Below are positions 1 to 64,000 of a stretch of DNA of 64,000 nucleotides, in pieces (the stretch's first letter is position 1; every line of letters starts with the position of its first letter). This DNA comes from Rhodospirillales bacterium. Its GTDB lineage: Bacteria > Pseudomonadota > Alphaproteobacteria > ATCC43930 > CGMCC-115725. The stretch spans positions 1 to 64,000 of the forward strand of contig JAQGIC010000002.1 of the NCBI GenBank assembly GCA_028288725.1. Direction: 5' to 3'. The translations under genes and the position numbers were made by a program. Below the pieces are notes generated by a model that had not been told where the DNA came from, did not search any database, and saw nothing but the letters and a program-made list of their open reading frames with translations.

Positions 1-1
1 C

Positions 2-79
2 CATGCCGGCCTGCTGTTGGAGCTGGAGCGGCTCAATCCCGGCAAGCGGGTCGGCGATCGGCCCGACCGTTTGCCCTGA
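2..79 (+). CDS. C-terminal end of an unidentified protein (partial)
   Basis: An open frame runs in from the left edge and ends at a TGA at 77-79, giving the tail HAGLLLELERLNPGKRVGDR plus five residues. The composition (leucine/glutamate helix, then a charged tail) looks like real coding sequence, and the downstream toxin-antitoxin pair is on the same strand. Only 25 residues are visible, so no family can be assigned. It may be a chance open frame. Confidence 0.4.
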   Translation, partial: HAGLLLELERLNPGKRVGDRPDRLP

Positions 80-130
80 TCGCTAATTTTGCGCCGATGA
101 AAATCGGTCGATGATGTGATAAAGTGCCAA

Positions 131-143
131 AAGGTAACACCTT
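131..143. promoter_or_regulatory. Inverted repeat upstream of the antitoxin gene, possible autoregulatory operator
   Basis: The 13-mer AAGGTAACACCTT has perfect 5-bp arms around AAC and ends 11 bases before the antitoxin ATG. CopG-type antitoxins usually repress their own operon by binding short palindromes at the promoter, so the position fits. Binding is inferred; only one such element is visible. Confidence 0.35.
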
Positions 144-154
144 GGAGCACTACG

Positions 155-439
155 ATGGCGACGACATCGACCACGAGCCTCAAGCTTGATGAGGGCATGA
201 AGGGCCGGGTGCAACGACTTGCAACGGCGCGCCGTCGCTCGACCCATTGGCTTATGCTCGAAGCGATCGAGCAATATGTCGTGCGAGAGGAACAGCGAGA
301 GCGGTTCAGGCAATCCGCGCTTGCGGCCTGGGCGGAATACCAAGCGAACGGTTTACACGCGACGGCAGAGGAAGCCGACGCCTGGCTCGCCAGGTTGGAA
401 GCTGGTGAAGACGCGGATCCACCGGCATGCCACGAGTGA
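155..439 (+). CDS. CopG/ribbon-helix-helix antitoxin of a ParDE-like pair
   Basis: This 94-residue protein has a ribbon-helix-helix-like N-terminus: a short strand (TSLKLDEGMKGRVQRLA), then RRRSTHWLMLEAIEQYV as helices. A charged C-terminal segment rich in Glu and Ala is the likely toxin-neutralising part. I chose the ATG at 155 because GGAG lies 7 bases upstream; an in-frame ATG at 116 has no such site. The gene overlaps the ParE-like toxin gene by 13 bases, the usual arrangement for co-translated antitoxin and toxin. The role is inferred from family and context. Confidence 0.8.
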   Translation: MATTSTTSLKLDEGMKGRVQRLATARRRSTHWLMLEAIEQYVVREEQRERFRQSALAAWAEYQANGLHATAEEADAWLARLEAGEDADPPACHE

Positions 440-717
440 TCTGGTCACCCGGAGCCTTGCAAGATGTGTCCCGTTTACACGCCTTCCTAAAACCCAAAAA
501 TTCGGACGCTGCGACGCGCGCGATCAAGGCTATTCGCCAAGGCATCCGTCTTCTGGAAGCGCATCCCCAAGCAGGACGGCCGACAGAAGACATGCCGCCG
601 GAATTCCGCGAGTGGCCGATCGATTTCGGTAACAGCGGTTATGTGGCGCTCTATCGCTACGAGGGTGGCGATGTGTTGGTCCTCGCCGTACGTCATGGAA
701 AGGAAGCCGGGTACTAG
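427..717 (+). CDS. ParE/RelE-superfamily toxin
   Basis: This 96-residue protein begins with the ParE-like pattern VIWSPGALQDVSRLHAFL and ends with YRYEGGDVLVLAVRHGKEAG, the beta-sheet core and basic C-terminus of the RelE/ParE fold. The middle PQAGRPTEDMPPEFREWPI is the typical plasmid-stabilisation loop. ParE members poison DNA gyrase and RelE members cut mRNA; the sequence alone does not decide the target, although overall similarity is closer to ParE. It starts inside the 3' end of the antitoxin gene, so the two are probably translationally coupled. Confidence 0.82.
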   Translation: MPRVIWSPGALQDVSRLHAFLKPKNSDAATRAIKAIRQGIRLLEAHPQAGRPTEDMPPEFREWPIDFGNSGYVALYRYEGGDVLVLAVRHGKEAGY

Positions 718-745
718 ATCCGTCCCGGCTTCCTCCCAACAGCCC

Positions 746-1684
746 TCAGGCGACCCGCGTCAAGAGCGGCTTGCCGGCGAAATGGGCGACGAGATTGTCG
801 ACGACGAGCTGCCCCATCGCCGTGCGGGTCTCGGTCGTGGCGCTGCCCTGATGCGGCAGCAGCACGGTGTTCTCCATCGCGAACAGGGCTTCCGGCACCC
901 GGGGCTCGTCCTCGAACACGTCGAGCGCGGCATGGCCGAGCTTGCCGGTCTTGAGCGCGTCCACCAGGGCCGCCTCGTCCACCACGGGGCCGCGCGCCAC
1001 ATTGATCAGCGTGCCCTCGGGCCCCAGCGCCTCCATCACTTCGCGGGTGATCAGATGGAACGTCTGCGGCGTCAGCGGGCAGATGACGCAGAGGAAATCG
1101 ACCTCGCGCGCCAGCGTCACCAGATCGGCGACATAAGGCCATTTCGCATCCGGCTTCGGCCGGGGGCCGTGCCAGGACACCTGCAGTTTGAATGCCTCGG
1201 CCCGGGTCGCGATCGCGGCACCGATGCGGCCCAGACCGACGATGCCCAGCTTCTTGCCGGCGACCGCCTGACCGAACGGATGGTTGCCTTTCAGCCAAAG
1301 GCCGGCGCGCACGAACCGGTCGGCCCGGCTGATCAGGCGTGCGGAATCGAGCAGCAGCGCCAGCGCCAGATCGGCGACATCGTCGGTCAGCACGTCCGGT
1401 GTGTTGGTGATGGGAATGTTGCGGGCCTTGGCGGCGGGCACGTCGACCGCATCATAGCCGACGCCGAAATTGGCGATGATCTCGGTCTTGGGCAGCGCAT
1501 CCATCAGGGCCGCACTGGCACCCTTGCCGCCGGAGGTCGCGATGCCGCGCACCTTGTCCTTGATTGCGGCCAGGAACGCGTCCTGATCCTTGGCCTCGAA
1601 CAGCTTGTGCAGGATGAAATTCTCATCGAGCGAGCGCATCGTCGGCGCGGGCATCGGCGAAGCGACCAGGATTTCTGGCTTCAT
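746..1684 (-). CDS. D-isomer-specific 2-hydroxyacid dehydrogenase (glyoxylate/hydroxypyruvate reductase-like)
   Basis: A 312-residue NAD(P)-dependent oxidoreductase interconverting a 2-oxoacid and a D-2-hydroxyacid. The dinucleotide site is GLGRIG at 150-155. The catalytic triad of the family is present: Arg231 (NVARGPVVDE), Glu260 (DVFEDEP) and His278 (LLPHQGSAT). Length is normal for the family. It lies 33 bases downstream of the histidine ammonia-lyase gene on the same strand, so the two are probably cotranscribed. The substrate could be glyoxylate/hydroxypyruvate or an aromatic 2-oxoacid; the sequence does not decide. Confidence 0.87.
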   Translation of the reverse strand: MKPEILVASPMPAPTMRSLDENFILHKLFEAKDQDAFLAAIKDKVRGIATSGGKGASAALMDALPKTEIIANFGVGYDAVDVPAAKARNIPITNTPDVLTDDVADLALALLLDSARLISRADRFVRAGLWLKGNHPFGQAVAGKKLGIVGLGRIGAAIATRAEAFKLQVSWHGPRPKPDAKWPYVADLVTLAREVDFLCVICPLTPQTFHLITREVMEALGPEGTLINVARGPVVDEAALVDALKTGKLGHAALDVFEDEPRVPEALFAMENTVLLPHQGSATTETRTAMGQLVVDNLVAHFAGKPLLTRVA

Positions 1685-1717
1685 TGGCTCTTTCTCCTCG
1701 GATTTCGTCTGATGATA

Positions 1718-3265
1718 TCACTCGGAGGGGAGAATACCGGTGACCAGCCGACGAAACCAGCCCTCGCCGACGAGTGCGGTAATCTGCGCCATGTCGGGCG
1801 CCATGACCCGGTCGCGATCGAGGAAGGAGACCCGCGCGCGAATCGCGCCGAGCGCCTCGGCCAGCCGCGGGCTGGTCTGGAGCGGCGTGCGGAAATCGAG
1901 GCCCTGCGCCGCCGCCAGCAGCTCGATGCCGACGACGACCGCGGCATTCTCCGCCATGCGTCCGACCCGGCGCGCGCCATGGGCGGCCATCGAGACGTGA
2001 TCTTCCTGATTGGCCGAAGTCGGCAGGCTGTCGACGCTGGCCGGATGGGCCAGCATCTTGTTCTCGGCCGTCAGCGCCGAGGAAGTCACTTGGGCGATCA
2101 TGAAGCCGGAGTTGAGCCCCGGTTCGGCGACGAGGAACGCCGGCAGGCCGCTCGACATCTTGGCATCGACCAGCAGCGCCATGCGCCGCTCCGAGATCGA
2201 CCCGATCTCGGCGACCGCGAGCGCCAGCGCGTCGGCGGCAAAGGCGACCGGCTCGGCATGGAAATTTCCGCCCGAGACGATCTCGGCCGTGCCGTCGGTC
2301 TCGTTGCGGAACACCAGCGGATTGTCGGACACGCCGTTCGCCTCGCGGCGCAGCACGCCGGCGGCGTAGCTCATCAAGTCGATGACGGCCCCCATCACCT
2401 GGGGCTGGCAGCGCAGGCTATAGGGGTCCTGCACCCGGTCGCAATCCAGATGGGACGTACGGATTTCCGAGCCGGACAGCAGTTCGGCCAGCTTTTCGGC
2501 GACGAGCATCTGCCCAACCTGACCGCGCACCGCATGGATGCGCGCCTGGAACGGCACGTCGCTGCCCAGCATCGCGTCGACCGACATCGCGCCGGCAACC
2601 ATGCCGGCGGCGAAAGCATTTTCGACGGCAAACAGCCCGGCGAGCGCGAACGCCGTCGAGGCCTGGGTCCCGTTCAGCAGCGCCAGGCCTTCCTTGGCAC
2701 CGAGCGTCACCGGCTTCAGCCCGGCCTTGGCGAGCGCGTCGGCGGCGGCCATGCGCTTGCCCTTGAAGCTGACCTCGCCCTCGCCGATCAGCGGCAGCGA
2801 CATATGCGCCAGCGGCGCCAGGTCGCCGGACGCACCGACCGAACCCTGGGCCGGAACGCAGGGCAGGATGCCGCGGTTGACGAACGCGATCAGCAGTTCC
2901 AGCGTCGAACGGCGCACGCCCGAATATCCGAGGCTCAGGCTGTTGATCTTGAGAATCAGGATGAGCCGGACCAGCTTGTCCTCGAGCAGCGGCCCGGCGC
3001 CGGCGGCATGGGACAGCACCAGATTGCGCTGCAATGCCGCCACGGATTCAGTCGGGATGCGCGTCGTCGCCAGACTGCCGAAGCCGGTATTGACGCCATA
3101 GGTCGCGCGCCCGTTCGCCAGCACCTCGCTGACCGCCTCGGCCGAATGCTCGATGGCGCTCCAGGCATCGTCGGCAAGCCGGATCGGCCGGTTGCTCTCC
3201 AGCAACGCGCGCAGTTCGGCCAGCGACAGGTGCCCCGGAACCAGCTCGAAATGACCGTCGACCAA
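1718..3265 (-). CDS. hutH: Histidine ammonia-lyase
   Basis: A 515-residue lyase that deaminates L-histidine to urocanate without an external cofactor. The Ala-Ser-Gly triad that cyclises to the MIO electrophile is at 145-147 (GSVGASGDLAPL). The catalytic Tyr region YGVNTGFG is at 56-63, and the Ser-His pair in NLVLSHAAGAG (85-86) is typical of histidine rather than phenylalanine or tyrosine lyases. The start is a TTG at 3265, supported by a strong AGAGGAGG about 5 bases upstream. No other hut gene (urocanase, imidazolonepropionase) is nearby; a 2-hydroxyacid dehydrogenase follows instead. Confidence 0.9.
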   Translation of the reverse strand: MVDGHFELVPGHLSLAELRALLESNRPIRLADDAWSAIEHSAEAVSEVLANGRATYGVNTGFGSLATTRIPTESVAALQRNLVLSHAAGAGPLLEDKLVRLILILKINSLSLGYSGVRRSTLELLIAFVNRGILPCVPAQGSVGASGDLAPLAHMSLPLIGEGEVSFKGKRMAAADALAKAGLKPVTLGAKEGLALLNGTQASTAFALAGLFAVENAFAAGMVAGAMSVDAMLGSDVPFQARIHAVRGQVGQMLVAEKLAELLSGSEIRTSHLDCDRVQDPYSLRCQPQVMGAVIDLMSYAAGVLRREANGVSDNPLVFRNETDGTAEIVSGGNFHAEPVAFAADALALAVAEIGSISERRMALLVDAKMSSGLPAFLVAEPGLNSGFMIAQVTSSALTAENKMLAHPASVDSLPTSANQEDHVSMAAHGARRVGRMAENAAVVVGIELLAAAQGLDFRTPLQTSPRLAEALGAIRARVSFLDRDRVMAPDMAQITALVGEGWFRRLVTGILPSE

Positions 3266-3407
3266 GCGCGCCTCCTCTATCCGACCTCAAAATACCCGGT
3301 CGGGACTAGCACGGCGAGACGGCCTAGACAACCATAGACAACCCTAGCCCCGGGGGCACTGCGCCCGATAGCATGGCCACCATTCCGTCAGACCGGATCG
3401 GACGCGA

Positions 3408-3632
3408 TCAGCGCCGCTCGACCATATGGCAGACGCGATGGCGCACCACATGGCGGCCATGCGGTCCGTCGCGCAACACCCTGGCCATGCGGCAACGCCG
3501 GACCATTCGCGCCTGCTCGACCGACTTATGCACGGCGGGGGCGGCATCGATACGGGACGGCGCGGCGTTCGAGAGTTCGGGCGCCAGCAACAGCATCGCG
3601 GCGCCTGTCAGGCAGATCATCATTTTACGCAT
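3408..3632 (-). CDS. Small exported basic protein, unknown function
   Basis: A 74-residue ORF with a convincing Sec signal peptide (MRKMMICLTGAAMLLLAPEL, cleavage near SNAA). The mature part is short and rich in Arg and His with two Cys. A GGGGA ribosome site lies 6-7 bases before the ATG, which favours this frame over the overlapping plus-strand frames. No family is recognised. The Arg/His-rich tail could also come from high-GC sequence read in a poor frame, so confidence is moderate. Confidence 0.5.
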   Translation of the reverse strand: MRKMMICLTGAAMLLLAPELSNAAPSRIDAAPAVHKSVEQARMVRRCRMARVLRDGPHGRHVVRHRVCHMVERR

Positions 3633-3822
3633 CTTGTTCCCCGAGGTTGGATCGCCCGCACGCGAGCGTGACGCTAACGCCGGAAGCGGCGAAACGGCGC
3701 CATGGCAGGAACAATTCGTTGCGTGACCGGTCGGTCCGTTGGGCGCTCAGAGGGGGCGGAAATCTTTCGTATCGAAGGCATCGGTCAAGCAGGAAACCGC
3801 GTCATGAACAAATCCACCGGCC

Positions 3823-4482
3823 CTACTTCACCGGTTCGACCCAGACGTCGCTCTGCTTGATCCGCGCGATCAACTGCGCCGGATCGTATTTACGGAAACT
3901 GCCGGCGATCACGAACAGGCGGGCGGGCTGCGGCGCCTCGACGATGTTCCTGAGCGCGATGATCGCGCCGTCCGCTGTCTGGAACTTGAGCGGGAATTTG
4001 AGCGTGGCGTCGATCCAGCCGGTGCGCTTCACGCCCGTGGGCGATATCATCATCACCTTGACTGCCGTGCGGCCGTCCAGGTCCTCGGACCCGGCCTGTT
4101 CGCATTGCCATTGCCCAGTGGGGTCGCCCGCGACCGACGCCATCGCCTGCCAGCGGACGCACGGGTTCGACGGATCGACCGGGACCATCAGCTCGGTCAG
4201 GATGCTCGATTGCTTCGCATCCATATACAGCCGCTGCATCGGGGCGACGGCGTAGGCCGTGCCCTTGTCGGCATCGACCAGGAACCGGGTGCGGCTCGCC
4301 TCGGTCCGATCGATGCGAACCTTGTCGCCGGCCACGAACAGCTGACCGCCCTCGCCCGGCTCGCGCCGGCTGCCGTCGGCATTGAGATCGACCAGATCGG
4401 CCGAGAATTGCTGCGCGCCGGCCGTCGTGCCGAACAAGGTCAGCCCGCAGACAACGGCAAGCATGATTCTATCGAGATTCAT
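3823..4482 (-). CDS. Exported protein, LolA/DUF4412-like fold candidate
   Basis: A 219-residue protein with a signal peptide (MNLDRIMLAVVCGLTLFGTTAGAQ). The mature part has the pattern of small envelope beta-sheet proteins: FSADLVDL near the N-terminus, GDKVRIDRTE, then YAVAPMQRLYMDAK and VKVMMISPTGVKRTGWID. This resembles DUF4412/LolA-like periplasmic proteins that bind hydrophobic ligands, but the match is by eye. It sits downstream of the exported phosphoesterase gene with a terminator between them, so it probably has its own promoter. Confidence 0.6.
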   Translation of the reverse strand: MNLDRIMLAVVCGLTLFGTTAGAQQFSADLVDLNADGSRREPGEGGQLFVAGDKVRIDRTEASRTRFLVDADKGTAYAVAPMQRLYMDAKQSSILTELMVPVDPSNPCVRWQAMASVAGDPTGQWQCEQAGSEDLDGRTAVKVMMISPTGVKRTGWIDATLKFPLKFQTADGAIIALRNIVEAPQPARLFVIAGSFRKYDPAQLIARIKQSDVWVEPVK

Positions 4483-4503
4483 CGGCAGGCACCTTCCTAG
4501 GTC

Positions 4504-4534
4504 AAAAAAGCCGACCGGCTCGGAGAGCCGGTCG
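4504..4534 (-). terminator. Rho-independent terminator after the phosphoesterase gene
   Basis: The arms CGACCGGCTC and GAGCCGGTCG form a perfect 10-bp stem with a 3-base loop. Read on the minus strand it is followed by six T residues, the classical intrinsic terminator layout. It lies between the stop of the phosphoesterase gene (4560) and the start of the next gene (4482), separating the two transcripts. Confidence 0.85.
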
Positions 4535-4559
4535 ACGCAGCATCAGCTCATGTTGTCGA

Positions 4560-6632
4560 TTAGATCCGGCCGGGCGACGCGGTCCGGGTCGGGTTGAAAT
4601 TGACCAGATTCGTGATGCGCTTGTCGAAGTCGAACGCGTCGAACAGATCGCCCAGCGCGGGCGAGTTCTTCGGCACGTAAGGATTGTCGGCCTTCTGCAC
4701 CGGATTCGGCAGGTTGTCGCGGCTGCGGCCGGTCAGCGGCTGCAATTTCCAGTTCCGCTCGATGAACTTCACGATCGAAACATGGTCGAAGTAGGTATGC
4801 GTCACCGCGCCGCCGGTCGAATAGGGCGAGACGATGACCAGCGGGATCCTGTTCGAGTCGCCGAAATAATCGATCGGCTGAACGTATCCGCTGTCGAAGT
4901 AGCCGCCGGCCTCGTCGAACGTGATGATGACCGCCGTCTCGGCCTTCAGCTTCGGGTTGGCGTCGAGACGATCGAGAATGTCGCGCACGAAACCTTCGAA
5001 CAGCGAGATCTTGGACGAGGCCGGATGACCGTCCAGCAGCCCGTCGGGCTTGACGAACGATACGGCCGGCAAGGTGCTGCCGGTGATCGCCGTGTCGAGA
5101 TCGGACATGTCCTTCATATGCGCGGTGCGGACCGCCGGGTCGGCCATGATCGACGAGGCATACTGGAACGGGTTGCAGATCTGGCAATAGGCGACGCCGA
5201 TCGCGTCCGCCGGGTCCTGCGCGGCCGCGGCCGAGAGGTTCGGCGCGGTCGGATTCAGCTGCACCGCGATGTTCGAAAGCCGGACGGCCGCATTATAGGC
5301 GCCGCCGTAGTAGGCCCACGAGATGTTCTTGTCGTTCAGCGCGTCGCCGATCGTGCGGACCGGCGACGGCGGCACGGTGCCGGCCCCGGCCGGCGCGCCG
5401 TTCGGCAGGAAGCCCGGGCTGACGTTGTTCAGCATGTAATAATGGTCGGCTTCGCAATTCGTGCTGATGTGCTGGGCGTTCAGGTAAGTGACGATCGGCC
5501 CGACGCCCGGCTGAGAGAAGTCGGCGCATTTGCTGAAATTGCCGTCGACCGTGTACTGGTTGACGGTCTTCTGCCCCGACAGTACCGGGTTCGGATTGGC
5601 GATCATGCTGGCCGGCGTCGGCACGGTGGGATTGCCGTGCCCGTCGGTCCAATAGATGGCGTCGGCGGTGCCGAGCGCTATGTGCTGGACCGCGGTGCCG
5701 CCCCAGACCGACTGATGCATGTTGTCGGCGAGGGTGAAGTTGTTGGCCAGATCGGCCAGGAAGGCCGCGTCCTCGTCCTGGTTGTTGTAGAAGGCCATCG
5801 AGTTGCCGACGCCTTCGTCCACACCGCCCTTGTAGGTCGTCATCACCCAGGGGAACAGGTCCTGCAGACAGCCGGACGGATTGGCCTTCGAGACATGCTG
5901 GGAGTCGGCCGCACAATCCGACTGCTGCCAATTGGTGTAGAAGCGGTGGGTCGTGTCGCCGGTGTAGTCGTCGTCGGTAATGTCCTGATCGGCACCGGCC
6001 GCGACCGACGCCGGCGAGGCATTCGCGCCGCTGATCTGGTACGGGCCGTTCGGAATGCCCGATGCCGCATATTGCGACCGACCGGAAATGCGCGCATCCG
6101 GACCCTTCGGCAGGCCGGTGAAGCCTGTCGTCAGCAGCACCTTGTCGTCCTGTTCCAGGTCCGGCTCGATATTCGCCACGGCCTGGCTGTTGAACGGTGC
6201 GCCGGCGGCGCTCTGTGCCTGCGGCGCACCGTTGGTGTCGGGGCCCGGCAGGGCCGCGAACGGCACCTTCTGGCTTTTGTCGGCGCCGATGAAATAGGTC
6301 TGGTTCTGGCCCGGAACGCTGAACTGCTGAGCCTTTTGGAAGTTCGGACCCGGCGTGCCGTCGGCGTTGATGATGCCCTTGGCCAACAGATTGTCGACCG
6401 CCTGGCCGTGCTTTGCCCGATAGGTCGCGAAGGTATGATCGAATCCGCGGTTCTCGCCAATGACGACGATGACATGCTTGATCGGGCTGGCGGTCTTGAC
6501 CTTGTCCGCCGGATCCTCGTGATGCCCGTTACTCTCCGCCGAAGCGTAACCCGCGCCCGCGAGCGCCACGAGCGATGCGCCCATAACGGCACCCAGTCGG
6601 CGCCGCTTCTGTCTGGTATCAAGATAAGGCAT
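4560..6632 (-). CDS. Exported phosphoesterase (phospholipase C / acid phosphatase family)
   Basis: A 690-residue member of the alkaline-phosphatase-superfamily phosphoesterases (PF04185 type). The signature KHVIVVIGENRGFDHTFATY near the mature N-terminus carries the metal-binding Glu-Asn pair, and a later TFDEAGGYFD segment matches the second metal-binding region. The start is MPYLDTRQ at 6632, because GAGGGGG lies 6 bases upstream; an extension to 6659 would run through that site. The N-terminus (KRRRLGAVMGASLVALAGAG) is a signal peptide, so the enzyme acts outside the cytoplasm, probably releasing phosphate from phospholipids or phosphate esters. The exact substrate is unknown. Confidence 0.82.
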   Translation of the reverse strand: MPYLDTRQKRRRLGAVMGASLVALAGAGYASAESNGHHEDPADKVKTASPIKHVIVVIGENRGFDHTFATYRAKHGQAVDNLLAKGIINADGTPGPNFQKAQQFSVPGQNQTYFIGADKSQKVPFAALPGPDTNGAPQAQSAAGAPFNSQAVANIEPDLEQDDKVLLTTGFTGLPKGPDARISGRSQYAASGIPNGPYQISGANASPASVAAGADQDITDDDYTGDTTHRFYTNWQQSDCAADSQHVSKANPSGCLQDLFPWVMTTYKGGVDEGVGNSMAFYNNQDEDAAFLADLANNFTLADNMHQSVWGGTAVQHIALGTADAIYWTDGHGNPTVPTPASMIANPNPVLSGQKTVNQYTVDGNFSKCADFSQPGVGPIVTYLNAQHISTNCEADHYYMLNNVSPGFLPNGAPAGAGTVPPSPVRTIGDALNDKNISWAYYGGAYNAAVRLSNIAVQLNPTAPNLSAAAAQDPADAIGVAYCQICNPFQYASSIMADPAVRTAHMKDMSDLDTAITGSTLPAVSFVKPDGLLDGHPASSKISLFEGFVRDILDRLDANPKLKAETAVIITFDEAGGYFDSGYVQPIDYFGDSNRIPLVIVSPYSTGGAVTHTYFDHVSIVKFIERNWKLQPLTGRSRDNLPNPVQKADNPYVPKNSPALGDLFDAFDFDKRITNLVNFNPTRTASPGRI

Positions 6633-6831
6633 CTGTTTCCCCCTCAATGGTATCGGCAACGGGGCAAACCTATTTTTTGGATGTGACAGGGTCCGGACAC
6701 TTATATTTCAGCCGATTTTTGACACAGGCGAAAACACCGGCCGAACCTTTTGAAACGCCAGGGTTTCTCTATGTTTTCGTCTTGGAATTCACAGGTTGCG
6801 TCATCTCGCCACATCGCGCTGACCGCGATCG

Positions 6832-8736
6832 TCAGTCGGCGATCTCGGGCGCCCGGCAGATCGGGAAGCGCCCGTCGGGCGACAGGCCCGGCACCAGCTC
6901 GGTCTTCCGGACTGGATCCGCGCCGGCCGGCGGTTCGACGCGCAGCACCGTCATCATGCCGTTGTCCTCATGATCGACCAGATGGCAGTGGACCAGGATA
7001 TCACCGGCCAGCTCCGCTGGAAAATGCATCCGGACCTTGACCTGGCCGGGCACGAGCATCCCGTCGGGATCGACAGAGGCATAGGGCACGGTGACGACAT
7101 CGAGCAGCGGCGGCTCGGGGACGGGTTTGCCGTTGACCTCGATCGTGCGGAAATGAACCTGATGCATATGGAAGGCGTGCAACTCGTTGGTCCAGTTCTC
7201 GACCGTCCATTCCTCGGTCGTACCCGCGTGGGCGGTGATGACCGACGGTGAGCCCATGTCGAACGGCACCAGCTTGGCCCCCGGCTTGCGCTCCACGATA
7301 TAATAGTCGGTCTGATCGTCGGTGCCGGGCCGCGGATATTCGGCGAAGGCGATGACCCGACGCCGATCAGGCTCATGGGCCAGCAATCCGGCGAAATAGT
7401 CCGGCGCGGCGGCAGTAGCCGGCACGGCGCTCGCCGCCACGGATGCCTGCGTAGACGGTACAGCCGTCAGCACCGCGAGCCGGCGCTCCGGCACGATATC
7501 GCCGGAACAGCCGGTATCGACCGCATGGGAAACGAGCGTCGCCTTGGCGCCGGCTTTGGGTGCCGTCACCAGGAACTCCAGACGGCCCGAGGGCGGAACG
7601 AGCTGCGCGGCTCCGGTCGGCGCCGGATGCAGGCGATGGCCGGCATCGTCGGTCAGCGGCGCCCCGTCGCGCGCGACCAGTTCGATCGGCAGCGGCTGGC
7701 CTTGCTCGTCGAGCAGCGCCAGATCGAGGAAGGCATCGGTCGAGGCGTTGAGCACGCGCCAGAGCTGCCGGCTGCCCGCTTCGATCCGGAGCGGCGCCAG
7801 GGCTGCGTCGGGCTGCTGCCGACCATCGAGCACCGGCGCGCCATTCAGCGTCAACTCGTCGACACCGGTCGTGTTGGAACAACCGACTTCATGCTCGGTA
7901 TCGATCGTGCCGCCCAGCTTGCGCGAGCCAGGGCGCTGCGGCGCTCTGGTCGCCGCTGGCAGCGGCGGCGGGTTTTCTTCCATGCCGGCGGCCTCCAGAT
8001 CCGGGACCTGACGGATGACGAAGATCCGATCCTCGATACCCGCGGCGCGGCGGGCATCATCTTCCGGCCCCTCGACCACAATCGGACCGGACAGGCCCAT
8101 CAGCATCTGCGCCTGCACCTCGCCATGAACATGCGGGTGATACCAATAGAGCCCGGCCGGCATGGTCGCAGGGATCTCGTAGCGATAGGTGAAGTCGCGA
8201 TGACCGCAGACCGGCCGGCCGGCCGCCGGATCGGTACAGGTCATCATTACCTCGTCCTGCGGCACTACCGGCGGCACGGCGAAGCCATGGACATGGAGGT
8301 TGGTCAGTCCGGCCGCGTCATGATGCATGCCCGGACGGACCGGATAGATCCCCTTCCTCGCCGGCACGCCATCGTTGGATGTATCGAGTTTGTTGATCGA
8401 CAGAAACCGCGAAACCTGGCTCGGGTCGGTGATCTCGTTCCGGAGTGCTACGGTCATGGTGGCCCCCTGGCGCACCCGCAGCACCGGCGCTTCGGCGTCG
8501 GTGCCGACGACATAGCAGAGGCGTTGCCCGTCCTGCTTCACGGTCAGCGCGACAGGCTGGTCGGCCATAGCGATTTCCGGTGCGAAGGAGCCGCGCGGCG
8601 GCGTGCCGATACCGCAGGGCGCCTCGGCCGTCGAGGTTGGATCGAAGGCGGGCGGATCGCCGGGCGCCGCCCAGGCCAGGCCTGCTGCGCAGAGCGACAA
8701 GCCCGCGATAAGTCCGATCGAAACTGGATGCCGCAT
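6832..8736 (-). CDS. Exported multicopper oxidase
   Basis: A 634-residue cupredoxin oxidase with a Sec signal peptide ending AWAAPG. All four copper-ligand blocks are visible: NLHVHGF (His148 and His150), YWYHPHVHG (His200, 202 and 204), HAFHMHQVHF near residue 535, and VHCHLVDHEDNGMM near 600, which carries the Cys and Met of the type 1 site. These enzymes oxidise phenols, metals or other donors in the periplasm and reduce O2 to water. There is no Met-rich CueO-like insert obvious by eye. It is divergent from a small exported protein gene. The physiological substrate is unknown. Confidence 0.87.
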   Translation of the reverse strand: MRHPVSIGLIAGLSLCAAGLAWAAPGDPPAFDPTSTAEAPCGIGTPPRGSFAPEIAMADQPVALTVKQDGQRLCYVVGTDAEAPVLRVRQGATMTVALRNEITDPSQVSRFLSINKLDTSNDGVPARKGIYPVRPGMHHDAAGLTNLHVHGFAVPPVVPQDEVMMTCTDPAAGRPVCGHRDFTYRYEIPATMPAGLYWYHPHVHGEVQAQMLMGLSGPIVVEGPEDDARRAAGIEDRIFVIRQVPDLEAAGMEENPPPLPAATRAPQRPGSRKLGGTIDTEHEVGCSNTTGVDELTLNGAPVLDGRQQPDAALAPLRIEAGSRQLWRVLNASTDAFLDLALLDEQGQPLPIELVARDGAPLTDDAGHRLHPAPTGAAQLVPPSGRLEFLVTAPKAGAKATLVSHAVDTGCSGDIVPERRLAVLTAVPSTQASVAASAVPATAAAPDYFAGLLAHEPDRRRVIAFAEYPRPGTDDQTDYYIVERKPGAKLVPFDMGSPSVITAHAGTTEEWTVENWTNELHAFHMHQVHFRTIEVNGKPVPEPPLLDVVTVPYASVDPDGMLVPGQVKVRMHFPAELAGDILVHCHLVDHEDNGMMTVLRVEPPAGADPVRKTELVPGLSPDGRFPICRAPEIAD

Positions 8737-8972
8737 CGCTTCGCCCCGCTGTTGGAGGGCTCGTTGCTTAGCGGGGAAAGGCCCCGACGCTTCGTGAATT
8801 TACCATGACAGGCGGTGTTTCGAACCTGGTCGAGTTGCGGCCGATAGGGAGCAATAATCCTTGATCTTCAAATTGTTGGCGCCGATCGGGGTCGTGGCGT
8901 GGCGGCGACATCAAATTTGTCCGTGGCATTTTGTCCCTTCCGATCCGGCGGCAAAGCCGTGATCTTCTCCGA

Positions 8973-9359
8973 ATGAGAATCCTGATCGCTACGGCGCTTC
9001 TAACAGGACTGTTCGCACCGTTGGCGGCGCGCGCGGATTGCGCACCGCCGGCCGAAGGCCCGCCGATGTGCCTGGTCGGCACGATCACGTCACCCGGCTA
9101 TGCCGCCGCCTTCGTCGAGCTGCCCGGCACGACCGGTCTGGAGACGGTGAAGCTCGACGGCCAGGTGCTGGATTGGCACGTGCTGAAGATCGCGCCGCGC
9201 ACAGTTCTGCTCGGGCAAAAGCAGCAGCAGGTCACCCTCACGCTCGATGAACACGCGCCTGCCGACGCGGCCCCGGCCATCCAGGAACAGTCGGAATCGA
9301 TCGCCGCCCAGAGCCAACGGCTGCGCCTGACGCGCAAGCAGCAGCGTCAGCCTTCCTAA
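8973..9359 (+). CDS. Small exported protein, unknown function
   Basis: A 128-residue protein starting MRILIATALLTGLFAPLAAR, a clear signal peptide. The mature part has two Cys near its N-terminus (DCAPPAEGPPMC), a beta-like middle and a Gln-rich, basic C-terminus. I chose the ATG at 8973; a TTG 14 codons upstream would add residues before the signal sequence. It is divergent from the multicopper oxidase gene across about 235 bases in which I see nothing else, and its 3' end abuts the large oxidoreductase gene on the other strand. No family recognised. Confidence 0.62.
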   Translation: MRILIATALLTGLFAPLAARADCAPPAEGPPMCLVGTITSPGYAAAFVELPGTTGLETVKLDGQVLDWHVLKIAPRTVLLGQKQQQVTLTLDEHAPADAAPAIQEQSESIAAQSQRLRLTRKQQRQPS

Positions 9360-9360
9360 C

Positions 9361-12300
9361 TCATTCCGCGGCCGCGGCCGGGCGCCAGCCGATCTGTTGC
9401 AGGCAGCGGTCGATCCACTGCTTGGTCAGCTTCTCCTGAACGCCGTTCTGGCTGAGCCGTGTCTTGAGGCTGGCGAAATCGACCCTGTCCAATGACTGGT
9501 CCTGGTTGAAGCAGGAGAACACGACCGTCTCCGCCCCGGTCGCCGGGTCCTTATGGACCTGCAGGCACTGGGCGCAGATCTCCTTCATCATGCATTGCAT
9601 CGGCGAATTGATGCTGCCGACCGCCTCGTGCCCGGGCTTCAGATAGGACTGCAGCACGCCGTGCCGGGCGCGCGCGACGGCGTTCATCATGCCGTCGGAG
9701 CCGATGGCGACGACACGGTCGACCGCGCCGAACGGGATCGCCGGCACGCCCAGTTCGCCCGCGGCATAGCTCCGCATCGCCTCCACGATATTGCCGACGA
9801 AGCGGCGGTCCTGCGCGCGGCCCGGCTCGAAGCCCGGCCCTTCGTCCGAGCACCAGACGATCAGATCGGCCGCGCGCTCGATTTCGTCCACCTTGTAGCG
9901 GTCGATCATGCGCTTGTAGCCGGCGAAATAGACCACGCGCGAGCCCGCCGCGCGCAGCGCCTGGCCGATCGAGAACAGCACGGCATTGCCGAGCCCGCCG
10001 CCCACCAGAAGAACCGTTTCGCCGGCCGGCGTCTCGGTCGGCGTGCCGGTCGGGCCCATCAGGATGACGGGCTCGCCCGGTTTCAGGAGCGCGCAGAGAT
10101 CGGACGAGCCGCCCATCTCCAGCACGATGGTCGAGAGCAGCCCTCGGCTCTTGTCGACCGAGGCGCCGGTCAAGGCCAGCCCTTCCATGGCGAGCCGCGT
10201 GCCCTCGACCGTCTGGGCACGGGTCTCGTAATTCTGCAGCCGATAGAATTGTCCGGGCTCGAACGCTTGCGCCGCGAACGGCGCCTTGACCGAGACCTCG
10301 ACGATGGTCGGCGTCAGGCGCGTGACCGCATGGACGGTCGGCCTCAGGCCCGCATTCATGGTCCGGGCCAGCTCGGCCGGGGTCGGACCTGCGGCGGTGC
10401 GACGGGCCAGCACGCGGCTGACGGTCGGATAGCCCTGCTTGGCGCTGCCCATGGCCTTCACCACATTGCCGGCGTATGAGGGGTGCAGGTCGCCGAAGAA
10501 GCTGATCGCGCGCCCATCGGAACGCAGGCTCATCAGCACATGCACCGCGTCGGGCTTGGCGCTCTTCTGCGGCGAGACCGGCTGGCCGGTCTCGTCATAG
10601 GCTTGGAAATAGCGGCCATCGAGCACGATATTCAGCGGATCCTCGCGCCCCAGCACCGTGTTCGGCTGAGTTCCGGCGGCGATCAGCACGGTGCGCGCCG
10701 GTAAGGTGACGGTCGCGTCCGACGGGCCGAGCCGGCCGGTCTCGTCGACCACATGCGGCGTCATGACGATGCCCCGCGCCTGGCCCCATTCATCGATCTC
10801 GATCTCGGCCGGCGACAGGCATTCGGCGATGCGGATGCCCTCCTCCAGCGCCAAGGCCACTTCTTCATGGTTGAGCGTATAGCTGGGCGCATCGACCAGG
10901 CGCCGGCGATAGGCCATGGTGACGCCGCCCCAAGCATTGATCAGTTCGATCAGGCGCGGCGCCCGCTGCTCCGCCGCGGCGATCGCACGCTCGGCGCGGA
11001 TCGCCTGGGCGTGGGCGATGAACTCCTCGGCCGCCTCGATCTCGGGCGCGCGCCAGTCGGCCCGCACCGCGTCCATGCCGCGCTCGGCCGCCAGCGTCTC
11101 GTAGCGCGCCAGGAACTTCTCGACCTGGACCGGGTAATAGGCGAGCGACTCCGTCGCCGTGTCGATCGCGGTCAAACCGCCGCCGATCACCACGACCGGC
11201 AGGCGGACCTGCAGGTTGGCGATCGAATCCGGCTTGGCGGCGCCGGTCAATTGCAGCGCCATCAGGAAGTCCGACGCCTGGCGCACGCCCGCCGCCAGGC
11301 CGTTGCGCATGGGAATGACCGTCGGCCGGCCGGCACCGGCGCAGAGCGCCACATGATCGAAACCCAGCTCGAACGCGCGATCGATCGTGAGCGTCCCGCC
11401 GAAGCGCACGCCGCCCATCATGGCGAATTCGCGCCGGCGCTCCAGCAGCAGCCGGATCAGCTTCAGGTAATTCTTATTCCAGCGCACCGTAATGCCGTAT
11501 TCGGCGACACCGCCGAAGCCAGCCATGACCCGGTCGCCCAGATGCTCGTAAAGCTCGCTCACGTCGCGGATCGGACGGAACGGCACCGCCTCGCCCAAGG
11601 CCGAAACGCCGGAAATCCCTTCCTCCAGCGGCTCGATCTTCAAGCCGTCGACCGCGACCACGTGGTGGCCGTCGTTCATCAGGTGATGCGCGAGCGTGAA
11701 GCCGGCGGGACCCAGCCCCACGACCAGCACCTTGTAGCCGCTTTCGGGCCGGGGCAGCGGGCGGCGCAGGTTGAGCGGGTTCCAGCGGGTCAAGAGCCCA
11801 TAGATCTCGAAGCCCCAGGGCAGGTCCAGCACGTCCTTGAGATTGCGCGTCTCGACCTGCGGGATGTCGACCGGTTCCTGCTTTTGATAGATGCAGGATT
11901 TCATGCAGTCGTTGCAGATGCGATGGCCGGTCGCGGCCGCCATGGGATTGTCGATGGTGACGATGGCGAGCGCGCCGACCGCGAACCCGCGCGCCTTCAC
12001 CAGGTTCATCTCCGAGATCTTCTCTTCCAGCGGGCAGCCGGCCAAAGGAACCCCGAACGGGCTCGACTTGAACCCGCCCTCCTTTTCCTTCAGGCCCTTG
12101 GAGCAGCTGTCCTTGCCCTGATTGTGGCACCAGATGCAGTAGTTCGCCTGATCCAGGCCGTGGGCCAGGTCCATGCCCTGGTCGGTCAGGCCGAAGCCCT
12201 CGCGCCGGCGCCAGCGGGCCTCGGGCAGCCGCTGCATCCTGACGCCATCGATCGTCACGGTCTCGACCGGCACCAGATGGGCCGGATCGAGCTTGTGCGG

Positions 12301-12867
12301 CACCTTGAACAGCAGACCGGCCTTATGCCGGGCGCGCCCGGCCTCGCACAGCGTCGCCCATTGGGCGTAGCGCAGGGCCAGATCGATCTGGACGGCATGG
12401 GACGGCTCGTCGGCGGTCCAGCGCTCGACATGGGTGGCGAAGGCGATTTCGGTCAGGCTGTCGCCGATCAGGGCCTCGAGCGCCGCCGCGAGCGCCGGTC
12501 CGTCCAAGGCGGCGGCCTGCTCCGGCGTGACGCCCTTGACCGCGCGGCGCTGCACGAACAGGCGCTTCACCCGATAGAGCGGCGCCAGCGCATCGTGGCC
12601 GGCGCGCAGGGCCTCGAGCTCGGCCCCGATGCCGAACAGCATGCCGATGAAATCATCCAGATGGGGTGCGGCCTCGATCAGCAGCTCCGACTCGTCCTTG
12701 GCGGCGAGCGCGTCGGGTGCCGCCCGGGCGGCCATCAAGCGGTTGAACAGGTCGGGCGCTGCCCCTTTGAGGCGGTCCGTGAATGCCTGGTCCAGGCGGA
12801 CGAGGCCATCGCGCCGATAAAGATCCTCGAAAGTCAGGCCGAAGCCCAATGCCAGCGTGGTCCGCAT
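9361..12867 (-). CDS. Fused flavin/iron-sulfur oxidoreductase: GltD/NfnB-like plus DHODB/NfnA-like domains
   Basis: A 1168-residue protein. Residues 1-235 are an unrecognised helical domain. Cys244, 247, 255, 278, 318, 321 and 325 suggest [4Fe-4S] binding, and the last segment (CNDCMKSCIYQKQEPVDIPQ) aligns by eye with the N-terminal cluster region of GltD/NfnB. A first dinucleotide fold starts at VVGLGPAG (382-389) and a second at VVVIGGGLTAID. After about residue 860 comes a ferredoxin-reductase-type module like PyrK/NfnA (EPGQFYRLQNY, then VGGGLGNAV). It ends with Cys1092, 1098, 1101 and 1119 in the [2Fe-2S] pattern of dihydroorotate dehydrogenase B subunits. These are the parts of NADH-dependent ferredoxin:NADP oxidoreductase (NfnAB) in one chain. 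The reaction is inferred. Confidence 0.75.
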   Translation of the reverse strand: MRTTLALGFGLTFEDLYRRDGLVRLDQAFTDRLKGAAPDLFNRLMAARAAPDALAAKDESELLIEAAPHLDDFIGMLFGIGAELEALRAGHDALAPLYRVKRLFVQRRAVKGVTPEQAAALDGPALAAALEALIGDSLTEIAFATHVERWTADEPSHAVQIDLALRYAQWATLCEAGRARHKAGLLFKVPHKLDPAHLVPVETVTIDGVRMQRLPEARWRRREGFGLTDQGMDLAHGLDQANYCIWCHNQGKDSCSKGLKEKEGGFKSSPFGVPLAGCPLEEKISEMNLVKARGFAVGALAIVTIDNPMAAATGHRICNDCMKSCIYQKQEPVDIPQVETRNLKDVLDLPWGFEIYGLLTRWNPLNLRRPLPRPESGYKVLVVGLGPAGFTLAHHLMNDGHHVVAVDGLKIEPLEEGISGVSALGEAVPFRPIRDVSELYEHLGDRVMAGFGGVAEYGITVRWNKNYLKLIRLLLERRREFAMMGGVRFGGTLTIDRAFELGFDHVALCAGAGRPTVIPMRNGLAAGVRQASDFLMALQLTGAAKPDSIANLQVRLPVVVIGGGLTAIDTATESLAYYPVQVEKFLARYETLAAERGMDAVRADWRAPEIEAAEEFIAHAQAIRAERAIAAAEQRAPRLIELINAWGGVTMAYRRRLVDAPSYTLNHEEVALALEEGIRIAECLSPAEIEIDEWGQARGIVMTPHVVDETGRLGPSDATVTLPARTVLIAAGTQPNTVLGREDPLNIVLDGRYFQAYDETGQPVSPQKSAKPDAVHVLMSLRSDGRAISFFGDLHPSYAGNVVKAMGSAKQGYPTVSRVLARRTAAGPTPAELARTMNAGLRPTVHAVTRLTPTIVEVSVKAPFAAQAFEPGQFYRLQNYETRAQTVEGTRLAMEGLALTGASVDKSRGLLSTIVLEMGGSSDLCALLKPGEPVILMGPTGTPTETPAGETVLLVGGGLGNAVLFSIGQALRAAGSRVVYFAGYKRMIDRYKVDEIERAADLIVWCSDEGPGFEPGRAQDRRFVGNIVEAMRSYAAGELGVPAIPFGAVDRVVAIGSDGMMNAVARARHGVLQSYLKPGHEAVGSINSPMQCMMKEICAQCLQVHKDPATGAETVVFSCFNQDQSLDRVDFASLKTRLSQNGVQEKLTKQWIDRCLQQIGWRPAAAAE

Positions 12868-13065
12868 ACCGGTCGAAGCCTCCCCAAGCCGTTCCCCGTA
12901 CCGACGACGCCGAGCTTGTCACTCTGTTGGCCGTCGGTACGCCGGGAATGACTGTGCGCCAAGCCGTGCGGGCGATCAAGGGTGATCGTTTGTATACGAA
13001 TGATATCGGCTTTCGGGGGCAATATTCGGATAGCGAATGCGCCGTCCCGGCGCCACACTCCGCCC

Positions 13066-13998
13066 ATGACCTCCGCTTCGCCCAATCCGCTCCGCATGGG
13101 GCCGACCGAGTGGCTGCTCCTGCTGGCGCTTTCGACGCTCTGGGGCGGCTCGTTCTTTTTCTTCAAGCTCCTGGTCGAAACCCTGCCGCCCTTCACCATC
13201 GTGTTGGGCCGGGTCGGCATCGCCGCCGTGGCGTTGAACCTCTATCTGCTCGCCCGGCGCGATCCGATGCCGACGGCGCCCGCCACCTGGCGCGCGTTCC
13301 TGATCATGGGGCTGTTGAACAATGTCGTGCCCTTCACGCTGATCGTGTTCGGCGAGACCAGGATATCGAGCGGTCTCGCCTCGATCCTGAACGCGACGAC
13401 CCCGGTGTTCGGCGTGCTGACCGCGCATGTCCTGACCGCGAACGAGAAATTGACTTGGACCCGCGGCGCGGGCGTGCTGTTCGGATTCGCCGGGGTCGCG
13501 GTGCTGATCGGACCGGATGCGCTGGCGGGCCTCGGTACGCAGGATCTGGCCGGCGAGCTGTCCTGCCTCGCCGCCGCCTTCATCTATGGCCTGGCCGGGC
13601 TCTACGGCCGTCGCTTCAAGGGCATTCCGCCGCTGAAGGTCGCGACCGGCCAGATCACGGCCAGCACCTTGGTGCTGCTGCCGCTCGCAGGCCTGGTCGA
13701 GCGACCCTGGGCCCTGCCCATGCCGGACGCGACCACCTGGGCCGCCCTCACCGGCATCGCGCTGTTGAGTACGGCGCTGGCCTATATGCTGTATTTCCGC
13801 ATCCTGGCCGTCGCCGGCGCCACCAATCTGCTGCTGGTGACCTTCCTGCTGCCGATCAGTGCGCTGCTGCTCGGCTGGCTGGCGCTCGGCGAGCGGCTGG
13901 CGCCCGGCACCGTGCCGGGCATGGCGATGATCGGGCTTGGGCTCGCCTGCATCGACGGACGGCTGTTGGAACTGTTTCGACGGCCCAGCGCGGCCTGA
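13066..13998 (+). CDS. EamA/DMT-superfamily membrane transporter
   Basis: A 310-residue inner-membrane protein with two EamA repeats of five predicted helices each. The typical first helix is WLLLLALSTLWGGSFFFFK, and the second repeat begins near LAGLYGRRFKG. The start at 13066 (MTSASPNPLRMGPTEW) avoids an upstream stretch of poor, non-membrane sequence. The family exports or imports amino acids, nucleotides or other metabolites; the substrate cannot be read from the sequence. It appears to be a single-gene unit. Confidence 0.85.
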   Translation: MTSASPNPLRMGPTEWLLLLALSTLWGGSFFFFKLLVETLPPFTIVLGRVGIAAVALNLYLLARRDPMPTAPATWRAFLIMGLLNNVVPFTLIVFGETRISSGLASILNATTPVFGVLTAHVLTANEKLTWTRGAGVLFGFAGVAVLIGPDALAGLGTQDLAGELSCLAAAFIYGLAGLYGRRFKGIPPLKVATGQITASTLVLLPLAGLVERPWALPMPDATTWAALTGIALLSTALAYMLYFRILAVAGATNLLLVTFLLPISALLLGWLALGERLAPGTVPGMAMIGLGLACIDGRLLELFRRPSAA

Positions 13999-14016
13999 TC
14001 GGCCTCGCCGCCCCGA

Positions 14017-15711
14017 TCAACCGGCGCGGATCTTGGCGAAGAAGCCGCTCACATCCGTGCGCAGCTTGTCGGCCTGACGGCCGAGTTCGTCGGCGGACTG
14101 GAGCACCTGCGTCGCGGCCGATCCGGTCTCGTCGGCCGCCTGGTTGACGCCGGCCACATTGGCCGAGACTTCCGCGGTGCCGCGCGCCACCGATTGGATA
14201 TTCTGGGCGATGTCGCGGGTGGCCGCACCCTGCTGCTCGACCGCGGCCGCGATCGCCGACGCGATCTCGTTCATATGGCGAATGGTGCCGCCGATCCCCC
14301 TGATCGCCTCGACCGCATGGCCGGTCTCGCCCTGGATGGCGGTGATCTGGGCCGAGATATCCTCGGTCGCCTTGGCGGTCTGGTTGGCGAGCGCCTTGAC
14401 CTCGCTCGCCACGACGGCGAAGCCCTTGCCGGCCTCGCCGGCCCGCGCCGCCTCAATGGTGGCGTTCAACGCCAGTAGGTTGGTCTGCGACGCGATGCTC
14501 TGGATGAGCGTCACCACTTCGCCGATTTTCTGCGCCGTCGCGGCCAGGCCCTGAATGGTGGCGTTGGTGCGGTCGGCCTCCACGACGGCGGTGTTGGCGA
14601 TCTCGGCCGACTGCGTCACCTGGCGCGAGATCTCGTTGATCGAGGAATGCAGTTCCTCGGTCGCGGCCGCCACGGTCTGCACGTTCGCCGACGCTTCGTC
14701 CGAGGTCGCGGCGACGGCCGTGGCCTGTCGGCTGGTCTCCTCGGCCGTCGCCGCCATGCTCTCGGCGGTGGCGTGCATTTCGGTCGAAGCGGCCGTCAGC
14801 GTATCGAGCGCCTCGCGCACCTGCTCGTCGAATTCGGTGATGGAGCCTTCGAGCGCCTGCCGTCGGGCTTCCTTGCGCAGATGCTCCTCTTGCTGCTCGG
14901 CTTCCAGGCGCCGCGCCGTCACCGCGTTTTCCCGGAACACCTGGAGCGAGCGGGCGAGGCCGCCGATCTCGTCGGCGCGCTGGGCGCCTTCGATCTGGAT
15001 GTCCAGATCGCCCGCGGCGAGCTTGGCCATCTCCCGCGTCATGCGCGCGAGCGGCTTGCTGATCTGATAGAGCGCGATCCAGCCGAGAATGCCGAAGGCG
15101 CAGACGAGGCCGGCGGCGGCACCGACCACGAGCCACGCCCGGGTGCCCTCGGCCGTCACGATGCTCGCGTCGCGCGCGGTCCGCATCTTCTCCACGTTGA
15201 GGGCGATGAGCTTGCCGACCGCCTCGATGGCGATGCGGCGAAACGGTGCCGCTTCGCCGGTCGAATAGGCGAAGGCCTCGGCGGTCTTGCCGGCGATGGC
15301 CAGCTCGAAGACATGGGCGCTCGCCTTGCGCCGGTTGCCGACGGCGGTGCGGAACGTGTCGGCGAGGGCCCGCTGATCCGGCAAGGGCGTAATCGCATCG
15401 AAGCTGTCGATCGCCTTGAGCGTCGCGACTATCGCTTTGTCGTAGAGTTCGATATTCGTCTTCGCCATCTTCTCGTCGGGGCTGAGGATGACGTTCTTTT
15501 CGCTCACCGCCGCGCTGTTGAAGCTGCTTTCGGCCTGGAGCGCCAGTTGCACCCGCGTGGCATTCTCGTCGACCAGCGCCGTCGCGGTGTCGGACAGATG
15601 GGTTACCGCCAGCGAGGCATAGAGCACGATGCCGATCGACACGACCGCGACGATCGTCGCCGGCACCGCAATCTTCGAAATGATCGTCAAGTTGCGAAAG
15701 TTGAGAGACAT
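14017..15711 (-). CDS. Methyl-accepting chemotaxis protein
   Basis: A 564-residue chemoreceptor. A first membrane helix (residues about 12-34) is followed by a roughly 150-residue all-helical periplasmic sensor of four-helix-bundle type. A second helix (VVGAAAGLVCAFGILGWIAL, about 193-212), a HAMP segment and a long coiled coil follow. The signalling tip is the conserved SQTNLLALNATIEAARAG...GFAVVASEV. The start is the ATG at 15711, with GGAG upstream; the frame stays open further back but there it is antisense to trmFO. No cheA or cheW gene is in the window, so it probably works with a chemotaxis array encoded elsewhere. The ligand is unknown. Confidence 0.93.
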   Translation of the reverse strand: MSLNFRNLTIISKIAVPATIVAVVSIGIVLYASLAVTHLSDTATALVDENATRVQLALQAESSFNSAAVSEKNVILSPDEKMAKTNIELYDKAIVATLKAIDSFDAITPLPDQRALADTFRTAVGNRRKASAHVFELAIAGKTAEAFAYSTGEAAPFRRIAIEAVGKLIALNVEKMRTARDASIVTAEGTRAWLVVGAAAGLVCAFGILGWIALYQISKPLARMTREMAKLAAGDLDIQIEGAQRADEIGGLARSLQVFRENAVTARRLEAEQQEEHLRKEARRQALEGSITEFDEQVREALDTLTAASTEMHATAESMAATAEETSRQATAVAATSDEASANVQTVAAATEELHSSINEISRQVTQSAEIANTAVVEADRTNATIQGLAATAQKIGEVVTLIQSIASQTNLLALNATIEAARAGEAGKGFAVVASEVKALANQTAKATEDISAQITAIQGETGHAVEAIRGIGGTIRHMNEIASAIAAAVEQQGAATRDIAQNIQSVARGTAEVSANVAGVNQAADETGSAATQVLQSADELGRQADKLRTDVSGFFAKIRAG

Positions 15712-15924
15712 TTTTTCATCTCCGTACTGGCCTTGCCGAAGACTGGCGCCCAACTGTTTAAAATCCGATGTAATTTGATACTTGTCCCGGGACAGGAAAT
15801 CACCGGACGCGTCCTGGGCGATCACACCGCCCGCAACGCCGACCTGCGGCCGTTCCGGCTGCCCATCGGCGCCCCGATCGCGTAGAATCGTCCGCTCTAT
15901 CGATGTTTTAAGGTGGTTGGAACG

Positions 15925-17283
15925 ATGGTCGAATTTCGCCCGGTGCATGTGATCGGCGGCGGTCTTGCCGGCAGCGAGGCCGCTTGGCAATTGGCCGCGG
16001 CGGGCGTGCCGGTCGTGCTGCACGAGATGCGGCCGATCCGCAAGACCGAGGCGCATCAGACGCAAGGGCTGGCCGAACTGGTCTGCTCCAACTCGTTCCG
16101 CTCCGACGAGCCCCTGACCAATGCGGTGGGCCTGCTGCATGAGGAGATGCGACGCTCCGGCTCGCTGATCCTGACCGCGGCCGACAAGCACAAGGTGCCG
16201 GCCGGCGGCGCGCTGGCGGTCGACCGCGACGCGTTCTCGGCCGAGGTCGAGGCGGCGCTGACGGGTCATCCCCTGGTCACCATCGCGCGCGAGGAAATCG
16301 CGGGATTGCCGCCGGCGGATTGGGACAGCGTCGTGGTGGCGACCGGGCCGCTGACCTCGCCGGCCCTGGCCGAGGCGGTGCTGGGTCTGACCGGCGAGGC
16401 GTCGCTGGCCTTCTTCGATGCGATCGCACCGATCGTCCATACCGAATCGATCGACCTCGATGTCGCCTGGTTCCAGTCGCGCTACGACAAGCCCGGCCCC
16501 GGCGGCACCGGCAAGGACTACATCAACTGCCCGCTCGACCGGGACCAGTACTTTGCCTTCATCGAGGCGCTGCAGGCCGGCGAGAAGACCGAATTCAAGG
16601 AATGGGAGCAGAACACGCCCTATTTCGAGGGCTGCCTGCCGATCGAGGTCATGGCAAGCCGCGGCGCCGAGACGCTGCGCTGGGGCCCGATGAAGCCGAT
16701 CGGGCTCACCAACAGGCACAATGGTTCGAAGCCCTACGGCGTGGTCCAGTTGCGCCAGGACAATCGGCTGGGCACGCTCTACAACATGGTCGGTTTCCAG
16801 ACCAAGCTGAAGTATGCCGAGCAGGTCCGGATCTTCCGCACGATTCCCGGCCTGGAAAAGGCCGAGTTCGCGCGCCTGGGCGGGCTGCATCGCAATACTT
16901 TCCTCAACAGCCCCAAGGTATTGGACGGCCAACTTCGCCTGAAATCAGATCCGCGCCTGCGCTTCGCCGGCCAGGTCACCGGCGTCGAGGGCTATGTCGA
17001 GTCCGCCGCGATCGGGCTGGTTGCCGGGCGCATGGCCGCGGCCGAGCGCAAGGGCGGCCTGTTGAATGCCCCGCCGCCGACCACCGCGCTGGGCGCACTG
17101 GTCGCCCATATCACCGGCGGCGCCGAGGCCGAGACGTTTCAGCCGATGAATGTGAACTTCGGTCTGTTCCCGCCGCTCGCCGACGTGCCCAAGGCCAAGG
17201 CCGAGCGCAAGCCGGCGATGGCCCGCCGGGCGCTGGCCGATCTCGACGGCTGGCTCGGCGTCACCCGCGCCGCCGCCGAGTAG
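15925..17283 (+). CDS. trmFO: Folate/FAD-dependent tRNA (uracil-54-C5)-methyltransferase TrmFO
   Basis: A 452-residue flavoprotein that methylates U54 in the tRNA T-loop using methylenetetrahydrofolate and NAD(P)H. The FAD-binding signature [17 protein letters not shown] is at the N-terminus, followed by the family-specific [13 protein letters not shown] and [20 protein letters not shown]. The ATG at 15925 is preceded by AAGGTGG; a GTG four codons earlier is the alternative. It is transcribed alone, divergent from the chemoreceptor gene and convergent with the PrpF-family gene. Confidence 0.95.
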
Positions 17284-17289
17284 CATCGT

Positions 17290-18423
17290 TCAGGGAATGG
17301 CGACCTCGCCGCGCATCAGCGTGCGCGCGGTGCGATAGACCACGCCGCTGTCGCAGATCCAGGCGCCGCCTTGGTAGCGGACCTCGGCCCCGACCGAGAC
17401 GACGCCCGAGGGATTGCCGACGCGGATCTCGTCCGGGCTGCCGGTCGCGACGGTCAGCTCATGGGCGACGGTACCCTCGATCCGGCAGGCGATGCCCACG
17501 CCCATCGCCGTGGTCAGCGCGATCGCCCGGTGCGCGCGGCCCATGTTGAGCATGCGCACGCCGATGTCATGGTCGGCCGGCCCGACCGTCTCGCCGCTCA
17601 AGGTCCGGAACGGTGCCGGGGCCGCGACGATGACCAGGCGCGGATTGGACGGGCCCACCGCTTCGGGGTGGTCCGCCAGTCCCATCAGCACGCCGGCCTG
17701 GCGGCGCAGCCGGTCGAGCTTCGCCATCAGCCCGGGAACGGCCTCGATCGCGTCCGGCAGTTCGGCACCGGTCAGACCGACGTCGCGCGCCCGCACGAAG
17801 GCGGCGGCATTGCTCGCGTCCAGCAGGGTCAGGTCGATCGTGCCGAAATCCTCGGTCGAGACCCGGTCCAGCACCTGGCCGGTCGGCAGCAGGGCCGCGG
17901 TGACGGCGCCGCCGGGGTCGAGGAAATCGAGCCGGATGCGCGCACCGGTGCCGGCGACGCCGGCGATGGCGAGATCGCCCGCCGTCACCGCCTTGCCGCC
18001 TTCGACCGCGAAGCGGGCATGGATCAGCTTGGCGGTGTTGATCTGGTTGATGCGGACCAGCAGTTCGCCATCCTTGGCCGGGACCAGTCCCTGCTCCACC
18101 GCATAGGGCCCGACGGCGGCGGACATGTTGCCGCAATTGGCGCCGTAATCGACCATCGCCTGGTCGACCGCGACCTGCGCGAACAGATAATCGACATCGG
18201 CGTCGGGCCGGCTCGGCGGATCGATGATCACGACCTTGGACACGGACGACAATCCGCCGCCCATGCCGTCGAGCTGGCGCCCATAGGGATCGGGGCTGCC
18301 CATGAGCCCCAGCAGCGCGCGATCGCGTTCGGCCGGGTCCGCCGGCAGGTCGCTGCCGCGCACGACGATGCCCTTGCTGGAGCCGCCGCGCATGAACACA
18401 GCCGGGATGAAGCGTTCAGCCAA
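17290..18423 (-). CDS. PrpF-family isomerase (4-oxalomesaconate tautomerase / methylaconitate isomerase-like)
   Basis: A 377-residue protein of the PrpF family, which has a duplicated diaminopimelate-epimerase-like fold. The signature FIPAVFMRGGSSKGIVVRGS is at the N-terminus and DYGANCGNMSAAVGPYA, with the family's active-site Cys, is in the first half. Members shift double bonds in aconitate-like acids: 2-methylaconitate in propionate breakdown, or 4-oxalomesaconate in gallate breakdown. No prp or gallate gene is adjacent, so the substrate is open. It ends 7 bases from the trmFO stop, convergently. Confidence 0.83.
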   Translation of the reverse strand: MAERFIPAVFMRGGSSKGIVVRGSDLPADPAERDRALLGLMGSPDPYGRQLDGMGGGLSSVSKVVIIDPPSRPDADVDYLFAQVAVDQAMVDYGANCGNMSAAVGPYAVEQGLVPAKDGELLVRINQINTAKLIHARFAVEGGKAVTAGDLAIAGVAGTGARIRLDFLDPGGAVTAALLPTGQVLDRVSTEDFGTIDLTLLDASNAAAFVRARDVGLTGAELPDAIEAVPGLMAKLDRLRRQAGVLMGLADHPEAVGPSNPRLVIVAAPAPFRTLSGETVGPADHDIGVRMLNMGRAHRAIALTTAMGVGIACRIEGTVAHELTVATGSPDEIRVGNPSGVVSVGAEVRYQGGAWICDSGVVYRTARTLMRGEVAIP

Positions 18424-18444
18424 GATATCGTCTCCCCTCGTCGC

Positions 18445-19329
18445 TCAAGGAAGCGTAGCCAGAAACGCGGCCGCTGCCGATCCCCAGACGGACGGATCGG
18501 CGCGGTAGAGCGTCGCATGGCCGTCATCGCCGAACGGCGGCAGTGGAACGAAGCGCGCCGGCGGCTTCGCCGCCGTGCGATAGGCGTCGAACATCGGCCG
18601 GGCGATCGCGCCGAAATAACGGTCGTTCTCGGCATAGAGCCATAGCGTCGGCAGCTTGGCCCGCAGGCCCAGTTGCCGCGTGGCCTCGATCAGGCCCTCC
18701 GGGCCGCCGCAGATCTCGCCATTGCCGAAGCCGCCGATCCCGCCGGAGAAATCGATGACGGCGGTCACGCCGGCCGGCGGATCGGCCGCCACGGCCAGAC
18801 TGGCGAACCCGCCGACCGAATTGCCGACCACGATGATGTGCTGCGGATCGACGAAGGGTTCGGTCGCCAGATATCGGACGACGCCTTTGATGTCCGCCGC
18901 GGCGACATAGGCGACCCGATCGAAATCGGCGGCATCGCAAAGGTCGGTCGAATCGCCGAAATCTCCCTGGGAACGGCCAACGCCGCGGCGCAGCGGCACG
19001 GCGACGGCATAGCCCTGCGTGACCCACCAATGCGCCGCCGCCTGGAACCCCGGCTCGGTCGTGCGCAGGAACCGTTTGTCGTTCGGCACGCCGTGATTGA
19101 TCGTCGCGAGTGGAAACGGTCCGGGGCCCGCCGGCCGATAGAGCCTGGCTTCGAGCAGGAACTTGGTGTCCTGGTTCGAATAGGGCCGGACCGGGATCCA
19201 CCAGAGCTGGGCGCGGTCCGGTCCGGCCTCGGGTCCGGCCGGCCCCGCCGCGGTTTCAGGCGGTGCCGGAAGCGGCTGACACCCGGCCAGCCCCAGGGCC
19301 AAAATGCACGCAGGCAACCCGATCCGCAT
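18445..19329 (-). CDS. Lipoprotein alpha/beta-hydrolase (dienelactone-hydrolase-like)
   Basis: A 294-residue protein beginning MRIGLPACILALGLAGC, a lipoprotein signal with lipobox LAGC. The hydrolase core shows ATINHGVPNDKRF (oxyanion region), the nucleophile elbow VVGNSVGGFA with Ser, and a late Asp/His pair (LWLYAENDRYF, GDDGHATLY). The start at 19329 puts the signal sequence at the N-terminus; the frame is open for 86 more codons upstream but there it is antisense to the next gene. It is likely cotranscribed with the upstream squalene-synthase-family gene (4-base gap). The substrate is unknown. Confidence 0.8.
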   Translation of the reverse strand: MRIGLPACILALGLAGCQPLPAPPETAAGPAGPEAGPDRAQLWWIPVRPYSNQDTKFLLEARLYRPAGPGPFPLATINHGVPNDKRFLRTTEPGFQAAAHWWVTQGYAVAVPLRRGVGRSQGDFGDSTDLCDAADFDRVAYVAAADIKGVVRYLATEPFVDPQHIIVVGNSVGGFASLAVAADPPAGVTAVIDFSGGIGGFGNGEICGGPEGLIEATRQLGLRAKLPTLWLYAENDRYFGAIARPMFDAYRTAAKPPARFVPLPPFGDDGHATLYRADPSVWGSAAAAFLATLP

Positions 19330-19333
19330 GATG

Positions 19334-20182
19334 TCAAAGGCGCCCGAAAGCGCGCGCGAGGACGAGGCGCGGCACCGCCCAGGGATCGGGCGCATGGATC
19401 CGGGGATCGAACGGATCATGGCGCGCCCGCACGAGCCGGCGATGGTAGAGCCGCGCGGGAGTGGCCAGCAGCAGCGCCGGCAGCGCCGCGCGGGGAACAT
19501 CGAGGCGCCGCGCCCAGGCCAGATGCTCGGCGGCACGGTCGGCGAGGTGCTTAACCGCCGCCGCGACGGCGACCGACGGCTTGCCACCCAGCAGGGCGGT
19601 TCGGTCGACGCCCGTCGTCGCCATCAGATCCGCCGGCAGATAGAGGCGACCGTGGGCGGCGTGAAACGGCAGCGCCCGGATCAAGCCGATCAGGCCCCAG
19701 GCGACGCCGACATGACGCGCGGCCTCGAACGCCGCCGGTGCCTCGACGCCCAGAATTTCCAGCTGCAGGTCGAGCAGCCGCGCCGAGGTCTTTTCCAGAT
19801 AGGTCTCCAGAGCCGCGAGGCTGGCCGGCGGCTCGTCGCCCAGATCGAAGTCCCGGCCATCGATCAGCGTGTCGAAATGGGTTCGCGTCAGGCGATGCTT
19901 CGCGATCGCCGCCGCCAGCGGATCGACCACCTCGTGCCGGCGCGCGGGCCTGCCGGTATAGATCTCGTCGATCGCGTCGCGCCACCATTGCAGGCGGATC
20001 TGCCCGATGATCGGCTGGCTGACCGCCTCGCGCACCCGGGCAATTTCCAGATTGAACGCCAGCAGCGCCCAGACCGCCGGACGCCGATCGGCGGGCAGCA
20101 GCAGCGAGGCCAGAAAGCGGTCATGGTCGTGACGCCGGACGAGCTCGATCGGGGTCGCGGGTTCGGCGGGTCGGGGAGGCAT
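19334..20182 (-). CDS. Squalene/phytoene-synthase-family protein, probable NDUFAF6 homologue
   Basis: A 282-residue protein with the all-alpha fold of trans-isoprenyl diphosphate synthases (FLASLLLPADRRPAVWALLAFNLEIARVRE and IRLQWWRDAIDEIYTG regions). The two Asp-rich DxxxD motifs that bind Mg-diphosphate in true squalene and phytoene synthases are not recognisable; the nearest segment is FDLGDEPP. This matches the mitochondrial complex I assembly factor NDUFAF6 and its alphaproteobacterial relatives. A homologue of another assembly factor (NDUFAF3) is encoded nearby, next to secF. A role in respiratory complex I assembly is inferred; terpenoid synthesis seems less likely. Confidence 0.75.
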   Translation of the reverse strand: MPPRPAEPATPIELVRRHDHDRFLASLLLPADRRPAVWALLAFNLEIARVREAVSQPIIGQIRLQWWRDAIDEIYTGRPARRHEVVDPLAAAIAKHRLTRTHFDTLIDGRDFDLGDEPPASLAALETYLEKTSARLLDLQLEILGVEAPAAFEAARHVGVAWGLIGLIRALPFHAAHGRLYLPADLMATTGVDRTALLGGKPSVAVAAAVKHLADRAAEHLAWARRLDVPRAALPALLLATPARLYHRRLVRARHDPFDPRIHAPDPWAVPRLVLARAFGRL

Positions 20183-20412
20183 GAAACTTGGGTCCGATTT
20201 ACGAGAAAGCGTTGCGGCCCCTTCCTTTTCGCTTCCAATGCCGGCCGCCGCAACCTATCTCCTATGACGGGTCGTGTTTCCGTGACCCATATCCCGATCC
20301 CGCGCCCGCGGGTGGATCGGTTCCCCGCCGCCGGCTGTTGATAGCTCGGCGTGCGGCGATCCGCCGGACGGGCGCCGTTCCATTCTTCCGGAACCTATCT
20401 GACGAGGTCTCC

Positions 20413-21012
20413 ATGGCATTCGAGCTTCCCCCTCTGCCGTATCCGAAGAACGCCCTCGAGCCGCATATGTCGGCCCAGACGTTCGACTTTCACTACGGCA
20501 AGCATCACCAGGCCTATGTCACGAACCTGAACAACCTGGTCAAGGACACGCCGGCGGCGACCCAGTCGCTCGAGGAGATCATCCTCGCGTCGGCCAAGGA
20601 CGAGGCCAAGGTCGGCGTCTTCAACAATGCCGCCCAGGTGTGGAACCACACTTTCTTCTGGCATTGCATGAAGCCCAATGGCGGCGGCGCCCCGACCGGC
20701 GTGCTGGCAGACAAGATCGAGAAGGCCTTCGGCGGTCTCGACAAGTTCAAGGAAGCCTTCAAGGCGGCCGCGGTCGGTCAGTTCGGCTCGGGCTGGGCCT
20801 GGCTGGTGCTGGACGGCGGCGAGCTCAAGATCGTCAAGACCGCGAACGCGGTGACGCCGATGGTCAACGGCCAGAAGGCGCTGCTGACCGTCGACGTCTG
20901 GGAGCATGCCTACTACCTCGACTTCCAGAACCGGCGCCCCGACTTCGTCCAGACCTTCCTGGACAAGCTGGTGAACTGGGACTTCGTCGCCGAGAATCTG
21001 GCCAAGGCCTGA
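20413..21012 (+). CDS. sodB: Iron/manganese superoxide dismutase
   Basis: A 199-residue cytoplasmic enzyme converting superoxide to O2 and H2O2. It shows the N-terminal HYGKHHQAYV (first two metal-ligand His), VWNHTFFWHCM, and the C-terminal signature VDVWEHAYYLDF with the Asp and His ligands. Residues in the GSGWAWLVL segment and overall length match the iron-preferring SodB type. The ATG at 20413 is preceded by GACGAGGTCTCC. It is a single-gene transcript ending at a strong intrinsic terminator. About 230 bases upstream hold its promoter region, where I see no other gene. Confidence 0.95.
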   Translation: MAFELPPLPYPKNALEPHMSAQTFDFHYGKHHQAYVTNLNNLVKDTPAATQSLEEIILASAKDEAKVGVFNNAAQVWNHTFFWHCMKPNGGGAPTGVLADKIEKAFGGLDKFKEAFKAAAVGQFGSGWAWLVLDGGELKIVKTANAVTPMVNGQKALLTVDVWEHAYYLDFQNRRPDFVQTFLDKLVNWDFVAENLAKA

Positions 21013-21032
21013 TTTCAAGCCGCGGACGAGAT

Positions 21033-21071
21033 AAAGGCGCCCGACCATCGCTGGTCGGGCGCCTTTCTTTT
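21033..21071 (+). terminator. Rho-independent terminator after sodB
   Basis: A perfect 14-bp stem (AAAGGCGCCCGACC with GGTCGGGCGCCTTT) and 6-base loop are followed by CTTTT. The A-rich start of the stem lets it work on the minus strand too, for the converging small-protein gene that ends at 21078. Confidence 0.92.
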
Positions 21072-21077
21072 GAACAA

Positions 21078-21383
21078 TCAGCGCTGCGGGCGATCGACGG
21101 TGGCGGTCTGATACGAGCTTTCGAGATAGCGCTCGGCCGGAGACGCCGGGAGCGTCGAGCGCGGCGCATAGATCTGCTCGCGCTGCGGCTTCGTGGCGAT
21201 GCGCTCAATATCTTCGCGATCTTTCATCTGCTGCTGCAGGGTGACCGGCCGATTGGCTTCGGTATGCCAATCATCGTCGTCGGCATAGGCCGCGTGACTG
21301 GCGCCCCCAGCGGCAACCAGCATAAATCCACCGATCAGGGCGACGAGAGCAGGATTTCGATGAGCCGCTAAATGCGTTGCCAT
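21078..21383 (-). CDS. Small exported protein, unknown function
   Basis: A 101-residue protein with a signal peptide (ALVALIGGFMLVAAGGASHA). The mature part begins AYADDDDWHTEA and continues as a charged, Gln-rich helix. The ATG at 21383 has GGAGG 9 bases upstream, so the 13 extra codons available further back are probably not used. It is convergent with sodB and shares its terminator. No family recognised. Confidence 0.65.
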   Translation of the reverse strand: MATHLAAHRNPALVALIGGFMLVAAGGASHAAYADDDDWHTEANRPVTLQQQMKDREDIERIATKPQREQIYAPRSTLPASPAERYLESSYQTATVDRPQR

Positions 21384-21477
21384 TTCGAAGGTCCTCCGTC
21401 TGGGGCGAGCGTATCGCCCCAACAGAAGACATACGCCCGGGGATGCCGTGTTACATCACCCCGCCCCGTGTCTTTTT

Positions 21478-21858
21478 TCAGGTAGCGGTCACTGGCAGCA
21501 GGGCGGCCGCGACGCGCCGGCCCTCGCCCAGCAGCACGCTATAGGTCCGGCAGGCCGCTCCGGTATCCATCGTGTCGATGACGATGCCGGCATGCTTCAG
21601 CACGGCGCGCAATGCCGGCGGCACCCTGGCCATGCGGCGACCGCAACCGAGCAGCAGGATCTCGACCTCGCCATGAGCGATCACGCCGGCCAGGCTCTCG
21701 GCGGTCACCTCGGCCATGGCGGCCGGCGCCCACGCGCGGGTCTCGTCCGGAAACAGCAGGATCGAACCCGGGTACAACACGCCGGCGACCCGGAAGCCAT
21801 CGGTGCCGTAGCGGTCGATGACCTGTTTGCCGGCCGGGACGATCGGCGTGACGTCCAT
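21478..21858 (-). CDS. Mth938/DUF498-domain protein, NDUFAF3-like
   Basis: A 126-residue protein of the Mth938 fold. The pattern is YGTDGFRVAGVLYPGSILLF, then EILLLGCGRRMARVPPALRA and a C-terminal TYSVLLGEGRRVAAALL. In mitochondria the homologue NDUFAF3 helps assemble complex I, and in alphaproteobacteria the gene commonly follows secF. Here it starts 5 bases after the secF stop, so it belongs to the yajC-secD-secF transcript. The NDUFAF6-like gene lies about 1.3 kb further on, separated by sodB and a small gene. The role is inferred from homology. Confidence 0.82.
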   Translation of the reverse strand: MDVTPIVPAGKQVIDRYGTDGFRVAGVLYPGSILLFPDETRAWAPAAMAEVTAESLAGVIAHGEVEILLLGCGRRMARVPPALRAVLKHAGIVIDTMDTGAACRTYSVLLGEGRRVAAALLPVTAT

Positions 21859-21863
21859 GGGTT

Positions 21864-22808
21864 TTACGCCTTGGTGGGCTTTGCCCCGGCAGGGGGTGTC
21901 GCCTTCTCGTTGCCGCGGCGCGGCTTGACGTGCAGCAGCAGCGGGGCGGCGATGAACAGCGAGGAATAGGTGCCGATGATGATGCCCCACAGCATCGCGG
22001 CGCTGAAGCCGCGGATGACCTCGCCGCCGAACAGTAGCAGCGCCAGCACGGCCACGGCGGTGACCGAAGAGGTCAGCACCGTGCGCGACAGCGTCTCGTT
22101 CAGGCTGAGATCGACCACGCCGTCCAAGGGCATCTGCTTGAACTTGCGCAGGGTCTCGCGCACGCGGTCATAGATCACGACCGTGTCGTTGATCGAATAG
22201 CCGGCGATGGTCAGGATCGCGGCCAGGGTCGTCAGATTGAATTCGAGCTGCAGCAGCGAAAACAGTCCCAGCGTCGTAACCACGTCATGGAACGTCGATA
22301 CGACCGCGCCCAGGCCGAACTGCCATTCGAAGCGGAACCAGACGTAGGCCGCGATCGCCAGGATCGCCAGCACGGTCGCGATCTCGCCGGCCTGGATCAG
22401 CTCGCCGCCGACCTTCGGCCCGACCACTTCGGTTCGGCGGTATTCGAACGTCGGCCCCAGCGTCGCGCGCACGGTCTCGACGCCCTTCTGCTGCGCCTTG
22501 TCGTCGCCCGGCTGGCGCGGCAGGCGGATCAGGACGTCATTGGGCGCGCCGAAGCTCTGCAGCGACACCTCCCCCAGATTCAGCCCGTTGAGCGTGCCGC
22601 GCATGCCCTCCAGATCGGCCGCCGGCGTCGGCACCTTCACTTCCATGACGATGCCGCCCCGGAAATCGATGCCGAAATTGAGGCCGCGGGTCGCCAGCAG
22701 CCCGATCGAGGCGAGCGTCAGCAGGACCGAGATGACGAAGCCCAGCGTGTGCAGCTTCACGAAGGGGATGTGGGGCGGCTCGCGCAGGAAGACGAAAAGC
22801 GGGCGCAT
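21864..22808 (-). CDS. secF: Protein translocase subunit SecF
   Basis: A 314-residue inner-membrane protein with six predicted helices, the RND-type accessory subunit that with SecD uses the proton gradient to help pull proteins through SecYEG. It has the N-terminal GLNFGIDFRGGIVMEVK motif and the membrane motif IAGYSINDTVVIYDRVRE. It lies 12 bases after secD and 5 bases before the Mth938-domain gene. Confidence 0.96.
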   Translation of the reverse strand: MRPLFVFLREPPHIPFVKLHTLGFVISVLLTLASIGLLATRGLNFGIDFRGGIVMEVKVPTPAADLEGMRGTLNGLNLGEVSLQSFGAPNDVLIRLPRQPGDDKAQQKGVETVRATLGPTFEYRRTEVVGPKVGGELIQAGEIATVLAILAIAAYVWFRFEWQFGLGAVVSTFHDVVTTLGLFSLLQLEFNLTTLAAILTIAGYSINDTVVIYDRVRETLRKFKQMPLDGVVDLSLNETLSRTVLTSSVTAVAVLALLLFGGEVIRGFSAAMLWGIIIGTYSSLFIAAPLLLHVKPRRGNEKATPPAGAKPTKA

Positions 22809-22820
22809 AAGTCTGTGACC

Positions 22821-24398
<1,578 letters not shown>

Positions 24399-24402
24399 CG
24401 GT

Positions 24403-24966
24403 CTAGTTCGTTTTGTCCGTTTTCACGGACTCGTCTTTCGCGGGCTCGTCCGCGGGCGTATCCGTCGGCTTGGTCTCGGCCTCGGCGGCCTTGGCGGCGG
24501 CACCCTTGGTCGGCGGGCGGCGCTTCTTCGACGAGTCGGCGGTCATATTGGCATCGCTCGTGGCATCGATCTCGTTGATCTCGCCCTCGAGCAGCTTGGC
24601 GGTCACGTCCTTGGGCTCGCTCGACTTGCCGCCCTTGCCCGCCGGCTCCGGCTTGGACAGGATCGTGGTGATCGTGCTGCGCAGGATGCGTGCCTTTACG
24701 CCCGGCGCGATCTCGGCTTCGATCTCGTCATCGCTGATGACGCGGCTGATGCTGGCGATGATGCCGCCGGCGGTGACGATCTTGTCCCCCCGTCGGAGCG
24801 CCGCGACCGCCGTCTTCAATTGCTTCGCCCGCTGCTGCTGCGGACGGATCAGCAGGAAATAGAACACGCCCGCGATCATGATCAGCGGCGCGAACTGGAC
24901 GAGCTGGGCCTGGAAATCGCTGCCGCCACCAGCAGCGGTTTGCGCGAAGGCGGACGAGAACAACAT
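24403..24966 (-). CDS. yajC: Preprotein translocase subunit YajC with extended C-terminal tail
   Basis: A 187-residue protein with a single membrane helix followed by the family motif YFLLIRPQQQRAKQL and the small cytoplasmic domain GDKIVTAGGIIASISRV. YajC is usually near 110 residues. Here about 80 more follow, made of low-complexity Lys/Glu/Thr/Pro sequence after a SEPKDVTAKLLEGE segment. The start at 24966 (MLFSSAFAQ) has GGAG about 10 bases upstream. First gene of the yajC-secD-secF operon, divergent from the DUF815 ATPase gene. Confidence 0.93.
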   Translation of the reverse strand: MLFSSAFAQTAAGGGSDFQAQLVQFAPLIMIAGVFYFLLIRPQQQRAKQLKTAVAALRRGDKIVTAGGIIASISRVISDDEIEAEIAPGVKARILRSTITTILSKPEPAGKGGKSSEPKDVTAKLLEGEINEIDATSDANMTADSSKKRRPPTKGAAAKAAEAETKPTDTPADEPAKDESVKTDKTN

Positions 24967-25190
24967 GCGAGGCGGACTCCTGAACGCGTAGGTCGGTATC
25001 GGGCGCAGCCCAACGGGCCGGCGGCGCGATTGCCGTCCGGAGGGGCGCATAGGTACGAGAAAGGGCGACAAAGAGCAATGGTCGGGAACGCCGCGACATT
25101 GCTGCCCTTCGTTTGCGCCCCGGTTTCGAGCCCCTTCGACCTATGCTAGCGTCCGCGCCCACCCTTTGTCCCGCCGGTTTCGTGAGCCCG

Positions 25191-26063
25191 ATGACCCTAC
25201 CGCCCGATCGCGACACTCTGCTGCGCCGAATCGCCGACGCGCTCGACCGTCTGGCCCCGCCGCCGGCGCCCCCCGTCGACCTCGCCCTGGCCGACGCCTT
25301 TTCCTGGCATGCCGAGAGCGATCGGCTGGTGCCGGTCCCGTCGGTCAGCCGGGTCGATCTGAACCTGCTGCGCGGCGTCGAGCATGTGCGCGACATTCTG
25401 TTGGAGAATACCCAGCAGTTCGCCCTGGGATTTCCCGCCAACAATGCGCTGCTGTGGGGCTCGCGCGGCATGGGCAAAAGCTCGCTGGTGAAGGCGATCC
25501 ATGCCGCCGTTCTGGCCCAGATGCCGGCCGACGCGCCCGGCAAGCTGAAGCTGATCGAGATCCATCGCGAGGACATCCCGTCCCTGCCCCGGCTCCTGAA
25601 CCAGCTCCGGACCGAGCCGCATCGCTTCATCCTGTTCTGCGACGATCTGTCGTTCGATCATGACGACAGCGCCTACAAGTCGCTGAAGGCCGTGCTCGAC
25701 GGCGGCATCGAGGGCCGCCCGCCGAACGTCGTGCTCTATGCCACCTCGAACCGCCGCCATCTGATGCCCCGCGACATGATCGACAACGAGCGGTCGTCGG
25801 CGGTCAATCCCGGCGAGGCGAACGAGGAGAAGATCTCGCTCAGCGATCGTTTCGGCCTGTGGCTGGGCTTTCATGCCTGCGACCAGCAGACCTACCTGGC
25901 GATCATCCGTGGTTATGTCGAGCGTTACGGCGTGGAGATCGACGAGGCGACGCTGGGTGCGGAAGCGAACGAATGGGCCGTCACCCGCGGCGGCCGATCC
26001 GGCCGCGTCGCCTGGCAATATATTCAGGATCTGGCCGGTCGCCTGCGCCATAAGCTCGAATAG
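25191..26063 (+). CDS. DUF815-family AAA+ ATPase
   Basis: A 290-residue P-loop ATPase. Walker A is WGSRGMGKSS (89-98) and Walker B is FILFCDDLSFD (about 142-152), followed by a sensor-like VVLYATSNRRHL and SDRFGLWLGF. This family (PF05673) is common in proteobacteria and its role is unsettled. Position between nlpD and yajC is a typical alphaproteobacterial arrangement. The start is uncertain: ATG at 25191 is preferred, ATG at 25143 is possible, and neither has a strong ribosome site. Confidence 0.87.
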   Translation: MTLPPDRDTLLRRIADALDRLAPPPAPPVDLALADAFSWHAESDRLVPVPSVSRVDLNLLRGVEHVRDILLENTQQFALGFPANNALLWGSRGMGKSSLVKAIHAAVLAQMPADAPGKLKLIEIHREDIPSLPRLLNQLRTEPHRFILFCDDLSFDHDDSAYKSLKAVLDGGIEGRPPNVVLYATSNRRHLMPRDMIDNERSSAVNPGEANEEKISLSDRFGLWLGFHACDQQTYLAIIRGYVERYGVEIDEATLGAEANEWAVTRGGRSGRVAWQYIQDLAGRLRHKLE

Positions 26064-26148
26064 TCCGGCAGCATAGCCGGGCGTCTTGCAACTTATTCCC
26101 CGGCGGCGGGTTGTTCCCTCGAAGGACATCAATCGGAGGAACTGACGA

Positions 26149-26370
26149 ATGCTCAAGCGCACCAACTCCGCCGCCCGCCTTTTGATGCCGGTGGCGGCGA
26201 TGGCCATCATGTTCGGTCTCGCCGCCTGCGGCAGCGACGCCCCGCCAACCGTGACCAAGACCGTGACGAGCCGGACCACGACCGGCCCGGCCTATGTCGC
26301 CCCGACGACCGGCACGACGACGACCCAGACGACGGTTGACAGGACGTATCCGTCCGGCGTTCCCCAATAA
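26149..26370 (+). CDS. Small Thr-rich lipoprotein
   Basis: A 73-residue protein with a lipoprotein signal ending FGLAACGS, so it should be acylated at Cys. The mature 45 residues are almost all Thr, Val, Ala and Pro with the run TGTTTTQTTVDR. CGGAGGA lies 9-10 bases before the ATG. It is followed at once by an intrinsic terminator, so it is probably a monocistronic gene. The opposing gene at 26483 encodes a related Thr-rich exported protein. Function unknown. Confidence 0.75.
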   Translation: MLKRTNSAARLLMPVAAMAIMFGLAACGSDAPPTVTKTVTSRTTTGPAYVAPTTGTTTTQTTVDRTYPSGVPQ

Positions 26371-26371
26371 G

Positions 26372-26407
26372 AAAAGCGGCGCGGCTCTTTCGAACCGCGC
26401 CGCTTTT
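26372..26407. terminator. Bidirectional rho-independent terminator
   Basis: The arms AAAAGCGGCGCGG and CCGCGCCGCTTTT form a perfect 13-bp stem with a 10-base loop right after the Thr-rich lipoprotein stop. The T run at its end serves the plus strand; the A run at the start gives T residues on the minus strand. Confidence 0.88.
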
Positions 26408-26427
26408 GCGCGGGAAAGGCGAGAAAC

Positions 26428-26460
26428 AAAAAGCCGCCTGGAGTTACCCCCAGGCGGCTT
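26428..26460 (-). terminator. Rho-independent terminator for the minus-strand Thr-rich gene
   Basis: AAGCCGCCTGG pairs with CCAGGCGGCTT over 11 bp with an 8-base loop. On the minus strand it is followed by T residues (TTTGTTT). It lies 23 bases beyond the stop of the exported Thr-rich protein gene. Confidence 0.85.
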
Positions 26461-26482
26461 CTCTATGTTTATGCGCCGCGTG

Positions 26483-26827
26483 TTACTGCGGCTGGACGGT
26501 GGTCGTCCGCTCGACCGTCGTGGTCTGGGTCTGCAGCGGCACGACGACCTGCGGCGTCGGCGCCTGGGTCTCGTAGGTCCGCGTCCGCTCGGTCAGCAGG
26601 CCATTTTCCTGCGAGGCGGCGCGATCGACCCGGACCGTGGTCGTGGTCGGCGGGGCGACCTGATAAACCGGGGCCGGGGCCGTATAGACAGGGGCCGGTG
26701 CGGCATAGACCGGGGCGGTCTGGGTCGTGGTCGTGGTCGTGGACGAACTGATCGGTGCATCCTGGGCGACCGCGACGGCCGAAGTCATCAGCAGTCCGGC
26801 AATGCCGGCAAGCCAGGGCTTAACCAT
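26483..26827 (-). CDS. Exported Thr/Pro/Val-rich low-complexity protein
   Basis: A 114-residue protein with a signal peptide (MVKPWLAGIAGLLMTSAVAVAQ). The mature part has a Thr run (SSSTTTTTTQT), three near-repeats of APVYxAPAP, and a C-terminus of QTQTTTVERTTTV. It lacks a lipobox and any known domain. It shares the TTTTQT and V(D/E)R(T) flavour with the lipoprotein encoded convergently at 26149, so the two may be distant relatives or work together in the envelope. Confidence 0.7.
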   Translation of the reverse strand: MVKPWLAGIAGLLMTSAVAVAQDAPISSSTTTTTTQTAPVYAAPAPVYTAPAPVYQVAPPTTTTVRVDRAASQENGLLTERTRTYETQAPTPQVVVPLQTQTTTVERTTTVQPQ

Positions 26828-26921
26828 CTCTGATCTCCATTTTTACGTCGTCGGGCTGAAGCCGCGACTATAGAGAACAACCGCTTCAGGCGGTCCCCGT
26901 TCCCCCTGCCCCACAATGGCC

Positions 26922-28151
26922 TTAGTTGCCGGCGGTCAGCTGCGGCAGATGGTCGAGCGGATCGACCGCCTTGGTGCCGCTGCGCAATTCGAAATGCAGT
27001 TGCGCGCCGCTGACCCCGCCGGTGCTGCCGACCCGGGCGATCGCCTGGCCGCGCCGGACCTTGTCGCCCTTCTTCACCAGCAGCACCTGGTTATGGGCAT
27101 AGGCCGTGACCCAGCCGCCGTCATGCTTGACCAGCAGCAGGTTGCCGAAGCCGCGCAGCTCGTTGCCGGCATAGGCGACCACGCCGGTCTCGGCGGCCGC
27201 GACGGTCGAGCCCTCCGGCGCCGCGATATTGATGCCGTCGTTATGGGTGCCGCCGGCGGCCGGACCGAAGGTCGAGATGATCCTGCCGCTGACCGGCCAG
27301 GTGAACAGTGGCGCCACCGGCGCGCGATGGCCATCGACCAAGGCGGCGACGGAGGCCGAGGGTGCCGCCTGCGGCGCGCCGCTCTCCGGCTCCGGCGGCG
27401 ACACCTTGCCATTGGCCGGCGGCGGTTCCTCTTCGGTATTTTCGGCCGCGGCCGGCGCCGGACGCGGCGGCACGGGCGGCGGGACCGGTATCGCCGCGGT
27501 CTGTGGCGGCGCTGGCGGCGCCAGCACCTGCGGGCTCGCGGTGGCGGCGGCCGGCGGTGCCGACGGCGTGGTCGCGACCGGGGTTGCGCCGAACGGCACG
27601 CTGGCGGTCGGTGGCGGGGTGATCGGCGGGGCGGCGGCAGGCGACAGGGCCGAGATCGGCGGGGCGCCGGCGACCTGGGTTCCGGCAGCGACCTGCGGCG
27701 GCAGCACCAGCGGCTGGCCCAGCTTGATCGTATAGGGCGGATCGATGTGGTTGATGGTGGCGAGGCTGGCCGCCTCGACGCCATAGCGCCGGGCGACCGA
27801 ATAGAGCGTCTCGCTCTGCTGCACGATGTGCTGCCGGGTGCGCGGCAGGGTCAGCACCTGACCCGCCTGGACCTTGTATGGCGGCTGCAGATTATTCGCG
27901 TCGATCAACGAGCGGACCGGCACGCCGGAGCGCCGGGAAATGGCATAGAGCGTCTCGCCCTGCTGCACCGTCACCCGGCCGCCGGCGGTCTCCAGGATGC
28001 CGGCCTGGCTCACCGGCACGGCGGGCGCGGTCGCCAGCGGCCGTGGCGCGCCGCTGGCGCCGTCGTAGACCGGCGCCGGATTGATCGATTGGTGGCACGC
28101 CGCCGGCAGCGCCAGAAACGCAAGAGCGATGCCGACGCGGACCGGCCTCAC
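26922..28151 (-). CDS. nlpD: NlpD-type lipoprotein: two LysM domains plus degenerate LytM/M23 domain
   Basis: A 409-residue outer-membrane lipoprotein (lipobox LPAAC). Two LysM repeats (VTVQQGETLYAISRRSGV and HIVQQSETLYSVARRYGV) bind peptidoglycan. A long Pro/Ala-rich linker leads to a C-terminal LytM domain. The zinc-site residues are changed: the usual HxxxD is NDGIN and the usual HxH is QLH, as in E. coli NlpD (NKGID, RLH), while YAHN is kept. It should therefore activate cell-wall amidases at division rather than cut peptidoglycan itself. It is last in the operon and overlaps the pcm stop by 4 bases. Confidence 0.9.
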   Translation of the reverse strand: MRPVRVGIALAFLALPAACHQSINPAPVYDGASGAPRPLATAPAVPVSQAGILETAGGRVTVQQGETLYAISRRSGVPVRSLIDANNLQPPYKVQAGQVLTLPRTRQHIVQQSETLYSVARRYGVEAASLATINHIDPPYTIKLGQPLVLPPQVAAGTQVAGAPPISALSPAAAPPITPPPTASVPFGATPVATTPSAPPAAATASPQVLAPPAPPQTAAIPVPPPVPPRPAPAAAENTEEEPPPANGKVSPPEPESGAPQAAPSASVAALVDGHRAPVAPLFTWPVSGRIISTFGPAAGGTHNDGINIAAPEGSTVAAAETGVVAYAGNELRGFGNLLLVKHDGGWVTAYAHNQVLLVKKGDKVRRGQAIARVGSTGGVSGAQLHFELRSGTKAVDPLDHLPQLTAGN

Positions 28152-28834
28152 GTCGAGGCTGCCTCACCCTGCCGGCGCGGATTGCGCGGCAGGCCCTCGA
28201 CCAGCGGCACGAAGCGGACGGCGCCCAGTTCTTCGGTCTCGAACCCCGTCTCGGTCCGGCGCAGGCGCACCAGCATCTGCTGGCCCTTTTCCTCGCCGAC
28301 CGGGGCGACCAGCACGCCGCCGGGCGCCAGCATGTCCGGCAGGGTCGCCGGCAGCTTGGCGGCTGCCGCGGTCAGCAGGATCCGATCGAACGGCGCCGGT
28401 TCCGGCCAACCCTTGGTGCCGTCGCCATAGCGGGTGGTCACGTTGCCGAGCCGCAGTGCTGCAAAGCGCTTGTTCGATTCCTGGTGCAGCGCCTGATGGC
28501 GCTCGATGGTGAAGACCCGGCGGCACAGCGGCGCCAGCACGGCGGTCTGATAGCCGGAACCGGTGCCGATCTCGAGCACCTTATGGCGGTCGGTCACTTC
28601 CAGCGCCACGGTCATCAGCGCCACGACCAGGGGCTGGCTGATGGTCTGGCCCTGGCCGATCGGCAGGGCGACATTGTCCCAGGCATGATCGAGGAAAGCC
28701 GCCGGCACGAACTGGTCGCGCGGCACCCGGCCCATGGCGGCCAGGACCCGCTCGTCGGCAATGCCGGCACGCCGCAACTCTTCGATCAGCCGCTGGGCGG
28801 AGATCGACAAAGGCGTGCTGGCGCGCCGGGTCAC
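28148..28834 (-). CDS. pcm: Protein-L-isoaspartate O-methyltransferase
   Basis: A 228-residue enzyme that methylates isoaspartyl residues in damaged proteins using SAM. It has the SAM-binding motif VLEIGTGSGYQTAVLA and the preceding GQTISQPLVVALM segment that shapes the substrate site. It overlaps surE upstream and nlpD downstream by 4 bases each, so the three genes should be translationally coupled. The surE-pcm-nlpD order is the same as in enterobacteria. A second, divergent homologue is encoded at 58184. Confidence 0.95.
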   Translation of the reverse strand: MTRRASTPLSISAQRLIEELRRAGIADERVLAAMGRVPRDQFVPAAFLDHAWDNVALPIGQGQTISQPLVVALMTVALEVTDRHKVLEIGTGSGYQTAVLAPLCRRVFTIERHQALHQESNKRFAALRLGNVTTRYGDGTKGWPEPAPFDRILLTAAAAKLPATLPDMLAPGGVLVAPVGEEKGQQMLVRLRRTETGFETEELGAVRFVPLVEGLPRNPRRQGEAAST

Positions 28835-29613
28835 GGGAACGTCTCTCCGAGTTCCGCCAGCGCCGCCCGGTGGGTCAGGTTCATGAAGGCCGGCGTGACG
28901 GCGATATAGCCCTGCGATACCGCCCAGATGTCGGTGCCTTGCGCCGAGGCGTCCTCATCGCGGTTCGGGCCGATCCAATAATAGGGCCGGCCGCGCGGAT
29001 CCTTGCTCTCGACGATGTTGCCGCCCAGCTTGCGCTGGCCTTGCGCCACGGCCTTGGTGCCCAGGATCTCGTCGGGCGGCAGGTTGGGCACGTTCACGTT
29101 CATCAGCGTATTGGCCGGCCATCTCTGGGCTGCCAGCTTCCGGATGACGTCGGGCAGATGGGCGGCGCAGGCGTCCCAGATCGGTTTTGCGCCATTGGCG
29201 GTCGCCAGGCTGAACGCGATCGACGGCACGCCCAGCAGCGTCCCCTCCATGGCGACCGCGACGGTGCCCGAATAGGTCATGTCCTCGCCCATGTTGCCGC
29301 CCCAGTTGATCCCGGACAGCAACAGGGTCGGCGGCTTGTCGCGCATGATGTTATTGATCGCCAGCAGCGCGCAGTCGGTCGGCGTGCCGTCAACGGCGAA
29401 GCGCTTCGGGCCGATCTTGCGAATCCTGAGCGGCGTGCGCAGCGTCAGCGAGTGGCTGGCCCCGCTCTGCTCGCGCTCCGGCGCCACGATCCAGACATCC
29501 TTGCTGAGCGAGCGGGCGACCCGCTCCAGCACTTTCAGACCCGGCGCGTCGATGCCGTCGTCGTTCGACAGCAGAATGCGGGCCTTGGCGAGATCGATCG
29601 GAAGCTGTTGCAT
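28831..29613 (-). CDS. surE: 5'/3'-nucleotidase SurE
   Basis: A 260-residue metal-dependent nucleoside monophosphatase. The N-terminal RILLSNDDGIDAPGLKVL carries the Asp-Asp metal ligands, and SGINWGGNMGEDMTYSGTV carries the conserved Asn and Ser residues. Its ATG overlaps the serS stop and its stop overlaps the pcm start, giving a tight serS-surE-pcm-nlpD operon. Confidence 0.95.
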   Translation of the reverse strand: MQQLPIDLAKARILLSNDDGIDAPGLKVLERVARSLSKDVWIVAPEREQSGASHSLTLRTPLRIRKIGPKRFAVDGTPTDCALLAINNIMRDKPPTLLLSGINWGGNMGEDMTYSGTVAVAMEGTLLGVPSIAFSLATANGAKPIWDACAAHLPDVIRKLAAQRWPANTLMNVNVPNLPPDEILGTKAVAQGQRKLGGNIVESKDPRGRPYYWIGPNRDEDASAQGTDIWAVSQGYIAVTPAFMNLTHRAALAELGETFP

Positions 29614-30884
29614 CAGACGCCGATCATCTCCAGCCCGCCCATATAGGGCCTGAGCGCCTCGGGCACCTCGATCGTGCCATTGTCCTGCTGATAATTTTCC
29701 AGGATCGCCACCATGGTCCGCCCGACCGCCAGGCCGGAACCGTTCAGCGTATGGACATTGCGGTTGCCCTTGCCCTCGGTCGGCCGGAAGCGCGTCTTCA
29801 TGCGCCGCGCCTGGAACTCGCCGCAGTTGGAGCAGCTCGAAATCTCGCGATAGGCCTGCTGGCCCGGCAGCCAGACCTCCAGATCGAAGGTCTTGCGGGC
29901 GCCGAAACCCATGTCGCCGGCACAGAGCAGCATGACCCGATAGGGCAGATTCAATTTTTGCAGGATGGTCTCGGCCGCCTTGGTCATCCGCTCGTGCTCG
30001 GCATCCGACTGGTCCGGATGCGCGATCGAGACCATCTCGACCTTGGAGAATTGATGCTGCCGGATCATGCCGCGCGTGTCGCGGCCGGCGGAGCCCGCCT
30101 CGCTGCGGAAGCAGGGCGTGAACGCGGTCCAGCGCAGCGGCAGCGCCGCCTCGTCCAGGATCTCGTCGGCCGTGAGGTTGGTCAGCGGCACCTCGGCGGT
30201 CGGGATCAGCCAGCGGCCGTCGGTGGTCCGGAACAGGTCCTCGCTGAATTTCGGCAATTGGCCGGTGCCGAACATGGCGGCATCGTTGACCAGCGCCGGC
30301 GGCACGACCTCGGTATAGCCGAAGTCAATCGTGTGGCTGTCGAGCATGAAGGCGCTGAGCGCCCGCTCCATGCGGGCGAGCGCGCCTTTCAGCACGGTGA
30401 ACCGCGCCCCGGAGATCTTGGCGGCCCGGCCGAAATCCATCAGGCCCAGGGTCTCGCCCAGGTCGAAATGCTGCTTCGGCGCGAAGGCGAAATTGCGCGG
30501 ATTGCCCCAGCGCCGGAGCTCGACATTGCCATGCTCGTCGGTGCCGTCCGGCACCTCGGACGCCGGCAGGTTCGGCAGTGAGGCCAGCAGCCCGTCCAGC
30601 TCTTCGCCCAACCGGCGGTCGAGGGCTTCGAGCGCCGCCATGCGATCCTTCATTGCCGCGACCTCGGCCATGATGGCCTCGACCGGCTCGCCCTTGCTCT
30701 TGGCGATGCCGATGCCGCGCGACAGATCGTTGCGCCGGGTCTGGATGTCCTGCAGCTCGGTCTGGGCCCCGCGGCGTTCGGCATCGAGCGCCAGAATGCG
30801 CCCGGAATGCGGCGGCAGCCCGCGCCGGGCGAGGCCTCGGTCGAATTCGGCAGCGGCCTCGCGGATGGATTTCAAATCATGCAT
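29613..30884 (-). CDS. serS: Seryl-tRNA synthetase
   Basis: A 423-residue class II synthetase charging tRNA-Ser. The N-terminal coiled-coil arm that reaches the tRNA variable loop covers roughly residues 27-105. Motif 2 is [20 protein letters not shown] and motif 3 is [16 protein letters not shown]. It follows tatC by about 50 bases and leads into surE. Confidence 0.97.
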
Positions 30885-30932
30885 GGGAGCAAACTATCAG
30901 ACTGAAAGGTAAAATCTTTATAGGCCGTGCAA

Positions 30933-31730
30933 TTAGAGCTTGGCCAGATCCGCGGCAGCTTCGGCCAGGCGTTTGGCGCGGTTCCGCTCGACCACGCGGC
31001 AGCTCCAGATCGAGATCTCGTAGAGCAGCAGCAACGGGACCGCGAGCCCGCACATGCTGATGGCGTCGGGCGGTGTCAGCAGGGCGGCGATGACGAAATT
31101 GATGAACACGGCGTAGCGCCGCTTTTCGACCAGGAATTTCGAGCTGATCAGCCCGACCCGCGCCATCAGAGTCAGCGCCACCGGCATCTGGAACGCGGCG
31201 CCGAAGGCGAAGATCAGCGTCAGGACCAGCGACAGATATTCGCTGACCTTGGGATCGGCCTCGATCGGCAGGCTGCCCGGGCCGCCGGCGGTCTCGAAAC
31301 TGAGGAAGAAGTGCCAAGCGGTTGGAAAGATGCCGTAATAGACCAACGCCCCGCCCATGAAGAACAGGATCGGGGTCGCAACCAGATAGGGCAGGAACGC
31401 GCTTTTCTCGGTCTTGTAGAGACCCGGCGCCACGAACATCCAGACCTGGGACGCGATGATCGGAAAGGCGATGAAACACGCCGCCCAGAACGCCACCTTG
31501 ATCCGGGTCACGAACGCTTCGGTGAGCGCGGTATAGATCAGATGGCGTCCCGGCTGTCCGGCGAGCTGGTCGGCCAGCGGCTGCACCAGGAAATCATAGA
31601 TCTGGGCGCTGAAATAATAGCAGACCGCCCAGCACACCAGGAGACCGGACATCGAATAGATCAGGCGCTTGCGCAGCTCGATCAGATGTTCGATCAGCGA
31701 CATGCGGCCTTCGTCGAGCTCTTCGCTCAT
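30933..31730 (-). CDS. tatC: Twin-arginine translocase subunit TatC
   Basis: A 265-residue inner-membrane protein with six predicted helices, the receptor for twin-arginine signal peptides. Conserved features are MSLIEHLIELRKRLIYS at the cytoplasmic N-terminus, including the Glu that contacts signal peptides, and FGAAFQMPVALTLMARVG in the middle. It overlaps tatB by 4 bases. Confidence 0.96.
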   Translation of the reverse strand: MSEELDEGRMSLIEHLIELRKRLIYSMSGLLVCWAVCYYFSAQIYDFLVQPLADQLAGQPGRHLIYTALTEAFVTRIKVAFWAACFIAFPIIASQVWMFVAPGLYKTEKSAFLPYLVATPILFFMGGALVYYGIFPTAWHFFLSFETAGGPGSLPIEADPKVSEYLSLVLTLIFAFGAAFQMPVALTLMARVGLISSKFLVEKRRYAVFINFVIAALLTPPDAISMCGLAVPLLLLYEISIWSCRVVERNRAKRLAEAAADLAKL

Positions 31731-32215
31731 GGTGCGGGCGGGATCCTATGCATATCGGGCGGCACTTCCTTGTCCGGCCCGGAAAGCGCTTCGACAGGTT
31801 TGTCGTCTTCCGGCTTCAGGATCGAATGAACCTCTTCAGCCGGCTCGCCGACCGGTAGTTCGCTGATCGCGGAACCCTCGACCATCGGCGGCGGCGGCGG
31901 GGCTTCCTGCGCCAGGGGGGCCCCACCCAGCGGCTCGGCCATGGCGGATCGGATCTCGCCGCCGGGATCGACCGCATCATGGAGCGCCTGGTTCAGATCG
32001 ACGCCGGCGGCCTTGGCCGCCTGCTCGCGGATCTCCTGCAGCTCGGAATCGCGGATCATGTCATCGACACTGTTCTGGAATTCCCGCGCCATGCCCCGGG
32101 CGCGCCGGACCATGAAGCCGGCGGTTTTGAGCGCCTTCGGCAAATCCTTGGGGCCGATCACGACCAGCGCGATGACGCCGAGAACGGCGATCTCTGACCA
32201 GGCGAAATCAAACAT
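31727..32215 (-). CDS. tatB: Twin-arginine translocase subunit TatB
   Basis: A 162-residue protein with one N-terminal helix containing the TatB-type Glu (FAWSEIAVLGVIALVVIGPKDLP), a Gly-Pro hinge and an amphipathic helix (FMVRRARGMAREFQNSVDDM). An acidic, Pro-rich C-terminal tail follows. The GP hinge and Glu identify TatB rather than TatA. The next gene upstream, where tatA is expected, encodes only a 35-residue mini-protein. Confidence 0.94.
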   Translation of the reverse strand: MFDFAWSEIAVLGVIALVVIGPKDLPKALKTAGFMVRRARGMAREFQNSVDDMIRDSELQEIREQAAKAAGVDLNQALHDAVDPGGEIRSAMAEPLGGAPLAQEAPPPPPMVEGSAISELPVGEPAEEVHSILKPEDDKPVEALSGPDKEVPPDMHRIPPAP

Positions 32216-32256
32216 GAGGCTTCGGTACTCGCTTCAGCGGCATTGGAGAAAAATCG

Positions 32257-32364
32257 TCAACGATCGTCATTCGACCGGCGCCGGCGCGATCGCACGAGGC
32301 CATAGACCGCGAGCGCCGCGATGGCGACGGTCAGAACCACCTGCCAGATACCGATGCCGATCAC
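32257..32364 (-). CDS. Candidate miniature TatA-like protein (35 residues)
   Basis: A short ORF occupies the tatA position between scpB and tatB. It starts at GTG (32364) with TTGGAG 6 bases upstream, or at a TTG four codons earlier. It encodes a GIGIWQ N-terminus, one membrane helix (VVLTVAIAALAVYGLV) and a basic end (RSRRRRSNDDR). The start resembles the TatA N-terminus and the helix ends in a YG like the TatA FG hinge, but the amphipathic helix that TatA needs is absent. It could be a reduced TatA, a remnant of tatA, or an unrelated single-helix protein. Confidence 0.55.
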   Translation of the reverse strand: MIGIGIWQVVLTVAIAALAVYGLVRSRRRRSNDDR

Positions 32365-32457
32365 GCGCTGCTCCAACCACCTTTATCGAACGGCGCGGAT
32401 GATGGCAGAAAGCCCCCGGCCAGGCAACGCGACGGGCCACACATCTGCCGTAGCATC

Positions 32458-33132
32458 TCAGAGCGGGTGGTCTTCCTCGCCGGCATAGCCGCCCTCCTCC
32501 ACGGAAAGATCGCCGGGAGCGTCCTCACCCATGGTCGACGCCGGGCGCGCATCCAGCAGGCCGGCCGCCTTCAACTCATCGATATTGGGAAGGTCGCGCA
32601 ACGAATCGAGTCCGAAATGCAGCAGGAACCCATCGGTCGTCACCCAGGTCGCCGGCCGGCCGGGCGTTTCGCGCCGGCCCTTGGGCATGACCCAGCCCGC
32701 CTCCATCAGCAGATCCAGGGTGCCCTTGGCCAAGGTCACACCGCGAATTTCCTCGACCTCGGCCCGGGTTACCGGCTGGTGATAGGCGATGATCGCCAGC
32801 GTCTCGATCTGCGCCCGCGTCAATTTGCGCGCCTGCACCGTCTCGTGCGCCAACAGACCGGCCAGGTCCGGCGCGGTCCGAAAGGTCCAGCCTCCGGCGG
32901 CGCGCACCAGATTGATGCCGCGAAAGCGATAATGGCCGCGGAGCGCGTCCAGCAGTTCTTCCAGCACCAACGTTTCCGGCAGGCGCGCCTGCAGCTCCGC
33001 ATCCCCCATCGGCCGCTCCGACGCGAACAGCAGCGCTTCGATCAGGCGCAGCGCGCGCTCCCGGTCCGCCTCCTGGTCGCTCGGCTCATGCGGCTCGGTC
33101 TCGATCGCCTCCTCGACAACGGGATCGATCAT
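32458..33132 (-). CDS. scpB: Segregation and condensation protein B
   Basis: A 224-residue partner of ScpA and SMC in chromosome condensation. It has the paired winged-helix pattern of ScpB: LRLIEALLFASERPMGDAEL, then RAQIETLAIIAYHQPVTRAE and KGRRETPGRPATWVTTDGFL. The ATG at 33132 overlaps the scpA stop by 4 bases; upstream in-frame sequence is antisense-quality and excluded. Confidence 0.94.
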   Translation of the reverse strand: MIDPVVEEAIETEPHEPSDQEADRERALRLIEALLFASERPMGDAELQARLPETLVLEELLDALRGHYRFRGINLVRAAGGWTFRTAPDLAGLLAHETVQARKLTRAQIETLAIIAYHQPVTRAEVEEIRGVTLAKGTLDLLMEAGWVMPKGRRETPGRPATWVTTDGFLLHFGLDSLRDLPNIDELKAAGLLDARPASTMGEDAPGDLSVEEGGYAGEEDHPL

Positions 33133-33896
33133 GCCGGCCTCGCCGAGCGGACGAAGATGGGCCCGTAGATCTCTTCCTGGCGCAATTCGATCTCGCCGGT
33201 CTTGGTCAGCTCCAAGCTGGCGACGAAGGTCGCGGCAAGGGCCGAGCGGCCGAGCACGCCGGTCCTGAGTTGCGGCGGCAGGAACGCGCCCAGCTGGCGC
33301 CACTCGATGCTGTGGCCGATCATCTGCGACAGGCGGCGCAAGGCGTCGTCGACCGAGTAATATTCCGGCGCCTTGATGTGCAGCACGGTCGCCTCGCCGC
33401 GCGAACGATGGTCGCCATAGGATTTCAACAGCTCGTACAGGCTGACCGCATAGACCGGCCTGGTGACGTTCTTCAGCCCCTCGGGCGCGCCATGGGCAAA
33501 GATGTCCCGGCCCAGCAGCGGGCGGTCCATCAGCGCCTTGCCCGACTGCTGCATGGCTTCGAGCCTGAGCAGGCGGAACTGCAGCGCCTCGGCCAGTTCG
33601 GCGACGGAGGGCTCGTCATCCGGCGGCGGATCGGGCAGCAGCATGCGCGATTTGAGGTAGGCGAGCCAGGCGGCCATCACCAGATAGTCGGCGGCCAGTT
33701 CCAGCCGCAGCCGATGCGCCTCGGTGATGAATTTCAGATATTGCTCGGCCAGCGCCAAGATCGAGATCTTGGTCAGGTCGACCTTCTGCTCGCGCGCCAG
33801 CACCAGGAGCATGCCGATCGGCCCCTCGAAGCCGTCGAGATCGACGACCAGTTCGGCACTCGATGCGGCATCTTGGGAGCTCACGGCACGCTTCAC
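33129..33896 (-). CDS. scpA: Segregation and condensation protein A
   Basis: A 255-residue kleisin bridging SMC heads. The N-terminal domain has VVDLDGFEGPIGMLLVLARE and ILALAEQYLKFI, followed by AADYLVMAAWLAYLKSRMLLP, typical of ScpA. The start is read as the GTG at 33896, which overlaps the preceding stop as GTGA; a second GTG lies four codons later. The long open frame before it overlaps the protease gene and is not coding. Confidence 0.93.
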   Translation of the reverse strand: MKRAVSSQDAASSAELVVDLDGFEGPIGMLLVLAREQKVDLTKISILALAEQYLKFITEAHRLRLELAADYLVMAAWLAYLKSRMLLPDPPPDDEPSVAELAEALQFRLLRLEAMQQSGKALMDRPLLGRDIFAHGAPEGLKNVTRPVYAVSLYELLKSYGDHRSRGEATVLHIKAPEYYSVDDALRRLSQMIGHSIEWRQLGAFLPPQLRTGVLGRSALAATFVASLELTKTGEIELRQEEIYGPIFVRSARPA

Positions 33897-34573
33897 CCGA
33901 ACAGGTTGAGCAACAGGCCTGCCAGCCAATTCACCGGGTAGCCGATCACCGGACCCAGCAGATTGAAATTCATGTGCAGGCGCTCGCCCAGCATAGGGAT
34001 AAAGATCAGCAGCGCCAACAGCAGCAGCATGCCGAAACCCTCGATCTTGGCGAACTCGCGCGACAGCGGCGGCGGCAGCAATCCGACCATGATGCGGCCG
34101 CCATCGAGTGGCGGAATCGGCAGCAGGTTGAAGATCGCCAAGGTCAGGTTGATGCGGAACGAATTCGTCAGATTCTGGATCGCCCAATCCTGCCCCGCCA
34201 CCGGCAGGTCCACGACCAGATGGGCCGCCAGCACCGAGAGGGCCGCCAGCACGATATTGGTCAGCGGCCCGGCGAAGGCGACGCAGATCATGCCGAGCCG
34301 CCGGCGCGTCAGCGCGCCGAAGTTGACCGGAACCGGTTTGGCATAGCCGAACAGGAAGCCGCCGCCGAAAAAGGCGATGGCCGGCAAGATGATCGTGCCG
34401 AACGGATCGACATGACGCAGCGGATTGACCGACAGGCGCCCGGCGCGCTGGGCCGTGTTGTCGCCGAACGCCAGCGCCGCATAGCCGTGCGCCGCCTCGT
34501 GCAGTGTGATCGCGAACAGCACGGGCAGGATCCAGACCGTCAGGCCCTGCAGCGTATGCATCAAGTCGTTCAA
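33893..34573 (-). CDS. Site-2 protease family membrane metalloprotease (M50)
   Basis: A 226-residue polytopic membrane protein with the zinc motif HEAAHGY in the first helix and the second-ligand motif NLLPIPPLDGGRI near residue 150. It lacks a PDZ domain, so it is the short type rather than RseP. Its substrate in intramembrane proteolysis is unknown. It lies between nagZ (5-base gap) and scpA (4-base overlap), a common alphaproteobacterial arrangement. Confidence 0.92.
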   Translation of the reverse strand: MNDLMHTLQGLTVWILPVLFAITLHEAAHGYAALAFGDNTAQRAGRLSVNPLRHVDPFGTIILPAIAFFGGGFLFGYAKPVPVNFGALTRRRLGMICVAFAGPLTNIVLAALSVLAAHLVVDLPVAGQDWAIQNLTNSFRINLTLAIFNLLPIPPLDGGRIMVGLLPPPLSREFAKIEGFGMLLLLALLIFIPMLGERLHMNFNLLGPVIGYPVNWLAGLLLNLFG

Positions 34574-34578
34574 GAGCG

Positions 34579-35604
34579 TCAGTCCTTCAGCAGCGCGTTC
34601 AGTTCCGCCAGCAGCGCGGACCGATCGATCGGCCGGGGCGTGACACGGCGAGCCAGCGCCTCGGCGAGGCGGCTGGCGGCGGCTTCAGATATGGGCCCCG
34701 CGCCGGCCGCGACATCCCTCATTTCGGCGAGGTCGCCGTTGCAATGCAGTGCGAGATCGCAGCCGGCCGCCAAAGCCAGACGGGCCCGCTCGCCCAGGCT
34801 GCCGTCGAGCGCCTGCATGCTGAGATCGTCGCTCAAAAGGCAGCCGGCGAAGCCGATATCGCCGCGAATGACCTGGGCGATGATGTCCGGCGACCAGGTG
34901 GCGACGTGGTGTCGGTCCCAGGCCGTATAGACCACATGGGCGGTCATCGCGAAGGGCGCGTCGGCGAGCGCCCGGAACGGCGGCAGATCCTGGGTGCGCA
35001 GGTCGGCATCGCCGGCCTCCACGACCGGGCAATGCCGGTGGCTGTCGACCGCGGCACGCCCGTGGCCGGGCAGATGCTTGATCACCGGCAGCACGCCGCC
35101 GGCCAGCAGCCCGTCCATCACGGCGCGGCCGAGGGCGGCGATGGTCGCGACATCGCCGCCCAGCGCGCGGTCGCCGATCACGTCATGCGCACCCGGTACT
35201 GGATTATCCAGCACCGGCGCGCAATCGACGTCGATGCCCAGATCCTGGAGTTCTGCCGCGATCAGCCGGGCGTTGATCCAGGCAGCGCGGGCGCCCGCGG
35301 CCGGGTCGGCCCGATACAGATCGCCAAAGCGCCGGGCCGGCGGGGCCGCGCGCCAATGCGGCGGCCGCAGGCGCTGCACGCGCCCGCCTTCCTGATCGAT
35401 CAGCACGGGCGCCGCCGGCCGGTCGACCGCGGCGCGCAGATCGGCCACCAGCGCCCGGACCTGGTCCGGATCGTCGCAGTTGCGCTTGAACAGAATGAAG
35501 CCGGCCGGATCGGTCGCGCGGAAGAACGCCCGCTCTTCCGCGCCGAGCATCGGCCCGGCGCAGCCGAAGATCGCGGCGGTCGTCCCCGTTGTCCTAGTGG
35601 ACAA
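34579..35604 (-). CDS. nagZ: Beta-N-acetylhexosaminidase NagZ (GH3)
   Basis: A 341-residue cytoplasmic glycosidase that removes GlcNAc from anhydromuropeptides in peptidoglycan recycling. The GH3 signature KHLPGHGRAAVDSHR contains the catalytic-loop His, and the nucleophile Asp lies in LLSDDLSMQAL. Other family marks are FKRNCDDPDQVRAL and DQEGGRVQRLRPP. Its start overlaps the end of the SPOR-domain gene by 11 bases. Confidence 0.95.
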   Translation of the reverse strand: MSTRTTGTTAAIFGCAGPMLGAEERAFFRATDPAGFILFKRNCDDPDQVRALVADLRAAVDRPAAPVLIDQEGGRVQRLRPPHWRAAPPARRFGDLYRADPAAGARAAWINARLIAAELQDLGIDVDCAPVLDNPVPGAHDVIGDRALGGDVATIAALGRAVMDGLLAGGVLPVIKHLPGHGRAAVDSHRHCPVVEAGDADLRTQDLPPFRALADAPFAMTAHVVYTAWDRHHVATWSPDIIAQVIRGDIGFAGCLLSDDLSMQALDGSLGERARLALAAGCDLALHCNGDLAEMRDVAAGAGPISEAAASRLAEALARRVTPRPIDRSALLAELNALLKD

Positions 35605-36499
35605 CGATACACCCGATCCCGAGCGGCTTCAGTTGGCTGCACAGCTTGTCGGCCTGCGCCTTGTCGGCGATCGGACCGGCCTGGATGCGATAGAACGTGC
35701 CCTTGTCGCCCAGATCGGCCTTGACGACGGTCGCGCTGAGATTGCCCAGGAGGTCGGCATGCGCCTTCTGCAGCCGGACGAACTCGGCCCGGGCCGAGGC
35801 CTCGTCCTTGGTGGCGGCGATCTGGATGCGCAGCGGACCGGTGGCGGCGGTCGCCGCCGGCGCCAACGGCACGGGCTTGCCCGGTGTTGCCTGGGCCGCC
35901 TGGGCCGGTTGGACCGGCGGCAGCGGCGGGATCTCGATGCCCGGCACCGCCTTGGCGCCGGCGGGCGAGGTCATCAGGCCCGTGGTGTTGGCCTGCTGCG
36001 AGGCGGCATTGGTCGCGACGCCGATCGCGGCGGTCGGCGGTGCCGCCTGGGGTGCCGCCACGGGCGCGATATTCTGCACCGGCAGCGCGTCGGTCGCACC
36101 CGGTGCCGGCACCGGTTTCGGCAGCGGCTGTTCGGGCGGCGGCAACAGACGCTCGACCTTGCCGCCGTTCGGATCGTTCGGATTGTAGACCAGCTTGTCC
36201 TGATCCGGCGTGGAACCGCCGACATCGTCCGGCTTCTTCTTGGTCGGATCCTGATCGGCGCGGATCAGCGGCACGGCGCCCCCCGGTCCGACACCGGCCT
36301 GCTTGCCCTTGTTATAGGCGAAATAGATGGCGCCCGCGCAGCCGAGCATGACGCAGACGACCAGGATATTGCGGATGATCCCGCTGCGGCGCGGCTCTTC
36401 CTCGCCGGCGTAATATGGCCGCTCAGTCGGGTCGATCGACAGGCCCTCGTCCTGGCGGCGGCGCGGTTCGGGTTCGTCGGGAAATAGCCGTGGCGGCAT
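35594..36499 (-). CDS. Membrane-anchored SPOR-domain protein
   Basis: A 301-residue protein with a cytoplasmic N-terminus, one membrane helix (IIRNILVVCVMLGCAGAIYF, about 37-56), a long Pro/Ala-rich periplasmic linker and a C-terminal SPOR domain (LRIQIAATKDEASARAEF ... GTFYRIQAGPI). SPOR domains bind peptidoglycan stripped of stem peptides at the septum, so a role in division is likely. Its ATG overlaps the argS stop (TGATG), and it leads into nagZ. Confidence 0.9.
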   Translation of the reverse strand: MPPRLFPDEPEPRRRQDEGLSIDPTERPYYAGEEEPRRSGIIRNILVVCVMLGCAGAIYFAYNKGKQAGVGPGGAVPLIRADQDPTKKKPDDVGGSTPDQDKLVYNPNDPNGGKVERLLPPPEQPLPKPVPAPGATDALPVQNIAPVAAPQAAPPTAAIGVATNAASQQANTTGLMTSPAGAKAVPGIEIPPLPPVQPAQAAQATPGKPVPLAPAATAATGPLRIQIAATKDEASARAEFVRLQKAHADLLGNLSATVVKADLGDKGTFYRIQAGPIADKAQADKLCSQLKPLGIGCIVVH

Positions 36500-38253
36500 C
36501 AGCGCAGCTCCATCACCGGCGCGACGCCGAACACCTCGAGCCCCGAGGCGATCACGAAACCGACCGCCTGCACCAGGGCCAGACGCGCCAGCGTCGTCTT
36601 GGCATCATCGGCCAGCACGAAGCGCAGGCCGGCATCTTCCTTGCCCTTGTTCCACAGGCTGTGGAACTGGGCCGCGATCTCATAGAGGTAGAATGCCAGC
36701 CGATGCGGCTCGTGCGCCTCGGCGGCACTTTCGATCAGGCGCGGCCAGCCGGCCAGGAGCCGGATCAGCGCCACCTCGGACGGATCGACCAGCGGCGTCA
36801 GATCGGCGGCGGCGAGCGCCCCGGTCGTGAGGTCCGACACGGTATCCTCGCTGCGCGCGCGCCGCAGCACCGACTGGGCGCGGGCATGGGCGTACTGGAC
36901 GTACCAGACCATGTTGTCGCGCGACTGGTCGACCACCTTGGCGAAGTCGAAATCGAGCGTCTGGTCGTTCTTCCGCGTCAGCATCATGAAGCGGACGATA
37001 TCCTTGCCGACCTCGTCGACCACGTCGCGCAAAGTCACGAAGGTGCCGGACCGTTTCGACATCTTGACCGGCTCGCCATTGTCCAGAAGCTGGACCAGCT
37101 GGCAGATCTTGACGTCAAGCGCGCCGTCGCCGTTCGTGATCGCGCTCACCGCCGCCTGCATGCGCTTCACATAGCCGCCATGGTCGGCGCCCAGAACGTC
37201 GATCTGCTGGGCAAAGCCGCGCCGATACTTGTCCAGGTGATAGGCGATGTCGGCCGCGAAATAGGTCCAGGCCCCGTCGGACTTCTTCAACGGACGGTCG
37301 ACATCGTCGCCGAACCGGCTCGCGGCGAACAGGGTCTGCGGCCGCGGCTCCCAATCGTCGGGCGTCTTGCCCTTGGGCGGCTCCAAGACGCCGACATAGA
37401 TCAGGCCGGCGGCCTCGAGCGTCGCCAATGCCTTGTCGATCGCGCCCGAGGCATGGAGCGCGCGTTCCGAGGTGAACACGTCATGGCGCACGCCCAGACT
37501 GGCCAGATCCTCCTTGATCATCACCAGCATCGCGTCGATCGCCAGCGATCGGACCGGCTCCAGCCAGAGGGCTTCGTCCTTGCCCAGCCACTTGTCGCCG
37601 TCGCGCTCGGCAATCGCCCGGCCCGCCGCCTTCAGATAGTCGCCGGGATAGAGGCCTTGCGGGATCTCGCCGATGGCCTCGCCCAGCGCCTCGCGGTAGC
37701 GCAGATAGGCCGAGCGGGCCAGCACGTCGACCTGGGCGCCGGCGTCGTTGATGTAATATTCGCGGCAGACGTCGAAGCCCGCCTTGACCAGCAGGCTGGC
37801 CAGCGCGTCGCCGAACACGGCGCCGCGCGCGTGGCCGACATGCATCGGCCCGGTCGGGTTGGCCGAGACATATTCGACATTGACCTTGACGCCATGGCCG
37901 ACGGTCGACTCGCCATAGGCGGGACCGGCCGCCAGCACATCCTTCAGCCGCTCCTGCCAGAACCCGTCCGTCAGGCGCCAATTGAGAAAGCCCGGGCCCG
38001 CGATATCGACCTGGGTGACGGCGGGGTGCGCGCGCAGGGCGGCCGCCAGCAATTCGGCGATCGCGCGCGGCGGCATGCCCGCCTGCTTGGTCAGCACCAT
38101 CGCCGCATTGGTCGACAGATCGCCGTGGGCCGCATCGCGCGGCGGCTCGACCACCAGCTTCGCCAGATCGAGCGACGCCGGCAGCTTGCCCCCGGCGGCG
38201 AGCCGGGCAAGCACATCCACGATTTCGGCATGGAAATAGGAAAACACGTTCAT
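36499..38253 (-). CDS. argS: Arginyl-tRNA synthetase
   Basis: A 584-residue class I synthetase charging tRNA-Arg. It has the N-terminal Add-1 domain, the HIGH-type motif [17 protein letters not shown] and the KMSK-type motif [12 protein letters not shown]. The C-terminal helical anticodon-binding domain ends VMELR. It appears to head the SPOR-nagZ-protease-scpAB run. Confidence 0.97.
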
Positions 38254-38390
38254 CGAAGCGGCGGACCTAATTGAGGCGCAGACAAGCGGCCGGAAGCTGT
38301 CTCTTTCCTAGGGAAGAACGGCCGTCCCGTCCATAGGCTCATGGGACAGCGGCGCCTTGCGTTTTCGGCGCGAGCGGCCTGGAACCGCGC

Positions 38391-39740
38391 CTAGCCCAAC
38401 CCGCCGGCGATGATCTTGGCCATGCGGATCGCGGCATGGTCTGTCATCGACGCGATGGTGTCCATCATCTCGCGCACCCAGCCGGCGCGGTCGCGTGGCA
38501 GCGGGCGGGACGGATCGCGGGTCCGGTTCAAAAGATCCAATGTCGCCTCGTCGCGGATGGCAAGCTCGCGGTCCTGGCTGGTCGCCTCGCGCCGGAGCAG
38601 CATGCCGGCGATGCCGTCCAGCAGCATGTCGATGGTCCGGCTGGCGATCAGCATGGTCTCGGCCCGCCGCTCGCCGCGATAAATCTTGCTGCGGGTGACG
38701 CGCTCGATCCGATCGAGCTGGGCCCGGTGCTTGGCGACCGACAGCAGCGGCGGGATCTTGTCGCCCGCCAGCATCCGGTCGTGCTGATCGCGCCAGACGT
38801 CGAGCGTATCGGTGATCAGGGTCGAGATCGCCCGAGCCCGCAGATAGGTCAGCTTGCGCTCGACCCCGACCAGGCCGGCATATTCGCTGGCCTGGCTGTC
38901 GGCGAGCGGCGCCAGCAGCTCCTCGGCCTCGACGAAGGGCAAGGCGCCGACCTGCACCGCGTCCTCGACATCGACGATGCGATAGCAGATGTCGTCGGCC
39001 GCCTCCGTCAGGTGCGCCAGCGGATGGCGGCACCAGATGCCGGGCTGCTGCTCGATCAGGCCGGTCTCATCGGCGACCTCGCGAAACAGATCGAGCTCGC
39101 TGGCGAAGATGCCGTATTTCATCGGATGCGGACGCAGGGCCGGCGGCAGCACGCCGACCCAGGGATATTTCGAGAAGGCGGCCAGGGTGGCACAGGTCAG
39201 CTGCAGCCCGCCGTTCGGCTGCCAGCCTTCGAGCCGGGTCAGCAGGCGAAAGCCGAAGGCATTGCCCTCGAACCGGGTCAGCTCATAGGCCCATTCCGGC
39301 GGCAGTCCGGCCAGGATCTCCGCCGCGATCGGGCTGGTCTTCCACCAGGCGGAGATCGCCTGCTCGCCCTGATGGCTGAAGGGGGTTTGGCCCACGTCGT
39401 GGCTGATCGCGGCGCCCGACACGATATGGCCGACGTCGGCGGCGCTGATGCCCTGGACGAGCCCGCGCTGGATCAGATACTGCCCGGCGATCTGGCCCAG
39501 GCTGCGGCCGACGCGCGAGACTTCGAGCGAATGGGTCAGGCGGTTGCGGACATAGTCGCCCGGCTGGTCGGAATGGAGCGACGGCCCATGGACCTGCATC
39601 TTCGACTGCAGCCGGCGAAACGCGCTGCAGAACACGAAGCGATCGACATCGATCTCGAACGGCGAGCGATGATCGTCGGTCCGGCGGGGCGCGCTCTGCC
39701 CAAGTCGGCGGGTCGACAATAGCTCCGGCCAACGCATCAT
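38391..39740 (-). CDS. dgt: dGTPase-like deoxynucleoside triphosphohydrolase (HD domain)
   Basis: A 449-residue HD-domain phosphohydrolase that removes triphosphate from dNTPs. Motifs are FCSAFRRLQSKMQVHG, RNRLTHSLEVSRVGRS (first metal His at 70) and the HD pair at 114-115 in ISHDVGQTPFSHQGE. Most homologues have HDxGH or HDxGN at the fifth position; here it is Gln118. It lies upstream of argS and divergent from erpA, sharing a 134-base intergenic region. Confidence 0.9.
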   Translation of the reverse strand: MMRWPELLSTRRLGQSAPRRTDDHRSPFEIDVDRFVFCSAFRRLQSKMQVHGPSLHSDQPGDYVRNRLTHSLEVSRVGRSLGQIAGQYLIQRGLVQGISAADVGHIVSGAAISHDVGQTPFSHQGEQAISAWWKTSPIAAEILAGLPPEWAYELTRFEGNAFGFRLLTRLEGWQPNGGLQLTCATLAAFSKYPWVGVLPPALRPHPMKYGIFASELDLFREVADETGLIEQQPGIWCRHPLAHLTEAADDICYRIVDVEDAVQVGALPFVEAEELLAPLADSQASEYAGLVGVERKLTYLRARAISTLITDTLDVWRDQHDRMLAGDKIPPLLSVAKHRAQLDRIERVTRSKIYRGERRAETMLIASRTIDMLLDGIAGMLLRREATSQDRELAIRDEATLDLLNRTRDPSRPLPRDRAGWVREMMDTIASMTDHAAIRMAKIIAGGLG

Positions 39741-39874
39741 ATTCGTCTATCCATCCCCAAATTCACGCCCGAACCTAGACCGAAGCAGCCCTGCGCGTCG
39801 AGCGCTTGGGTTTTCGTCGCGATTGACTACATAATGGCTCCAGACAACCGACGTTTCGGGTGGAGATTTTGACG

Positions 39875-40228
39875 ATGGCCGAAGGTGGCATGGCCGTGAC
39901 CCGGCAGCTTCTGATCAGCGAGAACGCCGCGCGCCGCATCCAAAAGGTCGCGACCGCCGGAGGCGCCGCCGATGCGTTCCTGCGCGTCGGCGTCTCGGGC
40001 GGCGGCTGTTCGGGCTTCCAATATAATTTCGAGCTCACGACCGAGCGGCAGGACGACGACCATGAATTCGTGCGCGACGGCGCCAAGGTCGTGATCGACG
40101 ACACCTCGCTCGATCTCCTGGCCGGCGCGGAGTTGGATTTCGTCGAGGATCTGTCGGGCGCGCAGTTCCAGATGCGCAACCCGAACGCCAGCTCGTCCTG
40201 CGGCTGCGGGATGTCCTTCTCCGTCTGA
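39875..40228 (+). CDS. erpA: Iron-sulfur cluster insertion protein ErpA/IscA family
   Basis: A 117-residue A-type Fe-S carrier. The three cluster-binding Cys are present in GVSGGGCSGFQYNF and in the C-terminal SSCGCGMSFSV. Length and ends match ErpA. The ATG at 39875 follows GGTGGAG by 9 bases; a GTG at 39860 and an ATG at 39890 are alternatives. It is divergent from dgt and 12 bases upstream of the Sel1-repeat gene. Confidence 0.92.
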   Translation: MAEGGMAVTRQLLISENAARRIQKVATAGGAADAFLRVGVSGGGCSGFQYNFELTTERQDDDHEFVRDGAKVVIDDTSLDLLAGAELDFVEDLSGAQFQMRNPNASSSCGCGMSFSV

Positions 40229-40240
40229 TCGGATCCGCCC

Positions 40241-41467
40241 GTGCGCCTCTGGCCGTTGACGGGGATCGTCGCCCTGATGATTGCGGCCACGCCGGCATGG
40301 GCAACCGATCCGAAGGAGCTGACCACCGCGATCAAGGCGCTCGACGCCGGCGACATCCAGGGCGCGCTGCCCGTGGTGCAGCGCTATGCGCTGAACGGCA
40401 ACAACGCCGCGCAGAACGAGTTGGGCTGGGTCTACGAGACCGGCCACGGCGTGCCGGTCGACTACCGCGAAGCGGTCAAATGGTACCGGCTGTCGGCGCT
40501 GCATGGCGGCGCCTCGGACCAGAACAATCTCGGCCGGATGTACGAGTCGGGCCTGGGCGTGCCCAAGAACTATGCCGAGGCCGAGAAATGGTTCGGCCTG
40601 TCGGCGCTGCAGGGCTTCCCGATGGGGCAGTTCGACTTGGCGTATCTGCATGACCGCGGCCTCGGATCCGTGCCGCCGTTCGACCAGACCGTGGCGCTCT
40701 ACAAAAAGGCGGCCGACCAGGGTCTGGCCGTCGCGCAATATCAATATGCGCTCTGCGCCCGGAACGGCCATGTCGCCGGCGGCGCGGCGGTGGCGACGGA
40801 CTATCTCACCCGCGCCGCCGACCAGGGCTATGGCCCGGCGCTCGACACGCTGGGCCGCGACCATGAGCAGGGTCGCGGCACGCCGCAGAACCATCTGCTC
40901 GCGTTCGACTTCTATCGGCGGGGCGCCGAGGCCGGCGACGGCCATGCCATGGCCCATCTGGCGGCGTTGTACGAGGCGGGCCAGGGCATCGCGCGCAACT
41001 ATCCCGAGGCGCTCCGCTGGTATCGCCTCGCCGTCGACCGGAATATCCCCCAGGCCGCCTACCGACTGGGGCTGATCGCCGAATCCGGCTTGGCGACGGG
41101 CGTGCACGACTATGGCGAAGCCTTCGGGTGGATCCGCACGGCCGCCGACGTCGGCAATCTGGCCGAGGCGCAGAATCACCTCGGCCTGATGTATGCCCAG
41201 GGCCGCGGCGTGGCACCCGACGCGACCGAGGCTGCCCGCTGGTTCCGCCGGGCAGCGGCCCAGAACCTGGCGCTCGCCATGGAAAATCTCGCCGTGGCCT
41301 ACAAGACCGGCACCGGCGTGCCGGCCGACCCGGCCGAGGCCCGCCATTGGCGGGATCTGGCGGCGGCCCACGGCTATGTCGCGCCGGCGGCGGCAAGCCC
41401 CGCGGCCCCCGCCCCCCTGTCGCCGGATCTGCTCTCGGCTACGGGGGCGATGCGCGCGCGGCCCTGA
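40241..41467 (+). CDS. Exported Sel1-repeat protein
   Basis: A 408-residue protein with a signal peptide (WPLTGIVALMIAATPAWAT) and about eight Sel1-like repeats, for example AVKWYRLSALHGGASDQNNL and AEKWFGLSALQGFPMGQFDL, forming an alpha-solenoid. Such proteins serve as protein-binding scaffolds in the periplasm. It starts at a GTG and lies just after erpA, suggesting a shared transcript without a clear functional link. The Pro/Ala-rich C-terminus may be disordered. Confidence 0.9.
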   Translation: MRLWPLTGIVALMIAATPAWATDPKELTTAIKALDAGDIQGALPVVQRYALNGNNAAQNELGWVYETGHGVPVDYREAVKWYRLSALHGGASDQNNLGRMYESGLGVPKNYAEAEKWFGLSALQGFPMGQFDLAYLHDRGLGSVPPFDQTVALYKKAADQGLAVAQYQYALCARNGHVAGGAAVATDYLTRAADQGYGPALDTLGRDHEQGRGTPQNHLLAFDFYRRGAEAGDGHAMAHLAALYEAGQGIARNYPEALRWYRLAVDRNIPQAAYRLGLIAESGLATGVHDYGEAFGWIRTAADVGNLAEAQNHLGLMYAQGRGVAPDATEAARWFRRAAAQNLALAMENLAVAYKTGTGVPADPAEARHWRDLAAAHGYVAPAAASPAAPAPLSPDLLSATGAMRARP

Positions 41468-41503
41468 TACCGGCTCCGCCCCCGTTGACCCCCCAGTGTT
41501 TGA

Positions 41504-42109
41504 TCACGCCTCCACGGTGAAATGGGCCTCCGTCGGCAGATGACCGACGCCGTTGATCGGCAGGATGTCCTGCGGGCAGGCGCTGAAGGCGATCACCAGA
41601 TCCATCTCCGCCCTGAGCGTCACGTAGCTGCCCGGCGTCGAGACCGGCGGCTCGAACGACAGAGAGCCGTCCGCATGGACCGGGATGTTCATGAAGAGGT
41701 TGAGCGGGCTCGGCGTTTCCGGCGCGTCGAGGCCGATCTCGTGCATGGCCGCATGGAGATTGTCGGTGCAATTGTCGTGGTAGCCCTCGACGCCCAGGAA
41801 TTTGTAGCGGTAGCGGTCGCAGGCGCTGATGATCGTGTCGTGAATGCCGCCCGAGGTATCGGTCACGAACGTCAGGATCGGCCGCCGCTTGTTGGTCAGC
41901 ATCACGTCGCCCACGACCGGGATGATCTTCAGGATGTGCGGCCGCGTGTGCTCCATCGACATGAATTCCTTCAGATCGTCAGCATTGAAGGCCCAGGTAT
42001 CGACCACTTGATCGCCATGGGTATTGATGACCTTGACGATCTGCCCCCGTTTCACGAGGGCGGCCTTGCCCCTGCGGGCGGGAATGGTGACGGGAACCGG
42101 ATTGGACAT
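41504..42109 (-). CDS. DUF1989 protein (urea carboxylase-associated family)
   Basis: A 201-residue protein of the DUF1989 family: PARRGKAALVKRGQIVKVIN, GDQVVDTWAFNADD, and a late SACPQDILPINGVG. Family members occur beside urea/guanidine carboxylase genes, and a pair of them (CgdA/CgdB) forms carboxyguanidine deiminase; other members are uncharacterised. Only one copy is present here and no carboxylase is in the window. AAAGGAG lies 8 bases before the ATG at 42109. It is last in the transporter-ureohydrolase operon, 29 bases after the second ureohydrolase gene. Confidence 0.82.
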   Translation of the reverse strand: MSNPVPVTIPARRGKAALVKRGQIVKVINTHGDQVVDTWAFNADDLKEFMSMEHTRPHILKIIPVVGDVMLTNKRRPILTFVTDTSGGIHDTIISACDRYRYKFLGVEGYHDNCTDNLHAAMHEIGLDAPETPSPLNLFMNIPVHADGSLSFEPPVSTPGSYVTLRAEMDLVIAFSACPQDILPINGVGHLPTEAHFTVEA

Positions 42110-42138
42110 CGTGACGCTCCTTTGGGTGTCGAGGACGA

Positions 42139-43089
42139 TCAGCGGGCGGCGAGACGCGCCGCCCAGCGCGGCTGCGCACAAATTTCGCCGAGGAAACCGA
42201 TAACGACAAGGGCCCCCAGATAGGCGGTGGCGCCGGTGCCGACATCCAAGGTCGGATTCACCTCGACGAAATCGAAGCCCACGACCTCGTTGCGTTCGGC
42301 GACAGCCTTGAGTGCGTCGCGCAACTCCGGATAGCTCATGCCGTCCGGCTCGCCCGAAACGCAGCCCGGGACCAGCGACATATCCAACGCATCGACGTCG
42401 ATGCTGACATAGACCGGCTCGCCCGCGGGCAGCAATGCCGCGATCCCGGCGGCGCCGAGCCGGCGCACCTCGGCCATCGGCACGACGCGGTTGCCGCCCG
42501 CCTCGATGTCCTCGTGCTGTTTCCTGGCGCTGCGCAGGCTGCGGATGCCGATCTGGGTCAGGCTCAGCGCGGTCGCCATCCCCGCCACATGGCGGAACGC
42601 ATGGCCATTGGTGTAGCGCAGCCCGTCCGCCTCGTCGGCATAGTCCATATGGGCGTCGAAATGCAGGACATGGGCCGGGCGGTCGAGCGCGCGGAAGATC
42701 GGAAAGGTGATGGAATGGTCGCCGCCCAGCACGACCGGCAGGGCGCCGCGCGCCAGGATCTTGCGGACCGTTTCCGTGATATTGGCGAAGGTCTGCTCGA
42801 CGTTGGTCGGCGCGATGTCGACGTCGCCGACATCGGCGATGCGGCGTCCCGCCATCTCCCGGACCAGATAGTCGCGTCGCGTGGCCGGATCGTAGAGGCC
42901 GGCGGAAAACCGTAGCGAATGTTCGCGCAACGCCCGCGGTCCGAGACGGCTGCCGGGCAGAAACGGCGATCCCTCGTCGAATGGAATGCCGAGGACCGCC
43001 ACGTCGGCATCGAGCGTGTCGAGATCGAGGCATATGGGGGACCGAAGAAAGGATGGAATGCCGACATACGGCCGATCGATGCGCTTCAA
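42139..43089 (-). CDS. Ureohydrolase-superfamily enzyme (agmatinase-like), copy 1
   Basis: A 316-residue dinuclear-metal hydrolase that cuts guanidino groups to urea. All metal ligands are present: His125 (LGGDHSITF), Asp145, His147 and Asp149 (FDAHMDYAD), Asp231 and Asp233 (SIDVDALDMSLVPG). The PGTGTP segment usual in agmatinase and guanidinobutyrase reads PGCVSG, so the substrate may differ. The start is a TTG at 43089 with AAGGAG 7 bases before it. It lies 22 bases after the ABC ATPase gene. Confidence 0.88.
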   Translation of the reverse strand: MKRIDRPYVGIPSFLRSPICLDLDTLDADVAVLGIPFDEGSPFLPGSRLGPRALREHSLRFSAGLYDPATRRDYLVREMAGRRIADVGDVDIAPTNVEQTFANITETVRKILARGALPVVLGGDHSITFPIFRALDRPAHVLHFDAHMDYADEADGLRYTNGHAFRHVAGMATALSLTQIGIRSLRSARKQHEDIEAGGNRVVPMAEVRRLGAAGIAALLPAGEPVYVSIDVDALDMSLVPGCVSGEPDGMSYPELRDALKAVAERNEVVGFDFVEVNPTLDVGTGATAYLGALVVIGFLGEICAQPRWAARLAAR

Positions 43090-43111
43090 GTCGAAACTCC
43101 TTTTGGCAGCT

Positions 43112-43896
<785 letters not shown>

Positions 43897-43900
<4 letters not shown>

Positions 43901-44619
43901 GATGCCGGCCGCCTGTCGAACGAGAGAAAGCTGGCAACGAGCGCGCTGCGACCGACGTTCTCGGCCTCTATCCGACCGAGCCGCCGTTCCGACCGGGCGA
44001 AAGCCCAAGCGACGATTGCGGTCATCGCCCAATAGATCAAGGTGACGGCCGCGAAGGATTCGAAGGGCGCGAAGGTATTCCCCTGAATGACGAGGCTCTG
44101 ATAGGTCAGATCCGCCACCGTGATCGAACTGAGCACGGAGGATTCCTTGATCATGGTCAGCGTCATGTTGGTGGATGGCGGCACCAGGGCGCGCAGGATC
44201 TGCGGCGCGATGACATGGCGCATGGCCTGGAGCGGCGACATGCCGACGGCACGGGCCGATTCGAACTGACCGGGCGACAGCGCGACGATGGCCGCCCTGA
44301 CGATCTCGGCATAGTAGGCGCTCGCGAACAGCCCCAGCGCGACCGTGCCGGTGACGTAGGCCGGAAGGCGAACGCCGGCAAACGGCAGCCCGTAATAGAC
44401 CAGGAACACGACGATGATGAACGGGATGCCGCGCAGGATCGCCACATAGACGGACACGACCAGGCGCGGGACCCAGTGCGGGATCAAGGCGACGAGCGCC
44501 AGAACGATGCCGACGGCATAGCCCAGAAAGAAAGCCATCACCGAGATCTTCACGGTGAGCCAGGTTCCCGCCGCCAGCAGCGGCAGGTACGGGATGAGGA
44601 TCGATGGATCGAAGACCAT
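43897..44619 (-). CDS. Polar-amino-acid-type ABC transporter permease (second)
   Basis: A 240-residue permease of the HisM/GlnP type with about five helices. The EAA-like loop that contacts the ATPase is ESARAVGMSPLQAMRHVIAPQ. It also has the early motif AILRGIPFIIVVFLVYYGLP. It follows the first permease gene by 9 bases and overlaps the ATPase gene by 4. Two different permeases indicate a heterodimeric membrane channel. Confidence 0.93.
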
Positions 44620-44628
44620 GCCGGGCGG

Positions 44629-45285
44629 CTACCCTCGGACGGCAAGACGGGATTCGCCCCGCATGCCGACGAGGATCACCACGAGGTTGATGGCGAGGAA
44701 AAGCAGGGCGGCGCCGACCAGCGTTTCGAACGGCCGATAGCTGGCGCTGGAGATCTGCTGCGCGGTGCGCAGGACGTCCACGACGGTGATCATCGACAGG
44801 AGCGCCGTGCCCTTGACCACGATCGTGATCTCGTTGACGAGGACGGGCAGGATGCGCCGGAACAGTTGCGGCAGGAGCACCCGCTGCCAGATGACGCGGC
44901 GGGACAGCGAGAGCGCGCAGGCAGCCTCGACCTGTCCCGGGTCGATCGTTTGAAGGCCGCCGCGCATGGTTTCCGCAATGAAGATCGAACTGTTGAGCGC
45001 GATCGCCGCCACGCCGGCCGTTTCGGGCGAGAGATCCAGGCCGATGGCCGGCAGGACGTAGTAGAATAGGAAGATCTGGATCAGCAGCGGCGTGCCGCGG
45101 ATGAAGCTGATCACCACGGCGACGACCACGTTGACCGGCGCGATCTTCATGACGCGCAGAATGGTGAGCGCCGTCGCGCCGACGATGGCGAGCAGTGCGA
45201 TGACGACGGCGAGCCGCAGATTGACCAGCGCCGCCGCGCATAGCCTCGGCATGGTCGAGAGCAGATAGGCGAACTGGAAGGACAT
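44629..45285 (-). CDS. Polar-amino-acid-type ABC transporter permease (first)
   Basis: A 218-residue permease of the HisQ type. The substrate-channel motif SFIRGTPLLIQIFLFYYVLP and the ATPase-coupling loop EAACALSLSRRVIWQRVLLPQ are clear. The ATG at 45285 has a GGAG site about 7 bases before it. It lies 26 bases downstream of the binding-protein gene. Confidence 0.93.
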   Translation of the reverse strand: MSFQFAYLLSTMPRLCAAALVNLRLAVVIALLAIVGATALTILRVMKIAPVNVVVAVVISFIRGTPLLIQIFLFYYVLPAIGLDLSPETAGVAAIALNSSIFIAETMRGGLQTIDPGQVEAACALSLSRRVIWQRVLLPQLFRRILPVLVNEITIVVKGTALLSMITVVDVLRTAQQISSASYRPFETLVGAALLFLAINLVVILVGMRGESRLAVRG

Positions 45286-45311
45286 GGCGCCGCTCCGGAT
45301 CGTTCCTCCGG

Positions 45312-46169
45312 TCAGACGGCGCCCGGCGGCAGGTAGCCGCTGTCCGGAATGTCCATCTTGAAGCCGAACCATTTTTCCTGAAGCGCGCCCAGGCGTCCGT
45401 CATCCCGCATCTTGCGGATCACGCCGTTCACGAATTCGCGCAGATCCAGATCGTCCGGACGCGTCACCCAGGCCAGATAGGTGTAGGTGCTGCCGGCGGT
45501 CACGGGCGCGAGCAGAGCAAACGTATCGGGCTTTTCCTTGACCAGAACCGCGAGGCTCGGCAGGGACTGGATCACGGCGTCGACCTCGCCGTTGGCCACA
45601 GCGACGAAGGCCTCGGTGAAGGCGGTGAAGAGCTTCAGCTCCTTGAAGCCCGGTCCGCCGGCGGCTTTCAGCTTTGCGTCCAGCGCGCGGGAAATCGGCT
45701 CGGTCGAGGAAGCGAGCTGCGTCGCCACGACCTTGCCGTTCAGATCCTCGATCACCGTCATCTTGTCGCCCTTGCGCATCATGGCGTAGGGCATGCCATT
45801 GGCGATCGGCATGGTGTAGGCGTAGCGCTTGGCGCGCTCCTCGTTGATGCCGACGGTGGTCGCGACGAAGTCGAACTTTCCGGCCAGCACGCCCGGCAGG
45901 ATGCCCTGCCACGGCAAATCGAGCTGATTGAGCTTCACGCCCAGTTCCTTGACCACCTCGGCCAGGATATCGCTGCCATAGCCGACGATCTTGCCGTCCT
46001 TGACGAACTCGAACGGCGGATAGGCGGCTTCCGTGCCGACCGTGACGACGCCGGTGCGCTTGATCTTTTCGAGCGTCGTCTCGGCGAAGGCGGCCCCGGG
46101 GGCGACGAGGCCGGCGACAGCGGCCCCACCGGCCAACAGGCCGAACTGCCGACGGTTCAGATGCGACAT
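45312..46169 (-). CDS. Family 3 periplasmic substrate-binding protein of the ABC importer
   Basis: A 285-residue binding protein. The N-terminus RRQFGLLAGGAAVAGLVAPG resembles a twin-arginine signal. The mature part has GVVTVGTEAAYPPFEF, then TTVGINEERAKRYAY, with Arg112 at the site that binds the carboxylate in HisJ-type proteins. The Asp that binds the ligand alpha-amino group in that family (DAxxxD) is replaced: the sequence is DAVIQS, Ser202. The ligand is therefore likely a carboxylate without a normal alpha-amino group. AGGAG lies 7 bases before the ATG. Confidence 0.9.
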   Translation of the reverse strand: MSHLNRRQFGLLAGGAAVAGLVAPGAAFAETTLEKIKRTGVVTVGTEAAYPPFEFVKDGKIVGYGSDILAEVVKELGVKLNQLDLPWQGILPGVLAGKFDFVATTVGINEERAKRYAYTMPIANGMPYAMMRKGDKMTVIEDLNGKVVATQLASSTEPISRALDAKLKAAGGPGFKELKLFTAFTEAFVAVANGEVDAVIQSLPSLAVLVKEKPDTFALLAPVTAGSTYTYLAWVTRPDDLDLREFVNGVIRKMRDDGRLGALQEKWFGFKMDIPDSGYLPPGAV

Positions 46170-46218
46170 GGCGGAACTCCTGCGTTTGGCCGGTTATGGC
46201 AAGGCTGGAAAAACGGCG

Positions 46219-47205
46219 TCAGTTCGGCGGCGCGTCGAAATAGTTGGCCCGGACGGCGGCGCCGATCAGATTGACGATGAGCCGGCCGGCCACGATGCTG
46301 GTGATGTCGTGCAGGTCGGTCGACGGGGTGATTTCCACGATATCCATCCCGAGCACCCGGCCCTTGCGGACCAAGCCGTGGATCAGCTTGCGGACCTGGT
46401 GAAAGATCAGCCCGCCGGGCGCCGGACCTTCCACCGCTGGCATGACGGAGGGGTCGAGGCCGTCCGCATCGATCGTGATGTAGTAGCGGCCGCCATCCGG
46501 AATCCGGTCGATGATGGCGTCGATGCCGGCATCATGCACCTCGAAGGCCGGGATGATGTTGGCGCCATAGGCCAGGGCCGCTTCGACCTCCTCGCTCCGG
46601 GCGCTGCCCTGCGCGCGGATGCCGATCTGGAAGATCTGGTCGATATGCGCCATTTCCGAGGCGCGCCGGATCGGGCTGGAAAGGCCGTCATGGACGCCGT
46701 TCACATGCTCGCGCCAGTCGATATGGGCGTCGATCTGGATCAGCGTGACCGGCCCCTCGCCGTCGAGTGCGCGAAAGATCGGAATCGGAATACCGTGGTC
46801 GCCGCCGATGGTGATCGGCATGGCGCCGGCCTTCAGCACCTTGCGCACCACGGTCTCGGCGCGCGCGAAATGGCTCCGGTGATCGTGAATGTCGAACGGG
46901 ACGTTGCCGATATCCACGACCTTCAGGGCGCGGTTGTCGTAGATCGGTCCGCCGACGTCGAAATCGTAGCGCTCCAGGCCCCGACACACGCGGTCGGTCG
47001 CCTGCCGCACCGCGTCCGGGGCCTTGGTCTGATCGTTGGAGACCGCGTGCGGCGCATACGCGTTGCCATAGGGCATGCCGATGATGGCGACATGGGCGTC
47101 GAGCGTGTCGAGATCGGTCACCAGCGGCGACCACAGGAATGTCTGATGGCTCGCCGTCGGCGGCACCGTGAGCGGAAGCGGCATGGGAACACGACCCTGT
47201 TTCAT
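46219..47205 (-). CDS. Ureohydrolase-superfamily enzyme (agmatinase-like), copy 2
   Basis: A 328-residue enzyme with a complete dimetal site: His137 (IGGDHGIPI), Asp159, His161 and Asp163 (QIDAHIDWRE), Asp246 and Asp248 (ITIDADGLDPSVMP). The PGTGTP segment typical of agmatinases reads PAVEGP. It shares only part of its sequence with copy 1 at 42139, so the two are probably not redundant. It is the first gene of the operon, 49 bases before the binding-protein gene and divergent from the LysR regulator, which fits an inducible catabolic unit. Confidence 0.88.
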   Translation of the reverse strand: MKQGRVPMPLPLTVPPTASHQTFLWSPLVTDLDTLDAHVAIIGMPYGNAYAPHAVSNDQTKAPDAVRQATDRVCRGLERYDFDVGGPIYDNRALKVVDIGNVPFDIHDHRSHFARAETVVRKVLKAGAMPITIGGDHGIPIPIFRALDGEGPVTLIQIDAHIDWREHVNGVHDGLSSPIRRASEMAHIDQIFQIGIRAQGSARSEEVEAALAYGANIIPAFEVHDAGIDAIIDRIPDGGRYYITIDADGLDPSVMPAVEGPAPGGLIFHQVRKLIHGLVRKGRVLGMDIVEITPSTDLHDITSIVAGRLIVNLIGAAVRANYFDAPPN

Positions 47206-47230
47206 CGCATGATCAAAAGTAGTGCAAAAG

Positions 47231-47258
47231 CATATATTTTGGACTTTGATTTGATCAA
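47231..47258 (-). promoter_or_regulatory. Candidate promoter of the ureohydrolase-transporter operon
   Basis: On the minus strand, TTGATC (47258-47253) and TATATG (47236-47231) are spaced by 16 bases, a plausible sigma-70 -35/-10 pair with a start about 20 bases before the ATG at 47205. The -35 lies in the palindrome TTGATCAA, which could also be a regulator site. The intergenic region is unusually AT-rich for this genome. Assigned by eye. Confidence 0.45.
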
Positions 47259-47305
47259 TTAGAGATCATTACTGAAGTGTAAGCGTGATCGTGAAATGAT
47301 CGCAA

Positions 47306-47335
47306 TTGCATTGCAAGAAACCATGATTGTATATT
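47306..47335 (+). promoter_or_regulatory. Candidate promoter of the LysR gene
   Basis: TTGCAT (47306-47311) and TATATT (47330-47335) are separated by 18 bases. A transcript starting 7-8 bases downstream would begin at or next to the ATG at 47343, so the mRNA may be leaderless; no ribosome site is visible before that ATG. The overlapping GCAATTGC palindrome (47302-47309) is a possible autoregulatory site. Confidence 0.42.
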
Positions 47336-47342
47336 CTGCAAC

Positions 47343-48260
47343 ATGGTAGTCGACGCGCCCAGATCCATCGCGAATATCACGGAGGGCGATCTTCGCCTGA
47401 TGCGAATTTTTCGCGTCGTGGCGGAGGCAGGCGGCCTGACGGCGGCGGAATCGAGGCTCAACATGGAGCGCTCGACCATCAGTCGTCACATCAAGGGCCT
47501 CGAGGAGCGGCTGGGCGGCTGCCTATGCCTGCGCGGGCCGGCGGGCTTCGAACTGACCGAGCTCGGCCGCGTGGCCATGCATGCGTCGATCACCGCCTGC
47601 GACACGCTCGATCAGGTGCGCGACGAGTTGAACCTGGCGCTCAGCGTGCTGACGGGCAATCTGATCCTCGGTCTCGCCGACAATTGCCTGACCAACCCGA
47701 GCGCGCGCATCGTGCCGGCGATTGCCACCTTCAAGAGCCAAGCTCCCGGCGTCAGCCTGCGCATCGCCGTGCGGCCGCCGAACGATCTGCTCGACGATCT
47801 GCTGACGCGTCATCTGCATCTCTGCGTCGTCGGCAAGCCTTTGCATCGCGAGAAGCTGCATATCCAGCATCTGTTCGATGAAGAATTCAGGCTCTACATC
47901 GGTGGCGGACCGAGCGAACCCGCACCCCGGCTGGAGGATCTGCAGCGGCGGGGCTACACGCTCGTCTCGCGTGAAAGCGATCCGCATACCCGCGCGCTCG
48001 CCGACCGGGTCAAGCTCAACGGCACGGCCGTGGCCTCGGGACTGGAAGCGGTCGCGACCTTCCTGGCGAGCGGCGGGTTCGTCGGCTTCCTGCCGACCCA
48101 TTACGCATCGGCCTTGAGACAGCAATATGGTCTGCGGGAAGTCGTCGACGCGGAGGCGCATTACTACCGGACCGAGTTCTATCTCGCGCGCGAGGCCAGT
48201 CGTCCGCTGTCCGCGCAGGGGCGCCTGCTCACAAGGCTGCTGGTCGGCGCGCATCCCTAG
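47343..48260 (+). CDS. LysR-family transcriptional regulator of the ureohydrolase-transporter operon
   Basis: A 305-residue LysR-type regulator. The N-terminal winged helix-turn-helix is DLRLMRIFRVVAEAGGLTAA, then ERSTISRHIKGLEERLG. The C-terminal effector domain begins near residue 100. It is divergent from the operon that begins with the second ureohydrolase, the standard arrangement for a LysR activator of the adjacent genes, with the pathway substrate or product as likely inducer. No ribosome site precedes the ATG. Confidence 0.9.
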   Translation: MVVDAPRSIANITEGDLRLMRIFRVVAEAGGLTAAESRLNMERSTISRHIKGLEERLGGCLCLRGPAGFELTELGRVAMHASITACDTLDQVRDELNLALSVLTGNLILGLADNCLTNPSARIVPAIATFKSQAPGVSLRIAVRPPNDLLDDLLTRHLHLCVVGKPLHREKLHIQHLFDEEFRLYIGGGPSEPAPRLEDLQRRGYTLVSRESDPHTRALADRVKLNGTAVASGLEAVATFLASGGFVGFLPTHYASALRQQYGLREVVDAEAHYYRTEFYLAREASRPLSAQGRLLTRLLVGAHP

Positions 48261-48418
48261 ATGATCGTGGCGATCCGCATCGCCGCGCAGGACGCTCTGA
48301 CAAGGCCCGGTGTTTCATGGTATCGGCAAGGCGGCCGGTCGGAACCCACGGGCGACGCGGACCGATGAAAGCCCTCCAGATTTGCGACCTTCGCCGAAAA
48401 CACAGCGGAACCAACGAC

Positions 48419-49186
48419 ATGAAGATCGCCACCTGGAACGTCAACTCGCTGAAGGCCCGCCTGCCGAACGTGCTCTCATGGCTGGCCGAGGCGCAGCCGG
48501 ACGTGGTCTGCCTGCAGGAGATCAAATGCCAGACGCCGGATTTTCCGCGCCTGGAGATCGAGAGCGCCGGCTATGAGGCGCATGTGCTGGGGCAGAAAAG
48601 CTATAACGGCGTGGCGCTGCTGTCGCGCCGGCCGGTGAGCGACGTGATGTTCGGCCTGCCGGGCGACGAGACGGACGCGCAGGCGCGCTATGTCGAGGGC
48701 ACGGTCGATGGCGTGCGCATCGCGTCGATCTACCTGCCGAACGGCAATCCGGTCGGGACCGAGAAATATCCCTACAAGCTTGCCTGGATGGATCGGCTGC
48801 GCGCCCATGCGATCAAGTTGCTGGCGACCGAGCAGCCGTTCGTGCTGGCCGGCGATTACAACATCTGCCCGACCGACGACGACGTCTATGACCCGGTCGG
48901 CTGGCGCGAGGATGCGCTCTGCCGGCCGGAAAGCCGCGCCAAGTTCCGGGCCCTCATGAACCTGGGCCTGACCGAGGCCTATCGGTTGTTCCACGAGGAA
49001 CCGCACCGCTATTCCTTCTGGGACTATCAGGCCGGCCGCTGGTATCGCGACGAGGGGCTGCGCATCGACCATTTCCTGCTGTCGCCCCGGGCAAGCGACC
49101 GCGCCCGCGGCTGCGAGATCGACAAGGGACCGCGCGGCCAGGAAAAGGCGTCGGACCACACCCCGGTCATGCTGGAAATCGCCTAA
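48419..49186 (+). CDS. xthA: Exodeoxyribonuclease III
   Basis: A 255-residue AP endonuclease/3'-5' exonuclease of base-excision repair. It has KIATWNVNSLKARLPNVLSW, LQEIKCQ (metal Glu), GDYNICPTDDDVYDP and the C-terminal catalytic SDHTPV. The ATG at 48419 starts right at the conserved N-terminus; 34 upstream codons are open but not conserved in quality. It is probably a single-gene unit. Confidence 0.95.
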   Translation: MKIATWNVNSLKARLPNVLSWLAEAQPDVVCLQEIKCQTPDFPRLEIESAGYEAHVLGQKSYNGVALLSRRPVSDVMFGLPGDETDAQARYVEGTVDGVRIASIYLPNGNPVGTEKYPYKLAWMDRLRAHAIKLLATEQPFVLAGDYNICPTDDDVYDPVGWREDALCRPESRAKFRALMNLGLTEAYRLFHEEPHRYSFWDYQAGRWYRDEGLRIDHFLLSPRASDRARGCEIDKGPRGQEKASDHTPVMLEIA

Positions 49187-49221
49187 AAAGCGTCTAAATC
49201 AAATATTTAGAGACTAATTCA

Positions 49222-49248
49222 CCGATCAAACCGAGGCGGTTTGATCGG
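49222..49248. terminator. Strong hairpin between convergent genes, possible terminator
   Basis: CCGATCAAACCG and CGGTTTGATCGG form a perfect 12-bp stem with a 3-base loop, 36 bases after the xthA stop and 9 bases before the stop of the opposing gene. There is no T run, so it is not a standard intrinsic terminator. A second, AT-rich inverted repeat (TCTAAAT/ATTTAGA) lies just upstream. Confidence 0.5.
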
Positions 49249-49256
49249 ATCAGGCT

Positions 49257-50600
49257 CTAGGCCAGCGCCTTCATGCCCTGACGCCGGATCTTGTCCGCAT
49301 CGTCGGGGTTTCCGGCCAGTTCGGTCATGCGGACGGCCCAGTACATTTCCTGTTCGACCTCGGCCCGGTCGGGCTGGTGGCCGCCCTTATGGCCGATCGA
49401 GGCGAACAGCTTGTTGGCCTTGTCGCGCACCTCGCCGACGATGCCGCCGAGCGCCCCGGTCACGGCCTTGTCGAGACCGATATGGCCGGCGAAGGTCTGG
49501 CATTTTCGCAGCGCCAGAATGCTGTTCTCGGTTTCGATCAAGGATTCGAGCGGCGCGTCCGGGCCGACCGAGATGGCGGCCACGACGGTGCCTTTGGCAT
49601 TGTCGACGACCTGGGTCACGGTCTTTTCCGCCGTCTTGCGCATCTCGCTCAACTGATGGCGGGCGCGCGGATCGTTCTTCAGCGCCTTCTCGGCCGCGAC
49701 CAGGCCGGTGACCAGATTGCGCGCGTTGTCGGCCAGGCCGACCAGATTGCCCTTGTCGGTCGCGCTCAGCTGCCGGGCGCGATCGGTCACCTCGGTCATG
49801 ACCAGGCGGGACAGGCGGGCATAGACCAGCGGCTTGTCGGCCCCCGACAGGCCGAGCGTCATGCCCATGATGCTTTCCAGAAAATCGGCCCGCTTCGCCA
49901 TCCGCACCATCACGATCAGCGCCATGACGTAGACCAGATCGGCATCACCCTTCGCGTTGTCCACGATCGTGCGGCGGATCGATCCCATTTGTTCGTCCGA
50001 GAGCGAACGGATCGGCGGCGGCGGCAGCTCCTGCTTCAAGGCGTCGATCGCGTCGGCGGCCTGCAGCAATGCCGCCGTCTCGTTCAATTCCTCGATCAGA
50101 CCGACCTCACGGCCCAGCATGCCCTTGGCGTGGCCGGGGCTGGCGACAAGGTCGACCAGGACGGCCGAGGCCAAAGGCCAGAGCCGTTTCGCGATCTTCC
50201 GATGCGCCTCGTGATCGCCGGTACCGGTCCGCTTCAGCGCGACGTCGAGCTGCTTCAGGGCTTCGGCATCGCCGGTCTGGGCGATATATCTCCACACGAG
50301 CGCCGGCAGATGGCGCGGCAGCATGCCGTTGTCGGGCGACGCCGTCTCGCCGACCAGAAGATCTTCCAGCGGCATATAGAACAGGCGCTGGAGGTTGGGC
50401 TTGCGGCCCGGGCGCAGCTTGACGAGACGCGGGCGGACATGGTCGAGAATCTGCTGCACGCCCGGCTGCTCGTGCACTGCCTCCAGAAGTTTCGCGACTT
50501 CGCGAAACTTCTCTTCGGAAATGAATTCCAGGGGGCGCTCCAGATCGAGTACGGCGGCAACCGTATTATCGATCCCACCCTTTTTATCGAGACCGCTCAT
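49257..50600 (-). CDS. Conserved-looking protein of unknown function (second of a pair)
   Basis: A 447-residue protein, predominantly helical, with no signal peptide or clear membrane segment. It has segments such as LEFISEEKFREVAKLLEAV, a basic LRPGRKPNLQRLFYMPLEDL and LVYVMALIVMVRMAKRADFL. Regular Ala/Leu helices run through the middle and C-terminal parts. I recognise no domain or catalytic motif. Its start overlaps the stop of the upstream 368-residue gene by 4 bases, so the two products are probably made together. Confidence 0.75.
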   Translation of the reverse strand: MSGLDKKGGIDNTVAAVLDLERPLEFISEEKFREVAKLLEAVHEQPGVQQILDHVRPRLVKLRPGRKPNLQRLFYMPLEDLLVGETASPDNGMLPRHLPALVWRYIAQTGDAEALKQLDVALKRTGTGDHEAHRKIAKRLWPLASAVLVDLVASPGHAKGMLGREVGLIEELNETAALLQAADAIDALKQELPPPPIRSLSDEQMGSIRRTIVDNAKGDADLVYVMALIVMVRMAKRADFLESIMGMTLGLSGADKPLVYARLSRLVMTEVTDRARQLSATDKGNLVGLADNARNLVTGLVAAEKALKNDPRARHQLSEMRKTAEKTVTQVVDNAKGTVVAAISVGPDAPLESLIETENSILALRKCQTFAGHIGLDKAVTGALGGIVGEVRDKANKLFASIGHKGGHQPDRAEVEQEMYWAVRMTELAGNPDDADKIRRQGMKALA

Positions 50601-51703
50601 GCTACCGCCTTGGCCTTGATCTGCTCGATCCGCGAGACAAGTTCGACGTCATACTTTCCGGTACGCCAATCAATATGCGCCTGCAATCGTTTACGTTGGA
50701 ATAATTCTTGCCGCTTCTTGGCATCTTCATCATCGTCTGCACTTTCGTTGCGCGGGATGAGCGGTAGAACGCGCATCAGATTGCCTACGCCGTCGCGCTG
50801 TTCATCCACCGGCTGGTCGGCCAGACTACGCCAAAGCTCGATGATGAATTGCCAACCATCGAGTAGCCAGGACAGGCGACTGGCCAAATGCTTGGCGAGC
50901 GGTCCCTGGGTCGGCCACTCGCGCACGACCAGCCCGATATCCTGCACGCCGGTATCGAGCTTGCGGAACATGGTGCCCGCCATATCGAGCGTCAGATCGG
51001 CAACGGCGGCGGCATAGATCGCGAAATCGGCCATCTCCGACAGATCCGCCTCACCCCATTCCGAGATCGATTGCCGGAACTCGCCCAAGCCCTGCAGCAA
51101 TTGGCGCAGACGCGCTTCCTGGCGGGAAATCGCCAGGCCGACCGGCGCCAGCGTCTGGCTGAGCTCGCCGATGCGATGATAGATCTGGTCGATCTCGATG
51201 CCATATTCCTTGGCGGCCTTCTCCAGCATCGCCTTGGTCTTGACGCGCCACTCGTCGGTCTCGGGATTGGTCTGCATCAGCTCCTGAGTCGTCATGCCGG
51301 ACGAGGTCAGCAGGGCCAGAATCAGCAGGATATGGGTTTCCTCGATCTTCTTCCGGTCTTCGTCCACCGCCTTTTTGGCGGCCTCGGCCGCCGCCGGTCC
51401 GGCGAGCCCCGTCATGGCGACCTTGAACGCCGCCGCCCGCATCATATCCGGCGAGGTCGCCTTGACCGCGAGGATTTCCTCGTGCAGCGCCCGGTCGTGG
51501 GTCGACATCCCGCCGATTTCCTGCACGGCGCTCCATGGCACGACATAGGCCCCATCGGTGCCGCCGAAGCTCGGCAGCAACAGCACCAGTCCCTGCCGTT
51601 CGTCGGGACGCACCCGGCTCAACGCGAACATCGGGGTCGTGAACGGCGCGGCCGTCCCACGCTCTTCAAAGGTCGATGGAAGATACAGGCTAGTCGGTTT
51701 CAC
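50597..51703 (-). CDS. Protein of unknown function (first of a pair)
   Basis: A 368-residue, mostly helical protein. An N-terminal segment with FALSRVRPDERQGLVLLLPS and YVVPWSAVQEIGGMSTHDRA is followed by long helices (MTGLAGPAAAEAAKKAVDED, IEIDQIYHRIGELSQTLAPV) and a charged DDDEDAKKRQ region near the end. No signal peptide and no recognised family. It overlaps the next gene by 4 bases. About 120 bases separate it from the radical SAM gene, with no clear terminator seen. Confidence 0.75.
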   Translation of the reverse strand: MKPTSLYLPSTFEERGTAAPFTTPMFALSRVRPDERQGLVLLLPSFGGTDGAYVVPWSAVQEIGGMSTHDRALHEEILAVKATSPDMMRAAAFKVAMTGLAGPAAAEAAKKAVDEDRKKIEETHILLILALLTSSGMTTQELMQTNPETDEWRVKTKAMLEKAAKEYGIEIDQIYHRIGELSQTLAPVGLAISRQEARLRQLLQGLGEFRQSISEWGEADLSEMADFAIYAAAVADLTLDMAGTMFRKLDTGVQDIGLVVREWPTQGPLAKHLASRLSWLLDGWQFIIELWRSLADQPVDEQRDGVGNLMRVLPLIPRNESADDDEDAKKRQELFQRKRLQAHIDWRTGKYDVELVSRIEQIKAKAVA

Positions 51704-51822
51704 TCGATCCTCGACCCGGCGGCGCGAACGGCCATTGGATTATGCCCGAACCTTAACATGTCCGGTCGGAATGGATCGAGACAAGAGCCTTCCGAGGTTG
51801 TGCTCGATACAACTCTAATATT

Positions 51823-52905
51823 TCAACGATTGTCCGGCGCTACCGGCGGGTAGAGGTGGGAGCCGCCGCGAAAATCGCTGACGAGCCACCGCCCCTGCCC
51901 CTCCGCCATGGCGAAGGCCGGACCGATCGGCGCCTTGCCATGCCCGCCCGGGATGTCCAGCACATAGGTCGGCTGGCACAGGCCGGAAATCGCACCGCGC
52001 AGCGCGCGCATCAGCGCCTGCCCCTCGTCTATCGAGGTGCGGAATTGCGCGGTCCCCGGCGCCAGATCGCCGTGATGCAGGTAATAGGGCTTGATCCTGA
52101 GCGCGACCAGCCGGCGGAACAGGTCGGTCAGCGCCCCCACGTCGTCGTTGACGCCCTTCAGCAGGACCGTCTGACCCAGGAGCGGAATGCCGGCGTGGCT
52201 GAGGCGCCGGCAGGCGGCGGCCTGCGGCTCGCCCAGTTCGCGCGCGTGATTGGCATGGACCGCGATCCAGAGCGCCTTGTCGGTCGCCAGCGCCGCCACC
52301 AGCTTGGCATCGATCCGGGCCGGATCGACCACCGGGACGCGGCTGTGAAAGCGGATGACGGCGACATGGGGAATGGCGTCGAGTGCCGCCACCAGTTCCT
52401 GCAACCGCCGCGACGAGAGCATCAGCGGATCGCCGCCGGTGATCACCACTTCCCAGATCTCCGGATGGTCCGAGATATATTGGATGGCGCGCGCGAACTC
52501 GGCCGGGTCGAGCGCGTCGCCGCCCGGCCCGACCATCTCGCGCCGGAAGCAGAAGCGGCAATAGACCGGACAGGCATGGGACGGCTTCAGCAGCACCCGA
52601 TCGGGATAGCGATGCACGATGCCCTTGACCGGCGAGTGGCTGTGATCGCCGATCGGGTCGGCCAACTCCTCGGGCCCGTGATCGAGTTCGCGCCCGTCGG
52701 GCACGAACTGGCGCGCGATCGGATCGTTCGGATCGGCCGCATCGATCAGGTCCGCCATCGCCGGAGTGATGGCGACCGCATAGCGCTGGGCGACCCGTTC
52801 CAGCTCGGCCAACCGCTCGGGCGGCACAAGGCCGGCCCGCACGAGTTCGTCGGGATGGCGGAGCGGCCGGTTGCTGCCGGTCGGCAGGGTCGCGAGATCG
52901 GGCAT
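51823..52905 (-). CDS. Lysine-2,3-aminomutase-like radical SAM protein (KamA/EpmB family)
   Basis: A 360-residue radical SAM, PLP-dependent aminomutase-type enzyme. The cluster motif CPVYCRFCFRRE has the CxxxCxxC pattern, and VVITGGDPLML follows. The C-terminal PTYVLDIPGGHGK contains the family's Lys-bearing segment. Length is closer to EpmB, which makes beta-lysine for elongation factor P modification, than to the longer KamA. Neither efp nor epmA is in this window, so the role remains open. Confidence 0.85.
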   Translation of the reverse strand: MPDLATLPTGSNRPLRHPDELVRAGLVPPERLAELERVAQRYAVAITPAMADLIDAADPNDPIARQFVPDGRELDHGPEELADPIGDHSHSPVKGIVHRYPDRVLLKPSHACPVYCRFCFRREMVGPGGDALDPAEFARAIQYISDHPEIWEVVITGGDPLMLSSRRLQELVAALDAIPHVAVIRFHSRVPVVDPARIDAKLVAALATDKALWIAVHANHARELGEPQAAACRRLSHAGIPLLGQTVLLKGVNDDVGALTDLFRRLVALRIKPYYLHHGDLAPGTAQFRTSIDEGQALMRALRGAISGLCQPTYVLDIPGGHGKAPIGPAFAMAEGQGRWLVSDFRGGSHLYPPVAPDNR

Positions 52906-52994
52906 GATCCCTTGTGCTTAGGCCACCGCCGCCCGCCCGGCAAGCGCTGGCGGCACAAGGGTGGCATCCGGGCCTTGTCGTCTCGCCCGCCAAC

Positions 52995-53002
52995 TTGTAC
53001 GA
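52995..53002. promoter_or_regulatory. TTGTACGA motif upstream of the KdgD gene, possible regulator half-site
   Basis: The 8-mer TTGTACGA, 41 bases before the KdgD start, also occurs in the regulator/SDR intergenic region at 54841, where it extends to TTGTACGACAA. FadR-type GntR regulators bind short palindromes of this style. A shared operator is inferred; two sites are weak evidence. Confidence 0.35.
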
Positions 53003-53042
53003 TGTCTTATGTCTTATCCTTAAGCCCGCTTGGAGCCGCCTC

Positions 53043-53966
53043 ATGCCCACCCTGATGTCCCCGGAAGAATTGAAAGCGACCATTCCGACCGGTCTCTTGT
53101 CCTTTCCGGTGACGGATTTCACCGCGGCGGGCGATTTCGACGCCAAATCCTATATCGGCCGCCTCGAATGGTTGTCGGCCTATAAGGTCTCCGCCCTGTT
53201 CGCGGCAGGCGGCACCGGCGAGTTCTTCTCGCTGACCCTGCCGGAATATTCCCAGGTCATCGCGGCCGCGGTCGAGACCTGCCGCGGCAAAGTGCCGATC
53301 ATCGCCGGGGCCGGCTATGGCACCCGCACGGCGATCGAATATGCCCGCGAGGCCGAGCGCATCGGCGCCGCCGGCATTCTGCTGCTGCCGCATTACCTGA
53401 CCGAGGCGAGCCAGGAAGGGTTGCGCGCCCATATCACCGCCGTATGCCGGTCGACCCGGCTGGGCGTGATCGTCTATAACCGCGGCGCCTGCAAGCTGAA
53501 CGCCGAGACGATGCTGAAGCTGGTCGCGGACAATGCGAACCTGATCGGCTTCAAGGACGGCGTCGGCGAGATCGAGGCCATGGTGTCGATCTGGAACACG
53601 CTGGGCGACCGGCTGACCTATCTGGGCGGGCTGCCGACCGCCGAGGTCTATGCCCAGGCCTACAAGGCGATGGGCGTACCGACCTATTCCTCCGCCGTGT
53701 TCAACTTCATGCCCAAGACCGCGCTGGAATTCCACGCGGCGGTGATGGCGGACGATTCTGCCACCTGCGGCCGCTTGATGCGCGACTTCTTCTTTCCCTA
53801 TCTCGCCATCCGCAACCGCCAGCCCGGCTATGCCGTCAGCATCATCAAGGCCGGCGCCGCCATCGTCGGTCATCCGGCCGGTCCGGTCCGCTCGCCCCTG
53901 TCCGACCTCAAGCCCGACGAATGCGACGCGCTCGCCGAACTGATCGGCAAGCTCGGCCCGCAATAG
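53043..53966 (+). CDS. kdgD: 5-dehydro-4-deoxyglucarate dehydratase
   Basis: A 307-residue member of the dihydrodipicolinate-synthase family. It dehydrates and decarboxylates 5-dehydro-4-deoxyglucarate to 2,5-dioxopentanoate in glucarate/galactarate breakdown. It has [12 protein letters not shown], the Tyr in GVIVYNRGA (Tyr145) and the Schiff-base Lys in LIGFKDGVG (Lys171). The asparagine-glycine features and length match KdgD. The ATG has GGAG 7 bases upstream. The next enzyme in that pathway, 2,5-dioxovalerate dehydrogenase, is not in the window. Confidence 0.88.
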
Positions 53967-53976
53967 GCGTTCCCAT

Positions 53977-54002
53977 CGGCTCGGCTCGCCGGAGCCGAGC
54001 CG
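53977..54002. terminator. Hairpin between convergent KdgD and SDR genes
   Basis: CGGCTCGGCTC and GAGCCGAGCCG form a perfect 11-bp stem with a 4-base loop, 10 bases after the kdgD stop. It is very GC-rich and lacks a T run. Its place between two convergent genes suggests transcription termination or 3'-end protection. Confidence 0.55.
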
Positions 54003-54009
54003 TCGAGCT

Positions 54010-54813
54010 TCAGATCGGCGGCTTGTAGCGCCCGTCGACCACGGTCCAGCCGCCGTCGGCGAACAAGGTCGTCCCGGTGACGTAGCTCGCCGCATCGGAC
54101 GCCAGGAACACGATCGGTCCGGCCATCTCCGACGTCCGGCTCCAGCGGCCGAGCGCGGTGCGCGACGCCAACGCTTCGTTCCAGACCGGGTTCTCGCGAA
54201 TGACCGCATTGATCGCGGTCGCGACGATGCTTGGCGCCAAGGCATTGACCCGCACGTTATATTCCGCCATCTCGCTCGCCAGGCCTTTGACCAGTAGGCT
54301 GATCGCCGCCTTGGTCGAGCCGTAGATGCTCTGGCCCGGCTCGACCTGGGTTCCCCGCATGGACGACATCAGGATCATCGAGCCGAAGCGCTGCGCCGCC
54401 ATCACCTTGCCGACCGCGCGGGCGACCCGGAACGTGCCCTTGAGATTGAGATCGACCACCCGGTCGAATTCCTCGTCGGTATAATCGACCAGCCGCTTGC
54501 GGATATTGATGGCCGGCATATCGACCAGCACGTCGATCCGCCGCTCCTGCGCCTGGACCAGGGCGACCAGCCGATCGACGCTTTCCGTGTCGCGCACATC
54601 GACATGATGGCCGCTGGCGCTGCCGCGCCGTTTGGTGATGAGGGCCACGGTCGCCTCGGCCGTGGCAACGTCGACATCGGCGACCGCGACCCGGGCGCCA
54701 TGGGCCGCCAGCGCCAGCGCGCTCGCCTGGCCGATGCCCGACCCGCCGCCCACGACCAGCGCCACGCGCCCGGTCAGATCGAATAACGCGCGATAGTCGG
54801 GATGCTCGCTCAT
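54010..54813 (-). CDS. Short-chain dehydrogenase/reductase
   Basis: A 267-residue NAD(P)-dependent oxidoreductase with the cofactor motif VGGGSGIG (21-28), the catalytic Tyr164 and Lys168 in YGSTK, and Ser150/151 in LMSSMRG. The usual NNAG segment reads VDMPAIN (97-103), an atypical variant. The C-terminal TGTTLFADGGWTVVDGRY is standard. GGAGG lies upstream of the ATG at 54813. It is divergent from the FadR-type regulator gene and close to kdgD, so a sugar-acid or polyol substrate is likely. Confidence 0.88.
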   Translation of the reverse strand: MSEHPDYRALFDLTGRVALVVGGGSGIGQASALALAAHGARVAVADVDVATAEATVALITKRRGSASGHHVDVRDTESVDRLVALVQAQERRIDVLVDMPAINIRKRLVDYTDEEFDRVVDLNLKGTFRVARAVGKVMAAQRFGSMILMSSMRGTQVEPGQSIYGSTKAAISLLVKGLASEMAEYNVRVNALAPSIVATAINAVIRENPVWNEALASRTALGRWSRTSEMAGPIVFLASDAASYVTGTTLFADGGWTVVDGRYKPPI

Positions 54814-54840
54814 GGCCCTGGTCCTCCATCGACCGGTTCT

Positions 54841-54851
54841 TTGTACGACAA
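54841..54851. promoter_or_regulatory. Palindromic TTGTACGACAA, candidate operator of the FadR-type regulator
   Basis: TTGT and ACAA arms flank ACG in the 149-base region between the divergent SDR and regulator genes, 28 bases upstream of the SDR start. The left part recurs upstream of kdgD. Operators of this size and form are typical of GntR/FadR regulators, which usually control adjacent genes. Binding is inferred. Confidence 0.45.
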
Positions 54852-54962
54852 CAGACATATGGTAGGATGGGACTCACGGCAAGCCTCCGCCGCAGCGCTT
54901 GCCACCCGGCGAGCCTGCCGCCCATAACGGGCAGACACCCGCGCCCAAGGACCCGCCGCCTC

Positions 54963-55712
54963 ATGCCTCCTCTGTTCGGTCGATCCATCGAGCATCGCCA
55001 GCGCGACAGCCTCACCACCCAGGTTCTGCGCGACCTGTCGGGTCGCCTGGACAAGGGCGAGTTGAAGCCGGGCGACCGCCTGCCGACCGAACGGGAATTG
55101 ATGGCGCTCTACGGCGTCAGCCGGACCGTCGTGCGCGAGGCGGTGTCGAGCCTGCGCTCGTCCGGTCGGATCGCGACGCAGCAGGGCCGCGGCGCCTGGG
55201 TGCTCGACCCGCCGCCGATCCTCGCCTTTCGGCTGGAGGATGCCGACATCAACACGGTGCAGGACGTGCTGCAGGTGATGGAGATCCGGATCGCGCTCGA
55301 ATCCGAGGCGGCGGCGCTGGCGGCCGCGCGACGGACCAGCGACCAGTTGACGGCGCTGGCCCAGGCATTCGACGCGCTCGAAGCGAGCATCAGCAAGCCC
55401 GACAGCTCCGCCGAGCACGACGTGCGCTTCCATCTGGAAATCGCGCGGGCGACCGGCAACCATTATTTCACCGAACTCTATGGCGGCCTCGCCCCGCGGC
55501 TGGTGCCGCGTGCGCGCCTGGATCTGTTCAAGAACGACCCGGACGGCAAGGTCGCCTATCTGAGGCGCATCCAGCAGGAGCATGCCCAGATCCATCAGGC
55601 GATCGGCCGCGGCGATTCCGAGGCCGCCCGGGCCGCCATGCGGCTGCATCTGACCAACAGCCGCGAACGGCTGCGCGCGGCATTGGATCGGCGCGGGAGC
55701 GAGGCCGGCTAG
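54963..55712 (+). CDS. GntR-family (FadR subfamily) transcriptional regulator
   Basis: A 249-residue regulator. The N-terminal winged helix has GELKPGDRLPTERELMALYG and VSRTVVREAVSSLRSSGRI. The C-terminal FCD ligand domain carries the metal-ligand pattern: Asp in EHDVRFHLEIA, with His residues in HLEIARATGNH, EHAQIHQAI and MRLHLTNSR. It is divergent from the SDR gene and near kdgD, so it likely represses a sugar-acid pathway and responds to an acid sugar. The start is the ATG at 54963. Confidence 0.9.
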   Translation: MPPLFGRSIEHRQRDSLTTQVLRDLSGRLDKGELKPGDRLPTERELMALYGVSRTVVREAVSSLRSSGRIATQQGRGAWVLDPPPILAFRLEDADINTVQDVLQVMEIRIALESEAAALAAARRTSDQLTALAQAFDALEASISKPDSSAEHDVRFHLEIARATGNHYFTELYGGLAPRLVPRARLDLFKNDPDGKVAYLRRIQQEHAQIHQAIGRGDSEAARAAMRLHLTNSRERLRAALDRRGSEAG

Positions 55713-55724
55713 CCTCTCAAACGA

Positions 55725-55751
55725 AAACGGGCCGGCAAAGCCGACCCGTTT
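55725..55751. terminator. Bidirectional terminator between the regulator and popZ genes
   Basis: AAACGGGCCGGC and GCCGACCCGTTT pair over 12 positions with one mismatch and a 3-base loop. Short A and T runs flank it, so it can stop transcription from both convergent genes. Confidence 0.75.
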
Positions 55752-55773
55752 CGCTTGACCCGAGAGCGCCCGC

Positions 55774-56313
55774 CTATTTCGCGGCGCGCGCCAGCCGTTC
55801 GATCTCTTCGCGGACCAGCCGTTCGACCAGGCCGGGCAGATGCAGGTCGAGCCATTCCTGCAGCTGCGGCCGCAGCAGCTCCTTGACGATTTCTTCCAGC
55901 GTGATCGCGCCGTCGCCCAGATAGACCTCGCCGCCCCGGCGCTCGCGCGCCCGGTTGTGCATGGCCGCAAAGGCCGCGGTCGAGGCTGCCGCGGTCGCTT
56001 TGGAGACCAGCCCCTCTTCCGGCATCTCGAAACGGCGCGGCGGGAACGGATCTTCCGCCGGCGCGTAATCCTCCTCTTCCTCGGCCACCTCGGTCAGCTC
56101 GAGCACGTCCTCCTCAAGCTCCATCGGCTCGGGCTCGGGCTCGGCCATCCGCATGGGCGGCGGAGGGGGTGGTGGCGGCGGAGGTGGTGGGGGCGGAGGC
56201 GCCGGTGCCTCCTCCTCGGGCTTACCCGTATCATTATCCTCGGCGATGATCCGGCGGATCGATGCGAGGATTTCCTCCATCGAGGGTTCTTGTTGACCTT
56301 TAGCGTCGGACAT
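55774..56313 (-). CDS. popZ: Polar organising protein PopZ (DUF2497)
   Basis: A 179-residue protein with the three-part PopZ layout. An N-terminal helix (EPSMEEILASIRRIIAEDND) recruits partners. A Pro/Glu-rich disordered linker includes 15 consecutive prolines. A C-terminal helical region (EEIVKELLRPQLQEWLDLHL) makes oligomers. PopZ forms a polar condensate that anchors the chromosome origin region and signalling proteins in alphaproteobacteria. It is followed upstream by tolC on the same strand, about 100 bases away. Confidence 0.9.
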   Translation of the reverse strand: MSDAKGQQEPSMEEILASIRRIIAEDNDTGKPEEEAPAPPPPPPPPPPPPPPPMRMAEPEPEPMELEEDVLELTEVAEEEEDYAPAEDPFPPRRFEMPEEGLVSKATAAASTAAFAAMHNRARERRGGEVYLGDGAITLEEIVKELLRPQLQEWLDLHLPGLVERLVREEIERLARAAK

Positions 56314-56416
56314 CAGCGCTCACACCTGTGAGGAAAACAGTGATCGACTGTAACGTTCGGCGCGGAAAACGCAAAGGAGAGCGTCGTCCGGCCGATCATT
56401 TCGCTTGGCGAAAGGC

Positions 56417-57847
56417 CTATTCGGCAGTGCCGAAGCCGATCCACTTGTCCCTAACCACCGCGAAATTCTTATCGGGGTCGTAAAGTTCAACCGGCAAGGC
56501 AAGACTCTTGGCAGTAAGCGCGCCGACCGCCGAAGACAACGACAACTCCGCGACGATCTCATCATGCTGCGTCGACACGAGATTGACCCGCGACTGCAGC
56601 AGTACCTGTTCGGCATTCAGAATGTCGAGCACGGTGCGTTGACCGACCGCCGCCTCCTGCTGGGTGCCGTCGAGCGAGATCTCGTTGGCGCGAATCGCCG
56701 CCTGCAGCGAGACGATGGTCGCCCGATCCGACACGATTTCCTCCCAGAAGGTCGCCGCCGACTGGGCGGCCGCGCGCCGGGAGTCGTCGACCAGGCTCTT
56801 GCGCTGGGCCACGGCCTGCTGGGCCTGACGCGTCTGGGAATAGATCGAACCGCCCTCATAGAGCGGCACGGTCACTTGAGCGACGATCTGGGCGTCGTCC
56901 GAGCGCGTGCTGAAGGACCCGCCGCCGGTCGTCCCGGATGACCTGGAATTGCTATGCTGCAGCGAGGCGGTCAGGCCGACCTGAGGCAGCAATTGACCAC
57001 GGATGACGTTGATATTGTCTTCGCTGGCCTGCTGGGCGAACTGGGCTGCGATGACATTGGGATTGCCTGTCGTCGCCAGATTGATCGCCGCATCGCGCGT
57101 CGTCGGCAAGGGCGGCAGTCCGGTCGGGGCGTTGAGCTTGCCCGGCGGCGTGCCGACGTCGCGCTCGAAGTTCGCCCGATCGACCTGCAGCGTGCCTTCG
57201 GCCGCCTGCCTGATCGCGATCGCCTGGGCATAAGAGGCTTCCGCCTGCGCCACGTCGGTGCGCGTCACTTCGCCGACCCGAAAGCGATCCTGCGTCTGCT
57301 CCAGCTGCTTCTTCAGCACCTGCTCGTTGTTGACGTCGAGATCGACCGTCGCCTGATCGCGCACCACATTCATATAGTCGATGGCGACGGTGAGCATGAT
57401 CGTCTGCTCCTCCGCGACCAGCCGGGCCCGCTCTGCCTGTACCAGGTTCAGGGCCTCGGCGGTCTGGGCGACCGTGCGGCCGCCGCGATAGAGCGGCTGG
57501 TTGATCGACACGCCGTAGGTCTGCGGCAGGCTGTTTGAGCTGCCGGAGATCTCGTTCGCCGATTGACGCGTCGTGCTGTCGATATGGTTGTAGCCCTGCG
57601 AGGCCGACAGCGACACGGTCGGCCGCCAGTTGGCCAGCGCCTGAGGCACGTCTTCGTCCGTTGCCCGCAGGTTGGCCCGCTCCGCCTGAAGTTGCGGATT
57701 GCTGAGGTACGCCTGAACCAACGCCTCCTGCAGCGTCTGCGCCGACGCCGCAGCGGGCAGGAAGCCGACGGCGAGAGCGAGCGTCAGCCCGGAAACAGCG
57801 CCCAAATGACGGACGAGGAGCGTGGTGCTCTTCGACGGGGTGCGCAT
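56417..57847 (-). CDS. tolC: TolC-family outer-membrane efflux protein
   Basis: A 476-residue outer-membrane channel with a signal peptide ending PAAASAQ and two repeats of the long coiled-coil hairpin (LQEALVQAYLSNPQLQAERA; later INLATTGNPNVIAAQFAQQA). It serves as exit duct for type I secretion or RND efflux; no pump gene is adjacent. The ATG at 57847 overlaps the rhodanese stop by one base (TGATG). Confidence 0.93.
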   Translation of the reverse strand: MRTPSKSTTLLVRHLGAVSGLTLALAVGFLPAAASAQTLQEALVQAYLSNPQLQAERANLRATDEDVPQALANWRPTVSLSASQGYNHIDSTTRQSANEISGSSNSLPQTYGVSINQPLYRGGRTVAQTAEALNLVQAERARLVAEEQTIMLTVAIDYMNVVRDQATVDLDVNNEQVLKKQLEQTQDRFRVGEVTRTDVAQAEASYAQAIAIRQAAEGTLQVDRANFERDVGTPPGKLNAPTGLPPLPTTRDAAINLATTGNPNVIAAQFAQQASEDNINVIRGQLLPQVGLTASLQHSNSRSSGTTGGGSFSTRSDDAQIVAQVTVPLYEGGSIYSQTRQAQQAVAQRKSLVDDSRRAAAQSAATFWEEIVSDRATIVSLQAAIRANEISLDGTQQEAAVGQRTVLDILNAEQVLLQSRVNLVSTQHDEIVAELSLSSAVGALTAKSLALPVELYDPDKNFAVVRDKWIGFGTAE

Positions 57848-58176
57848 CAATAAACTCCCATGGTCGGTTCGATCAGGCGCGCCCAAGCATCGATCCCACC
57901 TTCGAGATTGATCGCGTTCGCCACGCCGTTCTGACGCAGCCAAGACATCGCCTTATAGCTTCGCATGCCGTGGTGGCAGACCACGACGACAGGATGATCG
58001 GTCGGAACCTCGCCCACGCGGGTCGGCAGGGTCGCGAGCGGAATCGCCAGCGCGTCCGGAAAGCGGGCGATATCCAGCTCCCACGGCTCGCGCACATCGA
58101 GAATCGTGATCGTTTCGCCCGCAGCGCGGCGACGATCGAGCTCCGCGGCGGTGACGGAGATCGGATGATCGGTCAT
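57847..58176 (-). CDS. Single-domain rhodanese-like protein
   Basis: A 109-residue sulfurtransferase-type domain with ILDVREPWELDIARF and the active-site loop VVVVCHHGMRS (Cys67). These proteins carry persulfide sulfur on the Cys. It is coupled to tolC by a one-base overlap and lies 7 bases after the Pcm-like gene. The start at 58176 places MTDHPISVTAAEL at the domain start. Confidence 0.9.
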   Translation of the reverse strand: MTDHPISVTAAELDRRRAAGETITILDVREPWELDIARFPDALAIPLATLPTRVGEVPTDHPVVVVCHHGMRSYKAMSWLRQNGVANAINLEGGIDAWARLIEPTMGVY

Positions 58177-58183
58177 AGCCGGG

Positions 58184-58843
58184 TCAGAATACGAAGGCGG
58201 GCGCCGGCTCGAAGCCGGGCAGCTCGGCGATCGCGGCATCGAACAGAACGCGGTGCGAGAAGCCGCCCGGCACGCGCTCGATCAGCACGGCCTGTCCGAC
58301 CGCCCCCTCGCCCGACTTCACCACGCAGACCAGGCGACCGCCCTCGGTCAACTGCTCGGCCAGCGCATCGGGTTCGTGGGAGACGGCCCCGCTGAACAGA
58401 ATGACGTCGTACGGCGCCTGAGCCGGATAACCCTTGGTCGGGTCGCCCGTCACCACGGTGACGTTGCCGGCGTTGCAGGCGGCGAGCGCCGTGCGGGCGG
58501 TATCGGCTAGGCCCGCGTCCGCCTCGACCGCGACGATGCTGCCGGCGAGGCGCCCGAGGATCGCCGCGTCATAGCCGGTGCCCGCAGCGATGTTGAGCAC
58601 CTGATCGGTCGGCCGCACGATCGCGGCCTGGACCAGCCGCGCCAGCACCATCGGTTCCATCAGGAAGCGATGACGGGCGACCGGCAGGTCTTCGTCGATA
58701 TAGGCGGCGCCGCGCAGCGCTTCCGGCACGAACAATTCGCGCGGCACCTCCAAAAAGGCGTTCAGCACTGCCGGATCGGTGACCTTGTTCGGTCGAATCT
58801 GGCTATCGACCATATTCATGCGAACTTTGGCGTAGTCGGTCAT
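58184..58843 (-). CDS. Divergent protein-L-isoaspartate O-methyltransferase homologue
   Basis: A 219-residue SAM-dependent methyltransferase of the PCMT family, with MVDSQIRPNKVTDPAVLNAF and VPRELFVPEAL at the N-terminus. The SAM motif VLNIAAGTGYDAAIL differs from the canonical VLEIGTGSGYQTA found in the pcm product at 28148. It probably acts on another substrate. It heads the transcript with the rhodanese and tolC genes. About 240 bases upstream, before the tRNA, hold no gene that I can see. Confidence 0.85.
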   Translation of the reverse strand: MTDYAKVRMNMVDSQIRPNKVTDPAVLNAFLEVPRELFVPEALRGAAYIDEDLPVARHRFLMEPMVLARLVQAAIVRPTDQVLNIAAGTGYDAAILGRLAGSIVAVEADAGLADTARTALAACNAGNVTVVTGDPTKGYPAQAPYDVILFSGAVSHEPDALAEQLTEGGRLVCVVKSGEGAVGQAVLIERVPGGFSHRVLFDAAIAELPGFEPAPAFVF

Positions 58844-59087
58844 GTCAGGAATCTGCGCTTGGGCGCCAGAACGGCGGCTTGGTGGTCATCGATGAGAAAC
58901 GTGAGGCCGCCACCCGTCGCGGGGGCACTGCAGCATCGTCCTTGACGCAAGGTATAAGGCCGGAACGCGTGGAAAACAATGCGATCGCCGCGAGATAAGC
59001 AGATGCGGCGCCGGACGCAGAGACATACCGCGCCGGACCCGCTTGACCCGATCGGGGTTTGGCGCCTATATCGTCGCCTCTCGCGGT

Positions 59088-59161
59088 GGCCGGATGGCAG
59101 AGTGGCTATGCAGAGGACTGCAAATCCTCGTATCCGAGTTCGATTCTCGGTCCGGCCTCCA
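59088..59161 (+). tRNA. tRNA-Cys (anticodon GCA)
   Basis: Acceptor arms GGCCGGA (59088-59094) and TCCGGCC (59151-59157) pair perfectly. The anticodon stem GAGGA/TCCTC encloses CTGCAAA with anticodon GCA at 59120-59122. The T arm is CCGAG-TTCGATT-CTCGG. The discriminator is T and the CCA end is encoded at 59159-59161. Island-type genes follow directly, and tRNA 3' ends are common integration sites. Confidence 0.97.
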
Positions 59162-59360
59162 CTGTTTCTGCGGGTTTCCGCCATTTTCTGAGCGGAACAG
59201 GCGGAAAACGCGGTCATAGCCGGAGAACTGATCCGGCACGAGAGTCGGCACAGTGCCGTTCTTGGCATGTTCCGGTTTTTGGGTGTCTGACCGCCCTTCC
59301 CCATAGCCCGACCATTGAAAAACTGGCAGCCCGTCGCAGGGTCGTCCGTCGGCTGAGGCT

Positions 59361-59573
59361 ATGAAACCGATCATCCGGGCGACTGGGCGTGTCCTGATCG
59401 TTTGGCCCATGGTCGGAGCGTCTTGGCTTGCCTGGGGAACTGGCCATGCCTTGGCTTCCCTCGGCGCCGCGGCCACGATGACAGCCGACTGGCTGCTTCG
59501 CTATCCGAGATGGCTGCGACGGCTTCTGATCGAGGTCCGTGACGAGATGGCGAGGCGGGAGCGTCGTCAGTGA
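59361..59573 (+). CDS. Small membrane protein, unknown
   Basis: A 70-residue protein with one or two hydrophobic segments (VLIVWPMVGASWLAWGTGHA and LASLGAAATMTADWLL) and a basic, Arg-rich C-terminus, suggesting a membrane anchor with a positive cytoplasmic tail. The ribosome site is weak (GAGG close to the ATG). Its stop overlaps the GTG start of the next gene as GTGA. No family recognised. Confidence 0.6.
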   Translation: MKPIIRATGRVLIVWPMVGASWLAWGTGHALASLGAAATMTADWLLRYPRWLRRLLIEVRDEMARRERRQ

Positions 59574-60130
59574 GCGCCATTCCACTTACGACCGCCGGAG
59601 GTTACCCCGTCCCCTGGACCGTCTCCTGGTCGGGCGAGGAGCGGTTCTTCATTGCACCGTGCCGATTCGCCGATGGCATGATCGCGCTGTGCCAGGACGA
59701 GAACCCAGGCGTCGGCCGGCCCATGTTCGCCAAGCCGCATTCGGTCCGCCAACGGCATGCGATGGCGCGCCAGCTGTGCGACCTCTGCGGCAAGGCACTT
59801 CAGGGCCACACCAAGGTGTCGCTGAGCCAGGAATCGCCGCGGGATGTGCCGACGCTCGGATTCGTGCCGCTTGCGGTCGAGCCGATGATGCACAGAGCCT
59901 GCGCCGTCACCGCGCTGAACTGCTGCCCTAACCTTCGACAGCAGCAGTTGGACGGCATTCTCCGGATCCGCCAGGTCCAGGCCTGTTCGCTGGTGGCGCA
60001 GCTCCTGAACGCGGACGCGACCCTCAAGTTCGCGGGCGTCGCGGCGGCCGGCGCCGTCGGTCACATGAAGCTGGCGATCACCCGATATATCGACAGGGGC
60101 GCGGCATGGCTCGGCCAGGTGCCGCCATGA
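59570..60130 (+). CDS. Phage/island-type protein with Cys pairs, unknown
   Basis: A 186-residue protein. Its middle has CDLCGKAL followed by later Cys residues (HRACAVTALNCC), a possible zinc-binding site. The N-terminus has VPWTVSWSGEERFFIAPCRF. The GTG start overlaps the upstream stop, and its own stop overlaps the next start as ATGA. No function can be assigned. Confidence 0.65.
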   Translation: MSAIPLTTAGGYPVPWTVSWSGEERFFIAPCRFADGMIALCQDENPGVGRPMFAKPHSVRQRHAMARQLCDLCGKALQGHTKVSLSQESPRDVPTLGFVPLAVEPMMHRACAVTALNCCPNLRQQQLDGILRIRQVQACSLVAQLLNADATLKFAGVAAAGAVGHMKLAITRYIDRGAAWLGQVPP

Positions 60131-60723
60131 GCACCGCCCTGCCCGACCTGTTCGGCGCGCCGCCGGCAGCCCACGATCCAGGCGGCAAGCTGCTGCCGCT
60201 CGCCGCCGGCATCACCGGATCGGCCGTCTTCGGCGGACCGCTGGACTGCTATCGCTACCGGCTGGAACGCGTCTGGGACGTCGCGGGCGCGATCGCCCTA
60301 TTCATCATGATGAACCCGTCGAGCGCCAATCCGCTGCTGGACGATCGCACCGTCGCCGGGATCACGCGCAAGGTTCGCTTCCACTGGCCACGCCGCGGGC
60401 TGCCGACATTCGGCCGGCTTGTGGTGGCCAACACGTTCGCCTATCGCTGCGCCTACCAGGCGCGCCTTGCCGAGGTCGATGACCCGGTCGGCCCGGAGAA
60501 CGATCGTTGGATCGATGAGCTCGCCGCTCAGGCGGACATCATCGTCTTCGCGTGCGGAACGCCGAAGATCAAGGCGCTGCGGTCGCGCGGCCCGGCCGTG
60601 GCCGATCGGCTCGTGACGCGGGGGTTCAACCTCTACGCCCTGAAGGTGACCGGCGGCATGCCCTGGCATCCCCTCTACATCCCCGACAATACCGAGCCGA
60701 CCCTGTGGCGGCCCGCGGCATGA
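60127..60723 (+). CDS. DUF1643-family protein
   Basis: A 198-residue protein with the DUF1643 pattern: YRYRLERVWD, FIMMNPSSANPLLDDRTV, then RLVVANTFAYRC and VFACGTPKIKALRSR. The family is frequent in phages and mobile elements and its biochemical role is unsettled. I chose the ATG at 60127, which overlaps the previous stop as ATGA; an ATG at 60106 is possible. Confidence 0.85.
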   Translation: MSTALPDLFGAPPAAHDPGGKLLPLAAGITGSAVFGGPLDCYRYRLERVWDVAGAIALFIMMNPSSANPLLDDRTVAGITRKVRFHWPRRGLPTFGRLVVANTFAYRCAYQARLAEVDDPVGPENDRWIDELAAQADIIVFACGTPKIKALRSRGPAVADRLVTRGFNLYALKVTGGMPWHPLYIPDNTEPTLWRPAA

Positions 60724-60748
60724 ACCTTACCAATGAAGGATCAAGAAC

Positions 60749-61144
60749 ATGAGTGACGGACCTATTGGAGTAGCGATCGGCACGACCGTGTCGATCGTCT
60801 TCCTCAGCGTGGTGTGCGGCGGCCTCTATGGCTGTCCGCAATACAATGTCTATGAGCAGAAGATGAGCGGTGAGGCCGAGCTCGCGAAGGCCGAAAGCAC
60901 GCGGCGCACCAAGGTGCTGGAAGCCCAGGCGGTGGTCGACAGCGCCCAGAAGCTCGCCGATGCCGAGGTCATCCGCGCCGGCGGTGTGGCTCAGGCGAAC
61001 AAGATCATCGGCGATAGCCTGAAGGGAAACGAAAGCTACCTGCGGTATCTCTGGATCGACAAGCTCGATGCCAGCAAGGGCCAGGTTGTCTATGTGCCGA
61101 CCGAAGCCGGGCTGCCGATCCTCGAGGCAGGGAAGCGGCCGTGA
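60749..61144 (+). CDS. Short membrane-anchored SPFH/prohibitin-like protein
   Basis: A 131-residue protein with one N-terminal membrane helix (GTTVSIVFLSVVCGGLYG), then PQYNVYEQKMSGEAELAKAE and an Ala/Glu/Lys coiled coil. It ends with RYLWIDKLDASKGQVVYVPT, the pattern of the last third of SPFH/HflK-type proteins. The main SPFH domain is missing, as in some phage-encoded relatives. AAGGA lies 8 bases before the ATG. Its stop overlaps the next start as GTGA. Function unknown. Confidence 0.75.
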   Translation: MSDGPIGVAIGTTVSIVFLSVVCGGLYGCPQYNVYEQKMSGEAELAKAESTRRTKVLEAQAVVDSAQKLADAEVIRAGGVAQANKIIGDSLKGNESYLRYLWIDKLDASKGQVVYVPTEAGLPILEAGKRP

Positions 61145-61590
61145 GAGCGCTCACATTTCATCAGCCCTATGCCTCGATCGTCATGGCCAACGCTAAGCCC
61201 TATGAGTTCCGCCGCTGGTGCGCGCCGTCCTGGATGATCGGCGAGAGATTCGTCGTGCACGCCGGCATGCGGAAGATCCCGGCTCAAGAGCTGGTCGACC
61301 TGATGCATGGCGAGCTGGAGGGCTCTGTCATCGACGGGAAGCTCGGTGTGGCGCTCGACATCATCGAACGCGAATGGAAGACGCGAGGCGGTCTGCCACT
61401 GGGCGTCGGCCTTGGTACCGCTGTGCTCGGTCGCCCCCGCCGCGCGATCGAGATCATGCCGGCCGGTACCGACCCCGCCAGCGTCGATCCGGACTGCTGG
61501 GCATGGTCGGTCAGCGACATCGAGCCGTTTCCGGTGCCGATCCCCGCCAAGGGCGGTCGGCAGTTCTGGAACTGGGCGGCCCAATCATGA
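61141..61590 (+). CDS. ASCH/PUA-like domain protein
   Basis: A 149-residue protein starting RALTFHQPYASIVMANAKPYE, the typical ASCH-type opening, followed by RRWCAPSWMIGERFVVHAG and GVALDIIEREW. PUA-like ASCH domains bind RNA or modified bases and some are hydrolases for modified nucleosides. It overlaps both neighbours by 4 bases. Confidence 0.8.
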   Translation: MRALTFHQPYASIVMANAKPYEFRRWCAPSWMIGERFVVHAGMRKIPAQELVDLMHGELEGSVIDGKLGVALDIIEREWKTRGGLPLGVGLGTAVLGRPRRAIEIMPAGTDPASVDPDCWAWSVSDIEPFPVPIPAKGGRQFWNWAAQS

Positions 61591-61901
61591 CCGACCGTCC
61601 CATCATGCCCGGCGGCGGTGCCTACGGCCGCAGCGCGAAGCTGATGACGCGAAATCCGATATTGGCCCTTCCGTCCGCCCAGACCATCCGAGATCTGCCG
61701 CCTGATCAGCGCCGCCCGCTCGGCATCCTCCTGCGGGAACTCGCGGTACAAGCAGATGCCAAGTGCAAGGAATCTATTCATCGCAAGAAGCTGCCAATGG
61801 CACTCTATTGGGGAGCCTGCGCCGTCTACGCCAAGCATCTGGCCCGCGCCATCGATCCACGGCCCGGCGCTAAGCAGATCGACGCGCGAGACGCGGCATG
61901 A
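61587..61901 (+). CDS. Small island protein, unknown
   Basis: A 104-residue basic protein. It has a Gly-rich start (MTDRPIMPGGGAYGRSAKLM), DLPPDQRRPLGILLRELAVQ as a helix, and a Cys/Trp-containing middle. The ATG overlaps the ASCH gene stop (ATGA) and its stop overlaps the DUF4326 gene start. No family recognised. Confidence 0.68.
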   Translation: MTDRPIMPGGGAYGRSAKLMTRNPILALPSAQTIRDLPPDQRRPLGILLRELAVQADAKCKESIHRKKLPMALYWGACAVYAKHLARAIDPRPGAKQIDARDAA

Positions 61902-62257
61902 CCGCGCCCGTCGGGATCCAGCGGAAGCGCACCAAGGGCTGGCGCATGCCGGCGAACACGGTGTCGGTGACCAGGCCAGGGCCGCTCGGAAATCCCTTCC
62001 GGGTCGACGTCTTCGGGCTTGATCAATCGATTGCCATGCATCAGGTCTGGTTGGAGACCGAGACAGCCGCCGCACTCGGATACGAAGGAGCCGAGGCCGA
62101 GCGCCTGGATGCGATGCGGGCCGAAGTCATGAGATTGCTGCCCGGCCTGCGCGGCAAGAATCTCGCCTGCACTTGCCCCGAACCGGCACCCTACGAGCGC
62201 GATCGCTGCCACCGCGCTTTTCTCCTGAAACTGGCCAATGCGGCCGGTACCGACTAG
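61898..62257 (+). CDS. DUF4326-family protein
   Basis: A 119-residue protein with the DUF4326 signature: IQRKRTKGWRMPANTVSVTR, GPLGNPF, and a late CTCPEPAPYERDRCHRAFLL, where the Cys/His residues may bind metal. The family is small and common on phages and islands; its activity is not settled. It is the last gene of the overlapping chain, before a 54-base gap. Confidence 0.85.
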   Translation: MTAPVGIQRKRTKGWRMPANTVSVTRPGPLGNPFRVDVFGLDQSIAMHQVWLETETAAALGYEGAEAERLDAMRAEVMRLLPGLRGKNLACTCPEPAPYERDRCHRAFLLKLANAAGTD

Positions 62258-62311
62258 GAGCCTCCGCCGTGATGGCTTGACGACGTTCGGCCGGAAGCAC
62301 CATAGAGGCGC

Positions 62312-62518
62312 ATGTCCTCCCTGCCTCCGAAAACGCCGCCCATACCTCTCGGCGCTACTGGTCCCGACCCGCGCACCCGCCGATGCGAGATGCCGGGGTG
62401 CGGCGTGACCGCCTATTTCGGCCACCATGAGATCAAGGGCGAGCGGACGATCGAGCACTGGCGGTGCCAGAACCATAAATTCCCCGACTGGCCAACCTGG
62501 CCGCCCGGCCGGACCTAG
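62312..62518 (+). CDS. Small Cys-rich protein, unknown
   Basis: A 68-residue protein with RRCEMPGCGVTAYFGHHEIK and HWRCQNHKF: three Cys and several His that could hold one zinc ion. A GAGG ribosome site is near the ATG. Its TAG stop overlaps the TAG of the DNA ligase gene on the other strand (CTAG). Function unknown. Confidence 0.6.
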   Translation: MSSLPPKTPPIPLGATGPDPRTRRCEMPGCGVTAYFGHHEIKGERTIEHWRCQNHKFPDWPTWPPGRT

Positions 62519-63516
62519 ACCGCGACCGGTACCTCGCGCACGACCTCCTCCGCCCGCTTGTCCTCCCGCAGGCCGAGGAAGCTCGGGTGCCGCAGGATCC
62601 CGTCCTTGGTCCACTCGGTGAAGCGGATCTCGCCGACGTATTTTGGCACCACCCAATGCACGCCCTTGAGCGTGTGGCCCTTCGGCAGCGGTGCCGTCGG
62701 CGTCTGTTGCTCGATCGCGGCGAGCTTGCGGCGGAACACCGTCAGGAATTTCATCGAGAACCCCGTACCGACCCGGCCGGCATAGACCCAGGCATCATCC
62801 TGCCGGTAGCCCAGCAGCAGCGCTCCGAAGCCGCTGCGCGAGCCCTCCGGATCGGTGTAGCCGATGACGGCCAATTCCTGGCGGCCACCGCACTTCACCT
62901 TGAGCCATGAATCGGTGCGGCCGGCCCGGTACCGGGCGTCGCGTCGCTTCAGGATGATGCCTTCGAGCCCGTGTTCGCAGGCGGCGCGGTGGAACGCCGC
63001 GGGGGCGCCGTCCTGGACCTCGCTCGGCCGTACCCGGTCCGACAGGTGGCCGGCCAGCAATCCCTGCAGCAGCCGGCTCCGATCGTCCTGGCGGCAGGGC
63101 CGCAGATCCCAGCCATCGAGCGCCAGCAGATCGAACGCCATATAGACCAAGGTACCGGTGCGCTTCTCGCTCAGGGCTTCCTTGAGCAGCTCGAACGATG
63201 TGATCCCATCCGGCCGAAAAGCCACCAGCTCGCCGTCGAGGATGGCGCCGCGACCGGCGAGCCAGGCCAGGTCCTTCGTGAGCTCAGGCAGCTTCGCCGT
63301 CCAGGGGATGCCGTTGCGGCTGAAGATGGCCACCCGCCCTTCCCGACCGTCGACCAGCATGCGATAGCCGTCGAACTTGATTTCCCCGAACCATTCCTCG
63401 CCGGCCGGTACGGTCGAGGCGAGCGTTGCCAGCGCGGGCTTGATCGGTTCGACCGACGTCAGCGGGATAGCGCCGGGCGCCGGCGACCGGCTCTTGGGCG
63501 CGGCCCGGCCGCTCAC
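62515..63516 (-). CDS. Stand-alone ATP-dependent DNA ligase (LigD ligase-domain type)
   Basis: A 333-residue enzyme. The adenylation motif EIKFDGYRM has the nucleotidyl Lys47. Further ligase motifs are FSRNGIPW, LDGELVAF, GLEGIILKRRDARYRAGRTD and SWLKVKCGG. A C-terminal OB-fold ends with RFTEWTKDGILRHPSFLGLR, as in the LIG domain of LigD. The polymerase and phosphoesterase domains of full LigD are absent. A GTG start at 63516 overlaps the small upstream gene as GTGA. Confidence 0.9.
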   Translation of the reverse strand: MSGRAAPKSRSPAPGAIPLTSVEPIKPALATLASTVPAGEEWFGEIKFDGYRMLVDGREGRVAIFSRNGIPWTAKLPELTKDLAWLAGRGAILDGELVAFRPDGITSFELLKEALSEKRTGTLVYMAFDLLALDGWDLRPCRQDDRSRLLQGLLAGHLSDRVRPSEVQDGAPAAFHRAACEHGLEGIILKRRDARYRAGRTDSWLKVKCGGRQELAVIGYTDPEGSRSGFGALLLGYRQDDAWVYAGRVGTGFSMKFLTVFRRKLAAIEQQTPTAPLPKGHTLKGVHWVVPKYVGEIRFTEWTKDGILRHPSFLGLREDKRAEEVVREVPVAV

Positions 63517-63737
63517 TGCCGGATTAACGGCAGGTCGACGACGTTCGCATGGGATCCCTCGAACGCATCCTCTGGAAACTCGACCCGCCGCCCGATCCGG
63601 TAGAAATCGCCGGTCTCGTGAGGCTCTTCGATTCCATGCAGGCGCCACACCCCGCAGTCGAGCAGCGCCACCTCGGGATCGCTGTCCGATTGGAGTTGCA
63701 CCCAATAGTGGCCGTCATCGAATTCGCGCTCCGGCAT
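63513..63737 (-). CDS. Small acidic protein coupled to the ligase gene
   Basis: A 74-residue acidic protein (MPEREFDDGHYWVQLQSDSD, LLDCGVWRLHGIEEPHETGD) with a mainly beta-like pattern. GGGGAGGA lies close upstream of the ATG, a strong site. It overlaps the ligase start by 4 bases, so the two should be co-translated. No family recognised; a link to the ligase is inferred from coupling. Confidence 0.72.
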   Translation of the reverse strand: MPEREFDDGHYWVQLQSDSDPEVALLDCGVWRLHGIEEPHETGDFYRIGRRVEFPEDAFEGSHANVVDLPLIRQ

Positions 63738-63824
63738 GATTTCCTCCCCGCCTCAAAGACCGCCGACGCAGCCAGGATACCGGCGCGACGGCGCAGCCCT
63801 AAAACACGGGCTTGGAGAGTTGGT

Positions 63825-63995
63825 TCAGGTCCGAAGATCTTTCCGGGCCGCCGGGAAGGCCCGCTCATACGCCGGGACGATAAACCGCTTGGTGTGCTGC
63901 GCAGCAGCCGCGAGCGTCCAGTTGCCGGCCCGCTGCAGCGTCACTGTCACCGCCGCGTCGAAAGCTTCCTCGGGCCCATGGAACGCCATCGCCAT
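63825..63995 (-). CDS. Small protein at the right edge, start uncertain
   Basis: An open frame on the minus strand ends at 63825 and reads MAMAFHGPEEAFDAAVTVTL, then a helix with AAAAQHTKRFIVPAYERAF and a basic tail. If it starts at the ATG at 63995 it has 56 residues; it may extend beyond the window. The composition looks coding and it lies upstream of the ligase pair on the same strand. Confidence 0.45.
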   Translation of the reverse strand: MAMAFHGPEEAFDAAVTVTLQRAGNWTLAAAAQHTKRFIVPAYERAFPAARKDLRT

Positions 63996-64000
63996 GGCAT

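Follow-up and report, generated by a model that had tools for sequence, protein, structure and literature searches.

Structure of the locus

The window analysed here, a 64,000-nucleotide stretch from the genome of a Rhodospirillales bacterium, contains a gene for a protein of 1168 amino acids that opens with ATG in the list of open reading frames (Table 1). The gene was the sole match in a search of the host genome and had no inner stop. It is flanked in the window by a 128-aa open reading frame without a Pfam match and by an EamA transporter, and the next genes out encode a multicopper oxidase and a chemotaxis receptor.

Table 1. Features of the Nfn-like gene, with positions in the window
Feature	Positions	Strand	Basis
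Whole gene, 1168 aa, single-chain Nfn-like oxidoreductase (PRK06567-like)	9361..12867	-	ORF, profile match, alignment
N-terminal part, residues 1-235, helical ~13-180; no Pfam/PDB match; family-conserved	12163..12867	-	profile and structure searches
NfnB/GltD-like double [4Fe-4S] domain, residues 236-340: C244, C247, C255, C278, C318, C321, C325, E339	11848..12162	-	alignment
NfnB/GltD-like FAD and NADPH Rossmann domains, residues 376-826 (GLGPAG 384-389, GGGLTA 562-567, YRR 653-655)	10390..11742	-	Pfam Pyr_redox_2, alignment, structure
R462, invariant; probable counterpart of NfnB arginine at FAD N5	11482..11484	-	alignment
Helical insertion in NADPH domain, residues 577-645	10933..11139	-	model and alignment
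NfnA/PyrK-like FAD/NAD and [2Fe-2S] half, residues 838-1168	9364..10356	-	sequence, Foldseek, alignment
[2Fe-2S] ligands C1092-x5-C1098-x2-C1101-x17-C1119, Cys replacing NfnA Asp	9511..9594	-	alignment against published motif

The domain order in the chain was an N-terminal part, an NfnB/GltD-like half, and then an NfnA/PyrK-like half. Sequence matches of both halves in the PDB were P. furiosus Xfn/NfnI and T. maritima NfnAB, and these matches, together with the predicted fold, bore out the proposal of a sequence-only reading that both halves are joined in a single polypeptide. An AlphaFold2 model of the protein had a mean pLDDT of 86. Residues 186-822 of the model superposed on the NfnI large subunit 5jfc_L (Z 26.7, rmsd 2.8, 445 residues), and the NfnA side matched the small subunit 5jca_S (Foldseek TM 0.85 of target, rmsd 3.8); failure to superpose on NfnA and NfnB, which had been named as the outcome that would speak against the proposal, did not occur. 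Matches to the GltD fold did not trail those to NfnI by far in the structure comparison (2vdc_G, Z 25.1; 6s6t_E, Z 24.8).

The cysteines that had been read as [4Fe-4S]-type and [2Fe-2S] held up in the alignments, which showed conserved ligands for two [4Fe-4S] clusters and one [2Fe-2S] cluster. Cys 244, 247, 255, 278, 318, 321 and 325, Glu339, and Cys1119 were invariant in 68 aligned rows, Cys1092, Cys1098 and Cys1101 were kept in at least 90% of these rows, and the eleven cluster cysteines were 96-97% conserved across 117 rows that included distant members. The seven cysteines and the glutamate for the two [4Fe-4S] clusters align with NfnB and form an NfnB-type ligand set. In NfnB the glutamate is a ligand of the proximal cluster. 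With C-x7-C and C-x2-C, the spacing in the window protein departs from the published NfnB motif, the second [4Fe-4S] motif being C-x5-C in NfnB and C-x2-C in the window protein. The YRR of the NADP site was kept, as in NfnB rather than the two GltD proteins that were aligned. The three aligned NfnB proteins lack a helical insertion of ~65 aa that the window protein carries within its NADPH domain (roughly residues 577-645); the two GltD proteins carried some residues there, with unclear correspondence to the insertion.

R462, invariant in the 68 aligned rows, is the probable counterpart of the NfnB arginine that is hydrogen-bonded to N5 of the bifurcating FAD. HMMER aligned R462 to the arginine of FRLPK and MAFFT had a gap there, and the confidence of the model was low at the adjacent residues 449-458; in the alignment near R462, the three NfnB have Arg and the two GltD have Lys. 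The N5 arginine is described as conserved in all Nfn in excerpts of Liang 2019 (PMC6405883).

In the NfnA/PyrK-like half, the Thr of the NfnA a-FAD strand was retained as T900. In PyrK, the [2Fe-2S] cluster is held by four cysteines. The corresponding NfnA motif is given in the excerpts as DGTGMCGxCRx10CV, with an Asp ligand that is credited with the +80 mV potential of the cluster (Liang 2019, PMC6405883). This Asp signature was absent from the window protein, in which a [2Fe-2S]-type site was present with Cys in place of Asp and with one extra residue; the potential of the cluster is therefore likely to be lower, which would weaken the exergonic branch of an Nfn reaction.

Residues 1-235 had been said to match nothing. 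Pfam gave no match to them, a profile search of the PDB gave a single chance-level match (E 0.5), a Foldseek search of the PDB gave none at E <= 0.001 and 27 at E <= 10, and the top VIA-align Z was only 4.1 among 60 chains. The claim thus stood for Pfam and the PDB. It did not stand for protein families, since these residues are conserved among relatives and lie inside a match to NCBIfam NF005128/PRK06567 that begins at residue 6; the domain is not private to the window protein but belongs to an existing, uncharacterised NCBI family. The lack of a listed structural relative for this helical domain does not by itself establish a new fold.

Family placement and distribution

The best family match was to NF005128/PRK06567 (762.6 bits, N-terminal part included), a model titled 'putative bifunctional glutamate synthase subunit beta/2-polyprenylphenol hydroxylase'. 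This score is below the curated cut-off of 1072, which was exceeded in none of the 385 genomes of the host's class. The matches were collinear on the window protein (model positions 2-678, 735-923 and 963-1029 of 1031), and a distant 1035-aa member (L094) gave one continuous match to positions 2-1026. The PRK12779 model, of 944 positions, matched the window protein weakly. In the open-licence literature, nothing was found on PRK06567 or its product names, on a tested function for the NF005128 title, or on any two of Nfn, assimilatory sulfite reductase and heme A synthase together.

With NfnAB (T. maritima 4YLF; P. furiosus 5JCA and 5VJ7), the window protein shares an NfnB-like half with seven Cys, a Glu and the YRR NADP motif, an NfnA-like half with a FAD/NAD domain and a [2Fe-2S] cluster, and a fold that superposes. 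NfnAB consists of two subunits, whereas the window protein is one chain with the NfnB part first, preceded by the 235-aa N-terminal part, and it also differs in the helical insertion, in the Cys for the [2Fe-2S] Asp, and in occurring in presumed aerobes. The PyrK subunit of dihydroorotate dehydrogenase B agrees with it in the fold of the FAD/NAD domain (5ksw_B, Z 14.2) and in having a four-Cys [2Fe-2S] site, but the window protein departs from it in the C-x5-C spacing and in the fusion to an NfnB-like half. The large subunits of StnABC and NfnABC (8oh5, 9bov, 9n5u) have the NfnB-like core in common with it, but are larger chains with other domains and are parts of multi-subunit complexes.

A fused bifurcating enzyme in a presumed aerobe had been called notable, but the same domain order is already in print. 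Excerpts of Liang 2019 (PMC6405883) describe uncharacterised fused 'Pattern C' Nfn homologues (for example, Mobiluncus curtisii ADI67453) in Alphaproteobacteria, Gammaproteobacteria and Actinobacteria. These carry the NfnA part at the C-terminus and have ~200 extra residues. By this description, Pattern C shares with the window protein a single chain in which the a-FAD, NAD and [2Fe-2S] parts are C-terminal. Its length is said there to exceed that of the fused Clostridium/Bacteroidaceae type, of which one example has 2,274 bp, by 'around 200 residues' (PMC6405883); because this suggests a length of ~950 aa, shorter than 1168, Pattern C may be of the PRK12779 type rather than of the window protein's family. 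Fusion of this type is already described, and what is new is the commonness of the family and its gene linkage to likely ferredoxin users.

Of the 385 genomes of this class, 87 gave members of the family in a profile search with NF005128; members also turned up in named contigs from Betaproteobacteria, Acidobacteria and Planctomycetes. A one-off artefact or frameshift fusion is ruled out, as the 80 named contigs that were kept gave near full-length matches and the host's gene has no inner stop. A tree was inferred by a quick method from one row per 80% lineage, with labelled rows preferred. The host, presumed to be aerobic, has four matches to heme-copper oxidase subunit I and a heme A synthase gene. 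The Nfn-like family is frequent in presumed aerobes, in contrast to the survey of Poudel 2018 (PMC6085437), excerpts of which place Nfn almost only in anaerobes, with one aerobe named.

The heme A synthase gene (COX15/CtaA) was present in 73 of the 80 positive genomes tested; the other seven of the 87 (G032, G099, G119, G127, G129, G223 and G354), with fragmentary genes, were left out. The seven tested genomes without a COX15 match, two of which are incomplete (G071, 82%; G305, 76%), rule out an exclusive tie to heme A synthase. A plant-type Fpr (ferredoxin-NADP reductase) was found in 10 of the 87 positive and 70 of the 298 negative genomes (Fisher p 0.016, relatedness ignored). The negatives in this comparison included those 28 of 115 genomes whose NF005128 matches were weaker (E above 1e-60), and at least two of these 28 (G144 and G221, with short frames) may hold fragments of true members. 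Strict replacement of Fpr is rejected, as the trend is weak and the host has both. Besides the gene studied here, the host has one resembling Fpr and another resembling GltD, and it therefore has more than one candidate for a ferredoxin reductase.

Linkage to sulfur, heme A and ferredoxin genes

Gene neighbourhoods were compared at 142 loci, which represent 82 lineages at 75% identity. Neighbouring genes were predicted with a home-made codon-usage gene finder and grouped into BLAST clusters, with HMM naming of representatives only; FdxA was divided by the clustering, and locus L114 was entered manually on the basis of its annotation.

At 19 loci (14 lineages), sulfate-assimilation or siroheme-reductase genes were no more than four genes away; at 17 loci (12 lineages) they were upstream, at most three genes away and on the same strand. 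Nine of the 19 had cysH, cysN or cysD, whereas in ten the only such genes were for a siroheme reductase, a siroheme-synthase-like protein or both. Genes of these two kinds occurred directly upstream, with gaps of ~90-130 bp, and at locus L136 the order was cysI-cysG-cysH-cysD-cysN-gene. Three of the seven linked reductases tested (L136, L120 and L157) scored above the CysI-type cut-off and four (L022, L066, L142 and L052) fell between the nitrite and sulfite models; by sequence, some of the linked reductases may reduce nitrite rather than sulfite. Because ferredoxin is not used by cysD, cysN or cysH, the linkage in part concerns the pathway and not the reductase, and because linkage is inherited, the loci are not independent. 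Within six genes, sulfur linkage was seen in 14 of 60 loci from class genomes (60 of the 87 positives) versus 6 of 80 named loci. Neither a full-length CysJ match nor a plant-type Fpr match was found in any of 14 sulfur-linked genomes.

COX15/CtaA was within 5 kb of the gene in 25 of the 73 genomes that hold both, from 15 families, and was immediately divergent in 18 of these 25; in the other 48 it was farther off or on another contig. The divergent arrangement is seen in Azospirillum, at L026 and L031. The count over all loci (35 of 142, 16 lineages) is inflated, because some regions were chosen for a COX15 already seen near the gene, and the count of 25 in 73 is the fairer one. A ferredoxin gene (RsxB-like or FdxA) lay within two genes in 8 of the 142 loci, including that on the A. 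caldus plasmid pTcM1. The next most frequent other neighbours occurred in at most five lineages. At 89 of the 142 loci, and at the window's own locus, none of the sulfur or COX15 genes was present within four genes, nor a ferredoxin gene within two.

Proposed electron transfer

From the architecture, ligand conservation, predicted fold, distribution and gene linkage described above, we infer electron transfer, its partners and any bifurcation as follows. It is reasonably likely that the protein acts in aerobes as a single-chain, Nfn-type NAD(P)H:ferredoxin oxidoreductase that feeds biosynthesis. The FAD of the NfnB-like half would be reduced by NADPH and would pass electrons, by way of both [4Fe-4S] clusters, to a small ferredoxin, for which FdxA and an RsxB-like protein are candidates. 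In the other direction, the route would lead over the [2Fe-2S] cluster and then the second FAD, with NAD(H) of the NfnA-like half at its end. Reduced ferredoxin would supply biosynthetic enzymes, above all heme A synthase and a siroheme sulfite (or nitrite) reductase that has no CysJ flavoprotein; the predicted role of the enzyme is thus probably to deliver ferredoxin electrons to the sulfur-assimilation and heme A pathways. Yeast Cox15 receives electrons from ferredoxin and its reductase, as excerpts of a published account state (PMC7140478).

Such an oxidoreductase could work in two ways. A true bifurcating or confurcating Nfn in an aerobe, with NAD+ taking the high-potential and ferredoxin the low-potential electron, is a tentative possibility: the NfnAB cofactor sites are present, including R462 as the probable N5 arginine, the YRR and T900, but the likely lower potential of the altered [2Fe-2S] site counts against it, as does the low confidence of the model beside R462. 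The probability is close to even that the enzyme does not bifurcate and is a simple hub for NAD(P)H:ferredoxin or NADH/NADPH electron exchange, amounting to a fused diaphorase-transhydrogenase. The four-Cys [2Fe-2S] site resembles that of PyrK, and linked users such as sulfite reductase do not require an electron potential beyond that of NADPH; two flavin domains and a full double [4Fe-4S] arm, with its Glu in 68 of 68 rows, nevertheless exceed the needs of a simple reductase.

A route without free ferredoxin, in which the N-terminal helical domain passes electrons directly to a siroheme reductase or some other enzyme, is suggested by the short gaps to the siroheme genes and by the lack of a Pfam or PDB match for that domain, but the domain is also present in members without sulfur linkage and ferredoxin genes adjoin other members, which makes this route improbable. 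A role as the glutamate synthase small subunit GltD, which the title of NF005128 and the GltD-fold matches would suggest, is extremely unlikely. Neither flanking gene in the window is gltB, the host has a better candidate at C106 (492 aa, 409 bits, under the 447.7 cut-off), and an NfnA/PyrK-like half is fused on, and on these grounds such a subunit is rejected; the YRR site and probably R462 are also NfnB-like and unlike the two GltD proteins aligned.

To return to the single-chain oxidoreductase, we guess that its N-terminal helical domain docks ferredoxin or a partner. The wider proposal is doubtful: that a widespread bifurcating class in aerobes, with a new helical docking domain, is a dedicated low-potential ferredoxin supply for sulfite reduction and heme A that replaces CysJ and the ferredoxin reductase of the Cox15 system. 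To our knowledge, the reductant of CysJ-less assimilatory sulfite reductase and the electron donor of bacterial heme A synthase are both open questions, and the linkage of this gene to siroheme reductases and to COX15 provides a concrete candidate for each.

Domain organization and cofactor ligands

The window protein family is a real, conserved variant of the Nfn kind, and seemingly an uncharacterised one. The window protein gene was the sole match (E ≤ 0.001) in the 5.5-Mb host genome. Pyr_redox_2 was the only Pfam match above cut-off (Fer4_20 was weak), and the top NCBIfam model, NF005128/PRK06567, scored 762.6 bits, below its cut-off of 1072. In comparison with sequences of solved structures, both halves of the protein matched P. 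furiosus Xfn/NfnI and T. maritima NfnAB. The AlphaFold2 model had a mean pLDDT of 86.1 and a pTM of 0.89, with low-confidence stretches (pLDDT < 50) at residues 449-458 and 733-735. The top VIA-align chain was 5jfc_L (Z 26.7, rmsd 2.8, 445 residues, 25% identity, model residues 186-822), tied with 5vj7_A (Z 26.1); the glutamate synthase small subunits 2vdc_G and 7mfm_I were slightly lower (both Z 25.1). The C-terminal half matched 5jca_S in Foldseek (TM 0.85 of target). The two halves of the model thus superposed, each by itself, on NfnAB-type chains, and the sequence-only reading's claim of a single chain with NfnB-like and NfnA-like halves agreed with the PDB-sequence matches, both superpositions and the conserved ligands. 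That reading also held the N-terminal part to be without known relatives; the N-terminal model (250 residues, pLDDT 88.8, pTM 0.73, largely helical) had no PDB match at E ≤ 0.001 and a best VIA Z of 4.1, and no discussion of this domain was found in the available portions of the cited Nfn literature. The fusion is not new in kind: its domain order is already in print as Pattern C, the fused single-chain homologues in the available text of Liang 2019 (PMC6405883), which may or may not belong to this family.

Ligand positions were taken from two alignments, one of 68 rows, whose N-terminal part was also viewed alone, and one of 117 rows that included distant members and a few fragments. Both gave C244, C247, C255, C278, C318, C321, C325 and E339 in the NfnB-like part and C1092, C1098, C1101 and C1119 in the NfnA-like part. 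Alignment of the window protein to three NfnB, two GltD and two NfnA sequences showed that it keeps the Glu ligand and YRR NADP motif of NfnB and, as T900, the Thr of the a-FAD strand. R462 was invariant and fell at a gap in the alignment to NfnB; judged from sequence, it is probably the counterpart of the arginine that we take NfnB to place at the FAD N5, a site where both GltD have Lys. The NfnA [2Fe-2S] motif is DGTGMCGxCRx10CV, and its Asp has been tied to a potential of +80 mV (available text of Liang 2019, PMC6405883). In the window protein this Asp is replaced by a Cys, one residue further off, which seems to take over its role. The missing Asp counts against the standard energetics of electron bifurcation, which the enzyme may or may not carry out.

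Distribution and gene neighbourhoods

NF005128 matched in 115 of the 385 class genomes at E ≤ 1e-3, and 87 contained family members, defined by a match at E ≤ 1e-60. Named relatives, of which the best 80 of at least 569 were used, shared 64-74% identity; the titles of their contigs give Alpha- and Betaproteobacteria, Gallionella, Nevskia, Acidobacteria, Planctomycetes and, once, Anaerolineae. A 97-row tree placed the window protein inside a 24-row set (support 98) of alphaproteobacterial, acidobacterial and planctomycete rows and one Nevskia row. This mixture suggests that the family moved between phyla, or that bins are in part mislabelled. Two environmental MAG contigs, L067 and L078, are titled Bordetella parapertussis, labels that look doubtful because L067, the one of the two in the tree, groups with other environmental Betaproteobacteria.

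Neighbourhoods were compared for 142 family genes, of which 134 are distinct at 97% and which form 82 lineages at 75% identity. COX15/CtaA (heme A synthase) and sulfur/siroheme-reductase genes were the two prominent groups that recurred nearby; apart from these and ferredoxin genes, no neighbour was found in more than 5 lineages. COX15/CtaA was at most four genes off in 35 loci from 16 lineages. In a less biased whole-genome test it lay within 5 kb in 25 of the 73 genomes holding both genes (15 families), and was immediately divergent from the family gene in 18 genomes (11 families). Sulfate-assimilation or siroheme-reductase genes were at most four genes off in 19 loci (14 lineages). In 17 of these they preceded the family gene in the same orientation, no more than three genes away, and in 15 of the 17 the nearest was at most 209 bp off. 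cysH, cysN or cysD was present in nine of the 19, and a complete cysI-cysG-cysH-cysD-cysN series preceded the family gene in one (L136). On the tree, 8 changes were needed for the sulfur label (shuffled mean 15.0) and 10 for the COX15-only label (shuffled mean 12.4); each linkage thus goes back to more than one event.

Three of the seven linked siroheme reductases tested were CysI-type above cut-off; the other four scored between the NirA and CysI models, and two of these adjoin cysH. Because the ten sulfur-linked loci without cysH, cysN or cysD carried a siroheme reductase and/or siroheme-synthase-like gene and nothing else of the set, some of these reductases may reduce nitrite instead of sulfite. 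In locus L146 (2147-4528, minus strand), a two-part protein whose C-terminal half is aminomethyltransferase-like (named by eye) adjoins a siroheme-synthase-like gene, at the position of the siroheme reductase in other loci.

A ferredoxin gene (RsxB-like or FdxA) was at most two genes from the family gene in eight loci. L065, L068, L072, L081, L085 and related betaproteobacterial loci share a gene order in which a quinone-type pyrD precedes the family gene and an RsxB-like ferredoxin gene follows it directly, with genes around them that look aat-, bpt- and nth-like by sequence. A more distant relative (45.9% identity) is on A. caldus plasmid pTcM1 (NC_010600.1), where it is the last gene of a row (5659-13333) encoding a GntR regulator, a fumarate-reductase-type flavoprotein, a 4Fe-4S protein, a HEAT-repeat protein and FdxA, possibly a plasmid-borne redox pathway.

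Probable ferredoxin supply and other electron sources

The most likely role of the family is to provide biosynthetic pathways of aerobes with reduced ferredoxin. The host, which we take to be an alphaproteobacterium, likely respires with oxygen, given a gene content that includes four COX1 matches and COX15. Its genome also has a CysI-type sulfite reductase above model cut-off, accompanied by no more than a partial CysJ match of flavodoxin size, and a GltD-like gene distinct from the window protein gene. Full-length CysJ (TIGR01931) was not found in 14 sulfur-linked genomes (11 without a match, 3 with partial or weak ones) and was above cut-off in none of the 22 genomes searched; plant-type Fpr was not found in the same 14 at E ≤ 1e-15. 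The search covered these two donors; thioredoxin-reductase-like and adrenodoxin-reductase-like ferredoxin reductases are other possible types. Nitrite and sulfite reductases of the siroheme kind are likely both ferredoxin users, so the ambiguity between them leaves the odds of ferredoxin supply unchanged. Yeast Cox15 receives electrons via the ferredoxin Yah1 and its reductase Arh1 (available text of PMC7140478); provided that the bacterial enzyme functions as the yeast one does, this gives the linkage to COX15 a meaning.

Several observations weigh against a role in ferredoxin supply. The host itself carries an Fpr-like gene (178.5 bits, below the cut-off of the model used). The products of cysD, cysN and cysH, genes present in some sulfur-linked loci, are not known to use ferredoxin. 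Furthermore, 89 of the 142 loci had none of the linked genes, a COX15 match was absent in 7 of 80 positive genomes, and the neighbours of the window protein gene (a multicopper oxidase, a short ORF and an EamA transporter) showed no sulfur, COX15 or ferredoxin linkage.

Genes around the window copy

Features near the window protein gene
Feature	Position	Strand	Basis or remark
Phosphoesterase-family protein, 674 aa	4563-6584	-	Pfam PF04185
Multicopper oxidase, two Cu-oxidase domains above cut-off	6832-8736	-	Pfam; second gene from window protein gene
Short ORF, 128 aa, signal-peptide-like start	8973-9356	+	No Pfam match
Window protein gene	9361-12867	-	ORF, 1168 aa
Chemotaxis receptor, 4HB_MCP_1 + HAMP + MCPsignal	14017-16932	-	971-aa ORF

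A few bases separate the end of the short ORF from that of the window protein gene, which lies on the opposite strand. The chemotaxis receptor ORF probably starts too early as called, because its first recognised domain begins about 410 residues in.
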